A DNA stretch of 64,000 nt from NCBI RefSeq assembly GCF_016919445.1, contig NZ_CP070356.1:2450001-2514000 (forward strand). Reading direction: 5' to 3'. How positions within the stretch are numbered: position 1 is the first letter of the stretch; each line of letters begins with the position of its first letter. Both the position numbers and the translations under genes were made by a program. The notes beneath the pieces are model-generated. The model was not told the DNA's origin and made no database searches. It saw only the letters and a list, made by a program, of their open reading frames with translations. Below, piece by piece: positions 1 through 64,000 of this stretch. This DNA comes from Pseudomonas sp. PDNC002 (GTDB lineage: Bacteria; Pseudomonadota; Gammaproteobacteria; Pseudomonadales; Pseudomonadaceae).

Positions 1-241
1 CGATTCCAACCTGAGCATCGAGGCGGTGCGCATGGGGCAAGGTATCGGGCTTGAGCGGCGCAGCCTGGTGGCGGGCGCGCTGGCGCGTGGCGAGCTGGTG
101 GCGCTGAGCGACCTGCGGGTGCCCTACGGATTCCCGTACTGGCTGGTGTGGCCGGAGCGCGAGGCAGCGCAGGCCAAGGTCGCGGCATTCGCCGGGTGGT
201 TGGCGGGTGAGGTGGAGACGTACCTGCGCAGCATCGCCTGA
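1..241 (+). CDS. LysR-family transcriptional regulator, C-terminal end (partial)
   Basis: This is the last ~80 codons of a gene that starts before the window; the frame is open to the left edge and ends in TGA. The visible protein contains 'SIEAVRMGQGIGLERRSLV' followed by 'LVALSDLRVPYGFPYWLVWP'. That is the typical end of a LysR substrate-binding domain, where the small-molecule pocket closes against the C-terminal helix. The DNA-binding half and the target genes lie outside the window, so the effector cannot be guessed. Confidence 0.75.
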   Translation, partial: DSNLSIEAVRMGQGIGLERRSLVAGALARGELVALSDLRVPYGFPYWLVWPEREAAQAKVAAFAGWLAGEVETYLRSIA

Positions 242-285
242 GTCGGCGCGCTACCTGGGCCGGCACGTGCCGGCCCAGGTCTGCG

Positions 286-1104
286 TCAGAATGCCTCGTC
301 GATGTAGTGGAACGGGTAATCCGGACTCTGGTACTTGCCGATCTTGCCGCGCCGGGGCAGCTTCACTTCCTCGCGCGGCACCTCCTTGTAGGGCACGTGC
401 TTGAGGATGTGGCTGATGACATTCAGGCGCACGCGCTTCTTGTCCTCCGAGCGCGCCACGAACCAGGGCGCCCAGGGTGAGTCGGTGGAGGCGAACATCA
501 GGTCGCGGGCGCGGGTGTAGTCATCCCAGCGGGTGAAGGACTTGATGTCCATCGGCGACAGCTTCCAGACCTTGCGGCCATCGGTGATACGGTCCTTCAG
601 GCGGCGCGCCTGCTCTTCCGGGCTGACTTCGAGCCAGTACTTGAGCAGGATGATTCCGGACTCGGTCATCATCCGCTCGAACAGCGGTGTGACGGAGAGG
701 AACTTGTCCGCCTGGTCCTCGGTGCAGAAGCCCATCACCCGCTCGACGCCGGCGCGGTTGTACCAGCTGCGGTCGAAGATCACCACTTCACCGGCGGCCG
801 GCAGGTGCGACATGTAGCGTTGCACGTAGAGCTGGGATTTTTCCCGCTCGGTCGGGGCGGGCAGGGCGACGGTACGGAATACCCGCGGGCTGACACGCTC
901 GGTGATGGCCTTGATGGTGCCGCCTTTGCCGGCGCCATCGCGGCCCTCGAAGATGATGCAGACCTTCAGGCCCTTGTGCACCACCCATTCCTGCAGCTTC
1001 ACCAGTTCGACGGTGAGCGTGCGCAGATGCTCCTCGTAATCCTTGGTCTTCATCTTCCCGGTCGATTCGGCGGCCGGGATCTTTACCTTGCTCTTCTTGC
1101 CCAT
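286..1104 (-). CDS. ppk2: Polyphosphate kinase 2 family protein (PPK2)
   Basis: A 272-aa cytosolic kinase that transfers phosphate between polyphosphate and nucleotides. The PPK2 P-loop 'GRDGAGKG' lies near residues 54-61 and the Walker B-type segment 'VIFDRSWYNRAGVERV' near 108-123, with the catalytic Asp at about 111. The lid region with 'RRLKDRITDGRKVWKLS' follows. The length matches single-domain PPK2 enzymes. The open frame extends 50 codons further upstream, but this ATG has a strong AGGAGG site 5-6 bases before it and the extra N-terminus looks non-coding. The gene stands alone between the LysR tail and a divergent DUF535 gene. Sequence alone does not show whether ADP, GDP or AMP is preferred. 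Confidence 0.9.
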   Translation of the reverse strand: MGKKSKVKIPAAESTGKMKTKDYEEHLRTLTVELVKLQEWVVHKGLKVCIIFEGRDGAGKGGTIKAITERVSPRVFRTVALPAPTEREKSQLYVQRYMSHLPAAGEVVIFDRSWYNRAGVERVMGFCTEDQADKFLSVTPLFERMMTESGIILLKYWLEVSPEEQARRLKDRITDGRKVWKLSPMDIKSFTRWDDYTRARDLMFASTDSPWAPWFVARSEDKKRVRLNVISHILKHVPYKEVPREEVKLPRRGKIGKYQSPDYPFHYIDEAF

Positions 1105-1335
1105 CACTTCCTCCTGGGTAAAAGCCCTGTGGCAATGAGCATAGCGGGTGGTTGCAATCGAGCAGGTTCGAATTCCGTGAGTAATTGCAGCATCGGAATG
1201 TTCGCCAAGCGGACTCTTGCCATTCCTACATCTTCGTCCGCGGAACACCGGCAAAGTCCTTCAGCTCGACGCTCCTTAAGCCCGCCGCAAGGTACCGCGA
1301 GCAACCTGTCGCAGTCCTATCGCCGCGAGCCCGTC

Positions 1336-2172
1336 ATGCATCTGCGCTCCCTCCGAAACTCCGCCCACAAGGTGTTGGCCCTGGTCACCGCCCCCCACCT
1401 GCATTGGCAATGGTCACGCCTGCGGAAACTCCACCCGACGCTGCGCTCGTCCTACAAGGGACAGCTGGTTTCTGCACGGCGCCACCGCAAGACCTACCTC
1501 TGCCGACACTGGAGCATTGCCCGTCGCTTGCGCGCACTGCATGAGCATTACACGCGGCTTGAGCAATTACCTTCCGCCTGGGCCGAGCGCCTGTTCATCC
1601 ACCAGGGCATCGCCTTGTGCGACGTGGAGCTGAAGGGAGGCGAGCGCCTGCACCTGTCGCTGGAACCCTCGGAGTTCGCCAAAGAGGGCGAACTGGGCCT
1701 GTTCCTGCGCGACGCGACTGGCGAGCGCCTGTACTCCGTGAGTTTCTGCCTGGGCAAGGGTTGCATCATGATCGGCGGGTTGCAGGGGCCGCGCCCGAGT
1801 GTCGAGGAAGGCACGGTCAAATGGCTGGGCAAGGAAATGCACGGCCTACGCCCGAAGAACCTGCTGATGTCGGCCTTGTACGAGTTGTCCAGGTGCATGG
1901 GCGGCCCGCGGATACTGGGTATCAGCGACGCGGCGCACAGCTGCTCGGACAAACTGCGTTCCAGCTACGACACCTTCTGGCTGGAACTGCGCGGGGAGTG
2001 CCATGAACGGCACTGGTATCGCCTGCCCGAGCACGAGCCCGCCCGTGATATTTCCGAGGTGAAGAGCCAGCGGCGCAGCGAGTTCCGTCGCCGCGAGGCG
2101 CTGCGCGATGCCGTGGTGGCCGATATCCGCCAGGCCTGGGCGCTCGCCGCGGCATCCGGAGCCGTTCGCTGA
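1336..2172 (+). CDS. DUF535 (VirK/YbjX) family protein
   Basis: A 278-aa protein with the VirK/YbjX (DUF535) pattern. A basic N-terminal region rich in 'YKG...RR' is followed by a beta-rich core ('LHLSLEPSEFAKEGELGL') and conserved 'SVSFCLGKG', 'IGGLQGP' and 'LGISDAAHS' segments. Family members in enterobacteria are linked to virulence and antimicrobial-peptide resistance, but the biochemical activity is unknown. No signal peptide or membrane helix is evident. The frame is open far upstream as an antisense shadow of ppk2; the ATG at 1336 is chosen because family similarity begins with its 'MHLRSL' N-terminus. Confidence 0.75.
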   Translation: MHLRSLRNSAHKVLALVTAPHLHWQWSRLRKLHPTLRSSYKGQLVSARRHRKTYLCRHWSIARRLRALHEHYTRLEQLPSAWAERLFIHQGIALCDVELKGGERLHLSLEPSEFAKEGELGLFLRDATGERLYSVSFCLGKGCIMIGGLQGPRPSVEEGTVKWLGKEMHGLRPKNLLMSALYELSRCMGGPRILGISDAAHSCSDKLRSSYDTFWLELRGECHERHWYRLPEHEPARDISEVKSQRRSEFRRREALRDAVVADIRQAWALAAASGAVR

Positions 2173-2276
2173 CCGCGTAGGCGCCGTCGTAAAAAGCTAT
2201 CCCGTTCGGTCCTTCTTTGGTGAAATGCCCGTCGTACTTCGCGGGCAACGGCTGCTCGCCCGATCCAGGAGACACG

Positions 2277-5200
2277 ATGACCGAGCAGCGACTGACCCCC
2301 GGCCTGATGGTGATCCACGGCAACCATCCGGAAGCGCTGCGCGACCTGCTGGTGCAGTGGATGAGTCTGCATCCGCTGGCGCCGCTGGAAAACGAAGTCA
2401 TCCTGGTGCAGAGCAACGGCATCGCCCAGTGGCTGAAGCTGGCGCTGGGGCGCGATGTGGAGGAGGGCGGCTGCGGCGTCACCGCCGCGCTGGACGTGCA
2501 ACTCCCCGCGCAATTCCTCTGGCGTGCCTACCGCGGCGCGCTGGGCCGCGATGAAATCCCCGAAGTCTCGGTGCTCGACAAGGGCCCGCTGACCTGGCGC
2601 CTGATGCGCCTGCTGCCAACCCTGCTTGCGCGCGACGAATTCGCCACCCTGCAACGCTTCCTCGCCGACGATGCCGACCTGCGCAAGCGCCACCAGTTGG
2701 CCGAACGCCTGGCAGACCTGTTCGACCAGTACCAGGTCTACCGCGCGGATTGGCTGGAGGACTGGAGTTGCGGCGTGGACCAGTTGCGCCTGGCCAATGG
2801 CACCGTGAAGGAGCTGGAAGCCGACAACCGCTGGCAGGCCGCCCTGTGGCGCGCTCTGCTCGATGATGTCGGTGCCGAGGGGCTGGCTACCAGCCGTGCC
2901 GGCGTGCATGGCCGCTTTATCCAGAAACTCAAGTCCGCCGAGAACCCGCTGCCGGGATTGCCGCGCCGCGTGGTGGTCTTCGGTATCTCCGCGATGCCCG
3001 CGCAGACCGTCGAGGCGCTTGCCGTGCTGGCGCGCCACGCCCAGGTACTGCTCTGCGTGCACAACCCCTGCCGCCACCACTGGGCCGATATCGTCGCCGA
3101 CAAGGACCTGCTGCGCCACGAGTACCGCCGCCAGCGTCGCCGTGCCGGCACGCCGGAACTGCTCAGCGACGACCAGCAGCACCAGTACGCTCAGCCACTG
3201 CTGGCCGCCTGGGGCAAGCAGGGCCGTGACTACATCAACCTGCTCGACCAGTACGACGATCCGGAAACCTACCGCGCACGCCTGGGTGCGGTGAGCAATG
3301 GGCGAATCGATCTGTTCAGCGAGGTCGAGCCGACCAACCTGCTTGGCCAACTGCAGGACGACATTCTCGAACTGCGGCCGATCAACGAAACCCGCGAACA
3401 CTGGCCGGCGGTCGATCCGCAGGCTGACGACTCGGTGCGCTTCCACGTCGCCCACAGCGCCCAGCGCGAAGTGGAAATCCTCCACGACCAATTGCTCGCG
3501 CGCTTCGATGCCGACCCGACGTTGCGTCCGCGTGATGTCATCGTCATGGTCCCGGACATCAACCCCTACGCGCCGCACATCGAAGCCGTGTTCGGCCAGT
3601 TGCCCCGCGACGACAAGCGCTTTATCCCCTACACCCTGGCCGACCAGGGCCAGCGCGGCCGCGAGCCGCTGCTGGTGGCGCTGGAGCACCTGTTGCGCCT
3701 GCCCGACAGCCGTTTCGCCGTGAGCGAAATCCTCGACCTGCTGGACGTTGCCGCCGTGCGCGCGCGCTTTGGCCTGGCCGACGCCGACCTGCCGCTGCTG
3801 CGCCGCTGGATCGACGGCGCGGGGGTGCGCTGGGGGCTCGATGGCCAGCAGCGTGAGCGCCTCGGCCTGCCCGCCGCCGCCGAAGCCAACAGCTGGCGCT
3901 TCGGCCTGCGCCGCATGCTGCTGGGCTTTGCGGTGGGCGAGGGCGACGCTTTCCAGGGCATCCAGCCCTACGCGGAGATCGGCGGGCTCGACGCCGCCGC
4001 GCTCGGTCCCTTGGCCGGGCTGCTCGGCGCACTGGAGAAGGCATGCGATGCCCTCAGCGAAGACGCCGCCCCCGCCACCTGGGTGCAGCGCCTGCGCACC
4101 CTGCTGGAAGACTTCTTCCAGGTCACCGATGACCACGACGAGTTGCTGCGCCAGCAACTCCTGCAATTGCTCGAAGGCTGGCTGGAAACCTGCGGCCACG
4201 CCGGCTTCACCGATCCGCTGCCACTCTCGGTGGTGCGCGAGGCCTGGCTGAGCGGCCTGGACGCCGGAGGCCTGAACCAGCGCTTCCTCGCCGGTGCGGT
4301 GAGCTTCTGCACCCTGATGCCGATGCGTGCGATTCCCTTCCAGTTGGTTTGCCTGCTGGGCATGAACGACGGTGACTACCCGCGCCCGCAATCGCCGCTG
4401 GACTTCGACCTGATGCGCAACGACTACCGCCCCGGCGACCGCTCGCGCCGCGAGGATGACCGCTACCTGCTGCTCGAAGCGCTGCTTTCGGCGCGCCGCC
4501 AGCTCTATGTCAGTTGGGTTGGACGGAGCATTCGCGACAACACCGACCGGCCGCCCTCGGTGCTGATCGGCCAGTTGCGCGACCACCTTGCCGCTGGCTG
4601 GCAGCGTTCGGATGGCGGCGATCTGCTGCATGGCCTGACCCTGGAGCACCCGCTGCAACCGTTCAGCCGTGCCTATTTCGAGGCGCCTGCGGATCAGGGC
4701 ATCGACGGCCTCTACACCTACGCCCGTGAGTGGCGCGACGTGCACCGCGAGCACGACAGCGCGACGGACGATGCGCCGTTGCCGCCGCCCGTACTGGATG
4801 CGCCCATCGGCCTGCGCGTGCTCGCCGATTTCCTTGCCAATCCGGTCGGCGCCTTCTTCCTGCAACGCCTCAAGGTGCGCTTCGCCGAGGAGCAACTGAC
4901 CGGCCAGGATGAAGAGCCCTTCGAGCTGAACGGGCTGGATGTCTGGCAGTTGCAGTTCGAACTCTGCGAGCGCTTGCGCCCGTGGGTCGAGCAGCACTGG
5001 CAGGACGAGCAACTGGCTGCGCAACTCACCGGCCAGGTCGAACGCCTGCGCCGTGAAGGCCGGCTGCCGCTGGCGGCCTTCGGCGACTTCTCCGCCCAGG
5101 CGCTGGTGGCGCCGTTGCACGACTTGCTGTCGCGCTACCGCGAGCAGCTCGAACACTGGTCGCAGGTCGAGGACGAACAGCGCGAACTCAGCCACGAACA

Positions 5201-5744
5201 TACCGGCATCGAACTGGCCGACTGGCTCGGTGGGCTGCGTCGCAACGCCGCCGGGAAACTCGCCAGCCTGCAACTGGTCAGCGGCAAGCTCCACGAAGGC
5301 AAGGGTTACAAATGGCATGGCCTGGTGCGCCCTTGGGTGCGCCACCTCGCGCTGCAACTGTGCGGCGATTCGGTGACCAGCGTGCTGGTCGGCCTGACTG
5401 GCACCCTGGAGTTTCCACCGCTACCCGCCGAGCAGGCGCGTGCGGAATTGAATGCGCTGATGGACGCCTGGTTCCAGGGTATGAGCCGCCCGCTGCCGGT
5501 GGCGTGCAAGGCTGCCTTCGCCTGGTTGGCCGCCGGTGATGACGAAGAGCGCGCCGCCCGCGAGGCCGCCAAACGCTATGACGGCGGCTTCAACCTGAGC
5601 GGCGAGGCCGCTTCCTCGGCGGCGCTGGCACGGGTCTACCCGGACTTCGCGACGCTCAACGCCAGCGACGAGTTCGCCACCTGGGCCGAAGCTTTGTACG
5701 GGCCGCTGTTTGCGATCCTCCAGCGCAAGGAGGAAGCCCAATGA
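2277..5744 (+). CDS. recC: RecBCD subunit RecC
   Basis: An 1155-aa RecC, the inactivated helicase-like scaffold of the RecBCD enzyme that splits the duplex and recognises Chi during double-strand-break repair. Supporting segments are the N-terminal 'ILVQSNGIAQWLKL' (where RecC resembles UvrD helicases but lacks an intact Walker A), 'VVVFGISAMP', 'IVMVPDINPYAPHIEAVF' and 'LLGMNDGDYPR'. Length is close to E. coli RecC (1122 aa). The ATG at 2277 follows 'ccaggagacacg', a good binding site. The stop overlaps the start of recB (ATGA), the first of two couplings in a recC-recB-recD operon. ptrA, which sits between recC and recB in enterobacteria, is absent, as is usual in pseudomonads. Confidence 0.97.
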   Translation: MTEQRLTPGLMVIHGNHPEALRDLLVQWMSLHPLAPLENEVILVQSNGIAQWLKLALGRDVEEGGCGVTAALDVQLPAQFLWRAYRGALGRDEIPEVSVLDKGPLTWRLMRLLPTLLARDEFATLQRFLADDADLRKRHQLAERLADLFDQYQVYRADWLEDWSCGVDQLRLANGTVKELEADNRWQAALWRALLDDVGAEGLATSRAGVHGRFIQKLKSAENPLPGLPRRVVVFGISAMPAQTVEALAVLARHAQVLLCVHNPCRHHWADIVADKDLLRHEYRRQRRRAGTPELLSDDQQHQYAQPLLAAWGKQGRDYINLLDQYDDPETYRARLGAVSNGRIDLFSEVEPTNLLGQLQDDILELRPINETREHWPAVDPQADDSVRFHVAHSAQREVEILHDQLLARFDADPTLRPRDVIVMVPDINPYAPHIEAVFGQLPRDDKRFIPYTLADQGQRGREPLLVALEHLLRLPDSRFAVSEILDLLDVAAVRARFGLADADLPLLRRWIDGAGVRWGLDGQQRERLGLPAAAEANSWRFGLRRMLLGFAVGEGDAFQGIQPYAEIGGLDAAALGPLAGLLGALEKACDALSEDAAPATWVQRLRTLLEDFFQVTDDHDELLRQQLLQLLEGWLETCGHAGFTDPLPLSVVREAWLSGLDAGGLNQRFLAGAVSFCTLMPMRAIPFQLVCLLGMNDGDYPRPQSPLDFDLMRNDYRPGDRSRREDDRYLLLEALLSARRQLYVSWVGRSIRDNTDRPPSVLIGQLRDHLAAGWQRSDGGDLLHGLTLEHPLQPFSRAYFEAPADQGIDGLYTYAREWRDVHREHDSATDDAPLPPPVLDAPIGLRVLADFLANPVGAFFLQRLKVRFAEEQLTGQDEEPFELNGLDVWQLQFELCERLRPWVEQHWQDEQLAAQLTGQVERLRREGRLPLAAFGDFSAQALVAPLHDLLSRYREQLEHWSQVEDEQRELSHEHTGIELADWLGGLRRNAAGKLASLQLVSGKLHEGKGYKWHGLVRPWVRHLALQLCGDSVTSVLVGLTGTLEFPPLPAEQARAELNALMDAWFQGMSRPLPVACKAAFAWLAAGDDEERAAREAAKRYDGGFNLSGEAASSAALARVYPDFATLNASDEFATWAEALYGPLFAILQRKEEAQ

Positions 5745-8700
5745 GTGCTGTCGAGCTGAAGCCTCTCGAATTTCCCCTGCACGGCAGTCGACTGATCGAG
5801 GCCAGTGCCGGCACCGGCAAGACCTTCACCATTGCGCTGCTTTATGTGCGCCTTGTCCTCGACCACGGCGGTGAGCAAGCCGCCTTCGGCCGGCCATTGA
5901 GCCCGCCGGAAATCCTCGTGGTGACCTTCACCGAAGCCGCGACCCAGGAGCTGCGCGAGCGTATCCGCGCACGCCTGGGCGAGGCTGCGCGCTGCTTCGC
6001 CGAACCCGAGCAGAAGCACGATGGCCTCTTGGTGAAACTGTGCGACAGCTATGCGCCCGAGCGCTGGCCCGGCTGCGCACGCCTGCTGCGCCTGGCCGCC
6101 GAATGGATGGACGAGGCCGCCGTGTCCACCATCCACAGCTGGTGCTACCGCATGCTGCGCGAGCACGCCTTCGACAGCGGCAGCCTGTTCACTCAGGACC
6201 TGGCCGCCGACCAGAGCGAACTGCTTGCCGAAGCCGTGCGCGATTACTGGCGGCGCAACTTCTATCCGCTGGGCGTGGCTGCCGCCAATGCCGTGCGCCA
6301 TTGCTACGCCGGCCCAGAAGCCCTGGCCCGCGCCCTGCAACCGCTGCTGGCGGCGCAGGAGGCCGGCTTCCGCTATGCCGACCAACCACTGACCGCACCG
6401 GCCTCCCTCAGCGAGCTGCTGGAAACCACCGGCCAGTTCTACGACGAACTCGCCGCCGCCGAAACTCGCGCCCGCGAGGCCTGGGCGGCGGACCGCGCAG
6501 GCCTCGCCGAACTGCTGCGCAACCTGCGTGGTGACCTCAACGGCAACAGCTACCGCAACAAGGACGACGACGCCGTGTTCGCCGGCTGGATCGAGGCGCT
6601 CGATGCCTGGAGCGAAGGCGCCGACGCGCCGGACAACCTCGCCAAGTTCGGCCAGACGCGGATCAAGGTGAAAGCCAAGGCCGTGGTGCCGGAACACCCT
6701 GCGTTGCAGGCCATCGATGCCTGGGTCGAACGTGCCGAACAGCGCCCGGAGATCGCTCCGCAACTGCTGCTGCATGCGTTGAATGAGGTGCGCCGGAACC
6801 TCGAAGCGGAAAAGCAGAAGCGCGCCGAGCTGGGCTTTGATGACCTGCTGGTGCGCCTCGACCGGGCGTTGGCCGGCAGCGGAGGAGAGCGCCTGGCCGA
6901 GCGCATCCGTGAGCAGTTCCCGGTGGCGCTGATCGACGAATTCCAGGACACCGACCCGCTGCAGTACCGCATCTTCGAGCGCGTCTATCGGATCGGTGAG
7001 AACCCGAGAAGCCTTGGCCTGTTCATGATCGGCGACCCCAAGCAGGCGATCTACGCCTTCCGTGGCGCCGATATCCACACCTACCTGCGCGCCCGCGCCG
7101 CCACCGCCGGGCGCCACTACACGCTGGGCATCAACTACCGCTCCACACAGGCGATGGTCAACGCGGCCAACCGCTGCTTCCTGTTCGCCGAAAGTCATCC
7201 GCGTGCGGCATTCCGCTTTGCCGTGGAAGAGCAGGAAAACCCGGTGCCTTTCCTCGAAGTCGGCGCGCGCGGGCGGGACGAAACGCTGCTGCTCGAAGGC
7301 GACGAAGCGCCGGCCATGACCTTCTGGCAACTGGACAACGACGGCCAGGTCTGCGGCTCCACGCTGTATCGACAGGAGATGGCCGCGCGCAGCGCCAGCG
7401 CCATCCAGCGCTGGCTGAGCTCCGCGCAGAGCGGCTTCCGCGATGCCGAGGGACAATGGCGCGCATTGCGCCCGGCGGACATCGCCATCCTCGTGCGCGG
7501 CCGCAGCGAGGCCGAGGCCATACGCGGCGAACTGGCCAGGCGCCGGCTCGCCAGCGTCTACCTGTCCGACCGCGACTCGGTGTTCGACAGCCCCGAGGCC
7601 GTCGACCTGCTGCACTGGCTGCGTGCCTGCGCCGACCCCGGCGACGATGGCGCGCTGCGCATCGCCCTGGCCACCCGCAGCCTGGCGCTGGACTGGGCGA
7701 CCCTGGAGCGGCTGAACCAGGATGAGCGCTTCTGGGAAGCCATGGTGCTGCGCTTCCGCGACTATCGCCTGCTCTGGCAACAGCAAGGCGTTTTGCCGAT
7801 GCTACGCCGCCTGCTGGCCGATTTCGCCCTGCCGGCGCGCCTGCTGCGCGAGCCCGATGGCGAACGCAGCCTGACCAACCTGCTGCACCTGGCCGAATGG
7901 CTGCAGCGCGAGGCCGTGGAAGTGGACGGTGAGCATGCGCTGCTGCGGGTGCTCGCCGAGCAGCTGGAGAGCCCGTCGAGCGAAGAAATCCTGCGCCTGG
8001 AAAGCGACGCCGACCTGATCAAGGTGGTGACCATCCACAAGTCCAAGGGCCTGGAATATCCGCTGGTATTGCTGCCCTTCATCTGCACCTGGCGCGAGCT
8101 GGACGGCAAGAGCGGCACGCCGCCGAGCTTCCAGTCCGGCGATTCCCGGGTCGTCGAGCTATCCCGCGACAAGGAGCTGGCCAAGGCCGCTTTCCAGCTG
8201 GCCAACGACGAACGCCTGAGCGAGGACATGCGCCTGCTCTACGTGGCCCTGACCCGCGCGTGCCACGCCGTGTGGCTGGGCATGGCGCCGCTGGTGATGA
8301 GCAACAGCAAGAACCCCGAACTGCACAAGGGTGCCATGGGCTACCTGCTCGGCGGCGGCAACGCGCTGAGCGTCGAGGACGTAACCGTGCGCCTGGGCGA
8401 ATTGCAGGCGGGAGCGGTGGAGATCGCCCTGGAGCCCGCGCCGGAGGTCGGCAGCGAACTGTTCGTCGGCATTCAGGCCGGTGAGCTGGGCGCGGCCCGC
8501 GAGCCGCGCCGTCGCGTGGCGGAAAAATGGTGGATCGCCAGCTACTCCGCGCTGGCGACACTGGCCACCGAGGACGACAGCGACGTTGCGCCCGCGCCAG
8601 CTGCCGATGAGCCGATCAGCGCCAGTGAAGACCTGTTGCGCGAAAGCAGCCTGGAAGACCTGCGCGAGGTGGAAGTCGTCCCGACACCTTTCAGCCTGCA

Positions 8701-9415
8701 CGCTTTCCCCCGCGGCGCGAACCCCGGCAGCTTCCTCCATGGCCTGCTTGAATGGGCTGCCGACGAAAACTTCGACGTCGATGAAGGGCAACTGCGCGAC
8801 CAGATCGCCCGCCGCTGCGCCCTGCGCGGCTGGGAGGAGTGGATCGAACCGCTCACCGGCTGGCTCGGCCAGTATCTGCGCACGGCTTTCCGCGTGCCGG
8901 ATGCGGCGCCGGTCAGTCTCGCCGGGTTGGCCACCTTCCAGAAGGAAATGGAGTTCTGGTTCTCCACCCGCAATGTCGACACTCAACGCCTCGACGCCGC
9001 CGTGATCCGCCACACCCTGGGCGGCGTGGCGCGGCCGACGCTGCAGGCGAACCTGCTCAACGGCATGCTCAAGGGCTTCATCGACCTGGTGTTCGAGCAC
9101 GAAGGCCGCTACTACGTGGCCGACTACAAATCCAACTGGTTGGGCGCCGACGATGAGGCCTACACGCAGGAGGCATTGCGCGAAGCCCTGCTGGAGCACC
9201 GCTACGACCTGCAGTACGCGCTCTACCTGTTCGCCCTGCACCGGCTGCTGCAGGCGCGCCTGCCCGACTACGACTACGACCGCCACATCGGAGGCGCGAT
9301 GTACCTGTTCCTGCGCGGCAGTTCCTCGGCGACCCAGGGCATGTATTTGGAACGCCCGCCGAAGGCGCTGATGGATGAGCTGGACCGCCTGTTCCGCGCG
9401 GAGGTACCGGCATGA
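5741..9415 (+). CDS. recB: RecBCD subunit RecB (helicase-nuclease)
   Basis: A 1224-aa SF1 helicase with a C-terminal nuclease; it drives 3'-5' unwinding and cleaves DNA within RecBCD. The Walker A 'ASAGTGKTFT' is at residues 21-30, Walker B/motif II 'ALIDEFQDTDPLQY' near 395-408, and motif III 'MIGDPKQAIYAFRGAD' follows. Motifs V/VI include 'TIHKSKGLEYPLVLLPF' and 'LLYVALTRA'. The nuclease signature 'YYVADYKSNWLG' lies close to the C-terminus (about residue 1125), so both activities appear intact. The gene starts inside the recC stop (ATGA) and ends in the recD start (ATGA). Confidence 0.98.
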   Translation: MSAVELKPLEFPLHGSRLIEASAGTGKTFTIALLYVRLVLDHGGEQAAFGRPLSPPEILVVTFTEAATQELRERIRARLGEAARCFAEPEQKHDGLLVKLCDSYAPERWPGCARLLRLAAEWMDEAAVSTIHSWCYRMLREHAFDSGSLFTQDLAADQSELLAEAVRDYWRRNFYPLGVAAANAVRHCYAGPEALARALQPLLAAQEAGFRYADQPLTAPASLSELLETTGQFYDELAAAETRAREAWAADRAGLAELLRNLRGDLNGNSYRNKDDDAVFAGWIEALDAWSEGADAPDNLAKFGQTRIKVKAKAVVPEHPALQAIDAWVERAEQRPEIAPQLLLHALNEVRRNLEAEKQKRAELGFDDLLVRLDRALAGSGGERLAERIREQFPVALIDEFQDTDPLQYRIFERVYRIGENPRSLGLFMIGDPKQAIYAFRGADIHTYLRARAATAGRHYTLGINYRSTQAMVNAANRCFLFAESHPRAAFRFAVEEQENPVPFLEVGARGRDETLLLEGDEAPAMTFWQLDNDGQVCGSTLYRQEMAARSASAIQRWLSSAQSGFRDAEGQWRALRPADIAILVRGRSEAEAIRGELARRRLASVYLSDRDSVFDSPEAVDLLHWLRACADPGDDGALRIALATRSLALDWATLERLNQDERFWEAMVLRFRDYRLLWQQQGVLPMLRRLLADFALPARLLREPDGERSLTNLLHLAEWLQREAVEVDGEHALLRVLAEQLESPSSEEILRLESDADLIKVVTIHKSKGLEYPLVLLPFICTWRELDGKSGTPPSFQSGDSRVVELSRDKELAKAAFQLANDERLSEDMRLLYVALTRACHAVWLGMAPLVMSNSKNPELHKGAMGYLLGGGNALSVEDVTVRLGELQAGAVEIALEPAPEVGSELFVGIQAGELGAAREPRRRVAEKWWIASYSALATLATEDDSDVAPAPAADEPISASEDLLRESSLEDLREVEVVPTPFSLHAFPRGANPGSFLHGLLEWAADENFDVDEGQLRDQIARRCALRGWEEWIEPLTGWLGQYLRTAFRVPDAAPVSLAGLATFQKEMEFWFSTRNVDTQRLDAAVIRHTLGGVARPTLQANLLNGMLKGFIDLVFEHEGRYYVADYKSNWLGADDEAYTQEALREALLEHRYDLQYALYLFALHRLLQARLPDYDYDRHIGGAMYLFLRGSSSATQGMYLERPPKALMDELDRLFRAEVPA

Positions 9416-11451
9416 AGAGCACCGCCGAGATGCTCGACCTGATCGGCCGCTGGGCCGAGCGCGGCTGGCTGCGCGAGCTGGACCGCGCCTTCGCGATCTT
9501 CCTCGTCGAGCGAGCGCCGGACGCCAACCCGCTGCTGATCCTCGCCGCCGCCCTGGCCAGTCACCAGCTGGGCCGTGGGCATGTCTGCCTCGACCTGGAA
9601 GCGACGCTGGCCGACAGCCGTTTCGCCCTGTCGCTACCGCCCGAAGGCGACTCCGCCAAGGACGCGCCGGAGCTGCCCGGCGTATTGCTGGACGGCTTCG
9701 ATCTCGACGCCTGGCGCGCCGTGCTCAACGATCCGCGCCTGGTCGGCGATGGGCCGGGTGAGACGCCGCTGGTGCTCTCTGGACGCCGGCTGTACCTGCG
9801 ACGTTACTGGCAATACGAACGCGAAGTACGCACCGGCATCGACCAGCGCCTGAAGCAGGGCGAGGCGCTGCGGGCCGCGTTGCCGCCGGCGCAGTTGCGC
9901 CAGGCACTGGACGCCCTGTTCCCGAAGAAGGTCGGCAACGTTAAGAACAGCCAGGGGGCGGACTGGCAGAAACTGGCTTGCGCACTGGTTGCCGGCAACG
10001 CCTTCGGCATCGTTACCGGCGGCCCCGGCACCGGCAAGACGACCACCGTGGTGAAGTTGCTCGCCCTGCTGCAAAGCCTGGCGCTGGGGGAGGGTGGACG
10101 GCCGCTGCGCATCCGTCTCGCCGCGCCCACCGGCAAGGCCGCCGCACGCCTGAACGAATCCATTGCCGGCGCCGTGCAGCGCCTCGACCTCACCGGCCTG
10201 GCCAATGGCGAGGCCGCGCGCGAAGCCATCCCCACGGAAGTCACCACACTGCACCGCCTGCTCGGCAGCCGCCCGGACAGCCGCCAGTTCCGCCATCACG
10301 CCGGCAACCCGCTGGCGCTGGAGCTGCTGGTGGTGGACGAAGCCTCCATGGTCGATCTGGAAATGATGGCCTCGCTGCTTGCCGCGCTACCTCCGCGTGC
10401 GCGATTGATCCTGCTGGGGGACAAGGACCAGTTGGCCTCGGTGGAAGCCGGCGCCGTCCTGGGTGAGCTGTGCAGCCGCGCCCGCGAAGGCCATTACCGC
10501 CCGGCCACCCGTGATTGGCTGGAGGCCGTGACCGGCGAATCGATCGACTCCGCGCTGCTGGACGCCGCCGGCAGCGACCTCGACCAGGCCGTGGCCATGC
10601 TTCGCCACAGCCACCGGTTCAGTGCCGACAGCGGCATCGGCCAGTTGGCCGAGGCGGTCAACGCCGGCGATATCCCGGCGTTGCGCCAGGTGTGGAAGGC
10701 GCAGCATGCGGACCTCGCGCGCATCGCCGTGGACGCCCAGGAAACCCGCAGCCTGCGCGATCTGGTGATCGACGGCGGGCGCGGTGGCGATCTGTTCGGA
10801 CCGGTGGGTTACTCGCATTACCTGCGCGTGGTCAGTGGCTCCCGTCCGGCAGACGATGCCGACCAGGCCGCACTGGACGATTGGGCGCGCCATGTGCTGC
10901 GGGCCCATGGCCAGTTCCAGCTCCTCTGCGCGCTGCGGCGCGGGCCCTGGGGTGTCGAAGGGCTGAATGCGCTGATCGGCGACCTGCTACAGCGCGAAGG
11001 GCTGATTCCCATGGCGAGCGGCTGGTTCGCCGGCCGCCCGGTACTGGTTACCCGCAACGACTACGGCCTGGGCCTGATGAACGGCGATATCGGCATTACC
11101 CTCGCGCTGCCGCAGGCTGGCGAAGACGGCGCGATCCGTTGGGTGCCGCGCGTGGCCTTCCCCGCTGGCGACGGCACCGACGCCATCCGCTGGATTCTGC
11201 CCAGCCGCCTGCAGGCGGTGGAGACGGTATTCGCCATGACGGTGCACAAGTCCCAGGGCTCGGAGTTCACCCACGCCGCGCTGCTGCTGCCTGACAGCCT
11301 GAACCCCATCCTCACCCGCGAGCTGGTCTACACCGGTATCACCCGCGCCCGTCAATGGTTCACCCTCGCCAGCGCCGGCCGCGGCTGGCAGGTGCTCGAA
11401 GCGGCGACGGAGCGGCGAGTGCAGCGGGCGAGCGGCTTGCTGGACGGCTGA
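9412..11451 (+). CDS. recD: RecBCD subunit RecD (5'-3' helicase)
   Basis: A 679-aa SF1B helicase subunit that supplies the fast 5'-3' motor of RecBCD and controls Chi-dependent regulation. The Walker A 'TGGPGTGKTTT' sits near residue 200, Walker B-like 'LLVVDEASMVDLEMM' near 305-320, and 'LLGDKDQLASVEAGAVLGEL' after it. The C-terminal 'AMTVHKSQGSEF' and 'ELVYTGITRAR' are motifs V/VI. Length is near the family norm (E. coli 608 aa), with a somewhat longer central region. It is coupled to recB by an ATGA overlap and is the last gene of the operon. Confidence 0.97.
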   Translation: MKSTAEMLDLIGRWAERGWLRELDRAFAIFLVERAPDANPLLILAAALASHQLGRGHVCLDLEATLADSRFALSLPPEGDSAKDAPELPGVLLDGFDLDAWRAVLNDPRLVGDGPGETPLVLSGRRLYLRRYWQYEREVRTGIDQRLKQGEALRAALPPAQLRQALDALFPKKVGNVKNSQGADWQKLACALVAGNAFGIVTGGPGTGKTTTVVKLLALLQSLALGEGGRPLRIRLAAPTGKAAARLNESIAGAVQRLDLTGLANGEAAREAIPTEVTTLHRLLGSRPDSRQFRHHAGNPLALELLVVDEASMVDLEMMASLLAALPPRARLILLGDKDQLASVEAGAVLGELCSRAREGHYRPATRDWLEAVTGESIDSALLDAAGSDLDQAVAMLRHSHRFSADSGIGQLAEAVNAGDIPALRQVWKAQHADLARIAVDAQETRSLRDLVIDGGRGGDLFGPVGYSHYLRVVSGSRPADDADQAALDDWARHVLRAHGQFQLLCALRRGPWGVEGLNALIGDLLQREGLIPMASGWFAGRPVLVTRNDYGLGLMNGDIGITLALPQAGEDGAIRWVPRVAFPAGDGTDAIRWILPSRLQAVETVFAMTVHKSQGSEFTHAALLLPDSLNPILTRELVYTGITRARQWFTLASAGRGWQVLEAATERRVQRASGLLDG

Positions 11452-11548
11452 CGAACGCAGGCGCGGTTTTTGAGCGATCGCTCGCGCTTCGGCACTTTTT
11501 AGATTTGTCTGATGTCCGCCTGGCCTGCTTTTCGCCAGGCTGGCGGGC

Positions 11549-14395
11549 ATGAAACTCAAGCAGTTCCTTCGTCCTCAGGACTCGTCCTTTTCCACCCCGA
11601 AGGCGGCCCGAAAGCTCCTTCGCTTGCTGGCCTGGGTGGTGATCGCCTGCCTGTTCTTCACCCTCAGCCTGTTCCTGGCCGCCAGCTTCAACAGCGAGGT
11701 GTCACAGCTGCGCCGGCAGATGAACGCGGCCATGTACCAGGCCCAGGATTACCTCGGCCAGCGCGAGTTGTTGCTGGAGCACATCAGCCGGGGGGTGACC
11801 TGGAAGGCCCGCGAGCCGCTGGTGCAGTGGCGTCAGCTGAGTGTACCGGTGCCGCCTCACGAGCAGGTCTTCGTCACCCTCGGCGAGCCGGGTTCGGGTT
11901 GGAGCCTGGCACTGTCCGGACGCGACCTGTCGGAGATGGAGGCCAAGCGGCTGAACCTGGTTTTCGTGTCCGCCGCGCCGGATCGCTCGGTCACCCGGCT
12001 GTACGGCGCCCCGGCGCTCAATGCCGTGGTGCCGCCATCGGTGCTGGAGGCGCTGGGACGTCCCGGTACGCCGACGGAGGAGCGGCAGGTGCGCTGGCTG
12101 GCCGACCCGACCGACCCGCAGGCGCGGCAGTACCTGTTCACCCGCGTGACCAGCGAGCAGGACAATGGCTGGCTGGGCCTGGAGCTGTTCGGCGCCGATC
12201 TCGCCGCCGCATTCGGCATGCCCGAGGCCGGGCGCTTCCTGCTGCTGGACCGCGACCACCGGGCGATTCTCGGCAGCGCCGTCACGCCGCAGCTCGGCCT
12301 GCAGTTCAGTGACCTGTGGCAGGGCGACAACTTCGCCTTCAGCGGCCACGGCCTGCTGCCCAGTCACCTGGCGCTGCTCAAGCACCTGGGCAGTTCCGAC
12401 TGGTCGCTGATCTACTACTTCAACCTCTCCGACCTGCTGTTGCCGATGTGGCCGCGGCTGCTCGGCTCGCTCGTGTTCCTGCTGGCGTGCTCCGCGCTGG
12501 TCTGGGGCATGTGCCGGCGGATCAATCGTCGCCTGATCGTCCCGGCGCAACATCGCCTCAATGCCCTGGTGGAGAACGAGGGGTTCTCCCGCGCGATGAT
12601 CCAGACCGCGCCGGTGGCGCTCTGCGTGCTGCGCCGTAGCGACGCCGAGGTGGTGCTGGAGAATCGCCTCGCCCAGCAATGGCTCGGCTGCGGCGACGAG
12701 CGCCGCTACTGGAGCCGTGGCTGGCTGGAGCGCGGTTTCAACAGTGGTGAGCAGGGCGGTTCGGAGGAGGTGGAAACCCACACCGGGCGGCACCTGTACC
12801 TGAGCTACACGCCGACCCGCTACAAGGGCGAGGAAGTGCTGTGCTGCGCCTTCAGCGACATCAGCGCGCGCAAGCAGACCGAAGCCGCCCTGGCCGAAGC
12901 CAAGCGCTTGTCCGATAGCGCCAACGAGGCCAAGACGCTGTTCCTGGCGACCATGAGCCATGAAATCCGCACGCCGCTCTACGGTGTGCTCGGCACCCTG
13001 GAACTGCTTGGCCGCACGGCGCTGAACCACCAGCAGTCCGGCTACCTGCGCGCGATCCAGCGTTCGTCCTCGACCCTGTTGCAACTGATCAGCGATGTGC
13101 TCGACGTATCGAAGATCGAGGTCGGTCAACTGGGTCTTGAGCCGGTGGAGTTCTCGCCGCTGGAGCTGACCCTCGATACCGTCCAGTCCTACGCCGCCAC
13201 CGCCCGCGCCAAGGGCCTGCAGATCTATGCCTGCTGCGACTCGCAGATGCCCGAGCGAATGCTGGGTGACGCCACGCGCATCCGCCAGATCCTCAACAAC
13301 CTGCTGAGCAACGCGGTGAAGTTCACCGACAGCGGGCGCATCGTCCTGCGCGTCCGTGCCGAGCCAGGCGAGGGCTGGCATGACACCCTGCACTGGCAGG
13401 TCGCCGATACCGGCATCGGCATCCCCGAAGACCAGCAGGCGCACCTCTTCGACGCTTTCTACCAAGTCTCCGGCAACACGCGAACGGCCGGTGGCACGGG
13501 CCTTGGGCTATCGATCTGCAAACGTCTCACCGAGTTGATGGGCGGGCAGTTGCGAGTCGTCAGCGACGTCGGCCTGGGCAGCAGCTTCTCCCTCAGCCTG
13601 CCCCTGCAGTGCGTGGACCGGCAGACCTACAACGAACCCCGGCTGTGCAACTCGATGGTGTGGGTGCATGCGCCGACCCGCGAACTGGCCGAGAGCCTTT
13701 GCGGCTGGATCACTCGCTGGGGTGCGCGGGCCCAGGTGGTGGCCTGCGACCAGCCTGTGGAGGAAGACACTTCCAGCGTGCTGGTGGACCTGCGCTTCAA
13801 CCCCCATGACCGCAAGCCGCTGCCCACCTGGCGCGGCTGCCGGGTGCTGGTGACCGACCTGGGTGGCGAGCAGCCGCGCCAGGAAGGCTGCGACTGGCAC
13901 GTGGGCCGCTACAACCTCGAAGGGTTGCGCCGTGCCGTGGCGGTGGCGCAGGGCTGCGCCAGCGACGAGGCGGCGCGAATGGCCGATGCCTTGCCCGATA
14001 TCGGGCTTGGCCTGCGCGTGCTGCTGGTGGAGGACAATCCGATCAACCAGTTGATCCTGCGTGACCAACTGGAAACCCTCGGCTGCGTGGTCGAACTTGC
14101 CGCCGATGGTCGCCAGGCGCTTTCGCGCTGGCAGACGGACGCTTTCGATGTCGTGCTCACCGACGTCAACATGCCCCATCTCAATGGCTATGAGCTGACT
14201 CGCGCGCTTCGCCAGCGCGGCTATCGCGGGCCGATCATCGGCGCCACCGCCAACGCCATGCACGAGGAAAACGAACGTTGCCTCGCCGCTGGCATGAATC
14301 TCTGCCTGCTCAAGCCGGTGGACCTGCGCACCCTGCGCCAATGCTTGACCAGCCTGCCTGCGGAGGTGCCGCCATGCGAAATCAGCGAATCCTGA
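11549..14395 (+). CDS. Hybrid sensor histidine kinase, PvrS/RocS-like (no HPt)
   Basis: A 948-aa inner-membrane hybrid kinase. A membrane helix at about 23-46, a periplasmic sensor of roughly 255 residues and a second helix near 304-324 are followed by a PAS-like region. The H-box is 'MSHEIRTPLYG' with His471, then comes the HATPase domain ('DTGIGIPEDQ', 'GGTGLGLSICKRL'). The C-terminal receiver ('LLVEDNPIN', acceptor Asp872 in 'LTDVNMP') ends the protein, so there is no HPt domain of its own. It would need a separate HPt to reach a DNA-binding regulator, and rcsC-like downstream has one. Its stop overlaps the next gene by 22 bases. The order kinase/EAL regulator/kinase-HPt/NarL regulator beside a fimbrial cluster matches P. 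aeruginosa pvrS-pvrR-rcsC-rcsB. Confidence 0.85.
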   Translation: MKLKQFLRPQDSSFSTPKAARKLLRLLAWVVIACLFFTLSLFLAASFNSEVSQLRRQMNAAMYQAQDYLGQRELLLEHISRGVTWKAREPLVQWRQLSVPVPPHEQVFVTLGEPGSGWSLALSGRDLSEMEAKRLNLVFVSAAPDRSVTRLYGAPALNAVVPPSVLEALGRPGTPTEERQVRWLADPTDPQARQYLFTRVTSEQDNGWLGLELFGADLAAAFGMPEAGRFLLLDRDHRAILGSAVTPQLGLQFSDLWQGDNFAFSGHGLLPSHLALLKHLGSSDWSLIYYFNLSDLLLPMWPRLLGSLVFLLACSALVWGMCRRINRRLIVPAQHRLNALVENEGFSRAMIQTAPVALCVLRRSDAEVVLENRLAQQWLGCGDERRYWSRGWLERGFNSGEQGGSEEVETHTGRHLYLSYTPTRYKGEEVLCCAFSDISARKQTEAALAEAKRLSDSANEAKTLFLATMSHEIRTPLYGVLGTLELLGRTALNHQQSGYLRAIQRSSSTLLQLISDVLDVSKIEVGQLGLEPVEFSPLELTLDTVQSYAATARAKGLQIYACCDSQMPERMLGDATRIRQILNNLLSNAVKFTDSGRIVLRVRAEPGEGWHDTLHWQVADTGIGIPEDQQAHLFDAFYQVSGNTRTAGGTGLGLSICKRLTELMGGQLRVVSDVGLGSSFSLSLPLQCVDRQTYNEPRLCNSMVWVHAPTRELAESLCGWITRWGARAQVVACDQPVEEDTSSVLVDLRFNPHDRKPLPTWRGCRVLVTDLGGEQPRQEGCDWHVGRYNLEGLRRAVAVAQGCASDEAARMADALPDIGLGLRVLLVEDNPINQLILRDQLETLGCVVELAADGRQALSRWQTDAFDVVLTDVNMPHLNGYELTRALRQRGYRGPIIGATANAMHEENERCLAAGMNLCLLKPVDLRTLRQCLTSLPAEVPPCEISES

Positions 14396-15570
14396 TCGTC
14401 GAAGACCAACCCTTCCAGCGCGAGTATCTGATCAATCTGTTCCGCGAACAGGGCGTTCGGGAGCCGCGCGCCGCCGAGGATGGCGCCGAGGCGCTGCGCT
14501 GGCTGGAGCAGGAGCGCTTCGACCTGGTGGTCAGCGACCTGATGATGCCCGGCCTGGACGGCGTGCAGCTGATCCAGCGACTGGCCGCGCTGAGCCATCC
14601 GCCGCTGCTGGCGATCATGAGTTCGGCTTCGCGCCCGCTGATGGGCAGTGCCTGCATGGTGGCCCGCGCCCATGGCATCACCGTACTGGAACAGATCGCC
14701 AAGCCTGCCCGCGCGCCGGTGGTTCGTCGCCTGCTGGAGAAGCTCGACTCGCGCCTGGAGCGGCAGGAGCAGCACCGCGCGCCGGCGGTCCCCGTGCCGA
14801 CCCGCGAAGAGCTGGAGATCGCGCTGGAGCAGCGGCAGTTGTGCGCCTGGTTCCAGCCCAAGGCCTCGCTGATCGACGGGCGTATCGTCGCGGCAGAGGC
14901 ATTGGTGCGTTGGGCGCACCCGCGCCACGGCGTGCTGTATCCGGGCAGCTTCATGGCAGCGCTGACCGCCGCCGGGCTGGATGAGGCGCTGCTCTGGTTA
15001 GTGCTTGAACAGGCGATGCACGCCCAGGCCGCCTGGGGACAACTGGGTTTTCACCTGGCGGTGGCGGTGAACCTGCCGACCCACCTGCTGGACGACGCCG
15101 ATCTGCCGGACCGCCTCGCGGCCTTCGTCGCGGCCCGTGGCGGGGTTCCGGCGCATATCGTCTTCGAACTCCTCGAATGCAGCAGCACGGCGACCCCGGC
15201 CAACTATTACGCCGGCACCTGCCGTCTGCGGATGAAGGGCTTCGGCCTGGCCCAGGACGATTTCGGTCAAGGCTACAGCTCGCTGTACAACCTGGTCTCG
15301 ACCCCGTTCACGGAGCTCAAGATCGACCGTGCGCTGGTGCATGGCTGCGTGGATGACGACGGGCTGGCGGCGGCACTGGAGAGCATCGTCAAGCTCGGCC
15401 GGCAGTTGGGGCTGGAAGTGATCGCCGAAGGCGTCGAGCACCCGGACGAGTTGGCCCTGCTGCGCCGGCTGCGTTGTGATTGCGCCCAGGGCTTTCTGTT
15501 CTCCGAGGCAGTTCCGCAAGACGTGTTCACCCGCCAGTTGCTCCAGGAGCGTACCGCCATCGCTCATTGA
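14374..15570 (+). CDS. REC-EAL c-di-GMP phosphodiesterase, PvrR/RocR-like
   Basis: A 398-aa response regulator with an N-terminal receiver (acceptor Asp55 in 'VVSDLMMPG') and a C-terminal EAL domain that hydrolyses c-di-GMP. The EAL motif is at 175-177 ('AAEALVRW'). Other expected metal and substrate residues are present: Asn233 ('AVNLP'), Glu265/Glu268, Asp295-Asp296 ('DDFGQGYSSL'), Lys316 ('LKIDR') and Glu352 ('VIAEGVE'). It should therefore be catalytically active. The start is set by 'ggaggtgccgcc' upstream and lies 22 bases inside the kinase gene, which suggests translational coupling. In P. aeruginosa, RocR and PvrR antagonise fimbrial expression and biofilm; a similar role is inferred here. 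Confidence 0.9.
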   Translation: MRNQRILIVEDQPFQREYLINLFREQGVREPRAAEDGAEALRWLEQERFDLVVSDLMMPGLDGVQLIQRLAALSHPPLLAIMSSASRPLMGSACMVARAHGITVLEQIAKPARAPVVRRLLEKLDSRLERQEQHRAPAVPVPTREELEIALEQRQLCAWFQPKASLIDGRIVAAEALVRWAHPRHGVLYPGSFMAALTAAGLDEALLWLVLEQAMHAQAAWGQLGFHLAVAVNLPTHLLDDADLPDRLAAFVAARGGVPAHIVFELLECSSTATPANYYAGTCRLRMKGFGLAQDDFGQGYSSLYNLVSTPFTELKIDRALVHGCVDDDGLAAALESIVKLGRQLGLEVIAEGVEHPDELALLRRLRCDCAQGFLFSEAVPQDVFTRQLLQERTAIAH

Positions 15571-15714
15571 CCCACGGCAGGCTCATCGCAGATGCAAGGG
15601 CGGTCGTCGCCCTGTCCTGGGCCGCCGGGTCGCCTTATCCATGACTCACATCTACAGTCTGCTGGTATCCGGCGGGCCTTCCGCCGCCATTTTTCGCGAC
15701 ACCGGATGCTTTGC

Positions 15715-18700
15715 ATGAAGGAACACGACAACGGCTCGATTCGTAAACTGGCCAGCACTTCGCTGCGCCTGAACGTTGTGCTGCTGTGCGCCGTTTTCCT
15801 TGCCCTGATGCTGGTGGGGGCCTGCTACTGGGCGCTCGGCCGCGTGGTGCAGGAAGAGCGCGACAAGGTGCATTTCCACTTCAGCCGGCTGGTGGGCGAC
15901 ATCCACGAGCACGAGGCCTTCCTCAACCGCGTCGCCCAGCAGAGCGACGAGTCCACCCAGCGCCAGGACCTGGATGTGATTCCTCTGCAACGGCGCATGC
16001 TGATTCGCGAGAACGGCATGGAAATTCACGAGGGGCGGGAGTTCTCCTTCGCCATGTCCTTCACGCTGGCGCAACTGGTGCGCCACGCCAATCCAAACGA
16101 GCGGCCCGGCACCTTTTCCTTTGGAGTGATGCTGGCGAATTTCTACAGCAGCTACTGGAGCACCTCGTCCTTTCCCTCGCCGCAGGTGCTGGTGCTCGAC
16201 CTGCAAGGGGCTACCAGCCTCGCGGTGCCCTCCATCGACAACTTCCGCGGGCAACGGCCGCTGACCCGAGGCAATTACCTGCCGGTGATCGAGAGCGTGC
16301 GCGAGGCGCTGGAAAAGCGCACGCCCAAACGCGGCGACACCCAGGTGCACTGGGCGCAGGCGCAGGCCTATACCGGGGCGGAGAGTCGCGAGCTGCTGGC
16401 CTACGTCAGCCTCGACCTGCCGGATGCGCTGTGGTGGGAGTCCGACCTGGACCGCCGTGTCGTCGCTGTCTCGCTGCTCGACCTGGGACGCATCAACGAC
16501 CTCGAACAGGTACTCGACCGGCCGGTGTTCGACGAACTGGAGCTGATCTCGCCGCACGGTCAGGTGCTGATCGACTTTCCCGGCGGTGAAAAGGATTACC
16601 AGGATGGTCTCAACTTCAGCGCCGACGGCCTGGTATTCAAGGTTCGCAGCGAATTCCATGGTGGCTGGACCGCGCTCTACCGCCTGAGCTACGCGAGCTT
16701 CTTCCGCTACGCCAAGTGGCAGTTCATCGGTGGTCTGGTGCTGATCCTGGGCAGTCTTGTCGGCGGCTGGGTCGCGCTCCACTGGTATGAGCGACGGGTG
16801 ATCAAGCCGGCACGTCGCGCGCACCTGGACGTCGTCGAGAGCAATGCCTTCAGTCGCGCGGTGATCCAGACCGCGCCGGTGGCGCTGTGCGTGTTGCGCC
16901 ATGGCAGCCATCAGGTGGTCATGCAGAATCGCCTGGCCGAACTCTGGCTGGGTGATGCCGAGGCCATCACCCGCATCAGCCGGGATTGGGACCTGGGTGG
17001 CGACAACGGCGACGCCGGCGACCGGGTGTTCGAGGTGGAAGGGCGCACCCTGCACGCCAGCTTCGCGCCGACCCGCTACCACGGCGAGAACGTGGTGCTC
17101 TGCGCCTTCAACGACATCAGCGCGCACCGCCAGGCGCAGCAGATGCTGGCCGACGCCAAGCTCTCGGCGGACGCCGCCAGCGAGGCCAAGACGGTATTCC
17201 TCGCCACCATGAGCCACGAAATCCGCACACCGCTCTACGGTGTGCTGGGCACCCTGGAACTGCTCGGCCTGACTGACCTGAGCCAGCAGCAGCGCGACTA
17301 TCTCGCCACCATCCAGCGCTCGTCCTCGACCCTGCTGCAGCTGATCAGCGACATCCTCGATGTGTCCAAGATCGAGGCCGGACAGATGGCCCTGGAGGCG
17401 GTGGAGTTCAACCCGCTCGAATTGTCCGAGGACGTCGTTTCCGGGTACGCCGGGGTAGCCGGGGGCAAGGAGTTGCAGCTGTATGCCTGCATCGACGCGA
17501 ATGTCCCTGGCCTGGTGCGCGGCGATGCCGCGCGCATTCGGCAGATCCTCGCCAACCTGCTGAGCAATGCACTGAAGTTCACCGATATCGGCCGCGTGGT
17601 GCTGCGCTTGCGCATGGTGGTGGGTGAGGCGGGCGAGACGGCCTTGCAATGGCAGGTGACGGATACCGGCATCGGCATGTCCGACGCGCAGCAGCAGCGC
17701 CTGTTCGAGCCCTTCTACCAGGCCCACGGCCATGAACACACGGTCAGCGGCACCGGCCTGGGCCTGTCGATCTGCGCGCGGCTGAGTCAACTGATGGGCG
17801 GCCAGCTGCGCGTGGTGAGCGAAACCGGGCTGGGCAGCAGCTTCACCTTCACCCTGGCGCTGCCGGTCCTGGAGCGCGCCCAGCCGCTGGCCGACAGTGC
17901 ACCGCTGCTACCGCAGCCGGTCTACGTGCGGGCGCCGGTAAAGGAGCTGGCGCAGAACCTGGCCGCCTGGATCGACGGTTGGGGAGGTTCGGCGCTGGTC
18001 CAGGAAGAGTTGCCCGCGGATACCCCGCCCGGTGCGGTGCTGCTGGACCTCCTCGAAGCCAGCAAAGAGCCGTTGTGGCACGGCCCGCGGGTCTGCGCGC
18101 TGGCCGACGCGGGCGCGCAGCCATTGGCATCGACCCAGGGCTGGGAGGTCAGCCTCTACCACCTCGCCGGCATCGCCCAGGCCCTGCGCCTGGCGCAGCA
18201 GGGCGGAGGCGTCGAGGCACGGCAGACGCCCCGTGTCGCCCGGCTGGGCAAGCTTGGCCTGCGGGTGCTGGTGGCCGAGGACAATCCGATCAACCAGGCG
18301 CTGCTCAAGGAACAGCTCGAGGAGCTGGGCTGCCGCGTTACCCTCACCAGCAATGGTCGCGAGGCGCTGCAGCGCTGGGCGCCTGGCGCCTTCGACGCGC
18401 TGTTGACTGACGTGAACATGCCGGTGATGAATGGCTACGAGCTGGTCTGCGAATTACGCCGGCAGGACAGCTGGCTGCCGATCATCGGCGTCACCGCCAA
18501 CGCCCTGCGCGAGGAGGGCGAGCGCTGCATGGCGGTGGGCATGAACGCCTGGCTGGTCAAGCCGATGAGCCTGCGCACGTTGCACGATGGGCTGCTCAAG
18601 GTGTGCGGCCATGCGGCGGCCGGGCCGGCGGACAGCGATGTGGAGGCCGAGGTGTCGACGCAGGACGACATCCAGGTCTCGGAAAAGATGCGCGACCTGT

Positions 18701-18945
18701 TCCTGCGGACCATGCGCCAGGATATGCAAGGCGTGACCGACGCCCTGCAGGACAGCGACCTGGCGACCGTTCGTCAGCATGTGCATCGCCTGCGCGGCGC
18801 GCTCGCGGTGGTCCGGGCCCACGCGCTCAGCGATGCCTGCGGTGCGGTGGAGGAAGCGCTGATCGCACAGCCCGCCGGGCCGGAACTGTCGGCGGCGGTA
18901 ACGGTGCTGATGGGACGAATCGAGGCAGCCCTGGCCAGGCTCTGA
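15715..18945 (+). CDS. Hybrid sensor histidine kinase with HPt, RcsC/RocS-like
   Basis: A 1076-aa kinase paralogous to the one at 11549 but longer. It has an N-terminal membrane helix ('LRLNVVLLCAVFLALMLVG'), a periplasmic sensor, and a second helix ('LVLILGSLVGGWVAL'). The H-box is 'MSHEIRTPLYG' (His501), followed by the ATPase domain ('GTGLGLSICARL'), a receiver (acceptor Asp899 in 'LTDVNMP') and a C-terminal HPt with 'HRLRGAL' (His1024). The HPt is what the first kinase lacks, so this protein may be the shared phosphotransfer hub. A second in-frame ATG lies nine bases upstream. About 140 bases separate it from the EAL gene, room for its own promoter. Confidence 0.85.
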   Translation: MKEHDNGSIRKLASTSLRLNVVLLCAVFLALMLVGACYWALGRVVQEERDKVHFHFSRLVGDIHEHEAFLNRVAQQSDESTQRQDLDVIPLQRRMLIRENGMEIHEGREFSFAMSFTLAQLVRHANPNERPGTFSFGVMLANFYSSYWSTSSFPSPQVLVLDLQGATSLAVPSIDNFRGQRPLTRGNYLPVIESVREALEKRTPKRGDTQVHWAQAQAYTGAESRELLAYVSLDLPDALWWESDLDRRVVAVSLLDLGRINDLEQVLDRPVFDELELISPHGQVLIDFPGGEKDYQDGLNFSADGLVFKVRSEFHGGWTALYRLSYASFFRYAKWQFIGGLVLILGSLVGGWVALHWYERRVIKPARRAHLDVVESNAFSRAVIQTAPVALCVLRHGSHQVVMQNRLAELWLGDAEAITRISRDWDLGGDNGDAGDRVFEVEGRTLHASFAPTRYHGENVVLCAFNDISAHRQAQQMLADAKLSADAASEAKTVFLATMSHEIRTPLYGVLGTLELLGLTDLSQQQRDYLATIQRSSSTLLQLISDILDVSKIEAGQMALEAVEFNPLELSEDVVSGYAGVAGGKELQLYACIDANVPGLVRGDAARIRQILANLLSNALKFTDIGRVVLRLRMVVGEAGETALQWQVTDTGIGMSDAQQQRLFEPFYQAHGHEHTVSGTGLGLSICARLSQLMGGQLRVVSETGLGSSFTFTLALPVLERAQPLADSAPLLPQPVYVRAPVKELAQNLAAWIDGWGGSALVQEELPADTPPGAVLLDLLEASKEPLWHGPRVCALADAGAQPLASTQGWEVSLYHLAGIAQALRLAQQGGGVEARQTPRVARLGKLGLRVLVAEDNPINQALLKEQLEELGCRVTLTSNGREALQRWAPGAFDALLTDVNMPVMNGYELVCELRRQDSWLPIIGVTANALREEGERCMAVGMNAWLVKPMSLRTLHDGLLKVCGHAAAGPADSDVEAEVSTQDDIQVSEKMRDLFLRTMRQDMQGVTDALQDSDLATVRQHVHRLRGALAVVRAHALSDACGAVEEALIAQPAGPELSAAVTVLMGRIEAALARL

Positions 18946-19035
18946 GAGCCTGTACGGTATCCGGGGCTACTCTGGAATAGTGGTCGTGCCCTGTGGCCGG
19001 CCGACGATCGCAAACGTTGGGACTCAAGAAAACTC

Positions 19036-19686
19036 ATGGAAAAAGTCAGAGTGGCACTAGCGGACGACCATCCCATCGTCCTGATGGGCGTTCGCGAGGT
19101 GATCGAACGGGATGATCGCTTCGAGGTGATTGGCGAGGCGCACAACTCCAGCGAGCTGGTGGCTCTCTACCGCGAGCAGCAACCTGCCATCGTCATCACC
19201 GACTACAACATGCCGGGCGACCAGACCTACGGCGATGGCATCAAGCTGATCGAGTACCTGCTGCGCAACTTCCCCGACACGCGCATCCTGATCCTCACCA
19301 TGCTGTCCAACCCGCTGATTCTCTCCAGCCTGTACGACCTGGGCGTGTCGGGGGTGATCCTGAAGAACGGCGACCTGGACGAGATCCTGGTGGCGCTCAA
19401 GGCGCTGTCCCAGGATCGCATCTACCGGGGCCCGGGCATGCAGTCCAGCAGCAGCGTGCTGGCCAGCGGGGACGACGTGGAGGGACGCATCGCCAGTCTG
19501 TCGGTGAAGGAATACGAAGTGCTGCGCCACTTCATCTCCGGGATGAGCGTGCGCGACATTGCCCTGCTGCTGAACCGCAGCGTGAAGACGGTGAGTGCGC
19601 AGAAGATCTCCGCCATGCGCAAGCTGGACGTGGAGACCGACCAGGCGCTGCTGACGTTCTGCGTGATGGCGAATCTGTTCCAGTAA
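19036..19686 (+). CDS. NarL/FixJ-type response regulator, RcsB/RocA-like
   Basis: A 216-aa DNA-binding response regulator. The N-terminal receiver has the acidic pair Asp10-Asp11 ('LADDHPI'), acceptor Asp56 in 'VITDYNMPG' and the conserved Lys in 'GVILKNGDL'. The C-terminal LuxR-type HTH runs from about residue 150 ('LSVKEYEVLRHFISGMS', 'IALLLNRSVKTVSAQKISAM'). Homologues (RcsB, RocA1, BvgA) activate fimbrial and adhesin promoters. It is the last of four co-oriented regulatory genes and its 3' end faces the 3' end of fimbrial cluster CUP-1, whose promoter about 6.5 kb away is the likely target. Confidence 0.88.
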   Translation: MEKVRVALADDHPIVLMGVREVIERDDRFEVIGEAHNSSELVALYREQQPAIVITDYNMPGDQTYGDGIKLIEYLLRNFPDTRILILTMLSNPLILSSLYDLGVSGVILKNGDLDEILVALKALSQDRIYRGPGMQSSSSVLASGDDVEGRIASLSVKEYEVLRHFISGMSVRDIALLLNRSVKTVSAQKISAMRKLDVETDQALLTFCVMANLFQ

Positions 19687-19804
19687 GCCCGGCGCCGACC
19701 TTTTGCAGTAACCGGCCATGTCCGCGGTCCTGCTGGCCGGCTGCGCTGCTTCCCCTTGCGTAGTAGCAACTTGTCTTTCCCGGTTAGCCCGTGCTGATGC
19801 ATCT

Positions 19805-19919
19805 CCCTCACCCCAGCCCTCTCCCTGGGGAGAGGGAGCCGCCCGAGCCGGCTGACGCGATGGTTTCATCCTGTACCAGACGGTCCCCTCTCCCCCTGGG
19901 AGAGGATTAGGGTGAGGGG
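19805..19919. repeat. 115-bp intergenic repeat, copy A (inverted relative to copy at 31.1 kb)
   Basis: A MITE-like or structured intergenic repeat. It begins 'ccctcaccccagccctctcc' and ends with the near-inverse 'ggagaggattagggtgaggg', so its two ends can pair. The reverse complement of 31092-31200 matches along the length, including the interior 'gccggctgacgc' and 'atcctg' blocks. It has no coding capacity. Confidence 0.7.
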
Positions 19920-19931
19920 CTATTGATCTTT

Positions 19932-20003
19932 GTAGGAGCGGACCTTGTCCGCGATGGCTTCCGGCGTGCTGCCGACCCGATCGCGGACGGAGTCCGCTCC
20001 TAC
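19932..20003. repeat. REP-type inverted pair
   Basis: Two imperfect 24-base arms, 19932-19955 (starting 'gtaggagcggaccttgtccg') and 19980-20003 (its near reverse complement), flank a short spacer. This is the paired-REP arrangement common in Pseudomonas intergenic DNA. The arm sequence differs from the REPs at 28.7 and 37.3 kb, so it belongs to another subfamily. Confidence 0.7.
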
Positions 20004-20016
20004 GGTGAGTGGGGGC

Positions 20017-20736
20017 TCAGCGCAGCGGCGTGTTGCCCTGCTGGCTATTCCCGCCATCGTCGATCCACAGGTAACGCACCTCTCCAGCGTTCGTCGGCAA
20101 GCCTTGCGGGGGTGACAACGTGCGCTGCGAGAACGGCGGCAGCAGTTCGGCGGGCAGCGGCGACCCCGTGTTGCCCTGGCGTACTTCGGCACCGGCCAGG
20201 GTGATGAAGTAGGCGGTGGGATTCTCGACCTGCACCGCATTACCGATCTTTCGGAAGACCAGCTGGCGTGGCGCCTCCTCCGCGTCTTTTACCAGCGAGC
20301 GCGGCCGATAGATGATCTTCATCTGGGTGCGCAGGGTGACGGTCAGGCGCGACTGCCCTTCGGCAAGCGGCTCGTTGGATTGCGGTGGAATCTCGTAGAG
20401 GTTGAGCCAGTACAGCGACTCGCGGTCCGCGGGGAGTTTTTCCCCGGTATGGAGCAGGCGCAGGCTGCGCTGCTGGCCGGGGTTCAGGCGGAAGACCGGG
20501 GGCAGCGGCATGATCGGCGCCTGGGCGGTCTGCGGTGCGCTGTCGAGGTCACCGTCGTCGATCCAGGTCTGCACGATGACCGGGTAGCTGTTCTGGTTCA
20601 CCAGGGCCAGCGAGGCCTCGCGCTTGCCTTCCTCGAAGATCACCCGCGTGCGTTCGGCGGTGACGCCGGCATGGGCATTGGCGCCCAGCAGCACGGCGAG
20701 GCCGAGCAGGGCGCCGCGCAGGCGGTTACTGAACAC
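20017..20736 (-). CDS. CUP-1 second periplasmic chaperone (CupA5/CupD5-like)
   Basis: A 239-aa PapD-type chaperone with a signal peptide ending around 'GANAHA' (residue 23). The mature N-terminus 'GVTAERTRVIFEEGKREASL' has the G1 strand pattern, 'YPVIVQTWIDDG' the usual domain-1 strand, and 'LPADRESLYWLNLYEIPP' the conserved chaperone motif with the Arg-Glu pair. Such proteins donate a strand to fimbrial subunits in the periplasm. It overlaps the adhesin gene by 11 bases and is the last gene of the cluster, consistent with a chaperone dedicated to the tip adhesin. Confidence 0.9.
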   Translation of the reverse strand: MFSNRLRGALLGLAVLLGANAHAGVTAERTRVIFEEGKREASLALVNQNSYPVIVQTWIDDGDLDSAPQTAQAPIMPLPPVFRLNPGQQRSLRLLHTGEKLPADRESLYWLNLYEIPPQSNEPLAEGQSRLTVTLRTQMKIIYRPRSLVKDAEEAPRQLVFRKIGNAVQVENPTAYFITLAGAEVRQGNTGSPLPAELLPPFSQRTLSPPQGLPTNAGEVRYLWIDDGGNSQQGNTPLR

Positions 20737-22078
20737 GGATCACCACCTGCGCGGTCGCCTCGACGCGGCCGGCGGTGACCGTCGGCATGGCGCCCAGGCT
20801 GAGCTTTTCCAGCCGTGCGCGGAAGGTTTCGCTGTACTGGGTAATGCCGCTCACCGTACCGGTGTTGTTCGAGGCGCTGCCGATCACCGGGTACCAGCCA
20901 CGCGCTTCGGCGTTGCTGCCGTTGGCGGAGTCCTCGTTGGCCAGCAGGTTCATCGCGCTGCCGTTGCGCAGCAGGCGGATGCCCACGCCCTTGGCCATGC
21001 CGGGTTGGCCATAGCGGTCGGAAACCAGGTAGGACAGCCCGCCGTTGGCATTGACCAGCCCGAGCCCGGAGGAAGCCGCCAACGCCCCGGCGGAGACCTT
21101 GATGCCCAGCGCCGTGCCGTTGGCGGCGGTGCTGTTGATCACGCCGGTCTGGCACTTGAAATCGACCTGGAAGGGCATCTCGCGGTTGGCTCCCGAGTTG
21201 ATTTCGCCGATGGAGATCGACGGGAAGACCACATGCGGCGTGACGTTGGTGACGGCGCAGGTCGGATAGCGCTTGAGCGTCACATCACCATACAGACCGA
21301 TGGCGCCCGGCCAGTTGTAGTGCCAGCCGCTGTAGTTGCCGTAGTGCGTCTGGCCGACGTTGGGGTAGGCCAGGCCTGGCCCCTTGATGGCGATGTAGCC
21401 GGCGGGCTGGGTATAGAGGTACGCCTGGGAGGCGATGGTTGCCGAGTAGTAGCGGGTGCTTTCCAGCGGTGCGCGGAACAGTTCGGCGCGCACGGCACTG
21501 AGGTTTTTCGCCTTGACCAGTTGGTAGCCGCGCGAGTCGATGTCCAGCCCGCTGAGCTGGCGTTCGCGCCAGACATCGGTGAAGTACTGGCCGGTTTCGA
21601 CGTGGGTCAGGCGCAGCAGCACATTGGGCCACGCCGTACGGTAGGCCGACTGCAGGCCGATGGAGTTGCCCACGCTGTCGCCACCGTTGTACCAGCCGCT
21701 GTAGAGGTCATCGGCGTTGGAGGAAAACATCTCGTACACCGCATCGCCCGGCGCGCAGCGGAAGAACACGCGCTCGGCGTCGTAGCCGGCGGAATTGCCG
21801 TACTGGGTGATGGGGGATACGGCGCTGGCAATCAGGGTGCCGTCGGGCTGGAAACTGGCATCGCTGACGTTGATCACGCTGGGCAGGCCAAGGGAGCCAT
21901 TGCAGGTATCGCAGGCGCCATCGCCCGGCCAGGCGCCGGCGACGCCCTCGCCGGGGCGGATCTGGTAGTTCAGCGTGGTGGTTGCCGTGCCCACGCCGGT
22001 GACTTTGTAACAGGTGGCCCAGGCCGTCGGCGCAAGCAGCAGGGCGAGCAGCGGCAGGCTGCGCAGGATGGGGTTCAT
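20726..22078 (-). CDS. CUP-1 tip adhesin (CupA4/CupD4-like)
   Basis: A 450-aa secreted fimbrial protein. The signal peptide 'MNPILRSLPLLALLLAPTAWA' is followed by 'TCYKVTG' and a large N-terminal lectin-like region of about 300 residues. The C-terminal pilin-like domain begins about 'YPTCAVTNVTPHVVFPSI' and ends 'GRVEATAQVVIRVQ', the donor-strand-accepting form with no free N-terminal extension. This two-domain build is typical of chaperone-usher tip adhesins; the receptor is unknown. The start overlaps the usher stop (ATGA), which decides it over upstream ATGs. Confidence 0.85.
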   Translation of the reverse strand: MNPILRSLPLLALLLAPTAWATCYKVTGVGTATTTLNYQIRPGEGVAGAWPGDGACDTCNGSLGLPSVINVSDASFQPDGTLIASAVSPITQYGNSAGYDAERVFFRCAPGDAVYEMFSSNADDLYSGWYNGGDSVGNSIGLQSAYRTAWPNVLLRLTHVETGQYFTDVWRERQLSGLDIDSRGYQLVKAKNLSAVRAELFRAPLESTRYYSATIASQAYLYTQPAGYIAIKGPGLAYPNVGQTHYGNYSGWHYNWPGAIGLYGDVTLKRYPTCAVTNVTPHVVFPSISIGEINSGANREMPFQVDFKCQTGVINSTAANGTALGIKVSAGALAASSGLGLVNANGGLSYLVSDRYGQPGMAKGVGIRLLRNGSAMNLLANEDSANGSNAEARGWYPVIGSASNNTGTVSGITQYSETFRARLEKLSLGAMPTVTAGRVEATAQVVIRVQ

Positions 22079-24666
22079 GAAGCCTCCGGTAGGCAGGTCG
22101 CTTGCAGGCGCACCAGCACCTGGTCGGGGTCGGCGCCCTTGAGGTCGTAGGGGAGCTGGCAACTGTCTTCGGCACGCTCGCCCCATTGCACGCGCAGCCG
22201 GCCTTTCTCGCCTTCGGCGCGGGCATAGACCTGCCCGCCCTGGCCGACCATGCCGATGTTCACGCCGTTGCCGTCGAGCACGTCGGCGCCCAGCGGCAGT
22301 GGCTGGCCATCGGGCAGCTTCGCCTGGATCAGCAGCGGGTGGCCGGTGAGGGTCTTGAACTCGACCTTCACGGCGGCACCGGCGTAGGGCGCGACCTTGC
22401 GTTCGGTTTCCACCAGCTCGGCGTTCTCGTCGATGCCTTGCGGGTCGAGGCTGATGGGGTTGTAGCGGTAGGGCGAGAGCGACGGCACCACGGCGTAGCC
22501 GCTACTGTTCACCCGCGCGCCCTGGCCGCCGCGTACACCCGCGCCGCTGGCGCCCTTGGCTTCCACCAGGGCGAAGGTATCGCCGACGTAGGGACCCAGG
22601 GTCAGGCCGCCGCTGTGTAGCACCGCCGCGCCGCGCAGGCCGCCGTTGACCTGGCGGTAGCTGGAGCTTTCGGCGTAACCGGCGTTGAGCGTGGCGACCG
22701 AGGTCTGCTTCTGCAGGCTGCCGTTGAAATCGGTGCCCTGGCCTTCGCTGTCGCGCCCGGCGGAAAGCGAATAGCTCAGGGTGCGGTCCGCGCCCAGGGT
22801 GCCGTTGAGGCCGGTCTGGTAGGTGCTGCCGCTGCTGTCGCCGGAGCGCCGCGAGGCCATGGCGTTGAGGTTCGGCGCGCGGCTGGTGGAGCCCAGCGGC
22901 ATGGAAACGCTCAGGGTCAGGGTGTTGTTGCGGTTGCTGCCGTGCTGCAGGTTGTACTGCGGCGGCTGCGACGGGTCGTAGTCGTCATTCACGTCGCGGT
23001 ACCAGGTGGTCTGCTGGCGCGAGTAGGCGAGGTTGTAGCTGAGCTGGCGCCAGGTATTGGAGTAGCCGACCTGCAACTGGGTGTCGCGGCTCTTGCCGTC
23101 GTAGTAGTCGCTGGTGGAGCCGGACAGGTAGAGGTTCCCGTACTCGCCCAATCCCTGGTTGACCAGCAGGGTGAACTGGTTGCGCTGCTTGTAGCTGCTC
23201 GAGTCCCAGGTGTCGCCGTGGTCGCTGGCATCGCGTGCCGAGAGCGCATCGCCCAGGTCACGGTAGCCTTCGGTGGAGTAGCGATAGCCGGCCAGCGTCA
23301 GGGTGGTCTGGGTCGGCTGGAAGGTCCGGCTGTAGTTCAGGCCGACGCGCCAGCCCTGCTTGCGCTGGTTGTTCTCCACGGTGGCGCTGGAGAAGGTGGT
23401 GTTCATGCCGAAGGCGCCGTAGGGCGTGGCCAGCACGCCGCCGCCAAGCAGCGCCAGGTAGTCCTCGGCGACGCGCGTGCCGAGGTTCGCGGTGAGGGCG
23501 TTGGTCAGGCCGCGCTGGTAGGTCAGGTCACCGAACAGGTCATTGCCGTCGCCGTACTGGCGCGCCTGGCCGACCGTGGCGCTGTAGCGCGACAGGCCGG
23601 GGCGCATGGACTCGGGCACGGCGGAGAAGGGCACGGAGAAGCGCGAGACGCTGCCGTCGGCCTCGATCACCTGCACGTCCAGGTCGCCGTCGTAGGCGGT
23701 ACCGTAGAGGTCGTCGATGACGAAGGGGCCGGGCGCCACGGTGGTCTCGTGGATCTTCCGGCCGTTCTGGCTGATCACCACCCGCGCATTGGTGTTCGCG
23801 GTGCCGCGCACCTGGGGCGCGTACTGGCGTTGCGAGTCGGGCAGCATGCGATCGTCGGTGGCCAGGCGCACGCCGCGATAGCCCATGCTGCCGAACAGGT
23901 TGCCTTCGGTGTAGCTGTCGCCCAGGGTCAGTTCGCTGCGCAGGCCGGGCACGGCGCGCTGGGCGTAGGTGCGGATGCTGTTCCAGTCGCTGCGGGTGTT
24001 CCCGGCGTAGCTGGAGTAGGTGTAGTTGGACTGGTGGCGCAGGCGCCACAGGCCGAGATTCACGCCGCCATTCAGGCCGAGGTAGCCGTAGTCCGAATCA
24101 CCGCCACTGCCGGCGCCTTCGAAGCTCGAACGGTAGAGGTTGGCGTCGTAGTTGACGAAGCCCATGGTGCTGCCGGCATCCCACTCGTCGGGGCTCACGT
24201 AGCCGCGCGGCTTGATGTCGAGCAGTGCCTGGGGCACCGCGAGGTCGAGGCGCAGGCGTGCGGTGTCGAAATTCCAGGTCGAGGCGGGCAGCCGCTCGCT
24301 GAGCCAGTGGCAGATGCCCTGGTCATCCTTGCCGGCCAGCGGGTCGGGGCGCGCGCCCAGGCTCTGGCGCAGGAAGCGCTCGCTGAAGCAGGGTTCGGCG
24401 CGCTCGCCACGCTGGCGGAACTCCACCTCGGCGCGGGTGGCGTACTGGCCGTTGAGGTAGAGATCGACGTGGTAGGTGCCGGGGTCCACCTGGTCGGCGC
24501 GGTTGAAGCGCTCCAGGCTGCCGCCGGCCAGGCCCGAGCCCATCAGCAGGTTGTCGTCGAAGCGGTAGTCCGCATCGCCCTGGGCAAGGCCCGCGACCAC
24601 CATGGCGAGGGTTCCGAGGGTGAAGGGCAGCAGCGCTCCACGGTAGGGATCAACGCGGCAGATCAT
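22075..24666 (-). CDS. CUP-1 outer-membrane usher (CupA3/CupD3-like)
   Basis: An 863-aa PapC/FimD-family usher, the outer-membrane pore that polymerises and exports subunits. The N-terminal periplasmic domain starts after the signal peptide with 'YRFDDNLLMGSGL' and 'VDPGTYHVDLYLNGQY'. The barrel and plug region has 'GYRGVRLATDDRMLPD' and 'IHETTVAPGPFVIDDL', and the C-terminal domains contain 'GGQGARVNSSGYAVVPSL'. Length is as expected for ushers. Its start overlaps the chaperone gene by 17 bases and its stop overlaps the adhesin gene, so the whole block is translationally coupled. It is about the same length as, and closely similar to, the CUP-2 usher at 56751. Confidence 0.95.
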   Translation of the reverse strand: MICRVDPYRGALLPFTLGTLAMVVAGLAQGDADYRFDDNLLMGSGLAGGSLERFNRADQVDPGTYHVDLYLNGQYATRAEVEFRQRGERAEPCFSERFLRQSLGARPDPLAGKDDQGICHWLSERLPASTWNFDTARLRLDLAVPQALLDIKPRGYVSPDEWDAGSTMGFVNYDANLYRSSFEGAGSGGDSDYGYLGLNGGVNLGLWRLRHQSNYTYSSYAGNTRSDWNSIRTYAQRAVPGLRSELTLGDSYTEGNLFGSMGYRGVRLATDDRMLPDSQRQYAPQVRGTANTNARVVISQNGRKIHETTVAPGPFVIDDLYGTAYDGDLDVQVIEADGSVSRFSVPFSAVPESMRPGLSRYSATVGQARQYGDGNDLFGDLTYQRGLTNALTANLGTRVAEDYLALLGGGVLATPYGAFGMNTTFSSATVENNQRKQGWRVGLNYSRTFQPTQTTLTLAGYRYSTEGYRDLGDALSARDASDHGDTWDSSSYKQRNQFTLLVNQGLGEYGNLYLSGSTSDYYDGKSRDTQLQVGYSNTWRQLSYNLAYSRQQTTWYRDVNDDYDPSQPPQYNLQHGSNRNNTLTLSVSMPLGSTSRAPNLNAMASRRSGDSSGSTYQTGLNGTLGADRTLSYSLSAGRDSEGQGTDFNGSLQKQTSVATLNAGYAESSSYRQVNGGLRGAAVLHSGGLTLGPYVGDTFALVEAKGASGAGVRGGQGARVNSSGYAVVPSLSPYRYNPISLDPQGIDENAELVETERKVAPYAGAAVKVEFKTLTGHPLLIQAKLPDGQPLPLGADVLDGNGVNIGMVGQGGQVYARAEGEKGRLRVQWGERAEDSCQLPYDLKGADPDQVLVRLQATCLPEAS

Positions 24667-25393
24667 GGCGAAGTTCCACTCTTGCGCCGTAGTCGTTGAT
24701 CAGCAGGGCGGACAATCGCGGTGTGCCGGCCGGCAGTGTCGAAGGCTTTTCCGCCTGCCATTGCGCCTGGCTCATCGGTGCGACCATGCCTGGCTGCAGC
24801 TTCCACTGGTGCTCGCCGACGCTGAGCGTCGCGCTGCCGAAGGAGGCGTGGAAGCCGGTGGGGTTCTCCACTTTCACACGCCAGCCGCTGCCAGTCTGAA
24901 CCAGGGAGAAACGCAGCTTCTCGGGCAGTTGGTCCGGGCTGCCGGCGATGCTGGCCGGGCGATAGAACAGCTTCAGGCGGTTGCGCAGCATCAGCAGCAT
25001 CTGGTTCTGGTCGGCCTTGGCGGCGTTGCGCGGTGGAATCTGCAGCACGTTGAGGTGGAACAGCGATTCGCGGTCCTGCGGCAGGCCGGAACCGGTGTAG
25101 ATGATCCGCAGGGTCTGGCCGCTGCCGGGCGCCATGCGCGATACCGCCGGGTTGACGAGGAACGGTGCCTTGGCGGTGTCCGGCGTCGAGGCGGGATCGT
25201 CGACGTCGATCCAGGCCTGGATGACGTTGGGGAATCCGTCCTTGTTGGTCATCTGCACGGTCTTTTCCCGTGCATCGCCGGGGTAGATCACGCGAGTGCC
25301 GGTGATCACCACGCTGGCCTGGGCCAGGGAGGCGGTGACGGATGCCAACAGGGCGAGCGCGAGCGTCGCCGCGCGAAGTGGGAGGGCATTCAT
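24650..25393 (-). CDS. CUP-1 first periplasmic chaperone (CupA2/CupD2-like)
   Basis: A 247-aa PapD-type chaperone. The signal peptide ends about 'ASLAQA' and the mature chain starts 'SVVITGTRVIYPGDAREK'. The domain-1 motif 'FPNVIQAWIDVDDP', the 'LPQDRESLFHLNVLQIPPR' block and 'VENPTGFHASF' in domain 2 fit the family. The ATG at 25393 is preferred because the signal peptide starts there; the frame continues upstream through the hairpin region without similarity. It should serve the major pilin and deliver it to the usher. Its stop overlaps the usher start. Confidence 0.92.
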   Translation of the reverse strand: MNALPLRAATLALALLASVTASLAQASVVITGTRVIYPGDAREKTVQMTNKDGFPNVIQAWIDVDDPASTPDTAKAPFLVNPAVSRMAPGSGQTLRIIYTGSGLPQDRESLFHLNVLQIPPRNAAKADQNQMLLMLRNRLKLFYRPASIAGSPDQLPEKLRFSLVQTGSGWRVKVENPTGFHASFGSATLSVGEHQWKLQPGMVAPMSQAQWQAEKPSTLPAGTPRLSALLINDYGARVELRHDLPR

Positions 25394-25474
25394 CCTGTTC
25401 ACCTTTGTGGCCGGGCTGCTCGGGACTGGTCGCTGGGCGGTTGTCCCTGAGCGGGGCGGCGTAATGTGGGGAGT

Positions 25475-25497
25475 GCGGCACCGGGGGGCGGTGCCGC
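25475..25497 (-). terminator. Stem-loop between CUP-1 major pilin and chaperone (attenuator-like)
   Basis: A perfect 9-bp GC stem (25475-25483 with 25489-25497) and a 5-base loop lie just after the pilin stop and about 80 bases before the chaperone start. There is no T-tract, so it is more likely a processing or mRNA-stability element, or a partial attenuator, that gives more pilin than usher. A stem-loop occupies the same position in CUP-2. Confidence 0.55.
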
Positions 25498-25503
25498 GGG
25501 GTA

Positions 25504-26049
25504 TCACTCGTAACGCAGGGTGTAGGTCACCGAGCCGAGTACCGGCCCGGGGGTCACGGTGGTGGCTTCGGAGATGTACTGCACCGCGTAGTCGTAGCTG
25601 GCGCTGGTTTCACCATCGGCGAGGACGATGTCGCCGGCGGCCACGGCCGCGCCGCCCGCCAGGTTCACCGGGGCGCCGGCCGGACCGTCGAGCAGTTGCA
25701 GGGCCACGCCAGTGGCACCGCTGGAGGCAGTGTTGGTGAGGTTGCCCGAGGCGGTGGCGTTGGTCGCCTGGAACAGCGTGGTGAAGTGCTCGTCGGCCCC
25801 GCTGGGAGCGGCGCAACCGGTCAGTTGCAGGGTGAAGCTGGTTTCACCGGTGGTCTGGCCGACGGTACCGTTCAGGGCGCTGACCGGGACACTGTCGAGG
25901 ATTACGGTTGGATCGGTGTTGCCATCGACCACGGCCGAACAGGTCTGGTCGGTGACTTCACCGCTGAAGTTGATGGTGTTGGCGGCGAAGGCAAGGCCCG
26001 GCACAGCAAAAGCGGCTGCGACAGCCAGGGCGGTTGCGTGAAGTTTCAT
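25504..26049 (-). CDS. CUP-1 major fimbrial subunit (CupA1/CupD1-like pilin)
   Basis: A 181-aa type 1-like pilin. The signal peptide ends 'VPGLAFA', followed by 'ANTINFSGEVTDQTCSA', where Cys pairs with the later Cys in 'LTGCAAPSG' as in classical pilins. The chain ends in the alternating 'GSVTYTLRYE', the beta-strand recognised by the chaperone. An ATG 15 bases upstream (26064) is possible, but 'ggagctcaagaga' places the ribosome before the ATG at 26049. It is the first gene of the minus-strand cluster and shares its 5' region with the divergent ECF42 module. Confidence 0.92.
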   Translation of the reverse strand: MKLHATALAVAAAFAVPGLAFAANTINFSGEVTDQTCSAVVDGNTDPTVILDSVPVSALNGTVGQTTGETSFTLQLTGCAAPSGADEHFTTLFQATNATASGNLTNTASSGATGVALQLLDGPAGAPVNLAGGAAVAAGDIVLADGETSASYDYAVQYISEATTVTPGPVLGSVTYTLRYE

Positions 26050-26248
26050 TCTCTTGAGCTCCATGGTCAGGGTTTTTTCCCATGGCCATCTTCCCTTCGT
26101 AGCGTTCTGAACTCTCTGAGACGAATCTGAAAGCGCTGGAGCACGCCTGACAAGGCGCCTGACAGACGGCGCAGCCGCCGTGGCAGAGCCTTGCGCTGGT
26201 GTATCCGACGTGCACCGTCCGGCATCGCGCGAAAAAATTCTGCACGGC

Positions 26249-26276
26249 TGTCGAATCCTGCTCGCGCGCTTCGACT
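26249..26276 (+). promoter_or_regulatory. Putative ECF42-type promoter
   Basis: 'TGTCGA' at 26249-26254 and 'CGACT' at 26272-26276 are separated by 17 bases and sit about 40 bases upstream of the DGPF/YciI start. From memory of the ECF42 literature, that group recognises a TGTCGA -35 and a CGA-type -10, and typically drives DGPF operons. The match is visible; the assignment to the sigma factor encoded at 28938 is inference. Confidence 0.55.
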
Positions 26277-26314
26277 ATGAGGTAACTGCAAGCGCACTGT
26301 GCGGGGAGGCGACC

Positions 26315-26683
26315 ATGAAGTACCTCTGTCTGATCTATGTGGATGACCAGCGCCTGTCGAGCCTGTCCGAGCCGGAATACCGGCGCCTGATGGACGAGTG
26401 CTTCGCCAACGACGAGTACCAGCGCCGGGCTGGCCGGGTGTTGGCCTCCGAGGCGCTGGAAACGGTGGAAACCGCCACTACGCTGCGTCATGAGCCGGCG
26501 GGGCTGGCGATCACCGACGGCCCGTTCGCCGAGACCCGCGAGTACCTGGGCGGCTTCGTGCTGATCGACGCGCGTGACCTCAACGAGGCGCTGCAGATTG
26601 CGCAGCGAATTCCCAGTGGCCGCCTGGGCGCTGTGGAAGTCCGCCCGGTGCGCGACTGGGACCGTTACTTCGCCGGGCGCTGA
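26315..26683 (+). CDS. YciI/DGPF family protein
   Basis: A 122-aa YCII-related protein carrying the hallmark 'ITDGPFAETREYLGGF' (DGPF) motif in the middle and a ferredoxin-like beta-alpha-beta pattern ('MKYLCLIYVDD', 'GFVLIDARDLNEALQIA', 'GAVEVRPVRDW'). The biochemical role of DGPF proteins is unsettled. They are the usual partner genes of ECF42 sigma factors. The ATG at 26315 follows 'ggggaggcgacc' and is the natural start, although the frame is open 45 codons further upstream across the putative promoter. It is the first gene of a six-gene co-directional module. Confidence 0.88.
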   Translation: MKYLCLIYVDDQRLSSLSEPEYRRLMDECFANDEYQRRAGRVLASEALETVETATTLRHEPAGLAITDGPFAETREYLGGFVLIDARDLNEALQIAQRIPSGRLGAVEVRPVRDWDRYFAGR

Positions 26684-26723
26684 AGCCTGGTTTCATCAGT
26701 GATAGCGACATCAGGAGGATGTG

Positions 26724-27254
26724 ATGCTCAAGTGGATTGCGTTGGTGGTGGTACTGGCCGTGGTGGTGGTTCTGGTGCTGGCGGCGAATCGTCCCGGAAC
26801 CTTCCGGGTGGAGCGCACCATGCGCATCCAGGCGCCGCCGGAACGGGTGCAGGGCTATATCGAGGACTTCCACCTGTGGCGCCAATGGTCGCCCTACGAG
26901 AAGCTCGACCCGGACATGCAGCGCACCTATTCCGGCGCGGAGAAGGGCCGTGGCGCGGTGTATGCCTGGTCCGGCAACGGCAAGGCCGGCGCGGGGCGCA
27001 TGGAGATCGTCGAGAACGATCCGGGCAGCCGCGTGACCATCGCGCTGGACTTCCTCAAGCCGTTCAAAGCCAGCAACACCGCCGAATTCAGTCTGGTGCC
27101 GCGCGACGGCGGCACCGAGGTGACCTGGGCGATGTTCGGCCCGGTGCCCTTCGTGGCGAAGATCATGCACCTGTTCATCGATGTGGACCGCATGGTCGGC
27201 AAGGACTTCGAGGCTGGCCTGGCCAACCTCAAGGCGCTTGCCGAGCAAGGCTGA
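26724..27254 (+). CDS. SRPBCC family protein with N-terminal membrane anchor
   Basis: A 176-aa protein. A hydrophobic N-terminus (residues 3-22, rich in Val/Leu) is followed by an SRPBCC/polyketide-cyclase-like domain ('FRVERTMRIQAPPERVQGYI', 'WRQWSPYEKLDPDM', 'GTEVTWAMFGP', 'MVGKDFEAGLANL'). Such domains bind hydrophobic ligands; no ligand is known here. 'aggagg' five bases before the ATG at 26724 rules against the overlapping GTG three bases upstream. SRPBCC proteins frequently accompany DGPF and ECF genes. Confidence 0.82.
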   Translation: MLKWIALVVVLAVVVVLVLAANRPGTFRVERTMRIQAPPERVQGYIEDFHLWRQWSPYEKLDPDMQRTYSGAEKGRGAVYAWSGNGKAGAGRMEIVENDPGSRVTIALDFLKPFKASNTAEFSLVPRDGGTEVTWAMFGPVPFVAKIMHLFIDVDRMVGKDFEAGLANLKALAEQG

Positions 27255-27286
27255 TCCATCCCGCAGCCCACCCGTGGAGGTGAGCC

Positions 27287-27451
27287 ATGTGCCCTCTGTG
27301 CGTATCGACCCTGACGCTGGCGGTAACCAGCGTTCTTTCCGCCGGCGGCGTCAGCGCATTCGCCGTCACCCGCCTGCGCGGCAAGCGCCGCGCCCGGTCC
27401 AACGATCAACGGGGGCTTTCACAGGAGCGTCCCCAGGAGCGTGCAACATGA
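27287..27451 (+). CDS. Micro-ORF, 54-aa Cys-containing small membrane protein
   Basis: A short ORF with a very good ribosome-binding site ('gtggaggtgagcc' before the ATG). The product starts 'MCPLCVSTLTLAVTSVLSAG', one hydrophobic segment with a C-x-x-C motif at residues 2-5, and ends in a basic, polar tail. Its TGA overlaps the ATG of the DUF899 gene (ATGA), a sign of coupling. Similar small 'MCPxC' proteins occur beside DUF899 or ECF genes in other proteobacteria as far as I recall; function unknown. Confidence 0.6.
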   Translation: MCPLCVSTLTLAVTSVLSAGGVSAFAVTRLRGKRRARSNDQRGLSQERPQERAT

Positions 27452-28230
27452 AACTGGCCAATCAGGATTTTCCACGAGTGGTTTCACAGGCCGCCTGGCG
27501 CCAGGCGCGGATTCGCCTGCTGGAACAGGAGAAGGCCGCCACCCACGCCCGCGACGCGCTCAACGCCCAGCGCCGCGAGTTGCCGGTGGTACACATCGAC
27601 AAGGACTACCGCTTCGAAGGCCCGCACGGCCCGCTGCGCCTGCTCGACCTGTTCGAGGGCCGGCCGCAGCTGATCGTCTACCACTTCATGTTCCACCGCG
27701 ACACCGCGCTGGGCTGCGACGGATGCTCGTTCCTGATCGACAATATCGGCCGACTGGAACACCTGCATGCCCGTGGCACCACCTTCGCCATGGTGTCCCG
27801 CGCGCCGCTGGCGGAAATCGCGCCGTTCCGCGCGCGCATGGGCTGGCAGTTCCCCTGGTACTCGTCGTTCGGCAGCGATTTCAACTATGACTTCCATGTC
27901 AGCGTCGACGAGACAGTCGCCCCGGTGGAATACAACTACCGTGACAAGGCCGAGCTGGAGCGCCTCGGCCAGGACTACCACGTGCGCGGCGAGCAACCGG
28001 GCATGAGCGTGTTCCTGCGCGACGGCGACCAGGTCTTCCACAGTTACTCGACCTACGGCCGGGGGCTGGAAGCGCCGCTGTTCACCTACCACCTGCTCGA
28101 CCTCACCCCGCTGGGGCGCGGCGAAGGCTGGGGTGGCATGCCCGATTACCAGGGCAAGGGCATGAACTGGACGCGCTTCCACGACGACTACGACGAAGCT
28201 CCGCAGCCGCACAGTTGCTGCGGGTCCTGA
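27448..28230 (+). CDS. DUF899 family thioredoxin-like protein
   Basis: A 260-aa DUF899 protein with a thioredoxin-fold pattern: 'LLDLFEGRPQLIVYHFMF' then 'GCDGCSFLIDNIGRL' (a C-x-x-C pair), 'FAMVSRAPLAEIAPF', 'GWQFPWYSSF' and 'SVFLRDGDQVFHSYSTYGRG'. The C-terminus ends in a Cys pair ('SCCGS'). Family members are uncharacterised but probably redox-active. The start overlaps the micro-ORF stop. It belongs to the ECF42 module, where DUF899 proteins are often found. Confidence 0.85.
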   Translation: MKLANQDFPRVVSQAAWRQARIRLLEQEKAATHARDALNAQRRELPVVHIDKDYRFEGPHGPLRLLDLFEGRPQLIVYHFMFHRDTALGCDGCSFLIDNIGRLEHLHARGTTFAMVSRAPLAEIAPFRARMGWQFPWYSSFGSDFNYDFHVSVDETVAPVEYNYRDKAELERLGQDYHVRGEQPGMSVFLRDGDQVFHSYSTYGRGLEAPLFTYHLLDLTPLGRGEGWGGMPDYQGKGMNWTRFHDDYDEAPQPHSCCGS

Positions 28231-28260
28231 TGCGCACACCGAGAACCGGGAGGACACCCC

Positions 28261-28701
28261 ATGACTGCCGCTGAAAAGAACCCCGCTCACGTCGAGCTGC
28301 ACGCGCTGCTGGAAAGCTGGTTGAAGGCCGTGCGCGCGGCCGACGTGGAGGGCATCACCCGCCACTATGCCCACGATATCCTCGCCTTCGATGCGGTGAA
28401 GCAACTGCAGTTCAAGGGCGTCGAGGCTTATGCCAGCCATTGGCGCGACTGCCTGAAGATGTGCAAGGAAAGCACTTTCGAGATGCACGAGTTGAGCTTC
28501 GAAGGAGGTGGCGAGACGGCCTTCGGGCATTACCTTGCCTATTGCGGCGGCACCGACGACAAGGGCCAGCACAATGCCTCCTGGGTGCGTGTGACCGTCG
28601 GCCTGCGGCGCGAGGCGGGGCAGTGGAAGATTGCCCACGAGCACTTCTCCATTCCCTTCGATCCGGCGACCGGGCAGTTGCTGTTCGATGCCAAGCCCTG
28701 A
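28261..28701 (+). CDS. SnoaL-like / NTF2-fold protein
   Basis: A 146-aa protein with the NTF2-like cone fold pattern: an N-terminal helix pair ('LHALLESWLKAVRAADVEGI'), 'HYAHDILAFD', 'GVEAYASHWRDCL' and a C-terminal 'GQWKIAHEHFSIPFD'. SnoaL-like proteins may be isomerases, hydrolases or simple binders; no catalytic set is obvious. 'gggaggacacccc' precedes the ATG. It follows DUF899 by 30 bases and precedes a REP pair that may separate it from the sigma factor gene. Confidence 0.8.
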   Translation: MTAAEKNPAHVELHALLESWLKAVRAADVEGITRHYAHDILAFDAVKQLQFKGVEAYASHWRDCLKMCKESTFEMHELSFEGGGETAFGHYLAYCGGTDDKGQHNASWVRVTVGLRREAGQWKIAHEHFSIPFDPATGQLLFDAKP

Positions 28702-28715
28702 CTCGGCCCTGACCC

Positions 28716-28792
28716 TGTAGGAGCGAGCTTGCTCGCGAACCGCCTGACGCCATGGTTGCCCGGCGAGGTTCGCGAGCAAGCTCGCTCCTGCA
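28716..28792. repeat. REP-type inverted pair (same family as 37.3 kb)
   Basis: Arms 28716-28740 ('tgtaggagcgagcttgctcg'...) and 28768-28792 are inverse copies separated by 27 bases. The arms are almost identical to those at 37313-37383. It lies between the SnoaL gene and the sigma-factor gene and could stabilise the upstream mRNA or damp read-through. Confidence 0.8.
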
Positions 28793-28937
28793 AATCCCAT
28801 CGGCCCCGGTGCGCGGCCGGTCACCCAGAAACACCCCGCAACGCTCTCCCACCTCTCACCCGTCCGGCCACCTCCCTCCCCGGCGAAAACCCGTGCAGGA
28901 TAGGCAGACCCATTCCCCGCCAAGGATCACCGGCCCC

Positions 28938-30191
28938 ATGCACGAGTACGCCGCCCAGCCCCTGCGTGACGTGGTGGATGACATCTACCGCCGCGAATCG
29001 CGCCGGGTGTTGGCCACGCTGATCCGCCTGCTGGGCGATTTCGATCTCGCCGAGGAGGCGCTGCACGAAGCCTTCGTCGCCGCCGTGGACCAGTGGCGGC
29101 GTGACGGCGTGCCGGCCAACCCGCGCGCCTGGCTGGTCTCCGCCGGGCGCTTCAAGGCCATCGATGGCCTGCGCCGGCGTTCGCGTTTCGATGCCTCCCT
29201 GACGCAGATCGCCGAGCAGTTGGAGATCGACACCCAGTCGGTGGAAGAGCAGGCCGACGAGAGCGTCGAGGACGACCGCCTGCGGCTGATCTTCACCTGC
29301 TGCCACCCGGCACTGCCGGCCGACGCACAGGTGCCGCTGACCCTGCGCGAAGTCTGCGACCTGAAGACCGAGGAAATCGCCCGCGCCTACCTCGCCACGC
29401 CCTCGACCATCGCCCAGCGCATCGTCCGCGCCAAGGCGAAGATCCGCGATGCACAGATTCCCTACCAGGTACCCGAGGCGGCGGAGCTGCCGGAGCGCCT
29501 GGCCAGCGTGCTGCGGGTCATCTACCTGGTGTTCAACGAAGGCTATTCGGCCTCGGCCGGCGACTCGCTGACACGCACCGACCTGTCCGCCGAAGCCATC
29601 CGCCTGGGCCGACAACTGCTGGAGTTGCTGCCGGAGACGGAAGTAATGGGACTGCTGGCGCTGATGCTGCTGCACGAGTCCCGACGTGAGGCACGCACCG
29701 CCGAGGACGGCGAGCTGGTGCTGTTGGAGAACCAGGATCGAGCGCGCTGGGATCGCGCGCTGATTGCGGAGGGCCAGCAACTGATCAGCGCCGCGCTGCG
29801 GACCCGCCGCGTCGGCCCCTACACGCTGCAAGCGGCCATCTCCGCCGTACATGCTGCCGCTCCCGACATGGCCTCCACCGACTGGACGGAAATCGTCGGT
29901 CTCTACGACCTCCTGCTGGCCATGCAGCCCTCGCCGGTGATCGAGCTCAACCGTACCGTGGCCCTGGCCATGCGCGACGGGCCGCAAGCGGGTTTGACAC
30001 AGGTCGATGCGATCCTTGCCCGGGGCGAGTTACAGGACTATCACCTCGCCCACGCCGCCCGCGCTGACTTCCTGCGCCGCCTGGATCGCCGCGCGCAAGC
30101 ACGCGAAGCCTACGAGCGCGCCCTGGCACTGGCGAAGCTGGAGCCGGAGCGGCGCTTCCTCGAGCTGCGTCTTCGCGAGCTGGAGGAGTAG
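28938..30191 (+). CDS. ECF42-type RNA polymerase sigma factor with C-terminal extension
   Basis: A 417-aa ECF sigma factor. Region 2 is near residues 12-80 ('YRRESRRVLATLIRLLGDFDLAEEALHEAF'), region 4 near 130-180 ('LTLREVCDLKTEEIARAYL', 'STIAQRIVRAKAKIR'). A long C-terminal extension (DUF6596 plus TPR-like helices, 'YLVFNEGYSAS', 'LLALMLLHESRR', 'GPYTLQAAISAVHA') replaces a separate anti-sigma factor, as described for ECF42. No anti-sigma gene is nearby. The signal is unknown. The open frame extends 62 codons upstream through the REP region without similarity, so the ATG at 28938 is used. Confidence 0.88.
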   Translation: MHEYAAQPLRDVVDDIYRRESRRVLATLIRLLGDFDLAEEALHEAFVAAVDQWRRDGVPANPRAWLVSAGRFKAIDGLRRRSRFDASLTQIAEQLEIDTQSVEEQADESVEDDRLRLIFTCCHPALPADAQVPLTLREVCDLKTEEIARAYLATPSTIAQRIVRAKAKIRDAQIPYQVPEAAELPERLASVLRVIYLVFNEGYSASAGDSLTRTDLSAEAIRLGRQLLELLPETEVMGLLALMLLHESRREARTAEDGELVLLENQDRARWDRALIAEGQQLISAALRTRRVGPYTLQAAISAVHAAAPDMASTDWTEIVGLYDLLLAMQPSPVIELNRTVALAMRDGPQAGLTQVDAILARGELQDYHLAHAARADFLRRLDRRAQAREAYERALALAKLEPERRFLELRLRELEE

Positions 30192-30965
30192 TTACAGGCT
30201 GCTCACCAGGTGCCCGCCGTCCACGGCCAGCACCGCGCCGGTCATGAAGGCACCGGCCTCGCTGGCCAGTAGCAGGAAGGGGCCTTCCAGCTCCGTCAGC
30301 TGGCCGAGGCGGCGCATGGGAACGGTATCGCGGATGTAGGCCTGGCCCTTGTCGCTGTCGAAGTAGGCATCGTTCATCTCGGTCTTGAAGTAGCCCGGTG
30401 CGATGGCGTTGACCCGCACGTTGAAGCGCGCCAGTTCCAGCGCCAGGGATTTGCTCAGCTGCACCACGCCAGCCTTGGCCGCACAGTAGTGGCTGTAGCC
30501 GCCGCCCACACGCAGGCCGAGGATCGAGGCGATATTGACGATACTGCCGCCGCGCCCGGCCTTGGCCAGGCGCTGTGCCGCGCACTGGGCGACGCGCCAG
30601 ACGCCGTCGAGGTTGGTGGAGAGCATGGCGCGCCAGTCGTCTTCGCTGACGTCCAGCGCGCGCTGGCCGTTGCCGATGCCGGCATTGTTGAGCACTACCT
30701 CGATCACGCCAAATTGCGCTTCTGCGCTGTCGAAGGCGGCTTCCACGCTGGCGCGGTCGGTCACGTCTAGTGCCACGGCGTGGGCTTCGCCGCCGTCAGC
30801 GCGGATCGCTTCGGCCACTTGCGCCAGTCGTTCAGTGCGTCGCGCCGCCAGCACCACGCGGGCGCCGTGACGTGCAGCCACGCGCGCCAGGTGGGCGCCG
30901 ATGCCGCTGGAGGCTCCGGTGACCAGCACGGTCTTGCCGGCGAGGGAGAAGAGGTCGTTGTTCAT
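30192..30965 (-). CDS. SDR-family NAD(P)-dependent oxidoreductase
   Basis: A 257-aa classical short-chain dehydrogenase. The cofactor motif 'TGASSGIGAHLA' is at residues 16-27, the 'NNAG' segment near 92, the catalytic Ser in 'NIASILGLRVGGG', and Tyr-x-x-x-Lys in 'YSHYCAAKAGVVQLS'. The C-terminal 'GAVLAVDGGHLV' is also standard. 'RRTERL' after strand 2 (Arg rather than Asp) suggests NADPH preference. Substrate unknown. Its stop abuts the stop of the convergent sigma-factor gene with no base between. Confidence 0.9.
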   Translation of the reverse strand: MNNDLFSLAGKTVLVTGASSGIGAHLARVAARHGARVVLAARRTERLAQVAEAIRADGGEAHAVALDVTDRASVEAAFDSAEAQFGVIEVVLNNAGIGNGQRALDVSEDDWRAMLSTNLDGVWRVAQCAAQRLAKAGRGGSIVNIASILGLRVGGGYSHYCAAKAGVVQLSKSLALELARFNVRVNAIAPGYFKTEMNDAYFDSDKGQAYIRDTVPMRRLGQLTELEGPFLLLASEAGAFMTGAVLAVDGGHLVSSL

Positions 30966-31091
30966 GGGGGCACCTTGTTCGATCAAGCGGAATCGCTGAC
31001 CGCCAAGGGTAGCCCGAGGTGCCCTCAAGGGCGTGCAGGGTGCGCCATTCGCATCGCGAATAACGAGGCGCTCGCTCCTACAAGATCAAAT

Positions 31092-31200
31092 GCCCCTCTC
31101 CCGCAAGCGGGAGAGGGGCGCGTTCGGTGCAGGATCAAGATTCGGCGTCAGCCGGCACGATCTGCCCCTCTCCCTGAGGGAGAGGGCTGGGGTGAGGGGG
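31092..31200. repeat. 109-bp intergenic repeat, copy B
   Basis: Begins 'gcccctctcccgcaagcggg' and ends 'agagggctggggtgaggg'; it contains two internal short palindromes. Its reverse complement aligns with 19805-19919 through both ends and the interior 'gccggctgacgc' block. The two copies are about 11.3 kb apart in opposite orientation. Confidence 0.7.
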
Positions 31201-31258
31201 AAACACAGGCACGGATTTTCCCAGTAAAAGACAGTTGCTCTGACAAACAGCAGAAACG

Positions 31259-31287
31259 AAAAAGCCCGGCACAAGGCCGGGCTTTTT
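31259..31287 (-). terminator. Rho-independent terminator after the amidotransferase gene
   Basis: A stem of about 12 bp (aaaaagcccggc with its complement) and a 5-base loop lie 17 bases downstream of the minus-strand stop at 31305. The stem ends in A on the plus strand (T on the transcript), so it can terminate that transcript, and it is symmetric enough to work in both directions. Confidence 0.85.
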
Positions 31288-31304
31288 CATGACGGATGAG
31301 GCAA

Positions 31305-32108
31305 TCAGGCGGCGAGGGCGCGCGCCGATTTCTTCTTCACCTGTTGGCGGCATGCATCGCCAAAGGCCTGGAAGATCTTCACCGAGTCGGGGTTCTTCGC
31401 CGCCTGCCATTCCGGGTGCCATTGCACCGCGAAGAGGAAGGAGGAAAGAGTCGGCGCGTGGATCGCCTCGACCAGGCCGTCTTCGGCGAGGGCGATGGCT
31501 TCGATGCCCTTGCCGAGGTTCTTCAGGCCCTGGCCGTGCAGCGAGTTGACGCGGATCTCGTCCCCCAGCAGCTGCTGCAGCCAGCTACCCGGTTGCGGGC
31601 GAACGCCGTGGACCTGGCTGTACTGCACGTCGACCGGGTCTTCGGGATTCTCGCGATGGTCGTTGAAGCCGGGCTCGGCGTAGACCTTCTGGTAGATATC
31701 GCCGCCCAGGGCCACGTTGATTTCCTGCATGCCGCGGCAGATGCCGAAGATCGGCAGGCCACGCGCGATGGCGGCCTTGATCAGCGGGATGTCGAAGTTG
31801 TCGCGGTCCTTGTCCTGGCCCTTGCCGGGAGTTTCGTTCTCCTGGCCGTACAGGGTCGGATCGATGTTGCTGCCGGCGCCGGTCAGGTACACGCCGTCGG
31901 CCATGTCGAGGTACTGATCGAGGTCTTCGATGCCGCAGCAGGTCGGCACCAGAACCGGCACGCAATCGGACTGTTCGACCAGGGGCACGATGTATTTGTG
32001 GGTCATTACCTGATAGTCGTGGCCTTTGCGCTCTTGGCTGCCCATGGACATCAGGACGACGGGTTTACGGAGAGTCTGTTTCTTGTTGCCAATGTTGCTG
32101 TTGGACAT
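31305..32108 (-). CDS. Class I glutamine amidotransferase-like (gamma-glutamyl hydrolase, PuuD/C26 family)
   Basis: A 267-aa peptidase C26 family enzyme. The nucleophile elbow 'FGICRGMQ' holds Cys124 and the triad is completed by His231 and Glu233 in 'QWHPEW'. The oxyanion-loop 'YLTGAGSNIDP' and the 'DIPLIKAAIARGLPIFGI' region fit gamma-glutamyl-GABA hydrolases of polyamine (putrescine) degradation. No other polyamine gene is adjacent, so the substrate is inferred from family only. 'aaggtgacat' precedes the ATG. A 385-bp AT-rich leader lies upstream. Confidence 0.82.
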   Translation of the reverse strand: MSNSNIGNKKQTLRKPVVLMSMGSQERKGHDYQVMTHKYIVPLVEQSDCVPVLVPTCCGIEDLDQYLDMADGVYLTGAGSNIDPTLYGQENETPGKGQDKDRDNFDIPLIKAAIARGLPIFGICRGMQEINVALGGDIYQKVYAEPGFNDHRENPEDPVDVQYSQVHGVRPQPGSWLQQLLGDEIRVNSLHGQGLKNLGKGIEAIALAEDGLVEAIHAPTLSSFLFAVQWHPEWQAAKNPDSVKIFQAFGDACRQQVKKKSARALAA

Positions 32109-32494
32109 ATGTCACCTTTGGACGAGCTGCAGCCCATCGTTTTTGTGCAGGCGCGCAGCTGAAAAAGCGCGCTACCTGAGGTTCCGAGCACTGCCGAGAG
32201 CGCACAGAAGGCGAGAATTCCCGGTCGAAACCTGCCTACCAGCCTGCCAGAGCCGTTAAATATGTCAAACGAAATCGGTTGGGGGTGTCAAAAATAATGG
32301 CCGAAATCCTGTCGAACAATATTTTTAACTGATTGTTTTTAAAGCGTTTTTGTAAATTTCCGGATGAGCTTAAAAGTCCATTATTTAAAACGCGCAATCA
32401 TAATGGTGAAAAATTCTGCACGCTTTTTCATGGCGGCTGTGCAGGATCGACTACACGCGCACCTCGCGGCACGGTCTGCCTCGCGGCTTTGCCG
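32109..32494. other. AT-rich intergenic region
   Basis: These 386 bases separate two minus-strand genes. Positions 32265-32425 are markedly AT-rich for this genome, with runs of T and A, and probably hold the promoter of the amidotransferase gene. No ORF, repeat or clear terminator is visible. Confidence 0.5.
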
Positions 32495-34165
32495 TCAGTG
32501 GCACTCGATGCGGTTCCGGCCGTTTTCCTTGGCCCGGTAGAGGGCGCTGTCGCTGCGGGTGAGGGCGGCCTCGGCGGTTGCGTCGCCAGCTTCCAGAATG
32601 GCTACGCCGATGCTGATGGTCAGTGCGATGCGCTGGCCGTTCTGCAGCAGCGGTTGATCCGCCAGTTGCAATTGCAGGCGCTGCGCGAAGATTTCGGCGC
32701 TGGCGAGGTCCGCATCGCCGAGGACGACGGCGAACTCCTCCCCGCCGATGCGCCCAGCGAAATCGATGCGGCGGATCGCCCGGCCGAGGATGCTGGCGAA
32801 ATGGCGCAACGCCTCATCGCCGACGGTATGCCCCCAGCGATCGTTGATCGCCTTGAAGTGGTCGATGTCGCACATCAGGATCGCCGCGCTGCGTTCCACG
32901 CTCCGTTGCACGCGGCCCAGCTCGGCCTCGATCAGGTGCATGAAGTGTCCGCGGTTGGGCAGTTGGGTGAGGTAGTCGGTGGTCGCCATCAGCTGCAGCT
33001 CGGCTTCGATGCGTTTGCGCTCGGTGATGTCGGTGATGAATCCGTGCCAGATCAGGCTGCCGTCCTCCAGGCGCTTGGGCTGGGCATTGCCCTGCCGCCA
33101 GACCATGCCCTGCTCGGGAAGCTGCACGCGGTACTCGTGGCGCCAGGGCCGCAGGCTCGCCGCTGAAGCTTCCAGCGAGGCGAGGTAGGCGGGCATGTCC
33201 TCCGGGTGGACCAGTTCGCGCAGGATCGACGTATCGTTCTGCACCTGTTCCGGCGTCTTGCCGTAGATATCCCTGACCCCCGCGCTGACGTAGGGAAAAA
33301 CGCCGGTGCCATCGGGAAGGCGGCGGAACTGGAAAACCATGCCGGGAATTTCGTTGGTCAGGTCGGTGAGCAACTGCACGCTTTCCCGCAACTGTTCGGC
33401 CATGCCGCGCAGGGCGGTGATGTCGGTGGTGGTGCCGAGCATGCGCAGGGCGTTTCCGGCGGCGTCGCGCTCGACCACCTTGCCGCGGCTGCAGACCCAG
33501 AGGTAATGGCCATCCTTGTGCTGCAACCGATGCTCCACTTCGTAGGCGTCGCTGCGCCCTTCGAAGTGCTCGAGGATGGTGTTCTGCACGTAGCTCAGGT
33601 CATCGGGATGGATGCGGGTGTAGGCGTCCTCGATGCGGTTGCCGATTTCGTCGTCGTCGTAACCCAGCAGGGATTTCCATGCCGTGGAATAGTGAATCTC
33701 GCCGCTGGCCACATGACGATCCCAGATGCCCGTGCCGCTGCCGGCGACGGCCATAGCGAGGCGCCGGTCGCTTTCCCGGTGCGGCGCGCGGAGGTGATCG
33801 AGCAATGCCTCGCCCAGTTGCAGCACATCCTCCAGCAGCGCCCGCTGCGTCTGGTCGGGCAGGCGATCCTCATGGTCCAGCAGCAGAAGGCGGGCGTGGG
33901 GAAAGCCCTGCTCGTCGCGCAAGGTCTCGCTGGTGAGCAGGTACAGGGTCTGGCCACGATGCCGCAATGGGCCGGACGCCGCGTTGAGGGACAGCAAGGT
34001 CGCGATGGACAGTGCGCCGGCGTCGTTGATGCCGTTCTGGCCGAGCACCTGGCCGCGCATGTCGATGAGCAAGGCGGCGCAACCGCCGCACGAGAGCTGG
34101 GCGAGGCGCAGCAGGCCGTCGTAACGCCCGTTCTCCTTTACCCCGGATTCACTGGAAGTTCGCAT
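32495..34165 (-). CDS. PAS-PAS-GGDEF diguanylate cyclase
   Basis: A 556-aa cytoplasmic signalling protein with an N-terminal region of unknown fold (1-130), two PAS domains (about 135-255, 'GIWDRHVASGEIHYS', and 270-390 with 'FITDITERKRIEAEL'), and a C-terminal GGDEF domain from about 395. The signature is 'RIGGEEFAVVLG', an active-type GGEEF. The product would be c-di-GMP. No membrane helix is visible, so it senses an internal signal. An inhibitory RxxD site is not evident to me before the GGEEF motif. The start ATG has only a weak ribosome-binding site. Confidence 0.9.
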   Translation of the reverse strand: MRTSSESGVKENGRYDGLLRLAQLSCGGCAALLIDMRGQVLGQNGINDAGALSIATLLSLNAASGPLRHRGQTLYLLTSETLRDEQGFPHARLLLLDHEDRLPDQTQRALLEDVLQLGEALLDHLRAPHRESDRRLAMAVAGSGTGIWDRHVASGEIHYSTAWKSLLGYDDDEIGNRIEDAYTRIHPDDLSYVQNTILEHFEGRSDAYEVEHRLQHKDGHYLWVCSRGKVVERDAAGNALRMLGTTTDITALRGMAEQLRESVQLLTDLTNEIPGMVFQFRRLPDGTGVFPYVSAGVRDIYGKTPEQVQNDTSILRELVHPEDMPAYLASLEASAASLRPWRHEYRVQLPEQGMVWRQGNAQPKRLEDGSLIWHGFITDITERKRIEAELQLMATTDYLTQLPNRGHFMHLIEAELGRVQRSVERSAAILMCDIDHFKAINDRWGHTVGDEALRHFASILGRAIRRIDFAGRIGGEEFAVVLGDADLASAEIFAQRLQLQLADQPLLQNGQRIALTISIGVAILEAGDATAEAALTRSDSALYRAKENGRNRIECH

Positions 34166-34361
34166 CCGATAGCAGCTTCTTCAACGGAGGATGGGCAATG
34201 CACGCATGCATCCGCGCATCGCCCTGCGACAGGCGGACGCAGATGGCTCTATGAGATCACGGGCGGGCGGGCGGCCACAATCTCCACTCGCGAAACGGGC
34301 GACGAGCGTGCATTCGCAGTCGCCGCCCGGAAGTGTGGCGCTTGTTTGTGGGAAATGCCTG

Positions 34362-34706
34362 TCAGTTCAGCAGCTGGTCGATCAGCACGGCGTTGGTGTA
34401 GATCAGGCTGCCATCGCTGGCGCGGTGGCCGACCAGGTGGAACTGGCCGCGGTGTTCAACGCCACCCAGGTACACGCGGAACATACAGTCCGCCAGCGGC
34501 CCATAGCCCTCGGGCATCTTCAGGTCGAGGGTGTCCAGGTTCGCGTCGACCATCATTTCCTTCTGCCCGTTCTCCTGCAGGTACACCTCGGCCTGTTCCA
34601 GGTGCAGCCGGTCCTCGGCGGTCAGGTAGAAGTGGATATCTTCCAGGTGAGTGGGTTTCTGGTCTGCGCTGAGCTTGCACCAGCCTTCGAGAGTCATCGC
34701 ACTCAT
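34362..34706 (-). CDS. Hypothetical protein, 114 aa
   Basis: Not recognised. The protein is small, acidic and soluble with no signal peptide ('MSAMTLEGWCKLSADQKPTH' start). A coherent core ('LHLEQAEVYLQENGQKEMMV', 'DCMFRVYLGGVEHRGQFHL') suggests a beta-rich fold. 'aggagg' lies nine bases before the ATG at 34706, which supports real translation and this start; the open frame continues 28 codons further. A second ATG is nine bases downstream. Confidence 0.7.
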   Translation of the reverse strand: MSAMTLEGWCKLSADQKPTHLEDIHFYLTAEDRLHLEQAEVYLQENGQKEMMVDANLDTLDLKMPEGYGPLADCMFRVYLGGVEHRGQFHLVGHRASDGSLIYTNAVLIDQLLN

Positions 34707-35086
34707 GATGAAGTGCCTCCTTTCGTGTACGAGCGGAATCGCCGCGTCGTTGAAAGTTCTGACCACCATCGGTTGGGTGAATTCGATCAAATTTCACCCA
34801 GCCAGTTACGAGGCTGGGGCGGAATAAAAAAAGCCGCTCCAATGGAGCGGCTCGAAAGGACGTCGAAGGAGCAATCACAATATCAACGTCAGGAGTTGCC
34901 TTCCGCAGGGAAAGTGCGGAAGCGGGAAGATGGGTTGATTCTAGAAAGTTGCGGTGACGGGATAAACCGTCAATCCGGGAAGAGACTTTCTGTACTGGCG
35001 TAATAATCCGGCGAAAACGCGGGGCAAACATTCAGACGAATCCGAAAGTTGCCCCGCGCAATTATCCTGGCAATTATTCGAGCCGA
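34707..35086. other. Intergenic region with terminator
   Basis: These 380 bases between two minus-strand genes contain the terminator at 34826-34851 and, left of it, the promoter region of the 114-aa gene. The stretch between the porin stop and the terminator (34852-35086) could be a 3' untranslated region; I see no ORF or repeat in it. Confidence 0.5.
34826..34851 (-). terminator. Rho-independent terminator downstream of the porin gene
   Basis: An 8-bp stem (gccgctcc / ggagcggc) with a 3-base loop is followed, on the minus strand, by seven U residues. It lies about 235 bases after the porin stop. Confidence 0.8.
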
Positions 35087-36415
35087 TTACAGGATCGACA
35101 GCGGATATTCGACGATCAGGCGCATCTCGTTGTTGTCCGCTTCGCCCTGGTCGGCGTTGGCGCGGTGGAAAGCCTGGCGCAGGCGGAAGGACAGGTCCTT
35201 GGCCGGGCCGGCCTGGACCACGTACTTGGCCTCGAAATCGGTCTCGTGGTGCTTGCCATCGTCGCCGTACAGGCCGGCATAGGCGCCGTCCACATCGGCG
35301 TGGGAGCCGTCGATGCCGGTACCGTTGATGTAGCGCGCCATGAAGCTCAGGCCCGGTACGCCGTAGGTGTCCATTGCCAGGTCGTAGCGCACCTGCCAGG
35401 AGCGCTCGCCCGGACCGTTGAAGTCGGAGTACTGCACGGAGTTGGCGAGGAACACCGAGTCACCAGTGGCACCGTCGCCGTCGTCGCCGAAGCCTACGTA
35501 GTCGAACGGGGTGTCGCCATGGACCTTCTGGTAGGCCAGGGTGACGGTATGCGCCTGCAGGAAGGAGTAGGCGGCTGCCAGCGACCAGGTGGTGTTGCTG
35601 ATCTCGCCGGCCTTGGCCTGGCCTTCGTCGTTGGTGCGATAGATGTTGAAGTCGAAGGCCAGCGACTGGTCTGCGGCCACCGGCAGCACCCAGTTCACGT
35701 TGCCGTAGTACTGGCGCCAGATGTCCTTGAACTCGGAGCCGTACAGCGAAACGCTCAGATTGTCGTTGATCGCGTACTTGCCGCCGAGGAAGTCGACGTC
35801 ACTGGTTTCCACGCCGGCGTAGGCCGCCCACAGGCCGCCGTCGCGGGCGGTGGTGACCGGGCTGGTGCCGGAGGTGAAGTGACCGGCTTCCAGGTCCAGG
35901 CCCTCGATTTCGCTGCTCAGCAGGTTGAAGCCCGACGCGGTCTGCGGGATCAGGCGGGTGCCGCCGGCGGCGAACACCGGAGCGGTCGGCTGCATGTCGC
36001 CGAACTTCAGCTCGGTCTTGGAGATGCGCACCTTCAGCGCGCCGCCGGCCTTGCCATAGTCGTCGTCCGGCTTGCCGTCGTTGCCCACCGGCAGGTTGCC
36101 GGTGCCCGCGCGGCCACGGCCGGCGTCGAGCTTGATGCCCAGGTAGCCGAAGGCATCCACGCCGAAACCGACGGTGCCCTGGGTGTAGCCGGAGGAGAAG
36201 TTGGCCAGGAAGCCCTGGGTCCAGTCGCGGTTATCGGCTGCGCCGTTCTTGCCGTCATGGTCGTAGTACTGGTTGCGCAGCAGGACGTCGAACTTGGCGT
36301 CCTCGGCGAAGCCCTTGGCATCGGCCTGGTCGGTGACGAAGGGTTCGGCGCTGGCAAACTGGCTGGCGGCGGCGGATACAGCGAGCACGATGGCGCTGCG
36401 TTTGAGGTGCTTCAT
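35087..36415 (-). CDS. OprD-family outer-membrane porin
   Basis: A 442-aa porin. The signal peptide ends 'ASQFASA', followed by 'EPFVTDQADAKGFAEDAKFDVLLRNQYY', the usual OprD-family N-terminus. Alternating beta-strand segments, 'DWTQGFLANFSSGYTQGTVGFGVD' and the terminal 'NEMRLIVEYPLSIL' support an 18-strand barrel. OprD-family members take up amino acids, peptides or organic acids. I cannot place this one in a named subgroup. The open frame runs on for 68 codons, but the signal peptide fixes the ATG at 36415. Its promoter lies in the 447-bp region shared with ridA. Confidence 0.92.
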   Translation of the reverse strand: MKHLKRSAIVLAVSAAASQFASAEPFVTDQADAKGFAEDAKFDVLLRNQYYDHDGKNGAADNRDWTQGFLANFSSGYTQGTVGFGVDAFGYLGIKLDAGRGRAGTGNLPVGNDGKPDDDYGKAGGALKVRISKTELKFGDMQPTAPVFAAGGTRLIPQTASGFNLLSSEIEGLDLEAGHFTSGTSPVTTARDGGLWAAYAGVETSDVDFLGGKYAINDNLSVSLYGSEFKDIWRQYYGNVNWVLPVAADQSLAFDFNIYRTNDEGQAKAGEISNTTWSLAAAYSFLQAHTVTLAYQKVHGDTPFDYVGFGDDGDGATGDSVFLANSVQYSDFNGPGERSWQVRYDLAMDTYGVPGLSFMARYINGTGIDGSHADVDGAYAGLYGDDGKHHETDFEAKYVVQAGPAKDLSFRLRQAFHRANADQGEADNNEMRLIVEYPLSIL

Positions 36416-36862
36416 GGATATTGCCCCTAGAGTCTTGGAGGGCCGGCTCGATGAACAGCGTGAGAGCCGGACGTTTTTATAGGCAGGCACAATGAATCCG
36501 AACATGGAATGACCACGGCGGAAGTCGCAGGAAGTTGCGTTGGCATTGTTGCGATTATCTTGGTATTGCACTCTCCGCGAATTGCTCCAGACGCGGAAAG
36601 GCGACGTCATAATGCCCAAAGAGTTCGCTGTTTAAATAACGAAATATGAAAAGGTCTATGTCTCAAAATGTAATAATCCGTACCTAGGTCGAATAGACAA
36701 AAGTAATTCGAAAGTTATTCGGATAGTTGCAATGTCACTGTTTCCGCGGGCTGCGGGCACGGTGACATGGCGCGCCGCGGGGCGTTGCGGCTAAGCTGCG
36801 CGACCCGGCCTTCGCACCTTGTGCGACGACGTGCCCCACTCATCGACAGCAGAGATTTCTCC
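36416..36862. promoter_or_regulatory. Divergent intergenic region between porin and RidA gene
   Basis: These 447 bases carry the promoters of both divergent genes. Positions 36620-36725 are AT-rich. No ORF with family similarity, repeat or recognised operator was found. Confidence 0.5.
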
Positions 36863-37240
36863 ATGACGCCTACCTTCATCCCCGACGCGGACCCCGAATC
36901 CATCTCCTCCGACGTCGCCGGCTTCGGCGGGCTGCTGGTTTCCACGCAGATCCCCACCCTTGAGGACGGCAGCCTGGAACTGGGCGACATCAAGGCCCAG
37001 AGCGAAGCCACCCTGCGCAGCCTGCAACTGGCCCTGGAAAAGGCCGGCAGCGGCCTGGACCACGTACTGCACCTGACCATCTACCTCACCAGCATGGTCG
37101 ACCGCGCCGCGTTCAACGAGGTGTACTGCCGCTTCTTCGCCAAGCCCTACCCGGTGCGCGCCGCCGTTGGTATCGCCGAGCTGGCGGTGGACGGCATGAA
37201 GGTGGAAGTCACCGCCATCGCTGCCAAGCGCGCGAGCTGA
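36863..37240 (+). CDS. RidA/YjgF/UK114 family protein
   Basis: A 125-aa Rid protein that probably hydrolyses reactive enamine/imine intermediates. The family pattern is present: 'VAGFGGLLVSTQIPTLEDG', 'QSEATLRSLQLALEKAGSGL', 'HLTIYLTSMVDRAAFNEVY', 'PVRAAVGIAELAVDGMKVEV'. The conserved Arg of the active site is in 'YPVRAAVG'. The acidic N-terminal extension (about 20 residues) is slightly longer than in archetypal RidA, so an Rid subfamily other than RidA is possible. The ATG follows a weak AGA-rich site. Confidence 0.85.
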   Translation: MTPTFIPDADPESISSDVAGFGGLLVSTQIPTLEDGSLELGDIKAQSEATLRSLQLALEKAGSGLDHVLHLTIYLTSMVDRAAFNEVYCRFFAKPYPVRAAVGIAELAVDGMKVEVTAIAAKRAS

Positions 37241-37261
37241 TTTTCCTGCCTTTGTAGGATC

Positions 37262-37289
37262 GGGCCGCTCTGCGGCCCTTTCTTTTTTT
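37262..37289 (+). terminator. Rho-independent terminator of the RidA gene
   Basis: A 7-bp GC stem (gggccgc / gcggccc) with loop 'tct' is followed by a T-rich tract (ttt c ttttttt), 21 bases after the stop. Confidence 0.88.
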
Positions 37290-37312
37290 GCCACCTCTGC
37301 GACATGACCACG

Positions 37313-37383
37313 GTTCGCGAGCAAGCTCGCTCCTGCAAGGAGCGGCGTGGCGAGAACCTGCAGGAGCGAGCTTGCTCGCGAAC
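37313..37383. repeat. REP-type inverted pair (same family as 28.7 kb)
   Basis: Arms 37313-37337 and 37359-37383 are perfect 25-base reverse complements (starting 'gttcgcgagcaagctcgctc'). The arms match those at 28716-28792 almost base for base; only the spacer differs. Confidence 0.85.
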
Positions 37384-37620
37384 TTCCCCGCTCCAGATCC
37401 CCGCCGAATGTATTCCTTTGTATCTGCCGCTCCCTGAGCCGGCACACGCATACAAAAGCCTCCCGCCGCCGATACGCCCGCGATACATCGCTACGGCGAA
37501 ATAGCCCTACCCGAACGAAACAACGCGACGGCAGGGAAAACCCTCCAGAGCATCGTTCCAGGGATTCGCCCTTGCGGCATGACCCGGCGCCCAACGCGCC
37601 ACAGCATCTGGAGAAGCACA

Positions 37621-38157
37621 ATGACTGGTATCGCGAAAACCCTGCGTTCCAAATCCCAACTGGGCCTGCTCGCTGTCGCCCTGGCCGGTGGCTTGAACAT
37701 GGCGTCTTCGGCCTTCGCCTTAGAAGCACTGCCGCAGGGTTACCAATTGGCCTCCGCCGCCAAGGCCGGGGAGGGCAAGTGTGGCGAGGGCAAGTGCGGC
37801 GCCGCCAAGGAAGCCAAAGCCAAGGCCAACCAGGGCGAAGGCAAGTGTGGCGAAGGCAAATGCGGCGCCGACGGTGCCCAGGCCAAGGCTAACGGCGCCG
37901 AGGGCAAATGCGGTGAAGGCAAGTGTGGCGACGCCTCCTTCGCCCGCACCGATGCTGACCACGATGGCCGCGTCTCCCGCGCCGAACTGCTGGCCGTGGC
38001 GCCCAAGGCCAACGCCGAGTTCGACGCCATCGACGCCAACCACGACGGCTACCTCTCTGAAGCCGAGGTCTATCAGTTCCGCAAGAACCAGTTCGACTCC
38101 AACGGCAAGCCGTTCCCGTCGGACCTATACAGCAAGCTGAGCCAGGCCAAGAACTGA
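37621..38157 (+). CDS. hvfA: HvfA-type RiPP metallophore precursor with EF-hand tail
   Basis: A 178-aa exported precursor. The signal peptide (about 1-33, ends 'SSAFA') is followed by a Cys core with three copies of 'EGKCGEGKCG' at residues 51-60, 73-82 and 94-103, spaced by Ala/Lys-rich linkers. There are six Cys in all, each in EGKC context. This is the HvfA signature, in which an MNIO enzyme converts Cys into metal-binding oxazolone/thioamide groups. Unusually, the tail holds two EF-hand loops, 'DADHDGRVSRAE' (111-122) and 'DANHDGYLSEAE' (138-149). 'ggagaagcaca' precedes the ATG. It leads an operon with hvfB and hvfC. Confidence 0.85.
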   Translation: MTGIAKTLRSKSQLGLLAVALAGGLNMASSAFALEALPQGYQLASAAKAGEGKCGEGKCGAAKEAKAKANQGEGKCGEGKCGADGAQAKANGAEGKCGEGKCGDASFARTDADHDGRVSRAELLAVAPKANAEFDAIDANHDGYLSEAEVYQFRKNQFDSNGKPFPSDLYSKLSQAKN

Positions 38158-38218
38158 CATTCGCCGCTGACCTCCCCGCGCCGCTGGCCGGGGAGGGCAC
38201 TTCGCCAAGGAGACCGCC

Positions 38219-39064
38219 ATGACCACGACCGTATCCCTGCACGGAGCTGGCCTCGGCCTGCGCCGCGCCATGCTGCCCGACCTGTTGACCATGGACGACC
38301 GCGCCGTGGACTTCCTCGAAGTCGCCCCGGACAACTGGATCGGCGTTGGCGGTTCCTACGGCGAAGGCCTGGCGCGCCTGGCCGAACGCTTCCCGCTGTC
38401 CTGCCACGGCCTGTCGCTGTCCCTCGGCGGCCCGGAACCGCTGGACCACGTTTTTCTGCGCCGCGTCCGCGAATTCCTGGATCAGCACAATGTGCCGCTG
38501 TTCAGCGAACACCTGAGCTACTGCTCCGACGAAGGCCACCTTTACGACCTGATTCCCATGCCCTTCACCGAAGAGGCCGTGCGCCACATCGCCAGCCGCA
38601 TCCGCGAAGTGCAGGACGTTCTCGGCCGCCGCATCGCCGTGGAAAACATCTCCTACTATGCCGCGCCCTACCAGGCGCTGAGCGAGATCGACTTCCTGCG
38701 CGCTGTCCTCGACGAAGCCGATTGCGACCTGCTGCTGGACGTCAACAACCTCTACGTCAACGCCCACAACCACGGCTACGACGCCGCCAGCTTCCTGGCC
38801 CGCGTGCCGGCGGAACGTGTCGTCTGCCTGCACGTCGCCGGGCACTACGACGAGGCGCCGGACCTGAAAGTCGACACCCATGGCGCTGCCGTGAAGGACG
38901 ACGTCTGGAGCCTGCTGGCCAGCGCCTATCAGCACCTGGGCACGGTCCCGACCCTGCTGGAACGTGACTTCAACCTGCCGCCGCTGGCCGAGTTGCTCGG
39001 CGAAGTGGATTACATCCGCGGCCTGCAACGTGCCGCTCGCCAGCCGGAGGTGCGTCATGGCTGA
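38219..39064 (+). CDS. hvfB: HvfB-type MNIO (DUF692) RiPP maturase
   Basis: A 281-aa multinuclear non-haem iron oxidase (DUF692), TIM-barrel fold. Metal-ligand segments are recognisable: '[11 protein letters not shown]', 'FSEHLSY', 'AVENISYY', '[16 protein letters not shown]', '[10 protein letters not shown]', 'DTHGAAV' and '[10 protein letters not shown]'. In this family the enzyme, with a DUF2063 partner, oxidises Cys residues of the EGKC repeats. 'aaggagaccgcc' lies before the ATG. The stop overlaps the start of hvfC by 8 bases. Confidence 0.92.
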
Positions 39065-39812
39065 GTCCCTGCGCGAACAGCAACTGCGCATGAGCCGCTA
39101 CATCCGCGACCCGCAGGCCAACGAGCCGCCGCCCGGCATCGAGGCACGCCGCCTGGCGGTCTACCGGCAACTGTTCTTCGGCAACCTGCAATCGCTGCTG
39201 GCCGGCAACTTCCCGGTGCTGCATGCCAGCGTTCCGCGCGAGCAATGGCAAACCTTGACCGAGGATTTCTACGCTGGCTTCCGCTGCCAGACGCCGCTCT
39301 TCACAGAGGTTGCCGGCGAGTTCGTCGACTATCTGGAAGGCCGTGGCGAGCAACCCGGCTGGGTGGCCGAGCTGGCTCACTACGAATGGATCGAGACCGC
39401 GCTGCTGCTCAGCGACAAGGCCGAACCGGCTTATGATCCGGATGGCGATCTGCTCGACGGTGTGCCGCTGCTTTCCAGCCTTGCTGCGCCATTGGCGTAT
39501 GCCTGGCCGGTCAGCCACATCGGCCCCGAGAGCATTCCCCTGGAAATGCCGGCCGAACCGACACTGCTGCTGGCCCGCCGGGGCACCGACCTCAAGGTGC
39601 ACTTCTCGCGCCTGGCGCCGCTGGCCCATGCCCTGCTGGTATCCCTGCAGCAGTGGCAGCTCACCGGTCACGAACACCTCAAGGCGCTGGCGGAAATCGT
39701 CGGCGTCGAACTGGCTGCCATCGAAGAGCAAGGCATCGCCTTGTTGCGCAGCCTGAAGGAACAAGGCGTGGTGATCGGCACCCGCCCCAACTGCACCACT
39801 CCACGCCGCTGA
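39057..39812 (+). CDS. hvfC: HvfC-type DUF2063 RiPP maturation partner
   Basis: A 251-aa protein with the DUF2063 N-terminal domain ('[51 protein letters not shown]' region) and the C-terminal domain with '[19 protein letters not shown]'. DUF2063 proteins bind the precursor and present it to the MNIO enzyme. It overlaps hvfB by 8 bases, so the two are expected in stoichiometric amounts. No DoxX gene follows here as in many hvf operons; a candidate lies at 46724. Confidence 0.9.
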
Positions 39813-39827
39813 CACAGGAGAAGCGCC

Positions 39828-40250
39828 ATGACCGATACCCTGGCAACCGTGATCTATACCGCCCAGACCCACACCACTGGCGGCCGCGATGGTCGCGGCC
39901 AGACCACCGACGGCGAGCTGGACCTGCCGCTGAGCCCGCCCGGCTCAGGCCGCCCCGGCACCAACCCCGAGCAGCTGTTCGCCATCGGCTGGTCCGCCTG
40001 CTTCATCGGCGCCCTGCGCCGCGCCGGGCAGAAGCTGAACGTGCGACTGCCGGCCGATGTGGCGGTGGACGCCGAAGTCTCCCTGGGCAATACCGCCGAC
40101 GGCGGCTTCGCCCTGGCCGCCCAGCTCACCGTGCATCTGCCGGGGCTGGACGCCGAGGACAAGGCGAAGCTGGTCGATGAGGCGCATCAGATCTGCCCGT
40201 ATTCCAAGGCGACTCGCGGAAACATCGAGGTTGGGTTTGTGATTCCGTGA
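39828..40250 (+). CDS. ohr: Organic hydroperoxide resistance protein (Ohr/OsmC family)
   Basis: A 140-aa Ohr-type thiol peroxidase that reduces organic hydroperoxides. The two reactive cysteines are Cys58 in 'GWSACFIGAL' and Cys123 in 'HQICPYSKATRGN', both in Ohr-specific contexts. The N-terminal 'VIYTAQTHTTGGRDG' also matches Ohr rather than OsmC. It lies 15 bases after hvfC with its own 'caggagaagcgcc', so it may be the last gene of the hvf operon. No OhrR regulator is adjacent. Confidence 0.9.
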   Translation: MTDTLATVIYTAQTHTTGGRDGRGQTTDGELDLPLSPPGSGRPGTNPEQLFAIGWSACFIGALRRAGQKLNVRLPADVAVDAEVSLGNTADGGFALAAQLTVHLPGLDAEDKAKLVDEAHQICPYSKATRGNIEVGFVIP

Positions 40251-40331
40251 TCGATCTCCTTTCTAACGCTCCTGCCTGCCAACCGGATCGAGGAAAAGGC
40301 CTGCTCCTACAGTCGAGTACGACACTGCTTT

Positions 40332-40373
40332 TGTAGGAGCGGAGCTTCTCCGCGTACTCCCGGCGCAGCCGGG
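40332..40373. repeat. Single REP-like palindrome followed by a second hairpin
   Basis: The hairpin 'gcggagcttctccgc' (within 40332-40354) and 'cccggcgcagccggg' (40359-40373) lie between the ohr and MocR-type stops, which converge. The first is the 'taggagcgg' REP subfamily also found at 19.9 kb. They may act as a joint transcript end. Confidence 0.55.
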
Positions 40374-40410
40374 ACAGCTACTGCGGCCGCGATGTTCCTT
40401 GTGACCTCTA

Positions 40411-41838
40411 TCACCTGTAAGCGCTGGGGGCCGCTTCCCCGCGAAGAGCGCTGGCGAGCGCCTGGAATCCTGCCTGCAGCCTGGAGTCGTCCTGCGCTGT
40501 ATTGCTGATGCTCGCTCGGATGTAGTGCGGCACGGCCGTCCGGCCCACAGCGAAGGATTCCGCTGTGGAGATCAGATAATTCATGAGCTTGAGCTCCGCT
40601 TCGATATCCGATGCCCGCCACGGCTCGGGCACCTCGATCCAGAAGTGAGGGCACTGCGGATGTGTGCGGTAAGTCACTGCGTGCAGGCAGGTTTTCACCC
40701 ATTCCTTGCGGCGGCGGATTTCGGCGGCCTGCAGGCGCAACAGATGGGTTGCCGTGCCGTCTTCGATCCAGCGTGTAGCCAGCTCCATCGCCAGGGGCGT
40801 GGCCATCCAGCAGGAGGCGCGAATGGCGGCGGCGATCTGGCCGACCATCTGCACCGGAGCGTGTACATAGCCAACCCGCAGTCCGGCCGAGACTCCCTTG
40901 CTCAGGCCGCCAATCAATACGGAACGTTCGGGGGCGTAGTGGCTGAGCGGCAACGGCCGGCTCTCCAGCAGCGCGGCATGGGTCTCGTCCTCCAGGATGA
41001 GAACATTGTGCTGTCGGCAGATTTCCGCCACGGCCGCACGCCGCTCTTCGGAGAGCACCGAGGTCGTGGGGTTCTGCAGGGTCGGCGTGCAATACAGCGC
41101 CGCAATCCGATTCTGCCGGCAGAGCTCGTCCAGCGACTCGGGCAATATGCCCTCGGCATCCATCGCCGCGCCCAGCAGGCGGATGCCTAACAGACGCGCG
41201 GCGGTGATGAGACCGGGGTAAGTGAGTTGCTCGGTCACCACGGTATCGCCCGGGCGTAGCAGGGAGGAGAGCGCGCACATCAAACCGTGCTGGCCGCCGT
41301 TCACGCACAAGACCTGTTCCGCTTCAGGTTGGAATGCGCCATTTGACAGCCATTGCGCACCTGCCTGTCTGAATCTGGGAAGACCCGTGTCGGGGGTATA
41401 AAGCATCAGCTCCTGGATTATTCGTTTATCCTCGGAAAGTTCTTTAAGGCTTTTCTCAAAGAAAGGTATCTCTGCACCTGGAATATGCATGTTCCGACTC
41501 ATGTCAAATAAATCGGGCGTGCTTTCTATGAAGTTTCTGAAGCCGGCCTCACGTCTGTTTTCCTGTCCTAGCTGACGCACGAAAGTTCCGTCTCCCACCC
41601 GCGCAATTGTCAGCCCCAGTCGTTCCAGTTCGGCATAGGCGCGGCTGACGGTACCAATGGTGACGCCAATTTGATCGGCCAAAATACGATGGGGAGGTAA
41701 CTTCATTCCGGCATTAAAAGTACCTTCTAGAATGCTCTTTTCCAGCGCTGCGGAGAGTCTCTTGTATTTTGCTCCAGGAGCTGATCGAAGCGCGTTCCTC
41801 AGAATTGACACGATGTCAATATAGGGTTTGACAGCCAT
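40411..41838 (-). CDS. MocR-type GntR/aminotransferase transcriptional regulator
   Basis: A 475-aa MocR-type regulator. The N-terminal winged HTH runs about residues 24-95 ('LSAALEKSILEGTFNAGMKLPPHRILADQIGVT', 'TVSRAYAELERLGL') and is linked to a PLP-dependent aminotransferase-like domain. The lysine expected to bind PLP is in 'LIGGLSKGVSAGLRVGYV'; 'DETHAALL' carries the usual Asp. MocR proteins sense an amino acid or PLP-derived compound. It is divergent from the exporter/JAMM/E1/cysteine-synthase operon and is the likely regulator of it. The frame extends 12 codons upstream to a TTG; the ATG at 41838 has 'gaggggcaaa'. Confidence 0.88.
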   Translation of the reverse strand: MAVKPYIDIVSILRNALRSAPGAKYKRLSAALEKSILEGTFNAGMKLPPHRILADQIGVTIGTVSRAYAELERLGLTIARVGDGTFVRQLGQENRREAGFRNFIESTPDLFDMSRNMHIPGAEIPFFEKSLKELSEDKRIIQELMLYTPDTGLPRFRQAGAQWLSNGAFQPEAEQVLCVNGGQHGLMCALSSLLRPGDTVVTEQLTYPGLITAARLLGIRLLGAAMDAEGILPESLDELCRQNRIAALYCTPTLQNPTTSVLSEERRAAVAEICRQHNVLILEDETHAALLESRPLPLSHYAPERSVLIGGLSKGVSAGLRVGYVHAPVQMVGQIAAAIRASCWMATPLAMELATRWIEDGTATHLLRLQAAEIRRRKEWVKTCLHAVTYRTHPQCPHFWIEVPEPWRASDIEAELKLMNYLISTAESFAVGRTAVPHYIRASISNTAQDDSRLQAGFQALASALRGEAAPSAYR

Positions 41839-41921
41839 TTTGCCCCTCAAATAGCCTCGAATTAATGGATTCAATCAGGCATTGGACCAAGACAATAACG
41901 TGCAATCGAGGCAATGACATC

Positions 41922-42866
41922 ATGTCGACGACATCGGCCGCATTCTCCACGGATAAGATCAGAAAACCTTGGCTGGCGGGTTTATTGACCGGGTTGTTAT
42001 TTCTTTGCGTTTGCCTGAGTTGGGGGACCACCTGGCTGGGCATCAAGATAGCGGTGGAAACCGTTCCACCATTGACGGCGGCAGGCTTGCGCTTCCTGAT
42101 CGCCTTTCCCCTTTTCATCACGTTTGCCCTCGTGCGCCGCGATCCGATATTTTTCCCGCGCGGCACTCAAGGGTTCTTCGTCTTCGTCACGCTGATGTAT
42201 TTCAGCGTGCCTTATTACTTGCTCAATTACGGTGAAACCCATGTTTCGTCAGGATTGACCGCGCTGCTCTTCAGTTGCATGCCGGTATTCATCCTGGCGT
42301 TTTCTGCGCTGTTGCTCAAAGAGCGTATTTATCTCTCGCAGATCATCGGCATCGTCATCGGCTTCGGCAGCCTTTATATGATCCTGCGGGTACAGGGTGT
42401 GCGCGTCGATCGCGCGGAATTCTGGGGCGTATTGGCCATTCTGGCGGCCGCCGTAATGCATGCGCTGTGTTACGTGATCACCAAGAAGAAGGGCGCCCAG
42501 ATCAGTGTCATCACCTACAACGCCTTGCCGATCGGAATCGCCGGACTTCTGCTGTTTGGTCTCGGCTTGGCCATGGAAGAGCCGCAGTTTTCGGTCATTA
42601 GCGAGCGCTCCTGGTGGGCGCTGATCTATCTGGGCATTTGTGCTTCGGTGGGTGGATTTATCGCCTACTTCGTCCTGCTCAAGCGTTTGAGCCCAGTCGT
42701 GCTGTCCTTCGTTTTCATCATCTTCCCCGTGTTCGCCGTGATCATCGGCTCCTGGTACGAGGGGCAGTTCATCTCCCCGGAACTGGCGTTGTATTCGGCG
42801 TTATTGCTCCTGGGGTTCGCTATAACCAAGGTGCCCGTCGAGCAGTGGTTGGCAGCGAGGAGATGA
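41922..42866 (+). CDS. EamA/DMT-family exporter
   Basis: A 314-aa inner-membrane protein with ten predicted hydrophobic segments in two EamA repeats ('LLTGLLFLCVCLSWGTTW', 'LPPLTAAGLRFLIAFPLFI', 'ISSGLTALLFSCMPVFILAF'-type segments, and 'VLSFVFIIFPVFAVIIGSWY'). Several DMT exporters move cysteine, O-acetylserine or other amino acids out of the cell (YdeD/EamA). In this operon the natural guess is export of cysteine or a sulfur-bearing product; that is inference. It is the first gene of the operon opposite the MocR gene and ends 4 bases before the JAMM gene. Confidence 0.85.
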   Translation: MSTTSAAFSTDKIRKPWLAGLLTGLLFLCVCLSWGTTWLGIKIAVETVPPLTAAGLRFLIAFPLFITFALVRRDPIFFPRGTQGFFVFVTLMYFSVPYYLLNYGETHVSSGLTALLFSCMPVFILAFSALLLKERIYLSQIIGIVIGFGSLYMILRVQGVRVDRAEFWGVLAILAAAVMHALCYVITKKKGAQISVITYNALPIGIAGLLLFGLGLAMEEPQFSVISERSWWALIYLGICASVGGFIAYFVLLKRLSPVVLSFVFIIFPVFAVIIGSWYEGQFISPELALYSALLLLGFAITKVPVEQWLAARR

Positions 42867-42870
42867 AGTC

Positions 42871-43332
42871 ATGAGCGCCGAGGACGTTCTGACGGATGCG
42901 GTTGTTCGGGAAATCTTTCGCCATGCCGAAGTGGAGTACCCCGACGAGTGTTGCGGCCTGGTTTTCGCTGACGCCACGGTGCACCTGGGGACCAACATCC
43001 AAGCCCACCTCCACCGTAACCAACCTGAGGTTTTCCATCGCACCGCAGCCAATGGCTACACCTTTGCGGTGCAGGACACCTTGCTCCTCAACCAGAGCCT
43101 GCGAAGCAGCAATCCGGCGAAGGTCATCTATCACTCGCATCCGGATGTCGGTGCCTATTTCAGTCGCGAAGACGAGGACAAAGCGCTGTTCATGGGCCAG
43201 CCGATCGTTCCCGTGGCTTATCTGGTGGTCGACGTTCGTGGCGCGCAGGCGTATGGCGCCAGATTGTTTGAATGGAGCGGTGGCGGATTCACATGCACTC
43301 ATGAACTCACCGGTCAGCCAATCCAGAAATAA
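42871..43332 (+). CDS. JAMM/Mov34 metalloprotease (Mec+/QbsD-like)
   Basis: A 153-aa stand-alone JAMM peptidase. The zinc motif is complete: Glu26 in 'YPDECCGLVF', then His88-x-His90-P with Ser98 and Asp101 in 'HSHPDVGAYFSREDED'. Stand-alone prokaryotic JAMMs cut ubiquitin-like sulfur carriers: Mec+ removes cysteine from CysO-Cys in mycobacteria, and QbsD trims the tail from QbsE in thioquinolobactin synthesis. The next gene carries a ubiquitin-like domain, so that is the likely substrate. It starts 4 bases after the exporter stop. Confidence 0.92.
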   Translation: MSAEDVLTDAVVREIFRHAEVEYPDECCGLVFADATVHLGTNIQAHLHRNQPEVFHRTAANGYTFAVQDTLLLNQSLRSSNPAKVIYHSHPDVGAYFSREDEDKALFMGQPIVPVAYLVVDVRGAQAYGARLFEWSGGGFTCTHELTGQPIQK

Positions 43333-43344
43333 CTAGGAGTCGTT

Positions 43345-44760
43345 ATGAACGCTGTAGTTTTTCCTGAAGTACTGGTCCGGGTAGTCGGGCTGTCATCCAC
43401 GCGCTTGCCGAGCCAAGGCAATACCGCGCGGGAGCGGGTGGAATATCTGTGCGAGCGGCATAGCGAGCTCTGGCAGCACCTGTTCTATGGCAACCATCAG
43501 TTCAAGGAGCATTTTCTCCTGACTTCCAGCGGGCGATTGGTGGATGGTGAAAGCCCACTCGCCGCGGATGCCGAACTGGAAATCCTTCTGGCCACCTCCG
43601 GCGGGCTGGACCTGGATGAATTGAGCAACGACGAGGTACGACGCTACGTCCGGCATATCACCTTGCCCCATGTTGGCCGCCAGGGGCAGCTCCGCCTGAA
43701 GAAAGCGCGGGTGCTGATCGTCGGCTCCGGTGGATTGGGCTCACCTATCAGCTTGTATTTGGCGGCGGCGGGCACCGGAACTCTTGGCCTGGTGGATTTC
43801 GACCGAGTGGAGCGTAGCAATCTGCAGCGACAGGTGGTGCATGGAACAGGCTCGGTGGGGTTGGCGAAAGTGGAGTCGGCGCGGCTGAGGCTGCTCGATC
43901 TGAATCCGGATATCGAGATCCAGGCGCATGATGCGGCGCTGACGGCGGACAACGCCCTGCAGCTGATCGGCAACTACGACGTGGTCGTGGATGGCACCGA
44001 CAACTTCGCGACCCGCTATCTGATCAATAATGCCTGTGTGTTGCTCGGACGCCCGTTGGTCTACGGGGCGCTGCATCGATTCGACGGCCAGGCCAGCGTT
44101 TTCAACCAGGATGACGGCCCCTGCTATCGCTGCCTGTTCCCTCAGCCCCCGCCCGGAGAACTCTCGCCAAATTGCAGTGCCGGTGGTGTCATCGGCGTAC
44201 TGCCGGGCGTCATCGGGCTGATCCAGGCCACCGAGACGGTGAAGCTGATCCTTGGCATCGGCCAGTCTCTGTCGGGGCGTCTGCTGAGATTCGACGCTTT
44301 GGCGATGCGCTTTTCGGAGGTCCTGTACGGGCGACGTCCGGATTGCCCCACTTGCTCTCCGGCGCGAGCGGGACGGGCGCTGCAGCCACAGCCGCAGGTC
44401 TCATGTGCATCGACTGCAGGTTCGGATAGCCGCCTGCCCGATGATTTCTACATCGATCCGCAGCAATTGCACGAGGGGCTTTCGCAGTCTGGTGAGGTAC
44501 GCCTGCTGGATGTACGAGATGCCAACGAGCTGGAGGTCTGTCAGTTGCCGGGTTCGGTGAATATCCCGGTTGGAGAGGTGCGCAACCGCCTGCATGAACT
44601 CGACCGTCGATTTACCTGGTGCGTGATCTGCTATGCCGGGGCGCGGGCCGAGCGGGTGGCCGCCATGATGCTGGCTGAAGGATTCGCTCCTGTTCGTGTG
44701 CTGCGTGGCGGTATCAAGGCCTGGGCGCGTGATATCGACCCTGATATGCCGCTCTACTGA
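43345..44760 (+). CDS. Fused ubiquitin-like (MoaD/ThiS-type) - E1 adenylyltransferase - rhodanese protein
   Basis: A 471-aa three-domain protein. Residues 1-87 are a MoaD-like beta-grasp domain ending in 'LEILLATSGG', the diglycine at 86-87. An E1/MoeB/ThiF domain follows from about 92 ('LSNDEVRRYVRHITLP', nucleotide loop 'GSGGLGSP' at 127-134, 'RSNLQRQ', 'DGTDNF'). Its zinc cysteines are C260/C263 and C334/C337, with a candidate thioester Cys at 277. A rhodanese domain (about 365-471, active Cys429 in 'ICYAGARAERVA') completes it. The protein should adenylate the diglycine tail and load sulfur to give a thiocarboxylate. It lacks a separate carrier because the carrier is built in. MoeZ plus CysO of mycobacteria is the nearest functional model. 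Confidence 0.9.
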   Translation: MNAVVFPEVLVRVVGLSSTRLPSQGNTARERVEYLCERHSELWQHLFYGNHQFKEHFLLTSSGRLVDGESPLAADAELEILLATSGGLDLDELSNDEVRRYVRHITLPHVGRQGQLRLKKARVLIVGSGGLGSPISLYLAAAGTGTLGLVDFDRVERSNLQRQVVHGTGSVGLAKVESARLRLLDLNPDIEIQAHDAALTADNALQLIGNYDVVVDGTDNFATRYLINNACVLLGRPLVYGALHRFDGQASVFNQDDGPCYRCLFPQPPPGELSPNCSAGGVIGVLPGVIGLIQATETVKLILGIGQSLSGRLLRFDALAMRFSEVLYGRRPDCPTCSPARAGRALQPQPQVSCASTAGSDSRLPDDFYIDPQQLHEGLSQSGEVRLLDVRDANELEVCQLPGSVNIPVGEVRNRLHELDRRFTWCVICYAGARAERVAAMMLAEGFAPVRVLRGGIKAWARDIDPDMPLY

Positions 44761-44772
44761 GGTCGCGCCGCC

Positions 44773-45687
44773 ATGATCCATTCCTCATTGCTCCACGTAA
44801 TCGGCAACACGCCGGTGGTGTGTTTGCCGGCGTTCAGCGCGGAGACCGGTTTCGACGTCTACGCCAAGCTGGAGTCCCTGAATCCGGGCGGCAGTCACAA
44901 GGCGCGCATTGCCCTGGCCATGATCCGCGATGCTGAAGAGCGCGGCATTCTGGTGCCCGAAAGTGGGCAGACCATCCTTGAGCCCAGCGGGGGCAACACC
45001 GGCATCGGTCTGGCCATCGCAGCGAACATCCTGGGCTACGGCGTAGTACTGGTGATCCCGGACAACTACAGCCCGGAGAAGCAGAAGCTGTTGCGTCTGT
45101 ATGGCGCCGAAGTGGTGCTGTCGGACAGCCTCCGTGGCAACAACTCACACGGCGAGCGAGCCATGGAGTTGCAGCTCGAGCATCCCGAGTACGTGATGCT
45201 CAATCAGCAGCGCAACCCGGCGAATCCGGATATCCATCGGCGCACCACGGCACAAGAGGTTCTACAAGACTTTCGCGACTCTCCCCCCGATTGCCTGGTG
45301 GCGGGTATCGGCACTGGCGGCCATATCACCGGCCTGGGGGAAATGCTCAAGGCGCGTTGGCCGACACTGGGGGTGTTCGGCGTGGAACCGGAAGAATGCG
45401 ACCTGCTACGTAATCGTCATGCGCCCCATGGCATTCAAGGTCTGTCGATCGGCTTGGTGCCGCCCATTCTCAACCTCGCGGTGCTCGACGGGATGATCAA
45501 GGTGTCCCGCCGCGATTGCCTGACGCGCGTGCGCAAGACCATGCGCGAGGATGGTCTGAGTCTGGGACTCTCCTCGGCGGCCAATCTGGAGGCGATAGCC
45601 CGGATGGTGGGTGAGTGGATGAAAGGGACGCGGGTGCTGACGCTGATTTATGACGGCGTGGACAGCTACCTACCTGAGTTCGAGTGA
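44773..45687 (+). CDS. PLP-dependent cysteine synthase family protein (CysM/CysK-like)
   Basis: A 304-aa beta-family PLP enzyme. The PLP lysine is Lys43 in 'LNPGGSHKARIAL' (the more usual form is GGSVKDR), the substrate loop is 'EPSGGNTGIGLA', and the phosphate-binding loop is 'AGIGTGGHITG'. It should replace the activated hydroxyl of O-acetyl- or O-phosphoserine with sulfur. Beside a thiocarboxylate-forming E1 and a JAMM peptidase, it may accept sulfur from the carrier protein as CysM does from CysO. It lacks the C-terminal CBS domains of cystathionine beta-synthase. The gene has its own binding site 12 bases after the E1 stop. Confidence 0.88.
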   Translation: MIHSSLLHVIGNTPVVCLPAFSAETGFDVYAKLESLNPGGSHKARIALAMIRDAEERGILVPESGQTILEPSGGNTGIGLAIAANILGYGVVLVIPDNYSPEKQKLLRLYGAEVVLSDSLRGNNSHGERAMELQLEHPEYVMLNQQRNPANPDIHRRTTAQEVLQDFRDSPPDCLVAGIGTGGHITGLGEMLKARWPTLGVFGVEPEECDLLRNRHAPHGIQGLSIGLVPPILNLAVLDGMIKVSRRDCLTRVRKTMREDGLSLGLSSAANLEAIARMVGEWMKGTRVLTLIYDGVDSYLPEFE

Positions 45688-45703
45688 CATTGCGGAGATT
45701 TCC

Positions 45704-46711
45704 ATGCCACGACGTTTCAAGCGGACCGCGCTCGAGGAGCGCTTGTTCGAGCTTCTCGAGCAGGTCCTCAAACCTGCCGACTGGGTGCAGTTGATTCCCT
45801 GTCTGGATAGCCTCTGGTCCATCAGCGTGGTGCAGATTGAGCAAGACCTGCGGGCCTACGCCGAGCGTGACCCCGCCTCCAATGGGCGGGTTGAGGTGAT
45901 ACTCGATAGTTACGCCTCGTTCAGGGCGATTCTGTTCCACCGCTTCGCTCACGAGATCTGGCACAACGATGCTATCGCTGACCATGAGGCGATCGCCCAG
46001 CGGCTGGCCAACGCTGGGAAGTTGCAGTCCGGCGCCGAGATCCATCCCTGCGCCTGCATCGGCCGGCGCTTCGTGCTCGACCATGGCTATGGAACGGTGA
46101 TCGGGGAAACCTGTGAAATCGGTGATGATTGCTACCTGCTCAGTGGGGTGACGCTGGGAGCATCCGGTATCGCTGACAATGGCCTGGGCAAGCGCCATCC
46201 GACCTTGGGCAGTCAAGTGGAGATTGGTGCGGGTGCGCGGGTGTTGGGCGCGGTCACCATCGGCGACAACGTGTTCATCAGCCCGGCCTGCGTCATCACG
46301 CGCGATGTGCCCGCCAATTGTCGAATCAGCGTGGCCAATCAACTGCAGCTGCAGCGTAACGGCTCCATGTCCAGCCGGGGGTACATCGGAGCCTTCGTCG
46401 CCGAAGGCTATATACATCTCGTGGGTGAGCTGCTCCCCACGTCAGTGCTGGCCCTGGTGGACGCCGATCATCGGCCACTGCATTGGCTGGAAGTGCGGAA
46501 TGAATCAGCCAGCCGCCACCATGCCCAGTACAGCGTTCATCGGTTGACGGTAGCTGACCTGGATTCGAAATTACCAATCAACCTGTGCCTGCATGGGCCG
46601 GGACAGGACATCACGCTGATCGATCCGCCGGGCCTGGCTCAGTTGATCTGCGCAGTGGCTCAGTCACGGGAGCAGACGGCGGATTCTGCAACGATGCTGC
46701 ACCCGGCCTGA
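45704..46711 (+). CDS. Serine O-acetyltransferase-like protein with C-terminal extension
   Basis: A 335-aa CysE/EpsC-type protein. The N-terminal helical domain (1-105, 'ASFRAILFHRFAHEIW') precedes a left-handed beta-helix with hexapeptide repeats (110-215). The helix contains 'FVLDHGYGTVIGETCEIGDDC' with catalytic His127, 'LGKRHPTLGSQVEIGAG' and 'VFISPACVITRDVP'. It should make O-acetylserine for the cysteine synthase upstream. After about residue 215 there are 120 residues ('IGAFVAEGYIHLVGELLPTS' onward) that I cannot match to any acetyltransferase tail. The ATG at 45704 follows 'tgcggagatttcc'; it lies 16 bases after the cysteine synthase stop. Confidence 0.85.
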   Translation: MPRRFKRTALEERLFELLEQVLKPADWVQLIPCLDSLWSISVVQIEQDLRAYAERDPASNGRVEVILDSYASFRAILFHRFAHEIWHNDAIADHEAIAQRLANAGKLQSGAEIHPCACIGRRFVLDHGYGTVIGETCEIGDDCYLLSGVTLGASGIADNGLGKRHPTLGSQVEIGAGARVLGAVTIGDNVFISPACVITRDVPANCRISVANQLQLQRNGSMSSRGYIGAFVAEGYIHLVGELLPTSVLALVDADHRPLHWLEVRNESASRHHAQYSVHRLTVADLDSKLPINLCLHGPGQDITLIDPPGLAQLICAVAQSREQTADSATMLHPA

Positions 46712-46723
46712 GCCGTTTGCATT

Positions 46724-47224
46724 TCACTTCAGAAACCTGACCAGGGCGCGGTCGAGGCTGAAATGTCCGGAGCCCTTCAACACCAGCGGCACCAGCGCCA
46801 CCAGGTAGATCAGCGGCAGTTTGTAGTTGCCGAATCCGTGGTCGGTAATCGAGTAGCCCTGGGCCAGTTCCGCGAGGCTCGACCACTGCGCCGGCCAATG
46901 CACTGCTGCGATGGCGACAAGGGTCACGACGATCAGCGAGGCCGAGGCAAAGCGCGTGGCCAGGCCCAGCAGCAACAAGATTGGCGCGATCAGCTCGGCC
47001 CACATCGACACCTGCCAGTCGAAGCCGGCGGAGAAGTGGTTGAAAGGGAAGGGGAAGCTGGCGTGGATCTGTTCGAACCAGTTGTCGCCGTGCCATTTCT
47101 CCAGTCCCGACTCGAAGAATTCCCAGGCCAGGAACAGCCGTAGCGGAATGTCCCAGCCCCAGGCGGCGAGGCGGTCGAGTTGGTCGAATGCGGTCTTGAT
47201 CGGGTTCAGGGTCAGCAGGGTCAT
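46724..47224 (-). CDS. DoxX family membrane protein, HvfX-like
   Basis: A 166-aa inner-membrane protein with four hydrophobic segments. 'LRLFLAWEFFESGLEKWHGDNWF' near the N-terminus and the C-terminal 'HGFGNYKLPLIYLVALVPLVLKGSGHFSLDRAL' resemble HvfX, the DoxX-type protein normally found in hvf metallophore operons. It lies 7 kb from hvfABC and on the other strand. The ATG at 47224 follows 'gaggtgcgcc'. The adjacent upstream gene is a ferric-reductase-like protein. DoxX function in RiPP systems is not settled. Confidence 0.82.
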   Translation of the reverse strand: MTLLTLNPIKTAFDQLDRLAAWGWDIPLRLFLAWEFFESGLEKWHGDNWFEQIHASFPFPFNHFSAGFDWQVSMWAELIAPILLLLGLATRFASASLIVVTLVAIAAVHWPAQWSSLAELAQGYSITDHGFGNYKLPLIYLVALVPLVLKGSGHFSLDRALVRFLK

Positions 47225-47295
47225 GGCGCACCTCATGTGCAGAAAAGTTGTGAGCAACGCGGTGTCGTCCGGACGGTGTCGTCCGGCCGTGGAAG

Positions 47296-47943
47296 TCAGT
47301 TACGGGCGGTGATGGCAGTGGCGGCGCGACTCTCATGGCGCCGGCGCAGAGCCAGTTTTGCGATGAGCTTGATGGCGACCGCGGAAGTGATCAGCGCGAA
47401 GCCCAACGGATACCAGGAACCCATCGGCAGCCGCTTGTAGAACGACAGGACGAAGACTGCGGCGATCACCCAGGTGCCGGCGCTGTGCAGCCCTTTCCAG
47501 ACGCGGGCGCCAAGGAGCCTCACCGCATAGGGGAAGGAGGTGATCGTCAGCAGGAAGATGAACAGATAGCCGACCGAACCGGGAATGTTCGCAGCGGCGC
47601 TGCGGCCGTGCCAGAAGGTCTCGGGGAAGAACTTCACGTAGAGGATGATCAGCAGCGCATGCACGGCATGGGAGAAGGCGAAGGCCAGCCCGAGGAAACG
47701 CCGTTCACGCAGCAGGCCACGGGTGACGTCGCCGGGCACCAGGGTTGCCAATGAAGAGGCGAGGAAGGTTGCGAGGAAGATCGCGAAGGAAGTCCGGGCA
47801 GTGACGCGGATCGCACTGCGCAGGGCTTCCACCCACTGCTGCTGTGACCACAAGGCGAGCGCGGTAGCGATCAGCACCAGCAACGACAGCAGGGAAAACA
47901 GACGCCAGCCATGCAGGCTGGCGTTTTCGGCGGGACGGTTCAT
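47296..47943 (-). CDS. Ferric-reductase-like transmembrane protein
   Basis: A 215-aa integral membrane protein with about six hydrophobic helices: 'LFSLLSLLVLIATALALW', 'TSFAIFLATFLASSLATLV', 'FLGLAFAFSHAVHALLIIL', 'GYLFIFLLTITSFPYAVRL', 'HSAGTWVIAAVFVLSFY' and a last one. His residues in 'FSHAVHA' and 'GLHSAGTW' could bind haem as in the YedZ/MsrQ and ferric reductase domain. It has no flavin or NAD domain, so electrons must come from elsewhere. It is 71 bases upstream of the DoxX gene on the same strand, a likely two-gene operon. Confidence 0.78.
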   Translation of the reverse strand: MNRPAENASLHGWRLFSLLSLLVLIATALALWSQQQWVEALRSAIRVTARTSFAIFLATFLASSLATLVPGDVTRGLLRERRFLGLAFAFSHAVHALLIILYVKFFPETFWHGRSAAANIPGSVGYLFIFLLTITSFPYAVRLLGARVWKGLHSAGTWVIAAVFVLSFYKRLPMGSWYPLGFALITSAVAIKLIAKLALRRRHESRAATAITARN

Positions 47944-48068
47944 GGCAGGCTCCTTTGGGAGAACGCGGCGGGCGGGATGCCGTCGCTGTTCGTGGAGCCA
48001 TCTTGGCGACGGGCCTTATACCAGATGTGTCCGGCAAGGCCCGTCTTGTATCTCTGTGTACAAAGGCG

Positions 48069-49376
48069 TCAGGAGGGGCGCAATTCCAGCTGTGCGCACA
48101 GCCCGCCGGTGGCGCGGTTGGACAGGCTGAGCGTGCCGCCCAGCGCCTGGCTCAGTTGCTGGGCAATCGCCAGCCCCAGGCCGGTGCCGCCGGTGCTGCG
48201 GTTGCGCGAGCTTTCCACCCGGTAGAAGGGTTTGACCACTTCGGTGAGTTCTTCCTCGGGGATGCCGGGACCTTCGTCCAGTACACGAATACACAGGAAG
48301 CCTCGGGCATCGCGCTCGACTTCCACCTGGGCCGAGCCACCGAATTTCAGGGCGTTGTCCACCAGGTTGGTGAGCACCCGGCGCAGCGCGTGCGGGCGGG
48401 TTTCCAGCACGGCATTGCTGTTGCCTTGCAGCTCCACGGCCTGGCCGCTGTCCTGGTAGTCGAGCACCAGGCTGTCGAGGAAGGAATCGAGGTTGACCTT
48501 GACCGCCGCCTCGCTGGCGCCGTCCATGCTGCGCGCATAGGCCACGCCTTCGCGGACCAGGTGCTGCATTTCTTCCAAGTCGCTCCACAGGCGCTCGCGC
48601 TCGGGCGAGTCGTCCATCTGCTCGACGCGCAGCTTCATCCGTGTGATGGGCGTCTGCAGGTCATGGGAGATGGCTGCAAGCAGTTGCATGCGTTCCTTGA
48701 GGTACGAGCCGATGCGGCCCTGCAACGCGTTGAAGGCGCGGGCGGCGTAGGCGACTTCGCTGGGGCCGCGCTCGTCCAGATCAGGCGCGGGGGCGTCCGG
48801 GTCGAGGTTGTCGACGGCCTGGGCCAGGCGCGTCAGTGGGCGAATGGCCAGGCGCACGGCGAGCCAGGTGCAGAACAGCAACAACGCCAGCTGGACGATC
48901 AGCACCCAGGGCAGCCATTGCGCCACCGGCACGCCCTTGGGCGTCACGTCGATGGTCAGCGGCATGCCGTCGGCCAGCTTCAGGTGCACCTGGAAGTGCG
49001 GAATGGAGCCTGGAATGGTCTCGAAGCGCAGGCCATAGCGCGGACCGATGGAATCGGCGATGGAAGTCGCCGCCATCGGCGCCTGCGCCATGTTCATCGG
49101 CTCGCCGGGCTGGCCGCCGTCGAGGCGGTAGCGGTAGTTGGGGCGTTGCACCATGGGCAGCCAGCGTTCGCGCTCGTCCAGTGGCAAGCGATCGAGCAGG
49201 GCGACGGCGGTACTGACGTCGGTTTCCAGGTTGCCCAGCATCATGCTGCGCGCGCTCTGGTAGCGCTCATAGAACTGCGAGCAGAACGACAGGCTGTAGG
49301 CGAACACCAACCCGGCGAGGAAGATCAGCGCCAGGCGTGCGGCCAGCGTGCGTGGCCAGTGCAGGACGGATTTCAT
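48069..49376 (-). CDS. Two-component sensor histidine kinase
   Basis: A 435-aa classical kinase. TM1 is at about 12-30, a periplasmic domain of about 130 residues follows, TM2 is near 165-188 ('VLIVQLALLLFCTWLAVRLA'), then HAMP, HisKA with 'AAISHDLQTPITRMKL' (His238) and HATPase_c ('VDNALKFGGSA', 'DEGPGIPEEEL', 'GGTGLGLAIAQQLS'). The H-box form SHDLQTP is typical of EnvZ/OmpR-class kinases. Its start overlaps the stop of the response regulator (ATGA), so both are made together. The signal is unknown; neighbours suggest membrane or redox stress. Confidence 0.92.
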   Translation of the reverse strand: MKSVLHWPRTLAARLALIFLAGLVFAYSLSFCSQFYERYQSARSMMLGNLETDVSTAVALLDRLPLDERERWLPMVQRPNYRYRLDGGQPGEPMNMAQAPMAATSIADSIGPRYGLRFETIPGSIPHFQVHLKLADGMPLTIDVTPKGVPVAQWLPWVLIVQLALLLFCTWLAVRLAIRPLTRLAQAVDNLDPDAPAPDLDERGPSEVAYAARAFNALQGRIGSYLKERMQLLAAISHDLQTPITRMKLRVEQMDDSPERERLWSDLEEMQHLVREGVAYARSMDGASEAAVKVNLDSFLDSLVLDYQDSGQAVELQGNSNAVLETRPHALRRVLTNLVDNALKFGGSAQVEVERDARGFLCIRVLDEGPGIPEEELTEVVKPFYRVESSRNRSTGGTGLGLAIAQQLSQALGGTLSLSNRATGGLCAQLELRPS

Positions 49377-50113
49377 TCGTTGGGCTCGAGCAGTTCGACG
49401 GCCAGGGCGAAGACGTAGCCTTCGCTGCGCACCGTCTTGATGTAGGCAGGCTCACGGGCGTCATCCAGCAGGCGCTGGCGCAGGCGGCTGACCAGCAGGT
49501 CGATGGAGCGGTCGAAGATGTCCGCCTCCCGGCCTTGGGTGAGGTTCAGCAGTTGCTCGCGGCTGAGTACGCGTTGCGGGTGATCGACGAACACGCGCAG
49601 CAGGCGATATTCGGCGCCGCTCAGGGCGACCAGGGTACCGTCTTCATCCAGCAGGTGGCGCGCGGTGGTATCGAGTTTCCAGCGGCCGAAGCCGATCAAC
49701 CGGCTCGCCTCGCTGACCTGCAGGTTCGGCGGCAGCATGCGGGTGCGGCGCAGCACGGCGTTGATCCGCGCCAGCAGCTCGCGGGCGGAGAAGGGCTTGG
49801 TGAGGTAGTCGTCGGCGCCCATTTCCAGGCCGATGATGCGGTCGGTCTCGTCGTTGCGCGCGGTGAGCATCAGCACTGGCGTGGATTTGTGCTTGCCCAC
49901 GCGCAGTTCGCGGCACAGCTTCAGGCCGTCGTCGCCGGGCATCATGATATCCAGCACGATCAGGTCGACGGAGTTGCCGTCGAGGAAGGCGCGCATCTGC
50001 CGGCCATCCGCCGCCAGGCTCACGCGCAGGCCGTTCTTCTTCAGGTAGTTGCCGACCAGCTCGCGGATCTCGCGGTCGTCGTCGACGATCAGTACGTGAT
50101 CGACATGGTCCAT
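49373..50113 (-). CDS. OmpR-family response regulator
   Basis: A 246-aa regulator with a receiver (Asp55 in 'LIVLDIMMPGDDG', 'PVLMLTARND', 'YLTKPFSARELLARI') and a winged-helix DNA-binding domain ('LSGAEYRLLRVFVDHPQRVLSREQLL', 'SIDLLVSRLRQRL', 'IKTVRSEGYVF'). The frame extends well past the ATG at 50113, but 'gaggcaccggc' and the family start 'MDHVDHVLIVDDD' place it there. It is divergent from the DUF2790 gene, a possible target. Confidence 0.92.
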   Translation of the reverse strand: MDHVDHVLIVDDDREIRELVGNYLKKNGLRVSLAADGRQMRAFLDGNSVDLIVLDIMMPGDDGLKLCRELRVGKHKSTPVLMLTARNDETDRIIGLEMGADDYLTKPFSARELLARINAVLRRTRMLPPNLQVSEASRLIGFGRWKLDTTARHLLDEDGTLVALSGAEYRLLRVFVDHPQRVLSREQLLNLTQGREADIFDRSIDLLVSRLRQRLLDDAREPAYIKTVRSEGYVFALAVELLEPNE

Positions 50114-50338
50114 GCCGGTGCCTCGTTCGTAGTAGGTTGATCCGAGTTTATAGCGCCGCGCCGCGCTTGCCTGCCGTGCTTTGTATTCCACTGTATCCAG
50201 CCCCGCCGCCGATACCCGAAGCCGCAATCGGCGGCGTTGCACGACACAAGTCCGATACCTCCTGCCAGTGAAATGGGCACCAACGGCGAAGCGAACAGCC
50301 TTCGCCAGCCAAACCCGACACAGGACAGGAGAATCACC

Positions 50339-50611
50339 ATGAAAGCCATCCAACTCACCAACGCTTGCCTCTTCGCTGCCATCGCGGTCTTCGCCAGCTT
50401 CGGTGCCCAGGCCGCCGACGGCCAGCCGGTCGAGCAGTACCACTACGGTCAGAAACTGGATGTGAAGCAGGTCATCGCCATTCACGAAGAGGGTGCGTCG
50501 CCCTTCGGCTGCGGCATCGTCAACGCCCGCATGGACTACCTGGACTCCCACGGCCAGCCGCACAGCCTGGCTTACCGCAAGTTCGCCACCGACTGCAACG
50601 AAGGCGGTTGA
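50339..50611 (+). CDS. DUF2790 family periplasmic protein
   Basis: A 90-aa protein with a signal peptide ending 'FGAQAADG' (about residue 25) and the DUF2790 core 'QYHYGQKLDVKQVIAIHEEG' plus two cysteines that may pair ('FGCGIV' and 'TDCNEG'). The family is largely restricted to pseudomonads and of unknown function. 'aggacaggagaatcacc' precedes the ATG at 50339. Divergent placement opposite an OmpR-type regulator suggests control by it. Confidence 0.82.
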   Translation: MKAIQLTNACLFAAIAVFASFGAQAADGQPVEQYHYGQKLDVKQVIAIHEEGASPFGCGIVNARMDYLDSHGQPHSLAYRKFATDCNEGG

Positions 50612-50707
50612 TTCCCCTCAGCCGCGGGCAGGGACGGCCGCGGCGTTTATTCCCTGGCGTTTATCCCAAGTGTGAACCCCACGGGCCGCCGGCCCACCGA
50701 GGTGACC

Positions 50708-51934
50708 ATGTTGCTCATCGCGTTTCTCGGCGGGGCGCTGACTCTGCTCAGTCCCTGCATCCTTCCCGTGCTTCCATTGTTGTTGCAGCGTGCCGGCGGC
50801 CCGGTGTGGTCGCCCTGGGTCACGCTGCTCGGCCTGGCCAGCGGTTTCACCGTGCTGGCGAGCCTGGCGAGCGTTTCCAGCAACTGGGTGATCGCCGCCA
50901 GCGAGTGGGGCCGCTATTTCGCCCTCGTGCTGCTGTCGGTATCCGCGCTCGCGCTGCTCTGGCCGCGTTTCAGCGACTGGCTGGCCAAGCCCTGGGCGTG
51001 GATCGGTGACCGTCTGCATGGCGAAGCCCGGCGCATGCCGCCGGCTCTTTCCGCATGGGTACTGGGTTTCGCTGCTGGTCTGCTGTGGGCGCCCTGCGCC
51101 GGGCCGGTGCTGGGGCTGATTCTCTCCGGCGCTATGCTGCAAGGCCCGAGCGCGCAGACCAGCCTGCTGCTGTTCGCCTACGGCCTGGGTAGTGCCACGG
51201 TGCTCGGCGTGGTGCTCTTTGCCGGCCGCCGCCTGATGCAGCATCTTCGCCCGCGCATGGCCGTCATCGAAGGCCTGCGCCGCGCCACCGGTGTGCTTGC
51301 CCTGCTGGCCGTGGTTGGCATTGCCAGCGGTACCAGCGCGCAACTGGCTTCCGGCAGCTCTTCCACGCTGGTGAATAACCTGGAGCGCAAGGTCATCGAC
51401 GGCGTACCCGCACTCATCAGTCAGCTTATGCCCGGCGACATGGCCCACGGCGCCGGGCGCCTGCCCGACCTCGGCCCGGCTCCCGAACTGCAAGGCGCCG
51501 TGGAGTGGATCAACAGCCCTGAACTTAACCTGCATGATCTGCGCGGCAAGGTAGTGCTGGTGGACTTCTGGACCTACGACTGCATCAACTGCCAGCACAG
51601 CCTGCCGTACGTGAACGCCTGGGCGAAGAAGTACGCGGACCAGGGGCTGGTGGTGATCGGCGTGCACACGCCGGAGTATCCCTACGAACGCATTCCGGCC
51701 AACGTCCGCGCCGCCGTGGAGAAACACGACATCCACTACCCGGTGGCTGTGGATAACCAATACCGCCTCTGGAATGCGTTCGGTAACCAGTATTGGCCGG
51801 CGCACTACTTCATCGATGCCCAGGGGCGGATTCGTCACCTTTCGATAGGCGAGGGCGGATATGAGGAGCAGGAACAGGTGATCCAGACGTTGTTGCAAGA
51901 GAGCAGGAGCGCGAAGGCGGAGACCAGACAATAG
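50708..51934 (+). CDS. DipZ-like CcdA-thioredoxin fusion (cytochrome c biogenesis/thiol-disulfide protein)
   Basis: A 408-aa membrane protein. The N-terminal CcdA/DsbD-beta region (about 1-220) has paired motifs 'LTLLSPCILPVLPLLLQ' and 'LLWAPCAGPVLGLIL', which carry the two redox cysteines. The C-terminal periplasmic thioredoxin-like domain (about 265-400) has the Cys292-Ile-Asn-Cys295 site in 'DFWTYDCINCQ'. This layout matches mycobacterial DipZ. It should pass electrons from cytosolic thioredoxin to periplasmic thiols. 'gaggtgacc' precedes the ATG at 50708. Confidence 0.9.
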   Translation: MLLIAFLGGALTLLSPCILPVLPLLLQRAGGPVWSPWVTLLGLASGFTVLASLASVSSNWVIAASEWGRYFALVLLSVSALALLWPRFSDWLAKPWAWIGDRLHGEARRMPPALSAWVLGFAAGLLWAPCAGPVLGLILSGAMLQGPSAQTSLLLFAYGLGSATVLGVVLFAGRRLMQHLRPRMAVIEGLRRATGVLALLAVVGIASGTSAQLASGSSSTLVNNLERKVIDGVPALISQLMPGDMAHGAGRLPDLGPAPELQGAVEWINSPELNLHDLRGKVVLVDFWTYDCINCQHSLPYVNAWAKKYADQGLVVIGVHTPEYPYERIPANVRAAVEKHDIHYPVAVDNQYRLWNAFGNQYWPAHYFIDAQGRIRHLSIGEGGYEEQEQVIQTLLQESRSAKAETRQ

Positions 51935-51961
51935 GCAAAGGAGGTCGGCGAATCGGCGTGG

Positions 51962-53806
51962 TCATCCCGCCACCTGATTTCGCCCCTGCTTCTTCGCCTC
52001 ATACAGCGCCGCATCCGCACGCTCCACCAGCGCTTGTGCCGAGCTTTCCTGCCCCGACACTGACGCCGCGATGCCGATGCTGACACTCACCCGCCCCAGT
52101 GGGGAAAGCTCGTGGTGGAGGGCGAGCGCCTCCACCGCTTCAAGCAGCTTGTGCGCCATGCCACGTATGCCGGCGAGGTCGGTCATCGGCGCGAGAAGGA
52201 CGAACTCTTCCCCGCCATAGCGCGCCACCAGATCGGTGGCGCGATGGGCCGAACCGGCTAGCGCTCGGGCGATCTCGCGCAGGCAGGTGTCGCCGGCTGG
52301 ATGCCCATAGTGGTCGTTGTAGCGCTTGAACCAGTCCACATCCATCACCGCCAGGGCTAGTGGCTCGCCCGAGCGGCGGGCATGGCTCCACTCCTGTTCC
52401 AGTACCTGGTCGAAGCGGCGGCGGTTGGCAATGCCGGTAAGCCCGTCGGTCATGCTCATGGCCTGCAATCGGGTGTTGAGCTCGCGTAGCTCGTCGGTGC
52501 GCTCGGCGACGCGCAGCTCCAACTCATGTTCGGAAGTGCGCAGGTTTTCGACCAATTGCTGCTGGGTCTGGATCAGCTCCTCCTGCACCCGCGCCTTCTC
52601 CCGGCGCATCACGTTGAAGCGGTCGGCGAGGGCGAAGGCGAGCACGATCATTTCCATCGCCGAGCCCAGTTGCAGGCCATCGACGGTGAACATGTTGGTC
52701 GGAACAATACCCAGGGCGCGCAGCGAGGTCATCGCGCCGCCGAGCATCAGCAGCGCGAATGCGGCGAGGAAGAAGAACGCGCTGCGCTGGCGCTTGAAAG
52801 CGGCGACGCCAGCACCTGTCAGCAGGATTACCGCCGTGGCGAAGTTCAGCAGGATGCCGACGCGGGACACGTAGGGCAGCGCGACTGCATAGGCGACGAG
52901 GCTGAGCAGGTAGAGCAGGATCATCCCGCGCAGTACCCAGTCCAGGCGCGGCAGTATCCGGTCGAATTGCATCATCCGTCGGGCAAACTGCAGCAGTGCA
53001 GCAAGTGCGAGCGACACACCAGAGTAATAGATGACGTTGGAGTTGAGTGGCTCGCCGAGAATCGTCCAGTCGGGCGCCAGGCCATTCTTGATCGCCAGCG
53101 CCCCGGCGGTGCAGCTCACGAAGATCACGTAGAGCAGGTAGATCGGATCGCGCAGGGCGAGCAGCAGCATCAGGTTGAACAGGATCATCGCCACGGCGAT
53201 GCCGAAGTACCACGCCTTGCCGGTGTAGTCGTCGCGTTCGTAGGTGGAGAATGCCTTCACCGGCCACAGCTGCAGCGGAACCAGCAAGCCGATACTGGAC
53301 TCCACGCGCAGGTAGATCACCTGCTCGGAGTGCGCCGGAAGGTTCAATGGGAAGACGAAGTTGCGGTTCGGATAGACCTTGCTGCTTTGCGCGACATCGC
53401 TGCCGGTGTCGATAGTGCGGTAGGTGCCATCCGCTTGTGGAATGTTCGCCTGCACATGCGAGATCCGCGGATTCTCCACCACCAGCAGTCGCTGCAATGG
53501 TGCATCACGGGTGTTGCTGACTGTGAGCCGCAGCCAGAAGGCCGAGCGGGTGAACCCCATCGCCAATGAGCTGCCTGGCGGCTGGTCGGCCTTGAAGCGG
53601 GCCTGTTGCTGGGGGGCTTGTACGTCCGCCAATGTGAGGGCGCGGGTCGGGTCCTCCAGCACGGAGACGTAACTGGTCAGCGTCAGAGGTTGGTGCGTGA
53701 CGCTGGCGGCGTCGATCACCGGGCCTGCCCAGGCGAGACGCGCGAGCAACAGGAGAGGAAGCAGGAGCCAGGACATCAGCTGCCGGTGCAATGCAGAAGC
53801 GGGCAT
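51962..53806 (-). CDS. 7TMR-DISM diguanylate cyclase
   Basis: A 614-aa membrane cyclase. The signal peptide ends 'ARLAWA', then comes a periplasmic 7TMR-DISMED2 domain (about 40-170, 'GFTRSAFWLRLTVSNT'), seven membrane helices (about 195-400), a coiled-coil linker ('LRTSEHELELRVAERTDELREL') and a GGDEF domain (450-614) with 'ARYGGEEFVLLAP'. The active-type GGEEF indicates c-di-GMP synthesis in response to an external ligand, probably a carbohydrate or carboxylate as in the DISMED2 family. It ends 28 bases from the DipZ stop, convergent. Confidence 0.92.
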   Translation of the reverse strand: MPASALHRQLMSWLLLPLLLLARLAWAGPVIDAASVTHQPLTLTSYVSVLEDPTRALTLADVQAPQQQARFKADQPPGSSLAMGFTRSAFWLRLTVSNTRDAPLQRLLVVENPRISHVQANIPQADGTYRTIDTGSDVAQSSKVYPNRNFVFPLNLPAHSEQVIYLRVESSIGLLVPLQLWPVKAFSTYERDDYTGKAWYFGIAVAMILFNLMLLLALRDPIYLLYVIFVSCTAGALAIKNGLAPDWTILGEPLNSNVIYYSGVSLALAALLQFARRMMQFDRILPRLDWVLRGMILLYLLSLVAYAVALPYVSRVGILLNFATAVILLTGAGVAAFKRQRSAFFFLAAFALLMLGGAMTSLRALGIVPTNMFTVDGLQLGSAMEMIVLAFALADRFNVMRREKARVQEELIQTQQQLVENLRTSEHELELRVAERTDELRELNTRLQAMSMTDGLTGIANRRRFDQVLEQEWSHARRSGEPLALAVMDVDWFKRYNDHYGHPAGDTCLREIARALAGSAHRATDLVARYGGEEFVLLAPMTDLAGIRGMAHKLLEAVEALALHHELSPLGRVSVSIGIAASVSGQESSAQALVERADAALYEAKKQGRNQVAG

Positions 53807-53998
53807 ACGGGGAGTCCGGACAGAAAGTGGTGTCGTCGGCCAAGTGAAGAGGCCGGGAAATTCTACAAGACCTGCCTGGCGGCCGCCAAAGCCTGCAGCC
53901 TTGGCTGATCACCCTGCATGCGTGGGAGTGTAGTGCGGTGGCGTGCCCAGTGGCGGGTTGTGGATGTGGGGCCTAATCGAATCGGTTGGCCAGAAACG

Positions 53999-54028
53999 AA
54001 AAAGCCCCGCATCTGCGGGGCCTTTTTT
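53999..54028 (-). terminator. Rho-independent terminator of the cold shock gene
   Basis: The stem gccccgc / gcggggc (54004-54010 with 54015-54021), loop 'atct', has A-run on one side and T-run on the other. It lies 13 bases beyond the minus-strand stop at 54041 and can work in either direction. Confidence 0.88.
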
Positions 54029-54040
54029 GAGCAGTGACGG

Positions 54041-54250
54041 TTAGATCACTTGCACTTGCTCAGCTTGCGGGCCTTTGGCGCCGGCGGTCACGTTGAAGCT
54101 GACGTTCTGGCCTTCGTCCAGCGACTTGTACCCGGTGCCTTCGATGGCGCGGAAGTGGACAAAGACGTCAGGACCGCTTTCCGGGGTGATGAAGCCGAAG
54201 CCCTTTTCAGCGTTGAACCATTTGACGATACCGGTTTGGCGAGTTGCCAT
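54041..54250 (-). CDS. Cold shock domain protein (CspA family)
   Basis: A 69-aa CSD protein that binds single-stranded RNA/DNA. RNP1 'KGFGFITP' and RNP2 'DVFVHFRAI' are intact, and the start '[20 protein letters not shown]' and length are standard. The leader (54251-54500) is long, as usual for csp genes with temperature-responsive 5' regions. Confidence 0.97.
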
Positions 54251-54493
54251 GATGAATCTCCAATCAAAAATTAATCAGGCCCTGCAACATGCGTGGCGTG
54301 ACTGGATGCGAAGTGAAGGGACCGCAAGGATGGAGAATCAAGAAGACAAAACATCGGACGGGCGCCGCTAAACCGAGCAGGCAGAGGTCCAGCATACAGA
54401 CTTGGCAGGGAATAGGTAGGGATTTCGCGTGAAACTGCATAAATCGGTCAGGCGGTCAGGGAACCTTGCATTTGTTGCGTATAGTGGTCCGCT

Positions 54494-54528
54494 AGCCACC
54501 AATCTGGTGGCTCATCACCTTGGGTGAC
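54494..54528 (+). promoter_or_regulatory. Two tandem stem-loops in the leader of the 56-aa gene
   Basis: The inverted repeats 'agccaccaatctggtggct' (54494-54512) and 'tcaccttgggtga' (54514-54526) stand directly before the ATG at 54532. The second would cover the place where a Shine-Dalgarno should be, and no clear Shine-Dalgarno is seen. They may regulate translation or bind a protein or RNA. Confidence 0.5.
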
Positions 54529-54531
54529 CTG

Positions 54532-54702
54532 ATGTCCGATTCAGAGACGAAAAGCGCACGTTTGGAGCTGGATAAGAAAATCTCTGCCTTCTTGTCGAAG
54601 GGCGGCGAAATCCAGGAGATTCCAACCGGGAAGCATGGGCGCAAGGAGCCCTACAAACGAGCCGAGTTCACCATCGCCAGGCCGAAGAAGCCTGAGTCCT
54701 GA
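54532..54702 (+). CDS. Small conserved-looking basic protein, 56 aa
   Basis: Not recognised by name. A 56-aa soluble, lysine-rich protein ('MSDSETKSARLELDKKISAF' start) with 'GGEIQEIPTGKHGRKEPYKR' in the middle, a short helix then a basic loop. It may bind nucleic acid. A TTG four codons upstream is in frame but lies inside the second leader hairpin. A strong terminator 20 bases after the stop indicates a monocistronic transcript. Confidence 0.65.
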   Translation: MSDSETKSARLELDKKISAFLSKGGEIQEIPTGKHGRKEPYKRAEFTIARPKKPES

Positions 54703-55208
54703 TTCATCCGCTGGCATGAAGAAAAGGCCGTATCGATTGATACGGCCTTTTTTGTTTGCGAGGTGGAAGCTTGTAATCCCATGCTGGCTAGGTGATCGCT
54801 GGCGGTTTTTGGGCATCGTCTGTAGCCACATTCCGCTCCTCGGAGCAGTAGATGCGGATTACTCATATTACTGTCGTGCCAGACATTCAGAACTAATGAG
54901 ATTCCTGAGCTAGGGGGCGATCTGAAAAGGTGAGACTCGGTATTCCAGATGGGGATTTCAGCGTTTTCCTGATGTTTCGTGCATGCCCCTTAAGCCACGA
55001 AAAACGGAAGAGATCAAGGGATTTATTTCCGTGGTGAGTATGAATGGCTCGGTGTGAGATGTGGTTCTGTCATGCGGGTGTGTGTGAAGGGTGATTTGTT
55101 TGGATAAGGATTTTCCTTAATGGTCCATGGGGTGATTCTTACAAAATGAAAAAAACGCATAAGAGATAATTTTTCCAGGGCAGATGGCTGCCCAATTTAG
55201 GAGAAATT
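54703..55208. promoter_or_regulatory. Intergenic upstream region of fimbrial cluster CUP-2
   Basis: Apart from the terminator at 54722-54755, these 506 bases hold no supported gene. Positions 54930-55205 are clearly AT-richer than the surrounding genes, with A/T runs such as 'aaaatgaaaaaaacgc'. Such promoter regions in fimbrial clusters are often silenced by H-NS-like MvaT proteins (inference). The region is the likely promoter and regulatory zone of CUP-2. Confidence 0.5.
54722..54755 (+). terminator. Rho-independent terminator of the 56-aa gene
   Basis: A 13-bp stem (aaaaggccgtatc / gatacggcctttt) with loop 'gatt' is followed by Ts, about 20 bases after the stop at 54702. Confidence 0.92.
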
Positions 55209-55748
55209 ATGAACGTCAATCTGAAGAAACTTATCGCCCTCGCCATCTTCGCTGCCCCGGGTTTCGCCGCGGCTGCAGATACCATCACTTTCAATGGTGA
55301 AGTTACTGATCAAACTTGTGCCGTCACCATCAACGGCACCACTGGCAATGCTTCCGTATTGCTGAACACCGTTGCCGCATCGACCCTGAGCACTGCCGGC
55401 AGCAAGACCGGTTCGACTCCGTTCACCCTGGGCGTCACCGGCTGCTCCACCTCCGGCTCGCAGTCCATCAAAGCCAAGTTCCTGGGCCATAGCGTTGATG
55501 CCAACGGCAACCTGGGCAACATCGCCACTGGCACCGCCGCGACCAACGTAGCCCTGCAACTGCAGGAAGCTGTTGGCGGCGCGGCAATCAACCTGGCCGG
55601 CGGCGTCACAACCGCCGCTACCGGCATCAACCTCGGCGGCAGCACTTCCGGCCAGCACGATTATGCCGTGCAGTACATCTCCGTACCGGGCGGCGCCACT
55701 CCGGGTCTGGTTACTGGCGTTACTGAATACACCGTGAGCTACCAGTAA
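55209..55748 (+). CDS. CUP-2 major fimbrial subunit (CupA1/CupD1-like pilin)
   Basis: A 179-aa pilin. The signal peptide ends 'GFAAA', then comes 'ADTITFNGEVTDQTCAVTIN' with Cys pairing to the Cys in 'GVTGCSTSGSQ', and the C-terminal strand 'VTEYTVSYQ'. It parallels the CUP-1 pilin in layout and key segments ('GEVTDQTC', 'HDYAVQYIS'). 'aggagaaatt' precedes the ATG. It is the first gene of CUP-2 and is followed by a strong stem-loop. Confidence 0.94.
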   Translation: MNVNLKKLIALAIFAAPGFAAAADTITFNGEVTDQTCAVTINGTTGNASVLLNTVAASTLSTAGSKTGSTPFTLGVTGCSTSGSQSIKAKFLGHSVDANGNLGNIATGTAATNVALQLQEAVGGAAINLAGGVTTAATGINLGGSTSGQHDYAVQYISVPGGATPGLVTGVTEYTVSYQ

Positions 55749-55781
55749 GCCCGTCGCCAAATGCAACATTCATGTTGCGTG

Positions 55782-55811
55782 ATAGTTGGGCGCCTAAGTG
55801 CGCCCGACTAT
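55782..55811 (+). terminator. Stem-loop between CUP-2 major pilin and chaperone (partial terminator)
   Basis: An 11-bp stem (atagttgggcg with its complement, one G-U pair) and an 8-base loop are followed by 'ttgacttt'. It lies 33 bases after the pilin stop and 177 bases before the chaperone start. It may lower expression of downstream genes relative to the pilin. It corresponds to the stem at 25475-25497 in CUP-1. Confidence 0.65.
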
Positions 55812-55987
55812 TTGACTTTAATGCCTGAACATTAAGGCTCGGTGCGGTTTTCCAATCGGTAACAGTCGCTTGCCTAATGGATTTTTCTATTTCGACAGAA
55901 ATATAGGGATATCGGCCAATTTATAAAGGCTCGGCCAAGTGCTGCCTGGATGGGGGTGTTTAGCCAATTTATCAGTAGGTGTTAGTG

Positions 55988-56737
55988 ATGCATGAAAAGA
56001 CGATTATTTCCAAGCTGCTAGTGGCAGCGTTGAGTATTTCCTGCATGGCGATGGCTGCTGGCGTGTCCGCCAGTGTGATCGTCACCGGTACTCGCTTCAT
56101 ATATCCAGCGGACGCGCGGGAAAAAACCATTCGCCTGACCAACCAGGATGATTATCCGAATGTCGTCCAGGCATGGGTCGACATCAATAATCCTCAATCA
56201 ACTCCCACGGACGCAGACGCACCCTTCGTCATTACGCCACCCATGTTCCGCATGGAGCCAAAGGCTGGCCAGACCATGCGCATGTTGTACACCGGCCAGG
56301 GCCTGCCGCAGGACCGCGAATCGGTGTTCTACCTGAATGTCCTGCAGATTCCTCCCCGCAATTCCGCCTATGACGACCAGAGCCAGATGCTGGTGATGAC
56401 CCGCAGCCGGCTGAAGGTTTTCTATCGCCCCGGCGGTATTCAGCAAAAGCCTGAAAGCGTCGCCAAGAGCTTGCGTTTCAGGCTCAAGCAGCAAGGCGGC
56501 GGCTGGGTTATCGACGTGGAAAATCCCACCGGTTACTTCGCCTCGTTTGCCGAAGGAAAGCTGGCCGCGGGCACTACGGAAACCCTGGTCCAGGCGGACA
56601 TGGTGCCCCCCCTGTCCCACGCCAGCTGGCCTGTCCCGAAAGAGTTCTCGATACCTGCCGGCGCGCTGACCATGCGTTTCCTGCTGGTGAATGACTACGG
56701 AGCACGGGTTCCGAATGAAACGGAGGTCGCGCGTTAA
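55988..56737 (+). CDS. CUP-2 first periplasmic chaperone (CupA2/CupD2-like)
   Basis: A 249-aa PapD-type chaperone. The signal peptide ends about 'AAGVSA', then 'SVIVTGTRFIYPADAREKTI', 'YPNVVQAWVDINNP', 'LPQDRESVFYLNVLQIPP' and 'VENPTGYFASF'. It is the paralogue of the CUP-1 chaperone at 24650. The ATG at 55988 follows 'taggtgttagtg'; an in-frame GTG nine bases upstream is possible. Its stop lies within the hairpin before the usher start. Confidence 0.93.
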   Translation: MHEKTIISKLLVAALSISCMAMAAGVSASVIVTGTRFIYPADAREKTIRLTNQDDYPNVVQAWVDINNPQSTPTDADAPFVITPPMFRMEPKAGQTMRMLYTGQGLPQDRESVFYLNVLQIPPRNSAYDDQSQMLVMTRSRLKVFYRPGGIQQKPESVAKSLRFRLKQQGGGWVIDVENPTGYFASFAEGKLAAGTTETLVQADMVPPLSHASWPVPKEFSIPAGALTMRFLLVNDYGARVPNETEVAR

Positions 56738-56744
56738 GCGCGCG
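56728..56744 (+). promoter_or_regulatory. Hairpin holding the chaperone stop codon, before the usher start
   Basis: A 6-bp GC stem (56728-56733 with 56739-56744) with loop 'ttaag' contains the chaperone TAA at 56735-56737. A 'GGAGG' at 56722-56726 is 24 bases from the usher ATG, but with the hairpin folded the gap becomes about 7 bases. This makes the ATG at 56751 credible and suggests coupled translation. Confidence 0.5.
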
Positions 56745-56750
56745 TTTAAC

Positions 56751-59396
56751 ATGATCAGCCCACATGACAAGGTTGACCTCAGGGCACCTTTTGCTCTCCG
56801 CAAGCTGTTCAAGGCGATGGCCGGGACCAGCATGGTGGCGATCGCCGGGATCGCCCATGCACAGACTTCAGGTGACCTGCTGGCCTACAGCTTCGACGAC
56901 AACATGTTGATGGGCGCACCGCTGGGCTCGGGACAGTTGTCCCGCTTTAACCAGCCAAACCAGGTGGACCCTGGTACCTACAGTGTCGACCTGTTCGTGA
57001 ATGGCAGCTTCATCGCCCGCCGGGCAGTCGAGTTCCGCCGCTACGGCGAGGGCAACCAGGCACAAACGGTGCCGTGCCTGAGCGACCGTTTCCTGGCCGA
57101 TGCCATGCGCGTATTGCCAAGCAAGCTCAATGTCAGCGCCAAGAGCGGCCAGGATCTGAGCGACACGGCTCGTTGCGAACCGCTGGCCCTGCGTCTGCCC
57201 GGTGCTAGCGCCAAGTTCGATATCGCCCTGCTGCGGATGGATGTCGCCGTTCCCCAGGCGTTCATGGACAACAAGCCGCGCGGTTACGTCGATCCGTCGG
57301 AGTGGGATGTCGGCAGCACCATGTCGTTCCTCAACTACGACACGAGCTATTACCACTCCAAGTACACGGGGGGCGACAGCTCCGACTCGAATTACGGCTA
57401 TGTCGGGGTGAATGGCGGCACCAATATCGGGCTCTGGCGCCTGCGCCATCAGGGCAACTACCGTTACTCGGATTACGGTGGCCAGTCCCAGCGGGAATAC
57501 AACTCGATTCGCACCTACGCCCAACGAGCGCTGCCGGGCATCCGCAGCGAGATGACCGTTGGTGATACCTATACTGCAGGTGACCTGTTCAACAGCATGG
57601 GCTTCCGGGGTGTCCAACTGGGCTCCGACGACCGCATGCTGCCGGACTCGATGCGTAGCTATGCGCCGCAGATTCGCGGCGTGGCATCCACCAATGCCCG
57701 CGTGGTCGTCAGTCAGAACGGCCATGACATCTACGAAACCACCGTGGCGCCAGGCCCGTTCATCATTGATGATCTGGGCGGTACCAACTACCAGGGCGAC
57801 CTCGACGTCAAAGTAGTGGAAGCCGATGGCCGGGTATCCAGCTTCACTGTCCCCTTCGCGGCGGTGCCAAGCTCCATGCGTCCGGGGCAATCGCGCTACA
57901 ACGTCAGCGTTGGCCAGGCGCGCTACTACGGTAACGGCGATGATTATTTCGCTGACGCCACTTACCAACGCGGTATCAGCAACAGCCTGACGGTCAACAC
58001 CGGCTCCCGAATCGCGCAGGACTATCTTGCCGTACTGGGCGGTGGTGTTGTGGCAAGCGAGCTCGGGGCTTTCGGCTTCAACACCACGTTCTCCACCGCC
58101 AAAGCCGAGAACAACCAGCGCAAGAGTGGCTGGCGTGCCGAAGCGACCTACAGCCGTACCTTCACGCCCACCGCCACCACGCTGACACTGGCTGGCTACC
58201 GCTACTCGACCGATGGTTTCCGCGATCTGTCCGACGTCCTCGGCGTGCGAGAGGCGGAGCACAATGGCACCGTCTGGAACTCCAGCACTTACCAGCAGCG
58301 CAACCAGTTCGTCACCACGGTGAGCCAATCGCTGGGCTCGTACGGGAGCCTCTATCTCTCCGGCTCCACGGCAGACTTCTACGATGGAAGCAGCCGTAAC
58401 ACGCAATTGCAGTTTGGCTACTCCGGTGGCTGGCGAGACCTGAGCTACAACCTCTCGTATACGCGGCAAAAATCGGTACGCCTCAACAACTCCGATTACA
58501 CCGAAACGCTGCCTGAGTACATCACGCACATAAAGCAGAGCAACAGTTACGACGACAGCATCGTGATGCTGTCCCTCTCTCTGCCGCTGGGATCCAAGAG
58601 CTCCACCTTCGTGTCGGCATCGGCGTCTCATCGCTCCGGAAGCAGCGGCGGGGACTCCTATCAGACTGGCCTGAGTGGCACCCTGGGGCAGGATCGTACG
58701 CTGAGCTACAGCGTGAATGCCTCGCGTGACAGCGATTACCGCACGACGGACTGGGGCGGTTCGCTGCAGAAGCAACTGCCGAGCGCTACCGTGGGCGCGA
58801 ACTATTCGCAAGGCGATGGTTACAAGCAGGTGAGTGGCAGCGCCCGTGGGGCATTGGTGGCACACAGCGGTGGCCTGACGTTCGGTCCCTACCTGGGCGA
58901 CACCTTCGGCCTGGTCGAGGCCAAAGGCGCGGAAGGGGCCACGATTCGGGGTGGCCAAGGGGCCCGCATCAACAGCTCTGGCTACGCCATCGTGCCATCG
59001 CTCAACCCCTATCACTACAACCAGGTCAGCCTCAATCCGCAGGGCATCAACAGCAAGACCGAGCTGGTCGAGACCGACCGCCAGGTGGCGCCGTATGCCG
59101 GCGCAATGGTCAAGCTCGAGTTCAAGACGTTGTCTGGCCAGGCACTGCTGATTGTTGCCAAGCGCGCGGACGGCTCGGCGCTACCGCTGGGAGCCGGCGT
59201 ATTCGGCAATGGCGGCGCGAGCTTGGGCATGGTGGGGCAGGGAGGGCAACTCTATGCCCGCGCCGAGGCCGCCAAGGGGGAATTCACCGTCAAGTGGGGT
59301 GATGCCAGCGATGAGCAATGCAAGCTGCCTTATGACATGACGGGCCAGAACACCGAAGGCCAAGTGCTTGTTCGTTTGAACGGCACGTGCGGCTAA
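56751..59396 (+). CDS. CUP-2 outer-membrane usher (CupA3/CupD3-like)
   Basis: An 881-aa usher. After an N-terminal export segment ('AGTSMVAIAGIAHAQ'), 'LLAYSFDDNMLMGAPLGSGQ' and 'VDPGTYSVDLFVNGSFIA' mark the periplasmic N-domain. The barrel and plug contain 'GFRGVQLGSDDRMLPDS' and 'IYETTVAPGPFIIDDL'; the C-domains have 'IRGGQGARINSSGYAIVPSL'. It is closely similar to the CUP-1 usher (22075) along its length. In-frame ATGs at 56691 and 56715 lie inside the chaperone gene without a binding site; 56751 is chosen through the hairpin described separately. It ends 27 bases before the adhesin. Confidence 0.93.
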   Translation: MISPHDKVDLRAPFALRKLFKAMAGTSMVAIAGIAHAQTSGDLLAYSFDDNMLMGAPLGSGQLSRFNQPNQVDPGTYSVDLFVNGSFIARRAVEFRRYGEGNQAQTVPCLSDRFLADAMRVLPSKLNVSAKSGQDLSDTARCEPLALRLPGASAKFDIALLRMDVAVPQAFMDNKPRGYVDPSEWDVGSTMSFLNYDTSYYHSKYTGGDSSDSNYGYVGVNGGTNIGLWRLRHQGNYRYSDYGGQSQREYNSIRTYAQRALPGIRSEMTVGDTYTAGDLFNSMGFRGVQLGSDDRMLPDSMRSYAPQIRGVASTNARVVVSQNGHDIYETTVAPGPFIIDDLGGTNYQGDLDVKVVEADGRVSSFTVPFAAVPSSMRPGQSRYNVSVGQARYYGNGDDYFADATYQRGISNSLTVNTGSRIAQDYLAVLGGGVVASELGAFGFNTTFSTAKAENNQRKSGWRAEATYSRTFTPTATTLTLAGYRYSTDGFRDLSDVLGVREAEHNGTVWNSSTYQQRNQFVTTVSQSLGSYGSLYLSGSTADFYDGSSRNTQLQFGYSGGWRDLSYNLSYTRQKSVRLNNSDYTETLPEYITHIKQSNSYDDSIVMLSLSLPLGSKSSTFVSASASHRSGSSGGDSYQTGLSGTLGQDRTLSYSVNASRDSDYRTTDWGGSLQKQLPSATVGANYSQGDGYKQVSGSARGALVAHSGGLTFGPYLGDTFGLVEAKGAEGATIRGGQGARINSSGYAIVPSLNPYHYNQVSLNPQGINSKTELVETDRQVAPYAGAMVKLEFKTLSGQALLIVAKRADGSALPLGAGVFGNGGASLGMVGQGGQLYARAEAAKGEFTVKWGDASDEQCKLPYDMTGQNTEGQVLVRLNGTCG

Positions 59397-59423
59397 GGCG
59401 ACAGCAGAAAAGGTATTAGGATC

Positions 59424-60947
59424 ATGCTTCAGCATATTCTTGCAAAATTGGCGCAGGTATCGGCCTGCAGGCGCTACCGCCCCTGGCTCGGGGCTGTGCT
59501 GACTGTCATCGGGGTGATGGTGGGTGAGCAGGCGTCGGCGACGTGTTACACCGTGACCGCCACGACTACTGGAACTCCCACCGGCAACAACACAATCAAG
59601 GCGAGTGAGGGTGTTCTGGTGCCCTATTCGCAACTGCCCGATGCAGGCCGAAATGGTTCGCTGGGCTTGCCCAACATCCTGCTGGTGAATACCGACCTCA
59701 GCATTCAGCCGGCAGGTACGGTTCTGGCCACCAGCGTGATGCCATTCACCAAGTATGCGATCACCGGCGGTTATGACCCGAACGCAGTATTCTGGCGGTG
59801 TGCCCCCGGCGATGACGTCGCCGAAATGTTTTCCATGCACGGTAACGTCAACCCATACGGCAGCGCATTGAATAACCAGGCGAAGTACGGCGGGAATGTC
59901 TACTCCACGAAATGGGCGGATGTGGGGATTCGCATCACCAACCTTGCCTCGGGCCAAACCTACGACAATATCTTCAAGACCCGGTCCTTCGACAAGAGCA
60001 CCCTGGACAGGGACAGTGCCGGCTACCTGCTGATCAAGGCCAAGAACTTCTCCGACGTGAAGTTCGAGTTGATACGTGTCGATCCCGCGGATAACGCTTT
60101 ACCGGGCTCCGAATACAAATCCGCCGGCTCCTATGATGCCGAACCCTGGGCCATCGCCTACACCTTGTTCTACAACACGGGAGCGGCCAATGCGGGGTAT
60201 ACCCCGAAACCGGGTGACCCCGGCAATTACACCACTGGCTTCAGGGGTTATGGCTGGGTCGGCATGGTTGGTTTCTACAAGAACATCTATCTTCGTCGCT
60301 CGGCTACCTGTGCGGTCACGAATGTCACACCGGTGGTCAACTTCCCCACCATCATGGTGAATGAGCTGAATTCGGGGCAAAGCCGTACGCAGCCGTTCGT
60401 CATCGAGTCCAATTGCCAGGCGGGCGCGATAGTCAACTCGACGTACTCCGATACATCCTACGGCTCGTTCGTCTACAACTCGTCCACCGTCACCTGCGGC
60501 CAGGGGATGTCCTACCAGTCGTACAACAATGCGTTGTGCCTCAGCCGCTCCGGGGCGGCGCTTGGTCTGCTGCCGACCAGTGCCAATGCCATTGCCCAGG
60601 CTCAGGCCATGAATCTCCAGACGGCGAGTGGCGGCCTGACTTACCTGTTGTCCGACAATTACGGTATTTCCAGTGACGTCGCCAAGGGTGTCGGCATCCA
60701 GATCAGTCGCAACAACCAGCCGATGAACCTGCTGAGCAACCAGAACTCGGCCAACGCCGCTACGGATGCGGCCGCCAATCTGGTGGGGTGGTACAAGCTG
60801 GTGGATACCAACACCATGCCCCTGGGGGGAGGCAAATACCGCGAAACCTTCCAGGCCAAACTCACGAAGCTGCCCGGCGTGCCCAACAGCGGTGTGACAT
60901 CTGGCAAGGTCAGTGCGACTGCTCGGGTGCTGATCCAGGTGCAGTAA
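59424..60947 (+). CDS. CUP-2 tip adhesin (CupA4/CupD4-like)
   Basis: A 507-aa fimbrial tip protein. A long export signal ends near 'EQASATCYTVT'. The N-terminal lectin-like region (about 40-300) differs strongly from the CUP-1 adhesin, with 'GGYDPNAVFWRCAPGDDVAEMF' shared. The C-terminal pilin domain starts 'SATCAVTNVTPVVNFPTIMV' and ends 'GKVSATARVLIQVQ'. Relative to CUP-1, it carries an extra segment of about 30 residues with two Cys ('STVTCGQGMSYQSYNNALC'). It probably binds a different receptor. Confidence 0.88.
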   Translation: MLQHILAKLAQVSACRRYRPWLGAVLTVIGVMVGEQASATCYTVTATTTGTPTGNNTIKASEGVLVPYSQLPDAGRNGSLGLPNILLVNTDLSIQPAGTVLATSVMPFTKYAITGGYDPNAVFWRCAPGDDVAEMFSMHGNVNPYGSALNNQAKYGGNVYSTKWADVGIRITNLASGQTYDNIFKTRSFDKSTLDRDSAGYLLIKAKNFSDVKFELIRVDPADNALPGSEYKSAGSYDAEPWAIAYTLFYNTGAANAGYTPKPGDPGNYTTGFRGYGWVGMVGFYKNIYLRRSATCAVTNVTPVVNFPTIMVNELNSGQSRTQPFVIESNCQAGAIVNSTYSDTSYGSFVYNSSTVTCGQGMSYQSYNNALCLSRSGAALGLLPTSANAIAQAQAMNLQTASGGLTYLLSDNYGISSDVAKGVGIQISRNNQPMNLLSNQNSANAATDAAANLVGWYKLVDTNTMPLGGGKYRETFQAKLTKLPGVPNSGVTSGKVSATARVLIQVQ

Positions 60948-60969
60948 CCAAACCTCGCGCCGGAACGGC

Positions 60970-60991
60970 ACCCCTCCAACGCAGGAGGGGT
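60970..60991 (+). terminator. Stem-loop between CUP-2 adhesin and last chaperone
   Basis: An 8-bp stem 'acccctcc' / 'ggaggggt' with loop 'aacgca' lies about 25 bases after the adhesin stop. There is no T-tract. It may be an mRNA-stability or attenuation element. Confidence 0.45.
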
Positions 60992-61129
60992 ATCGCTTCG
61001 GCTGAGGGCTTCCACGGTTGGCGAAGTAGTGCCAGGAAATACATGGGCGACGTTGAGATGCTCGCGGCAGCTGCGTTGTGCCAGGCAAGATCGGAGTCAC
61101 GGGGGCATTGTTTCGTGTGCAGTAAATGG

Positions 61130-61864
61130 ATGGTCCGAATATCGGATGCGCTGCTTTGTCTTTGCGCGCTCGTGCTCAGCACAATGGCTTTTGCCGGCGT
61201 CACAGCGGAAAGTACCCGGGTAATTTTTCCTTCCGACCTCAATGAGGTAGCGGTTTTACTGGTCAACGCCAACAAGTACCCCGTGTTGGTGCAGACCTGG
61301 ATGGATGATGGCGGACTCGACTCCACACCCGACAAGGCAATCTCCAGTTTCATGTCTTTGCCGCCAGTGTTCCGACTGGAGCCCAGCGAGCGCCGCTCCC
61401 TCCGGATCATATTCACCGGAACGGCGGCCTTGCCCACCGACCGCGAGTCTGTTTTCTGGCTCAACATCCACGAAGTTCCTCCGACGGAAGCAGTCCAGGG
61501 CATGCAGCCCGAGCAGCAACGCCTGGTGGTCTCCATGCATACGCAAATGAAGGTGTTCTACCGTCCGGTAAAGCTCGCGATGCCGCCGGAAGAGGCCGCA
61601 GGCAAGCTGACCTTCCAGTGGCAGCAGACCGGAAGCAAGGCAGCAGTGAAGGTTAGTAATCCAACGCCCTATTACATGACATTGACGGGGGTGGAATTGT
61701 TGGCGGGCGACAAGCATCAACCGCTGAAGGGCAAGATGATCCCACCTTTCAGCACGCTGCCATTGGAAGCGGAAGGACAGCGTCCAGGCGGCCCTATCCG
61801 GGTGGAATTCAGTTGGCTGGACGACAGTGGCAACGCGCAGGTGACGAAAACCACCCTGCAGTGA
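61130..61864 (+). CDS. CUP-2 second periplasmic chaperone (CupA5/CupD5-like)
   Basis: A 244-aa PapD-type chaperone. The signal peptide 'MVRISDALLCLCALVLSTMAFA' is followed by 'GVTAESTRVIFPSDLNEVAV', 'YPVLVQTWMDDGGLDSTPDK', 'LPTDRESVFWLNIHEVPP' and 'VSNPTPYYMTLTGVEL'. It matches the CUP-1 chaperone at 20017 and sits last in the cluster. The ATG at 61130 has no strong binding site; a GTG at 61115 is an alternative. Unlike CUP-1, it is 182 bases from the adhesin rather than overlapping. Confidence 0.9.
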   Translation: MVRISDALLCLCALVLSTMAFAGVTAESTRVIFPSDLNEVAVLLVNANKYPVLVQTWMDDGGLDSTPDKAISSFMSLPPVFRLEPSERRSLRIIFTGTAALPTDRESVFWLNIHEVPPTEAVQGMQPEQQRLVVSMHTQMKVFYRPVKLAMPPEEAAGKLTFQWQQTGSKAAVKVSNPTPYYMTLTGVELLAGDKHQPLKGKMIPPFSTLPLEAEGQRPGGPIRVEFSWLDDSGNAQVTKTTLQ

Positions 61865-62413
61865 AGTGCGCTCGCTTTGAAAGACGGGAACACTTCAGTC
61901 CATCCGGACACGCGGTTCTACGAATGCCCGCACAGCTGGCGAACCTACTCGATCTCGATTCGACAACCATGTTCGTCAGCGTGCTCAGGCCGTTGGCCGC
62001 GCGCAGCATGCACAGCACTTGCCAGCCGTTGCGCTCCAGCGGCGTGAGGCGAACATCCAGCATGAGCGCGACGGGCGTGGTCAGTGACGTATCTCGCCGC
62101 AGTGGATGGGTGAGGTGGTCTGCCATCGGAAGGACTCCAGGGTTGGGGCCGGCATGGCCCGTTGCCTGGCATCACATCGCGCCCCGCCTGTACGTCAGCA
62201 AACAATGCGGTATGTGCCGCAGTACATTTTTTGGAGCGGCAAGCGGTGGGAGGAAAGGTCGTGCAGCCAACAGGATGTTCATCTCGTTGATCAGCCTGCG
62301 ATCATCCCGACATCTGCAAATGGTCGCGGCAGCAACTCAACGGCTTCGACCATGCGCCACTTTCCATCCGTCGTGCCGTAGCCACTGCCCGGCAGTGCAA
62401 TGATGCGACGCGC
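61865..62413. other. Degraded accessory region at the CUP-2 boundary
   Basis: No intact gene is visible in these 549 bases. The minus strand holds the start of an island replication gene (61970-62126) that breaks off. A 41-codon minus-strand open tail (62291-62413, 'LPGSGYGTTDGKWRMVEAVE') may be the end of another lost gene; I cannot assign it. The region marks the change from conserved fimbrial genes to accessory DNA. Confidence 0.5.
61970..62126 (-). pseudogene. Truncated ICE/pathogenicity-island replication protein (STY4528-like), 5' fragment
   Basis: The first 51 codons ('MADHLTHPLRRDTSLTTPVA', then 'LTPLERNGWQVLCMLRAANG') match, from memory, the N-terminus of the STY4528-type proteins of integrative conjugative elements. 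The family continues for well over 100 residues, but here similarity stops abruptly near 61972. It is therefore a broken remnant, and the break may be a recombination junction. Confidence 0.5.
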
Positions 62414-62803
62414 TCACTTCAACGAGATGAGCCCCGCATGGGTAGGTCGGAAGCCGCAGGCGTCCCGATAGAAAGATTGCAGGTGCGGTTCGAAGTCCAC
62501 ATGGAGCCAATCGCAATCCGCTTGCTTCGACCGAGCCACCGCTTCTTCGATCAGAACCTTTGCAATACCTTGACGCTGGAAAGCGGGGGCTACCATCGTG
62601 TCGAGCACGAAGGCGTGGGCTGCGCCATCCCATGCAAGGTTCACGAACCCGACGAGTCGCGTGGCTCGCCGAGCGAGAACCCAGCCAAGACTGAACTGGT
62701 TCACTCGCGACCACCAGTCGTTGCTTCGCAACGGGTGCCCAAAGCATTCGGCATGGAGGGCATTGACCTCGGTGTTCTCGAACGCACCTCGCCATTCGAT
62801 CAT
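62414..62803 (-). CDS. GNAT-family N-acetyltransferase
   Basis: A 129-aa acetyltransferase. The acetyl-CoA motif is recognisable in 'VLDTMVAPAFQRQGIAKVLIEEAV' (R/Q-x-x-G-I/A), and the C-terminal 'FYRDACGFRPT' is typical. The substrate is unknown. 'gagaggagcttgaac' places the ATG at 62803. It sits next to the truncated replication gene, so it is likely cargo of an accessory element. Confidence 0.85.
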   Translation of the reverse strand: MIEWRGAFENTEVNALHAECFGHPLRSNDWWSRVNQFSLGWVLARRATRLVGFVNLAWDGAAHAFVLDTMVAPAFQRQGIAKVLIEEAVARSKQADCDWLHVDFEPHLQSFYRDACGFRPTHAGLISLK

Positions 62804-63017
62804 GTTCAAGCTCCTCTCGATATTCGACTTCTTCCAGCATGGCCCGTTGCACGGAAGGGGTGTTTAGGTGGGACCGCTTGCAATGATGGGTGTGCGCGCA
62901 ACCGCCACATCTCGGTGAGATCGACTCTCGATCATGACGTGAAATACAGAACGATCCCGGCGACAACGATGGCAGCGTAAGCCGCCATCTCCGTCCATGC
63001 GCGTGTTCCGGGCGATC

Positions 63018-63380
63018 CTAGATCGCAAAGGGCATCCGCTTGAGTGGCGAGCAAGGCTCCGGCGCCTCGCGATCGTTTGGCACTGGCGCGTGGAAGGCAT
63101 GGAAAAAGAGTTGGATCAGCGTGGCGCCGACAAAGAGCCTGCCAAGAAACGAGACGGACTCCCCGCCCATGGCGAAGATCGCGATGGCGAGCACAACCCC
63201 AACGGCCAGCATCACGATGTCGGAGGTGTCCGTGGCGAAGGCTTTGCCGTCATACGCCTTGTCGAGCGCCGAACGGCGCTTCTTATACGGGAGTAGAAAG
63301 AAATAAGTGAACTTCAGAAGCGAAAAGATGCTGAGCAGCAAGACCACTGCGGCGACGATACCGTGAAAAGAACGCGGCAT
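63018..63380 (-). CDS. Small inner-membrane protein, hypothetical, 120 aa
   Basis: Not recognised. It has two or three hydrophobic segments ('GIVAAVVLLLSIFSLLKFTYFFLL', 'IVMLAVGVVLAIAIFAMG', 'LFVGATLIQLFFHAFHA') separated by basic and acidic loops. 'acggagtccaac' precedes the ATG at 63380. Its lower GC than the window average fits accessory origin. It lies 214 bases upstream of the GNAT gene on the same strand; those bases show no other gene. Confidence 0.65.
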   Translation of the reverse strand: MPRSFHGIVAAVVLLLSIFSLLKFTYFFLLPYKKRRSALDKAYDGKAFATDTSDIVMLAVGVVLAIAIFAMGGESVSFLGRLFVGATLIQLFFHAFHAPVPNDREAPEPCSPLKRMPFAI

Positions 63381-63450
63381 GTTGGACTCCGTTATCTATA
63401 GTTGCGCCTCGCCACTCTAACTGGCGCCGTGGGTTGAGGGTGTCAGAGTT

Positions 63451-64000
63451 CTATCCATTCGACAGACTGGCGGTTCCTGCCATCACCTCCCCGACGACGA
63501 CCTGTACCACCTGGGGCAGGTTTTTCAAGGTGACCGCCTCAATCGGCGAGCGCTCCCCCAGGGTGTCATACGGGCGCAGCATTGCATGGTAGATCGCCCA
63601 GGAATCCACGCTGCGCGGAACGTGTTGAAGCACCTCCTGAATCAATGCGTGCTTGACCGGATCAAGGTGCCAGTCTGGTACGCGCTGGCCCCGGTTGCCC
63701 AGGTGAATTGCCAGCAGGCGGCCAGCTTGGATTTCGTAGCTGACCCAGCGACGGGACTTGCCGACGAGTTGGGCATACTCGGCCACCGGCAGATTGTGCG
63801 GGGCTTCGAGCAGGACGAGCAACATCATGCGCTCGCGCTGGATCGGGGGAATGGCGCGCTGGCCGTTGATACAGTCCACACGAACGGCGGACAGGCGTTG
63901 CACGGGCGGTTTGGACACACAGGGTGCTTCATTGGGGGCGCCGCCTACCAATGACGCCAGCGCGGATGGTGCCGGCGAGGTCGAGGCGCTGCCAGTCTGC
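63451..64000 (-). CDS. HTH-containing island-type protein, 3' portion (partial)
   Basis: The frame is open to the right edge, so the start lies outside. The visible part has 'RERMMLLVLLEAPHNLPVAE', an HTH-like 'YAQLVGKSRRWVSYEIQAGRL', then 'VPDWHLDPVKHALIQEVLQH' and 'LGERSPIEAVTLKNL'. The last parts resemble the Xre/MbcA/ParS-type C-terminal domain seen in antitoxin-like proteins and in small DNA-binding proteins of conjugative elements. I cannot name its function. With the truncated replication gene it suggests island DNA. Confidence 0.6.
   Translation of the reverse strand, partial: QTGSASTSPAPSALASLVGGAPNEAPCVSKPPVQRLSAVRVDCINGQRAIPPIQRERMMLLVLLEAPHNLPVAEYAQLVGKSRRWVSYEIQAGRLLAIHLGNRGQRVPDWHLDPVKHALIQEVLQHVPRSVDSWAIYHAMLRPYDTLGERSPIEAVTLKNLPQVVQVVVGEVMAGTASLSNG

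Follow-up and report, generated by a model that had tools for sequence, protein, structure and literature searches.

A conserved operon with a ubiquitin-like domain fused to E1-rhodanese in Pseudomonas sp. PDNC002: a possible protein-thiocarboxylate pathway

The five-gene operon and its relatives

The window, a 64,000-nucleotide stretch of the Pseudomonas sp. PDNC002 genome (NZ_CP070356.1), carries on its plus strand five co-directional genes which, according to open reading frames (ORFs) and domain searches, encode an EamA exporter, a JAMM peptidase, a fusion of a ubiquitin-like (UBL) domain with E1 and rhodanese domains, a CysK-like synthase and a serine acetyltransferase. The gaps between them are 4, 12, 12 and 16 bases, in agreement with the tightly spaced operon described in the original prediction, and the domains assigned there were borne out by Pfam and NCBIfam profile matches. 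The features are as follows.

40411..41874, minus strand: MocR-type regulator (GntR and aminotransferase fold; Pfam GntR and Aminotran_1_2), divergent, longest ORF
41922..42866, plus strand: EamA/DMT-family exporter (Pfam EamA, 5e-44)
42871..43332, plus strand: JAMM/Mec-type metallopeptidase with complete HxHx10D motif (Pfam Prok-JAB, 1.9e-16)
43345..43605, plus strand: ubiquitin-like sulfur-carrier domain, residues 1-87, ending LATSGG (Pfam ThiS, fold, tail conservation)
43603..43608, plus strand: predicted JAMM cleavage point between GG and L, residues 87/88 (from conservation and the UBLs near unfused relatives)
43645..44349, plus strand: E1-like adenylyltransferase domain of MoeB/MoeZ type with nucleotide loop, catalytic-type Cys and two CxxC (Pfam ThiF, 1.3e-79)
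44458..44730, plus strand: rhodanese domain with Cys active loop (Pfam Rhodanese, 2e-14)
44773..45687, plus strand: CysK-like PLP synthase (PALP) with the Asn loop altered from TSGNTG to SGGNTG (TIGR01136/01139, below cut-off)
45704..46342, plus strand: serine acetyltransferase-type catalytic part, a CysE-like hexapeptide protein (TIGR01172, 1.3e-45, below cut-off)
46343..46711, plus strand: C-terminal beta domain of the acetyltransferase, linked to the operon; in the window its last about 20 residues have diverged (homology with locus L005 ends)
46648..46766, no strand: site where relatives hold the acetyltransferase tail and an AlaX gene (blastn against L005, the window being about 0.7 kb shorter)

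A search for this gene neighbourhood across genomes, which had been proposed as a check, recovered the same gene order in 38 other loci. Since the order is retained although identity of the fusion protein falls to as low as 48%, the arrangement is not due to chance. The count leaves out L107, L108, L110, L111 and L122, which are the same contigs as L008, L016, L010, L014 and L012, respectively, the single decayed copy L015/L068 (synthase and acetyltransferase gone, E1 shortened), L017 (28% match) and the unfused relatives L050-L055 and L069; counts among the 38 loci are not independent, as several look near-identical (e.g. L012/L057/L109 and L058/L059). New from these loci are an invariant UBL tail, open frames common to JAMM and UBL, a linked AlaX gene and an orphan acetyltransferase domain. 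The dN/dS ratio per operon gene between the window and L005 was about 0.06-0.23, which we count in favour of the pathway proposed below. The operon is also separate from housekeeping functions, as had been suggested, because the genome has its own CysK, CysM, CysE, MoeB, ThiS and MoaD-like carrier, the last scoring below cut-off.

A plasmid search with the fusion gave 493 matching records, 6 of which covered 80% or more of the query. None of the 20 matches listed was this fusion; the best-covered among them comes from a Paraburkholderia plasmid on which MoaD/ThiS and ThiF are separate genes next to YcaO/TfuA. In the class sample, queried with the fusion, no fused E1 was recovered other than that of the window. 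With the synthase as query, 30 of the 398 genomes in the phylum sample gave a match, 24 of them outside the family; in the 14 of these 24 loci that were examined, the 3.5-3.9 kb covered contained no other operon gene.

With regard to the flanking functions, the EamA protein has YedA as its nearest NCBIfam model (94.5 bits against a cut-off of 270) and scores just 34 bits on the O-acetylserine/cysteine exporter model, which speaks against the proposed pathway. The nearest model to the regulator is EhuR (439.5 bits against a cut-off of 480). A divergent MocR gene is found in 37 of the 38 other loci, with no match in L106, and an intergenic alignment of 10 loci places its conserved start probably near 41838. 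We do not take a conserved palindrome near this start for an operator, since it falls within the sequence that codes for MocR. The promoter scan of the operon yielded no sigma-70-like site, and terminator-like sites were about as frequent as in shuffled sequences. The case for inducibility comes from P. aeruginosa transcriptomes only: in the published data available, PA2101-2104 and PA2106 go up together with the heat-shock sigma factor RpoH, and PA2100-PA2103 go up with N-acetylcysteine, a response explained by its authors chiefly as zinc starvation (PMC9431628). Both responses count for the pathway proposed below. The PA14 entry is given as ND (not determined), and nothing was concluded about strain-level absence in P. 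aeruginosa. One of PA2100-PA2106, the equivalent genes by annotation in the papers, still carries a molybdopterin-synthesis name.

The UBL-E1-rhodanese fusion and the JAMM peptidase

The fusion ORF (43345-44760, plus strand) encodes ThiF and rhodanese domains plus about 90 extra N-terminal residues. In 12 out of 13 sequences, that of the window among them, this N-terminal stretch matched Pfam ThiS at E<=1, with 2e-6 as the best value; the window copy itself, at E 0.005, is below cut-off. Its predicted model had a mean pLDDT of 88, and the three best PDB matches obtained with Foldseek were SAMP1 and two CysO chains (TM 0.76-0.80); judged by profile and predicted fold, the stretch is a UBL domain. 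Across 38 sequences (the window and 37 others) the LATSGG tail is invariant at 6/6 positions, compared to 10/81 in the UBL body and 1/6 in the next six linker residues, and the distant loci L104-L106 retain LATSGG while their linkers differ. Moreover, of 7 loci with small UBL-like ORFs near unfused E1-rhodanese relatives, 5 have the ORF stopping precisely after GG. An invariant tail next to a variable body and linker, together with the GG ends of the UBLs encoded near unfused relatives, makes it probable that the UBL is excised from the fusion after Gly-Gly. As the UBL is fused to the E1, such a cut would be required before any thiocarboxylate could form, a point missed by the original prediction. 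The P1' residue after GG varies among relatives (Leu, Met, Ile or Asn), so that only the GG side could give the JAMM its specificity, and this we count against the proposed pathway. We considered whether cutting would give the E1 a Leu degron at its N-terminus and dropped the idea, as many relatives have Met, Ile or Asn at P1'.

The E1 part passes the cut-off of the NCBIfam MoeB subfamily NF004281 (301.5 against 266), while that of the MoeZ equivalog NF005902 was not reached (391 against 647). Having passed the MoeB cut-off, it may serve a molybdopterin-type role, which also speaks against the proposed pathway. The key Gly and Cys positions of the E1 and the Cys, Gly and Arg of the rhodanese loop are invariant in the 38 sequences, and the rhodanese domain is fused in every intact locus.

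The window JAMM carries HSHPDVGAYFSRED and has the complete HxHx10D metal motif, which is present in 38/38 other loci as well. The Glu was judged only on the string EECCG, found in 36 of the 38 other JAMMs, and on PDECCG in the window. With Glu and HxHx10D both in place, the window protein is by its motifs a JAMM/MPN+ peptidase. One open frame holds both JAMM and UBL in 19 of the 38 loci; in these frames translation of the UBL could also begin internally at its own Met, which weakens their weight for the proposed pathway.

Synthase, acetyltransferase and the missing AlaX gene

The synthase motifs NPGGSHK and SGGNTG were found in 38/38 other loci. The window enzyme scored 270 bits on the cysK model and 198 on the cysM model, both below cut-off. 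Its sequence is CysK-like and the operon has its own acetyltransferase, in contrast to the CysM type that uses O-phosphoserine in the CysO-CysM-Mec-MoeZ pathway. Together with the Ser-to-Gly change in the substrate loop, this argues against the proposed pathway, as CysO is known with the CysM type instead.

The acetyltransferase reached 155 bits on TIGR01172, short of the cut-off of 210.65 for CysE, and the catalytic His motifs LDH[GA] and KRHP are found in 38/38 other loci. Its extra domain occurs in 17 of 198 genomes, all 17 of which also hold the full-length fusion, a count that reads one way (each genome with the extra domain has the fusion). The -GG end suggested a second ubiquitin-like domain, but this found no support: the model is a beta domain for which a PDB fold search gave no match at E<=0.001. 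The C-terminus reads HPA in the window, GG in 33 of the 38 others and II in one (L106); the window protein thus lacks the C-terminal Ile that docks in the CysE-CysK cysteine synthase complex.

The original prediction had taken the five genes as self-contained, but the related operons have six: an AlaX-type tRNA-editing gene follows the acetyltransferase in 38/38 other loci and is absent from the window. From the alignment, the window copy is seen as a derived, shortened allele, and without AlaX and the acetyltransferase tail it may be decaying, which again counts against the proposed pathway. HxxxH, CxxxH and GGGQP are all found in 37 of the 38 AlaX genes. Three operon copies matched the AlaX-M model NF040865 (E 7e-55 to 3e-61, 186-207 bits, below the cut-off of 300); they resemble free-standing AlaX-M editing proteins in this match and in HxxxH and CxxxH, but differ in being sub-cut-off and fixed in a sulfur/amino-acid operon. 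Judged by gene content, AlaX in the relatives hints at an unusual product, and its constancy is left unexplained by plain cysteine.

Proposed pathway and rival explanations

The core of the operon was listed by Iyer, Burroughs and Aravind in 2006 as uncharacterised operon type 4c, P. aeruginosa included (PMC1779556, Table 1 row 4c), and the window likewise holds a ThiS/MoaD-like UBL, E1-rhodanese, JAB and cysteine synthase together. No mention was found, in the text of that paper available, of the UBL fusion, acetyltransferase, permease or alanyl-tRNA editing. Within the literature searched, the original statement that no characterised example is known is valid for the complete set, but the core had already been catalogued; biochemistry was found for no member in that literature, which is a point against the proposed pathway.

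The suggested likeness to CysO-CysM-Mec-MoeZ is supported by UBL fold, tail and domain set, the UBL being CysO-like with a C-terminal GG that is internal until cut. The mycobacterial CysO-CysM-Mec+-MoeZR system, as described, combines a UBL thiocarboxylate donor (the role proposed here for the window UBL), E1-rhodanese, a PLP synthase and release by a protease, and this chemistry counts for the proposed pathway; its genes are separate, MoeZR lies away from CysO and CysM, and the substrate is O-phosphoserine (PMC3227635). The window, in contrast, has a fused UBL, a CysK-like enzyme with its own acetyltransferase and an exporter, with AlaX in the relatives. QbsD is a JAMM protein. The QbsC/D/E and PdtF/G/H siderophore systems are similar in E1-rhodanese, GG-exposing protease and UBL (PMC6006322, PMC1779556), and QbsD provides a known example of a protease that uncovers a GG hidden behind a cap (PMC6006322), whereas the window operon and its divergent regulator include no siderophore backbone or activation gene (CoA ligase, CaiB-like) and GG is capped by the entire E1-rhodanese. 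MoaX, a fused MoaD-MoaE, also has its UBL GG joined to the next domain and requires cleavage there (PMC4326299); its partner is MoaE and the account gives no identified protease, while in the window the partner is the E1, with the JAMM beside it or, in relatives, in frame.

We give about an even chance to a protein-thiocarboxylate pathway dedicated to making cysteine or a very close analogue of it, with carrier and activating enzyme made as one precursor; its sulfur-carrier part is well supported by the sequence. The JAMM would cleave the precursor after the UBL Gly-Gly to give free UBL and E1-rhodanese, the E1 would adenylate the UBL C-terminus, and the rhodanese persulfide would convert it to UBL-COSH. 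The acetyltransferase would supply O-acetylserine, from which the CysK-like enzyme would form aminoacrylate and add UBL-COSH. After an S-to-N shift the same JAMM would cut the UBL-Cys amide at the same Gly-Gly, and EamA would export the product. In relatives an AlaX-type deacylase, lost in the window copy, would clear a mischarged amino acid from tRNA. We infer every reaction and cleavage, the product, its export and the tRNA target. The operon could be a compact test bed for maturation and re-use of a ubiquitin-like sulfur carrier, in which one JAMM may cut the same bond twice, for carrier release and product release, and the constant AlaX partner in relatives suggests a threat to translation from something that the pathway makes. 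An extended version seems rather doubtful: a self-processing JAMM-UBL-E1-rhodanese polyprotein (one chain in relatives) and a specialised PLP synthase would make a secreted Ser/Ala/Cys-like amino acid, AlaX would self-protect, the acetyltransferase -GG tail of most relatives would mimic the UBL tail and dock on and control the synthase, and the window would be a natural variant that lost proofreading gene and tail together.

An unlikely alternative to the cysteine pathway is that the product is a non-protein amino acid mimicking Ser, Ala or Cys, secreted by EamA, with AlaX guarding against its entry into protein. The combination of acetyltransferase, CysK-like enzyme and DMT exporter resembles the D-cycloserine cluster. 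AlaX in 38/38 other loci (motifs complete in 37) and the altered substrate loop in 38/38 fit this, as do free-standing deacylases with targets unlike those of their synthetase kin, one cited for canavanyl-tRNA in the review consulted (PMC11415595). However, UBL-COSH and aminoacrylate would by the best chemistry yield cysteine, in the PDB listing the synthase has cysteine synthases as closer neighbours than O-ureidoserine synthase, the operon has no further tailoring enzyme, and the window manages without AlaX. We hold it to be improbable that the operon makes a secreted metal chelator of the thiol or thiocarboxylate kind, comparable to PDTC or thioquinolobactin, when metal is short: the zinc-starvation reading of the PA2100-PA2103 response and the JAMM/UBL/E1 parts common to siderophore clusters point that way, but these genes carry no Zur regulon mark in the table of that study (PMC9431628), and no CoA ligase, CaiB-like protein or other siderophore backbone function is encoded by the five genes of the window operon.

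Still less probable is a SAMP-like protein-conjugation system with the JAMM as deconjugase and the sulfur genes incidental. SAMP1 is indeed the nearest UBL fold and the JAMM matches the desampylase model (E 1.2e-6, below cut-off), yet the operon includes no E2-like gene, the rhodanese fusion holds in all intact loci, and linkage to synthase and acetyltransferase is constant. The CysK-like sequence and the MoeB cut-off passed by the E1 would suit an accessory sulfide-using cysteine synthase with acetyltransferase, the UBL-E1-JAMM acting elsewhere, e.g. in molybdopterin synthesis; we judge this improbable, as the genome already holds CysK, CysM, CysE, MoeB and a MoaD-like carrier, and fusion and extra acetyltransferase domain travel together. 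In the published account, furthermore, a P. aeruginosa cysK cysM double mutant with PA2104 present showed no growth up to 18 h and then recovered (PMC12800425).

Gene content, genomic setting and distribution

The co-directional five-gene set with short gaps and a divergent MocR regulator described in the original prediction was found in the window as follows.

Operon features in the window
41922–46711, + strand: five-gene operon (gaps of 4, 12, 12 and 16 bases; MocR-type regulator opposite)
Gene 1, + strand: EamA domain
Gene 2, + strand: Prok-JAB (JAMM) domain with HSHPDVGAYFSRED
Gene 3, + strand: ThiF and rhodanese, with about 90 additional N-terminal residues
Gene 4, + strand: PALP domain
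Gene 5, + strand: CysE-like hexapeptide protein with an extra domain

A neighbourhood search across genomes showed that this order recurs in all 38 other loci, with an AlaX gene as a sixth member: EamA, JAMM, UBL-E1-rhodanese, synthase, acetyltransferase, AlaX. The divergent MocR was present in 37 of them, and a MocR search at L106, one of the three most distant loci, gave no match. In the other two, L104 and L105, 378–391 bases without a clear ORF separate EamA from JAMM, the operon being tight elsewhere.

The genome (6.39 Mb, one contig) encodes separate CysK, CysM and CysE elsewhere, each exceeding its model cut-off, as well as MoeB and ThiS, likewise above cut-offs, and a MoaD-like carrier scoring below both MoaD cut-offs within the stretch scanned. 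Given these separate copies, the operon does not serve as the housekeeping supply, in line with the original prediction.

The operon is scattered and accessory, occurring in at least three families. Within the genus the protein was detected in 4 of 25 genomes at E ≤ 1e-90 (one a stump). Among 298 genomes of the family, 37 passed 1e-100, comprising 30 full-length fusions (the window's included), one broken junction, one stump and five with unfused E1-rhodanese only. Nine of 390 genomes in the order sample passed 1e-120, three of them from other families, and 2 of 369 in the class sample passed 1e-110, namely the window and one unfused E1. The matches include P. nitroreducens, P. alcaligenes, P. 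otitidis and Vreelandella boliviensis. L015 (the same as L068) occupies the same chromosomal site with a decayed version of the operon, which has lost the synthase and the acetyltransferase and has a shortened E1 but retains an AlaX match.

Iyer et al. 2006 (PMC1779556) catalogued the operon core among uncharacterised types, for P. aeruginosa and other organisms. We took PA2100–PA2106 as the equivalent, an assignment resting on the papers' annotations and gene order rather than sequence comparison. In these papers, RpoH induction raised PA2101–2104 and PA2106 2.2- to 4.3-fold (PMC9866376), N-acetylcysteine raised PA2100–2103 (log2 0.7–1.7; PMC9431628), PA2105 is noted as a second possible acetyltransferase alongside PA2104 (PMC13256707), and PA2104 and/or PA1061 are suspected of rescuing a cysK cysM mutant at a late stage (PMC12800425). 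Among the titles listed in our literature searches, which covered mainly open-access papers, none was on the whole gene set.

The fused ubiquitin-like domain and its tail

By profile and model comparisons, the N-terminal domain of the fusion is a sulfur-carrier-type UBL. The window UBL matched Pfam ThiS at E 0.005, below the cut-off, and ThiS matched 12 of 13 UBL sequences at E ≤ 1 (best 2e-6). Against the PDB, a profile of these 13 sequences reached SAMP1, CysO-type and MoaD-type chains at E 0.04–0.4 only, and one unrelated chain at E 1.9. The AlphaFold model (mean pLDDT 88, tail loose) had SAMP1, the BexX/CysO complex and mycobacterial CysO as its top Foldseek matches (TM 0.76–0.80).

Conservation within the UBL is highest in its GG tail. 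Of the 38 other loci, 37 keep LATSGG intact, and in the remaining one, L049, the frame is disrupted precisely at this motif. Among 38 intact fusion sequences, window included, invariant positions numbered 6/6 in the tail, 10/81 in the UBL body, 1/6 in the following six residues, 110/252 in E1 and 15/107 in the rhodanese. The three most distant loci keep the tail unchanged with a different linker. Where E1-rhodanese is unfused, a small ORF, UBL-like as judged by eye, terminates exactly in GG in five of seven loci; no such ORF was found at L052 and L069. An E1 adenylates a free C-terminus only. Unless the fusion is cut, therefore, there is no clear reason for the tail's top conservation.

JAMM and UBL share one open frame in 19 of the 38 loci. 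In 18 (L060–L067, L112–L121) the frame encodes a single JAMM-UBL-E1-rhodanese chain, of 619–620 residues in the eight measured; the nineteenth is L049, whose UBL-E1 junction is broken. Since every UBL starts with Met, an internal start at the UBL is possible. In thioquinolobactin synthesis, a sulfur carrier is uncapped by QbsD (PMC6006322), and JAB cleavage of fused ThiS/MoaD was proposed by Iyer et al. 2006 (PMC1779556).

Synthase, acetyltransferase and AlaX

The synthase is CysK-like, its nearest solved relatives being cysteine synthases; all 38 other loci keep the lysine motif and have SGGNTG replacing TSGNTG. The acetyltransferase catalytic His motifs are likewise found in all 38. Its C-terminal domain (about 115 residues) occurs in 17 of 198 genomes, and all 17 of these domain-bearing genomes, to which the comparison applies, also carry a full-length fusion; the model of this domain is beta-rich (pLDDT 82) and matched no PDB fold at E ≤ 0.001. 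The acetyltransferase ends in GG in 33 of the 38 (L006–L014, L016, L049, L057–L067, L109, L112–L121), and lacks this end in L005, L056, L104, L105, L106 and the window. The notion that this end mimics the tail of the UBL is speculative.

The AlaX-M-like gene lies just after the acetyltransferase or overlaps it in all 38 other loci (broken in L109), and HxxxH, CxxxH and GGGQP were all found in 37. Three copies scored 186–207 bits against the AlaX-M model, short of the cut-off of 300. A search of the window for AlaX gave none at E ≤ 1e-5. Alignment with the relative L005 showed homology ending within the acetyltransferase at ~46648 and restarting at ~46766, and L005 has its AlaX gene between these two points. 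With AlaX missing and the homology interrupted, the window copy is thus a shortened derivative. Another AlaX, 44% identical, is encoded elsewhere in the genome and may substitute. Judged from dN/dS values against L005 of ~0.06 to 0.23, with synonymous distances near or beyond saturation, the window genes still look constrained despite the shortening.

Proposed pathway and neighbouring systems

The best account of the whole set is that a fused sulfur carrier would be matured by the JAMM protein and would then supply the CysK-like enzyme, a chain to which we give even chances; its sulfur-carrier part by itself is likelier. By the simplest chemistry the product would be cysteine. A cysteine-only account may be incomplete, the strongest hint being the fixed AlaX partner.

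On a Paraburkholderia megapolitana plasmid (L018), a MoaD/ThiS-family gene adjoins a ThiF-family gene near repeated YcaO/TfuA pairs, possibly a thioamide RiPP or related sulfur system. The window itself also carries a metallophore cluster, in which the fusion of an HvfA-like precursor to EF-hands looks unusual.

HvfABC-type features in the window
37579–39812: HvfABC-type RiPP metallophore cluster
37579–38157: HvfA-like precursor, KCGExKCG repeats and C-terminal EF-hand part
38219–39064: HvfB maturase of the cluster
38964–39812: HvfC of the cluster
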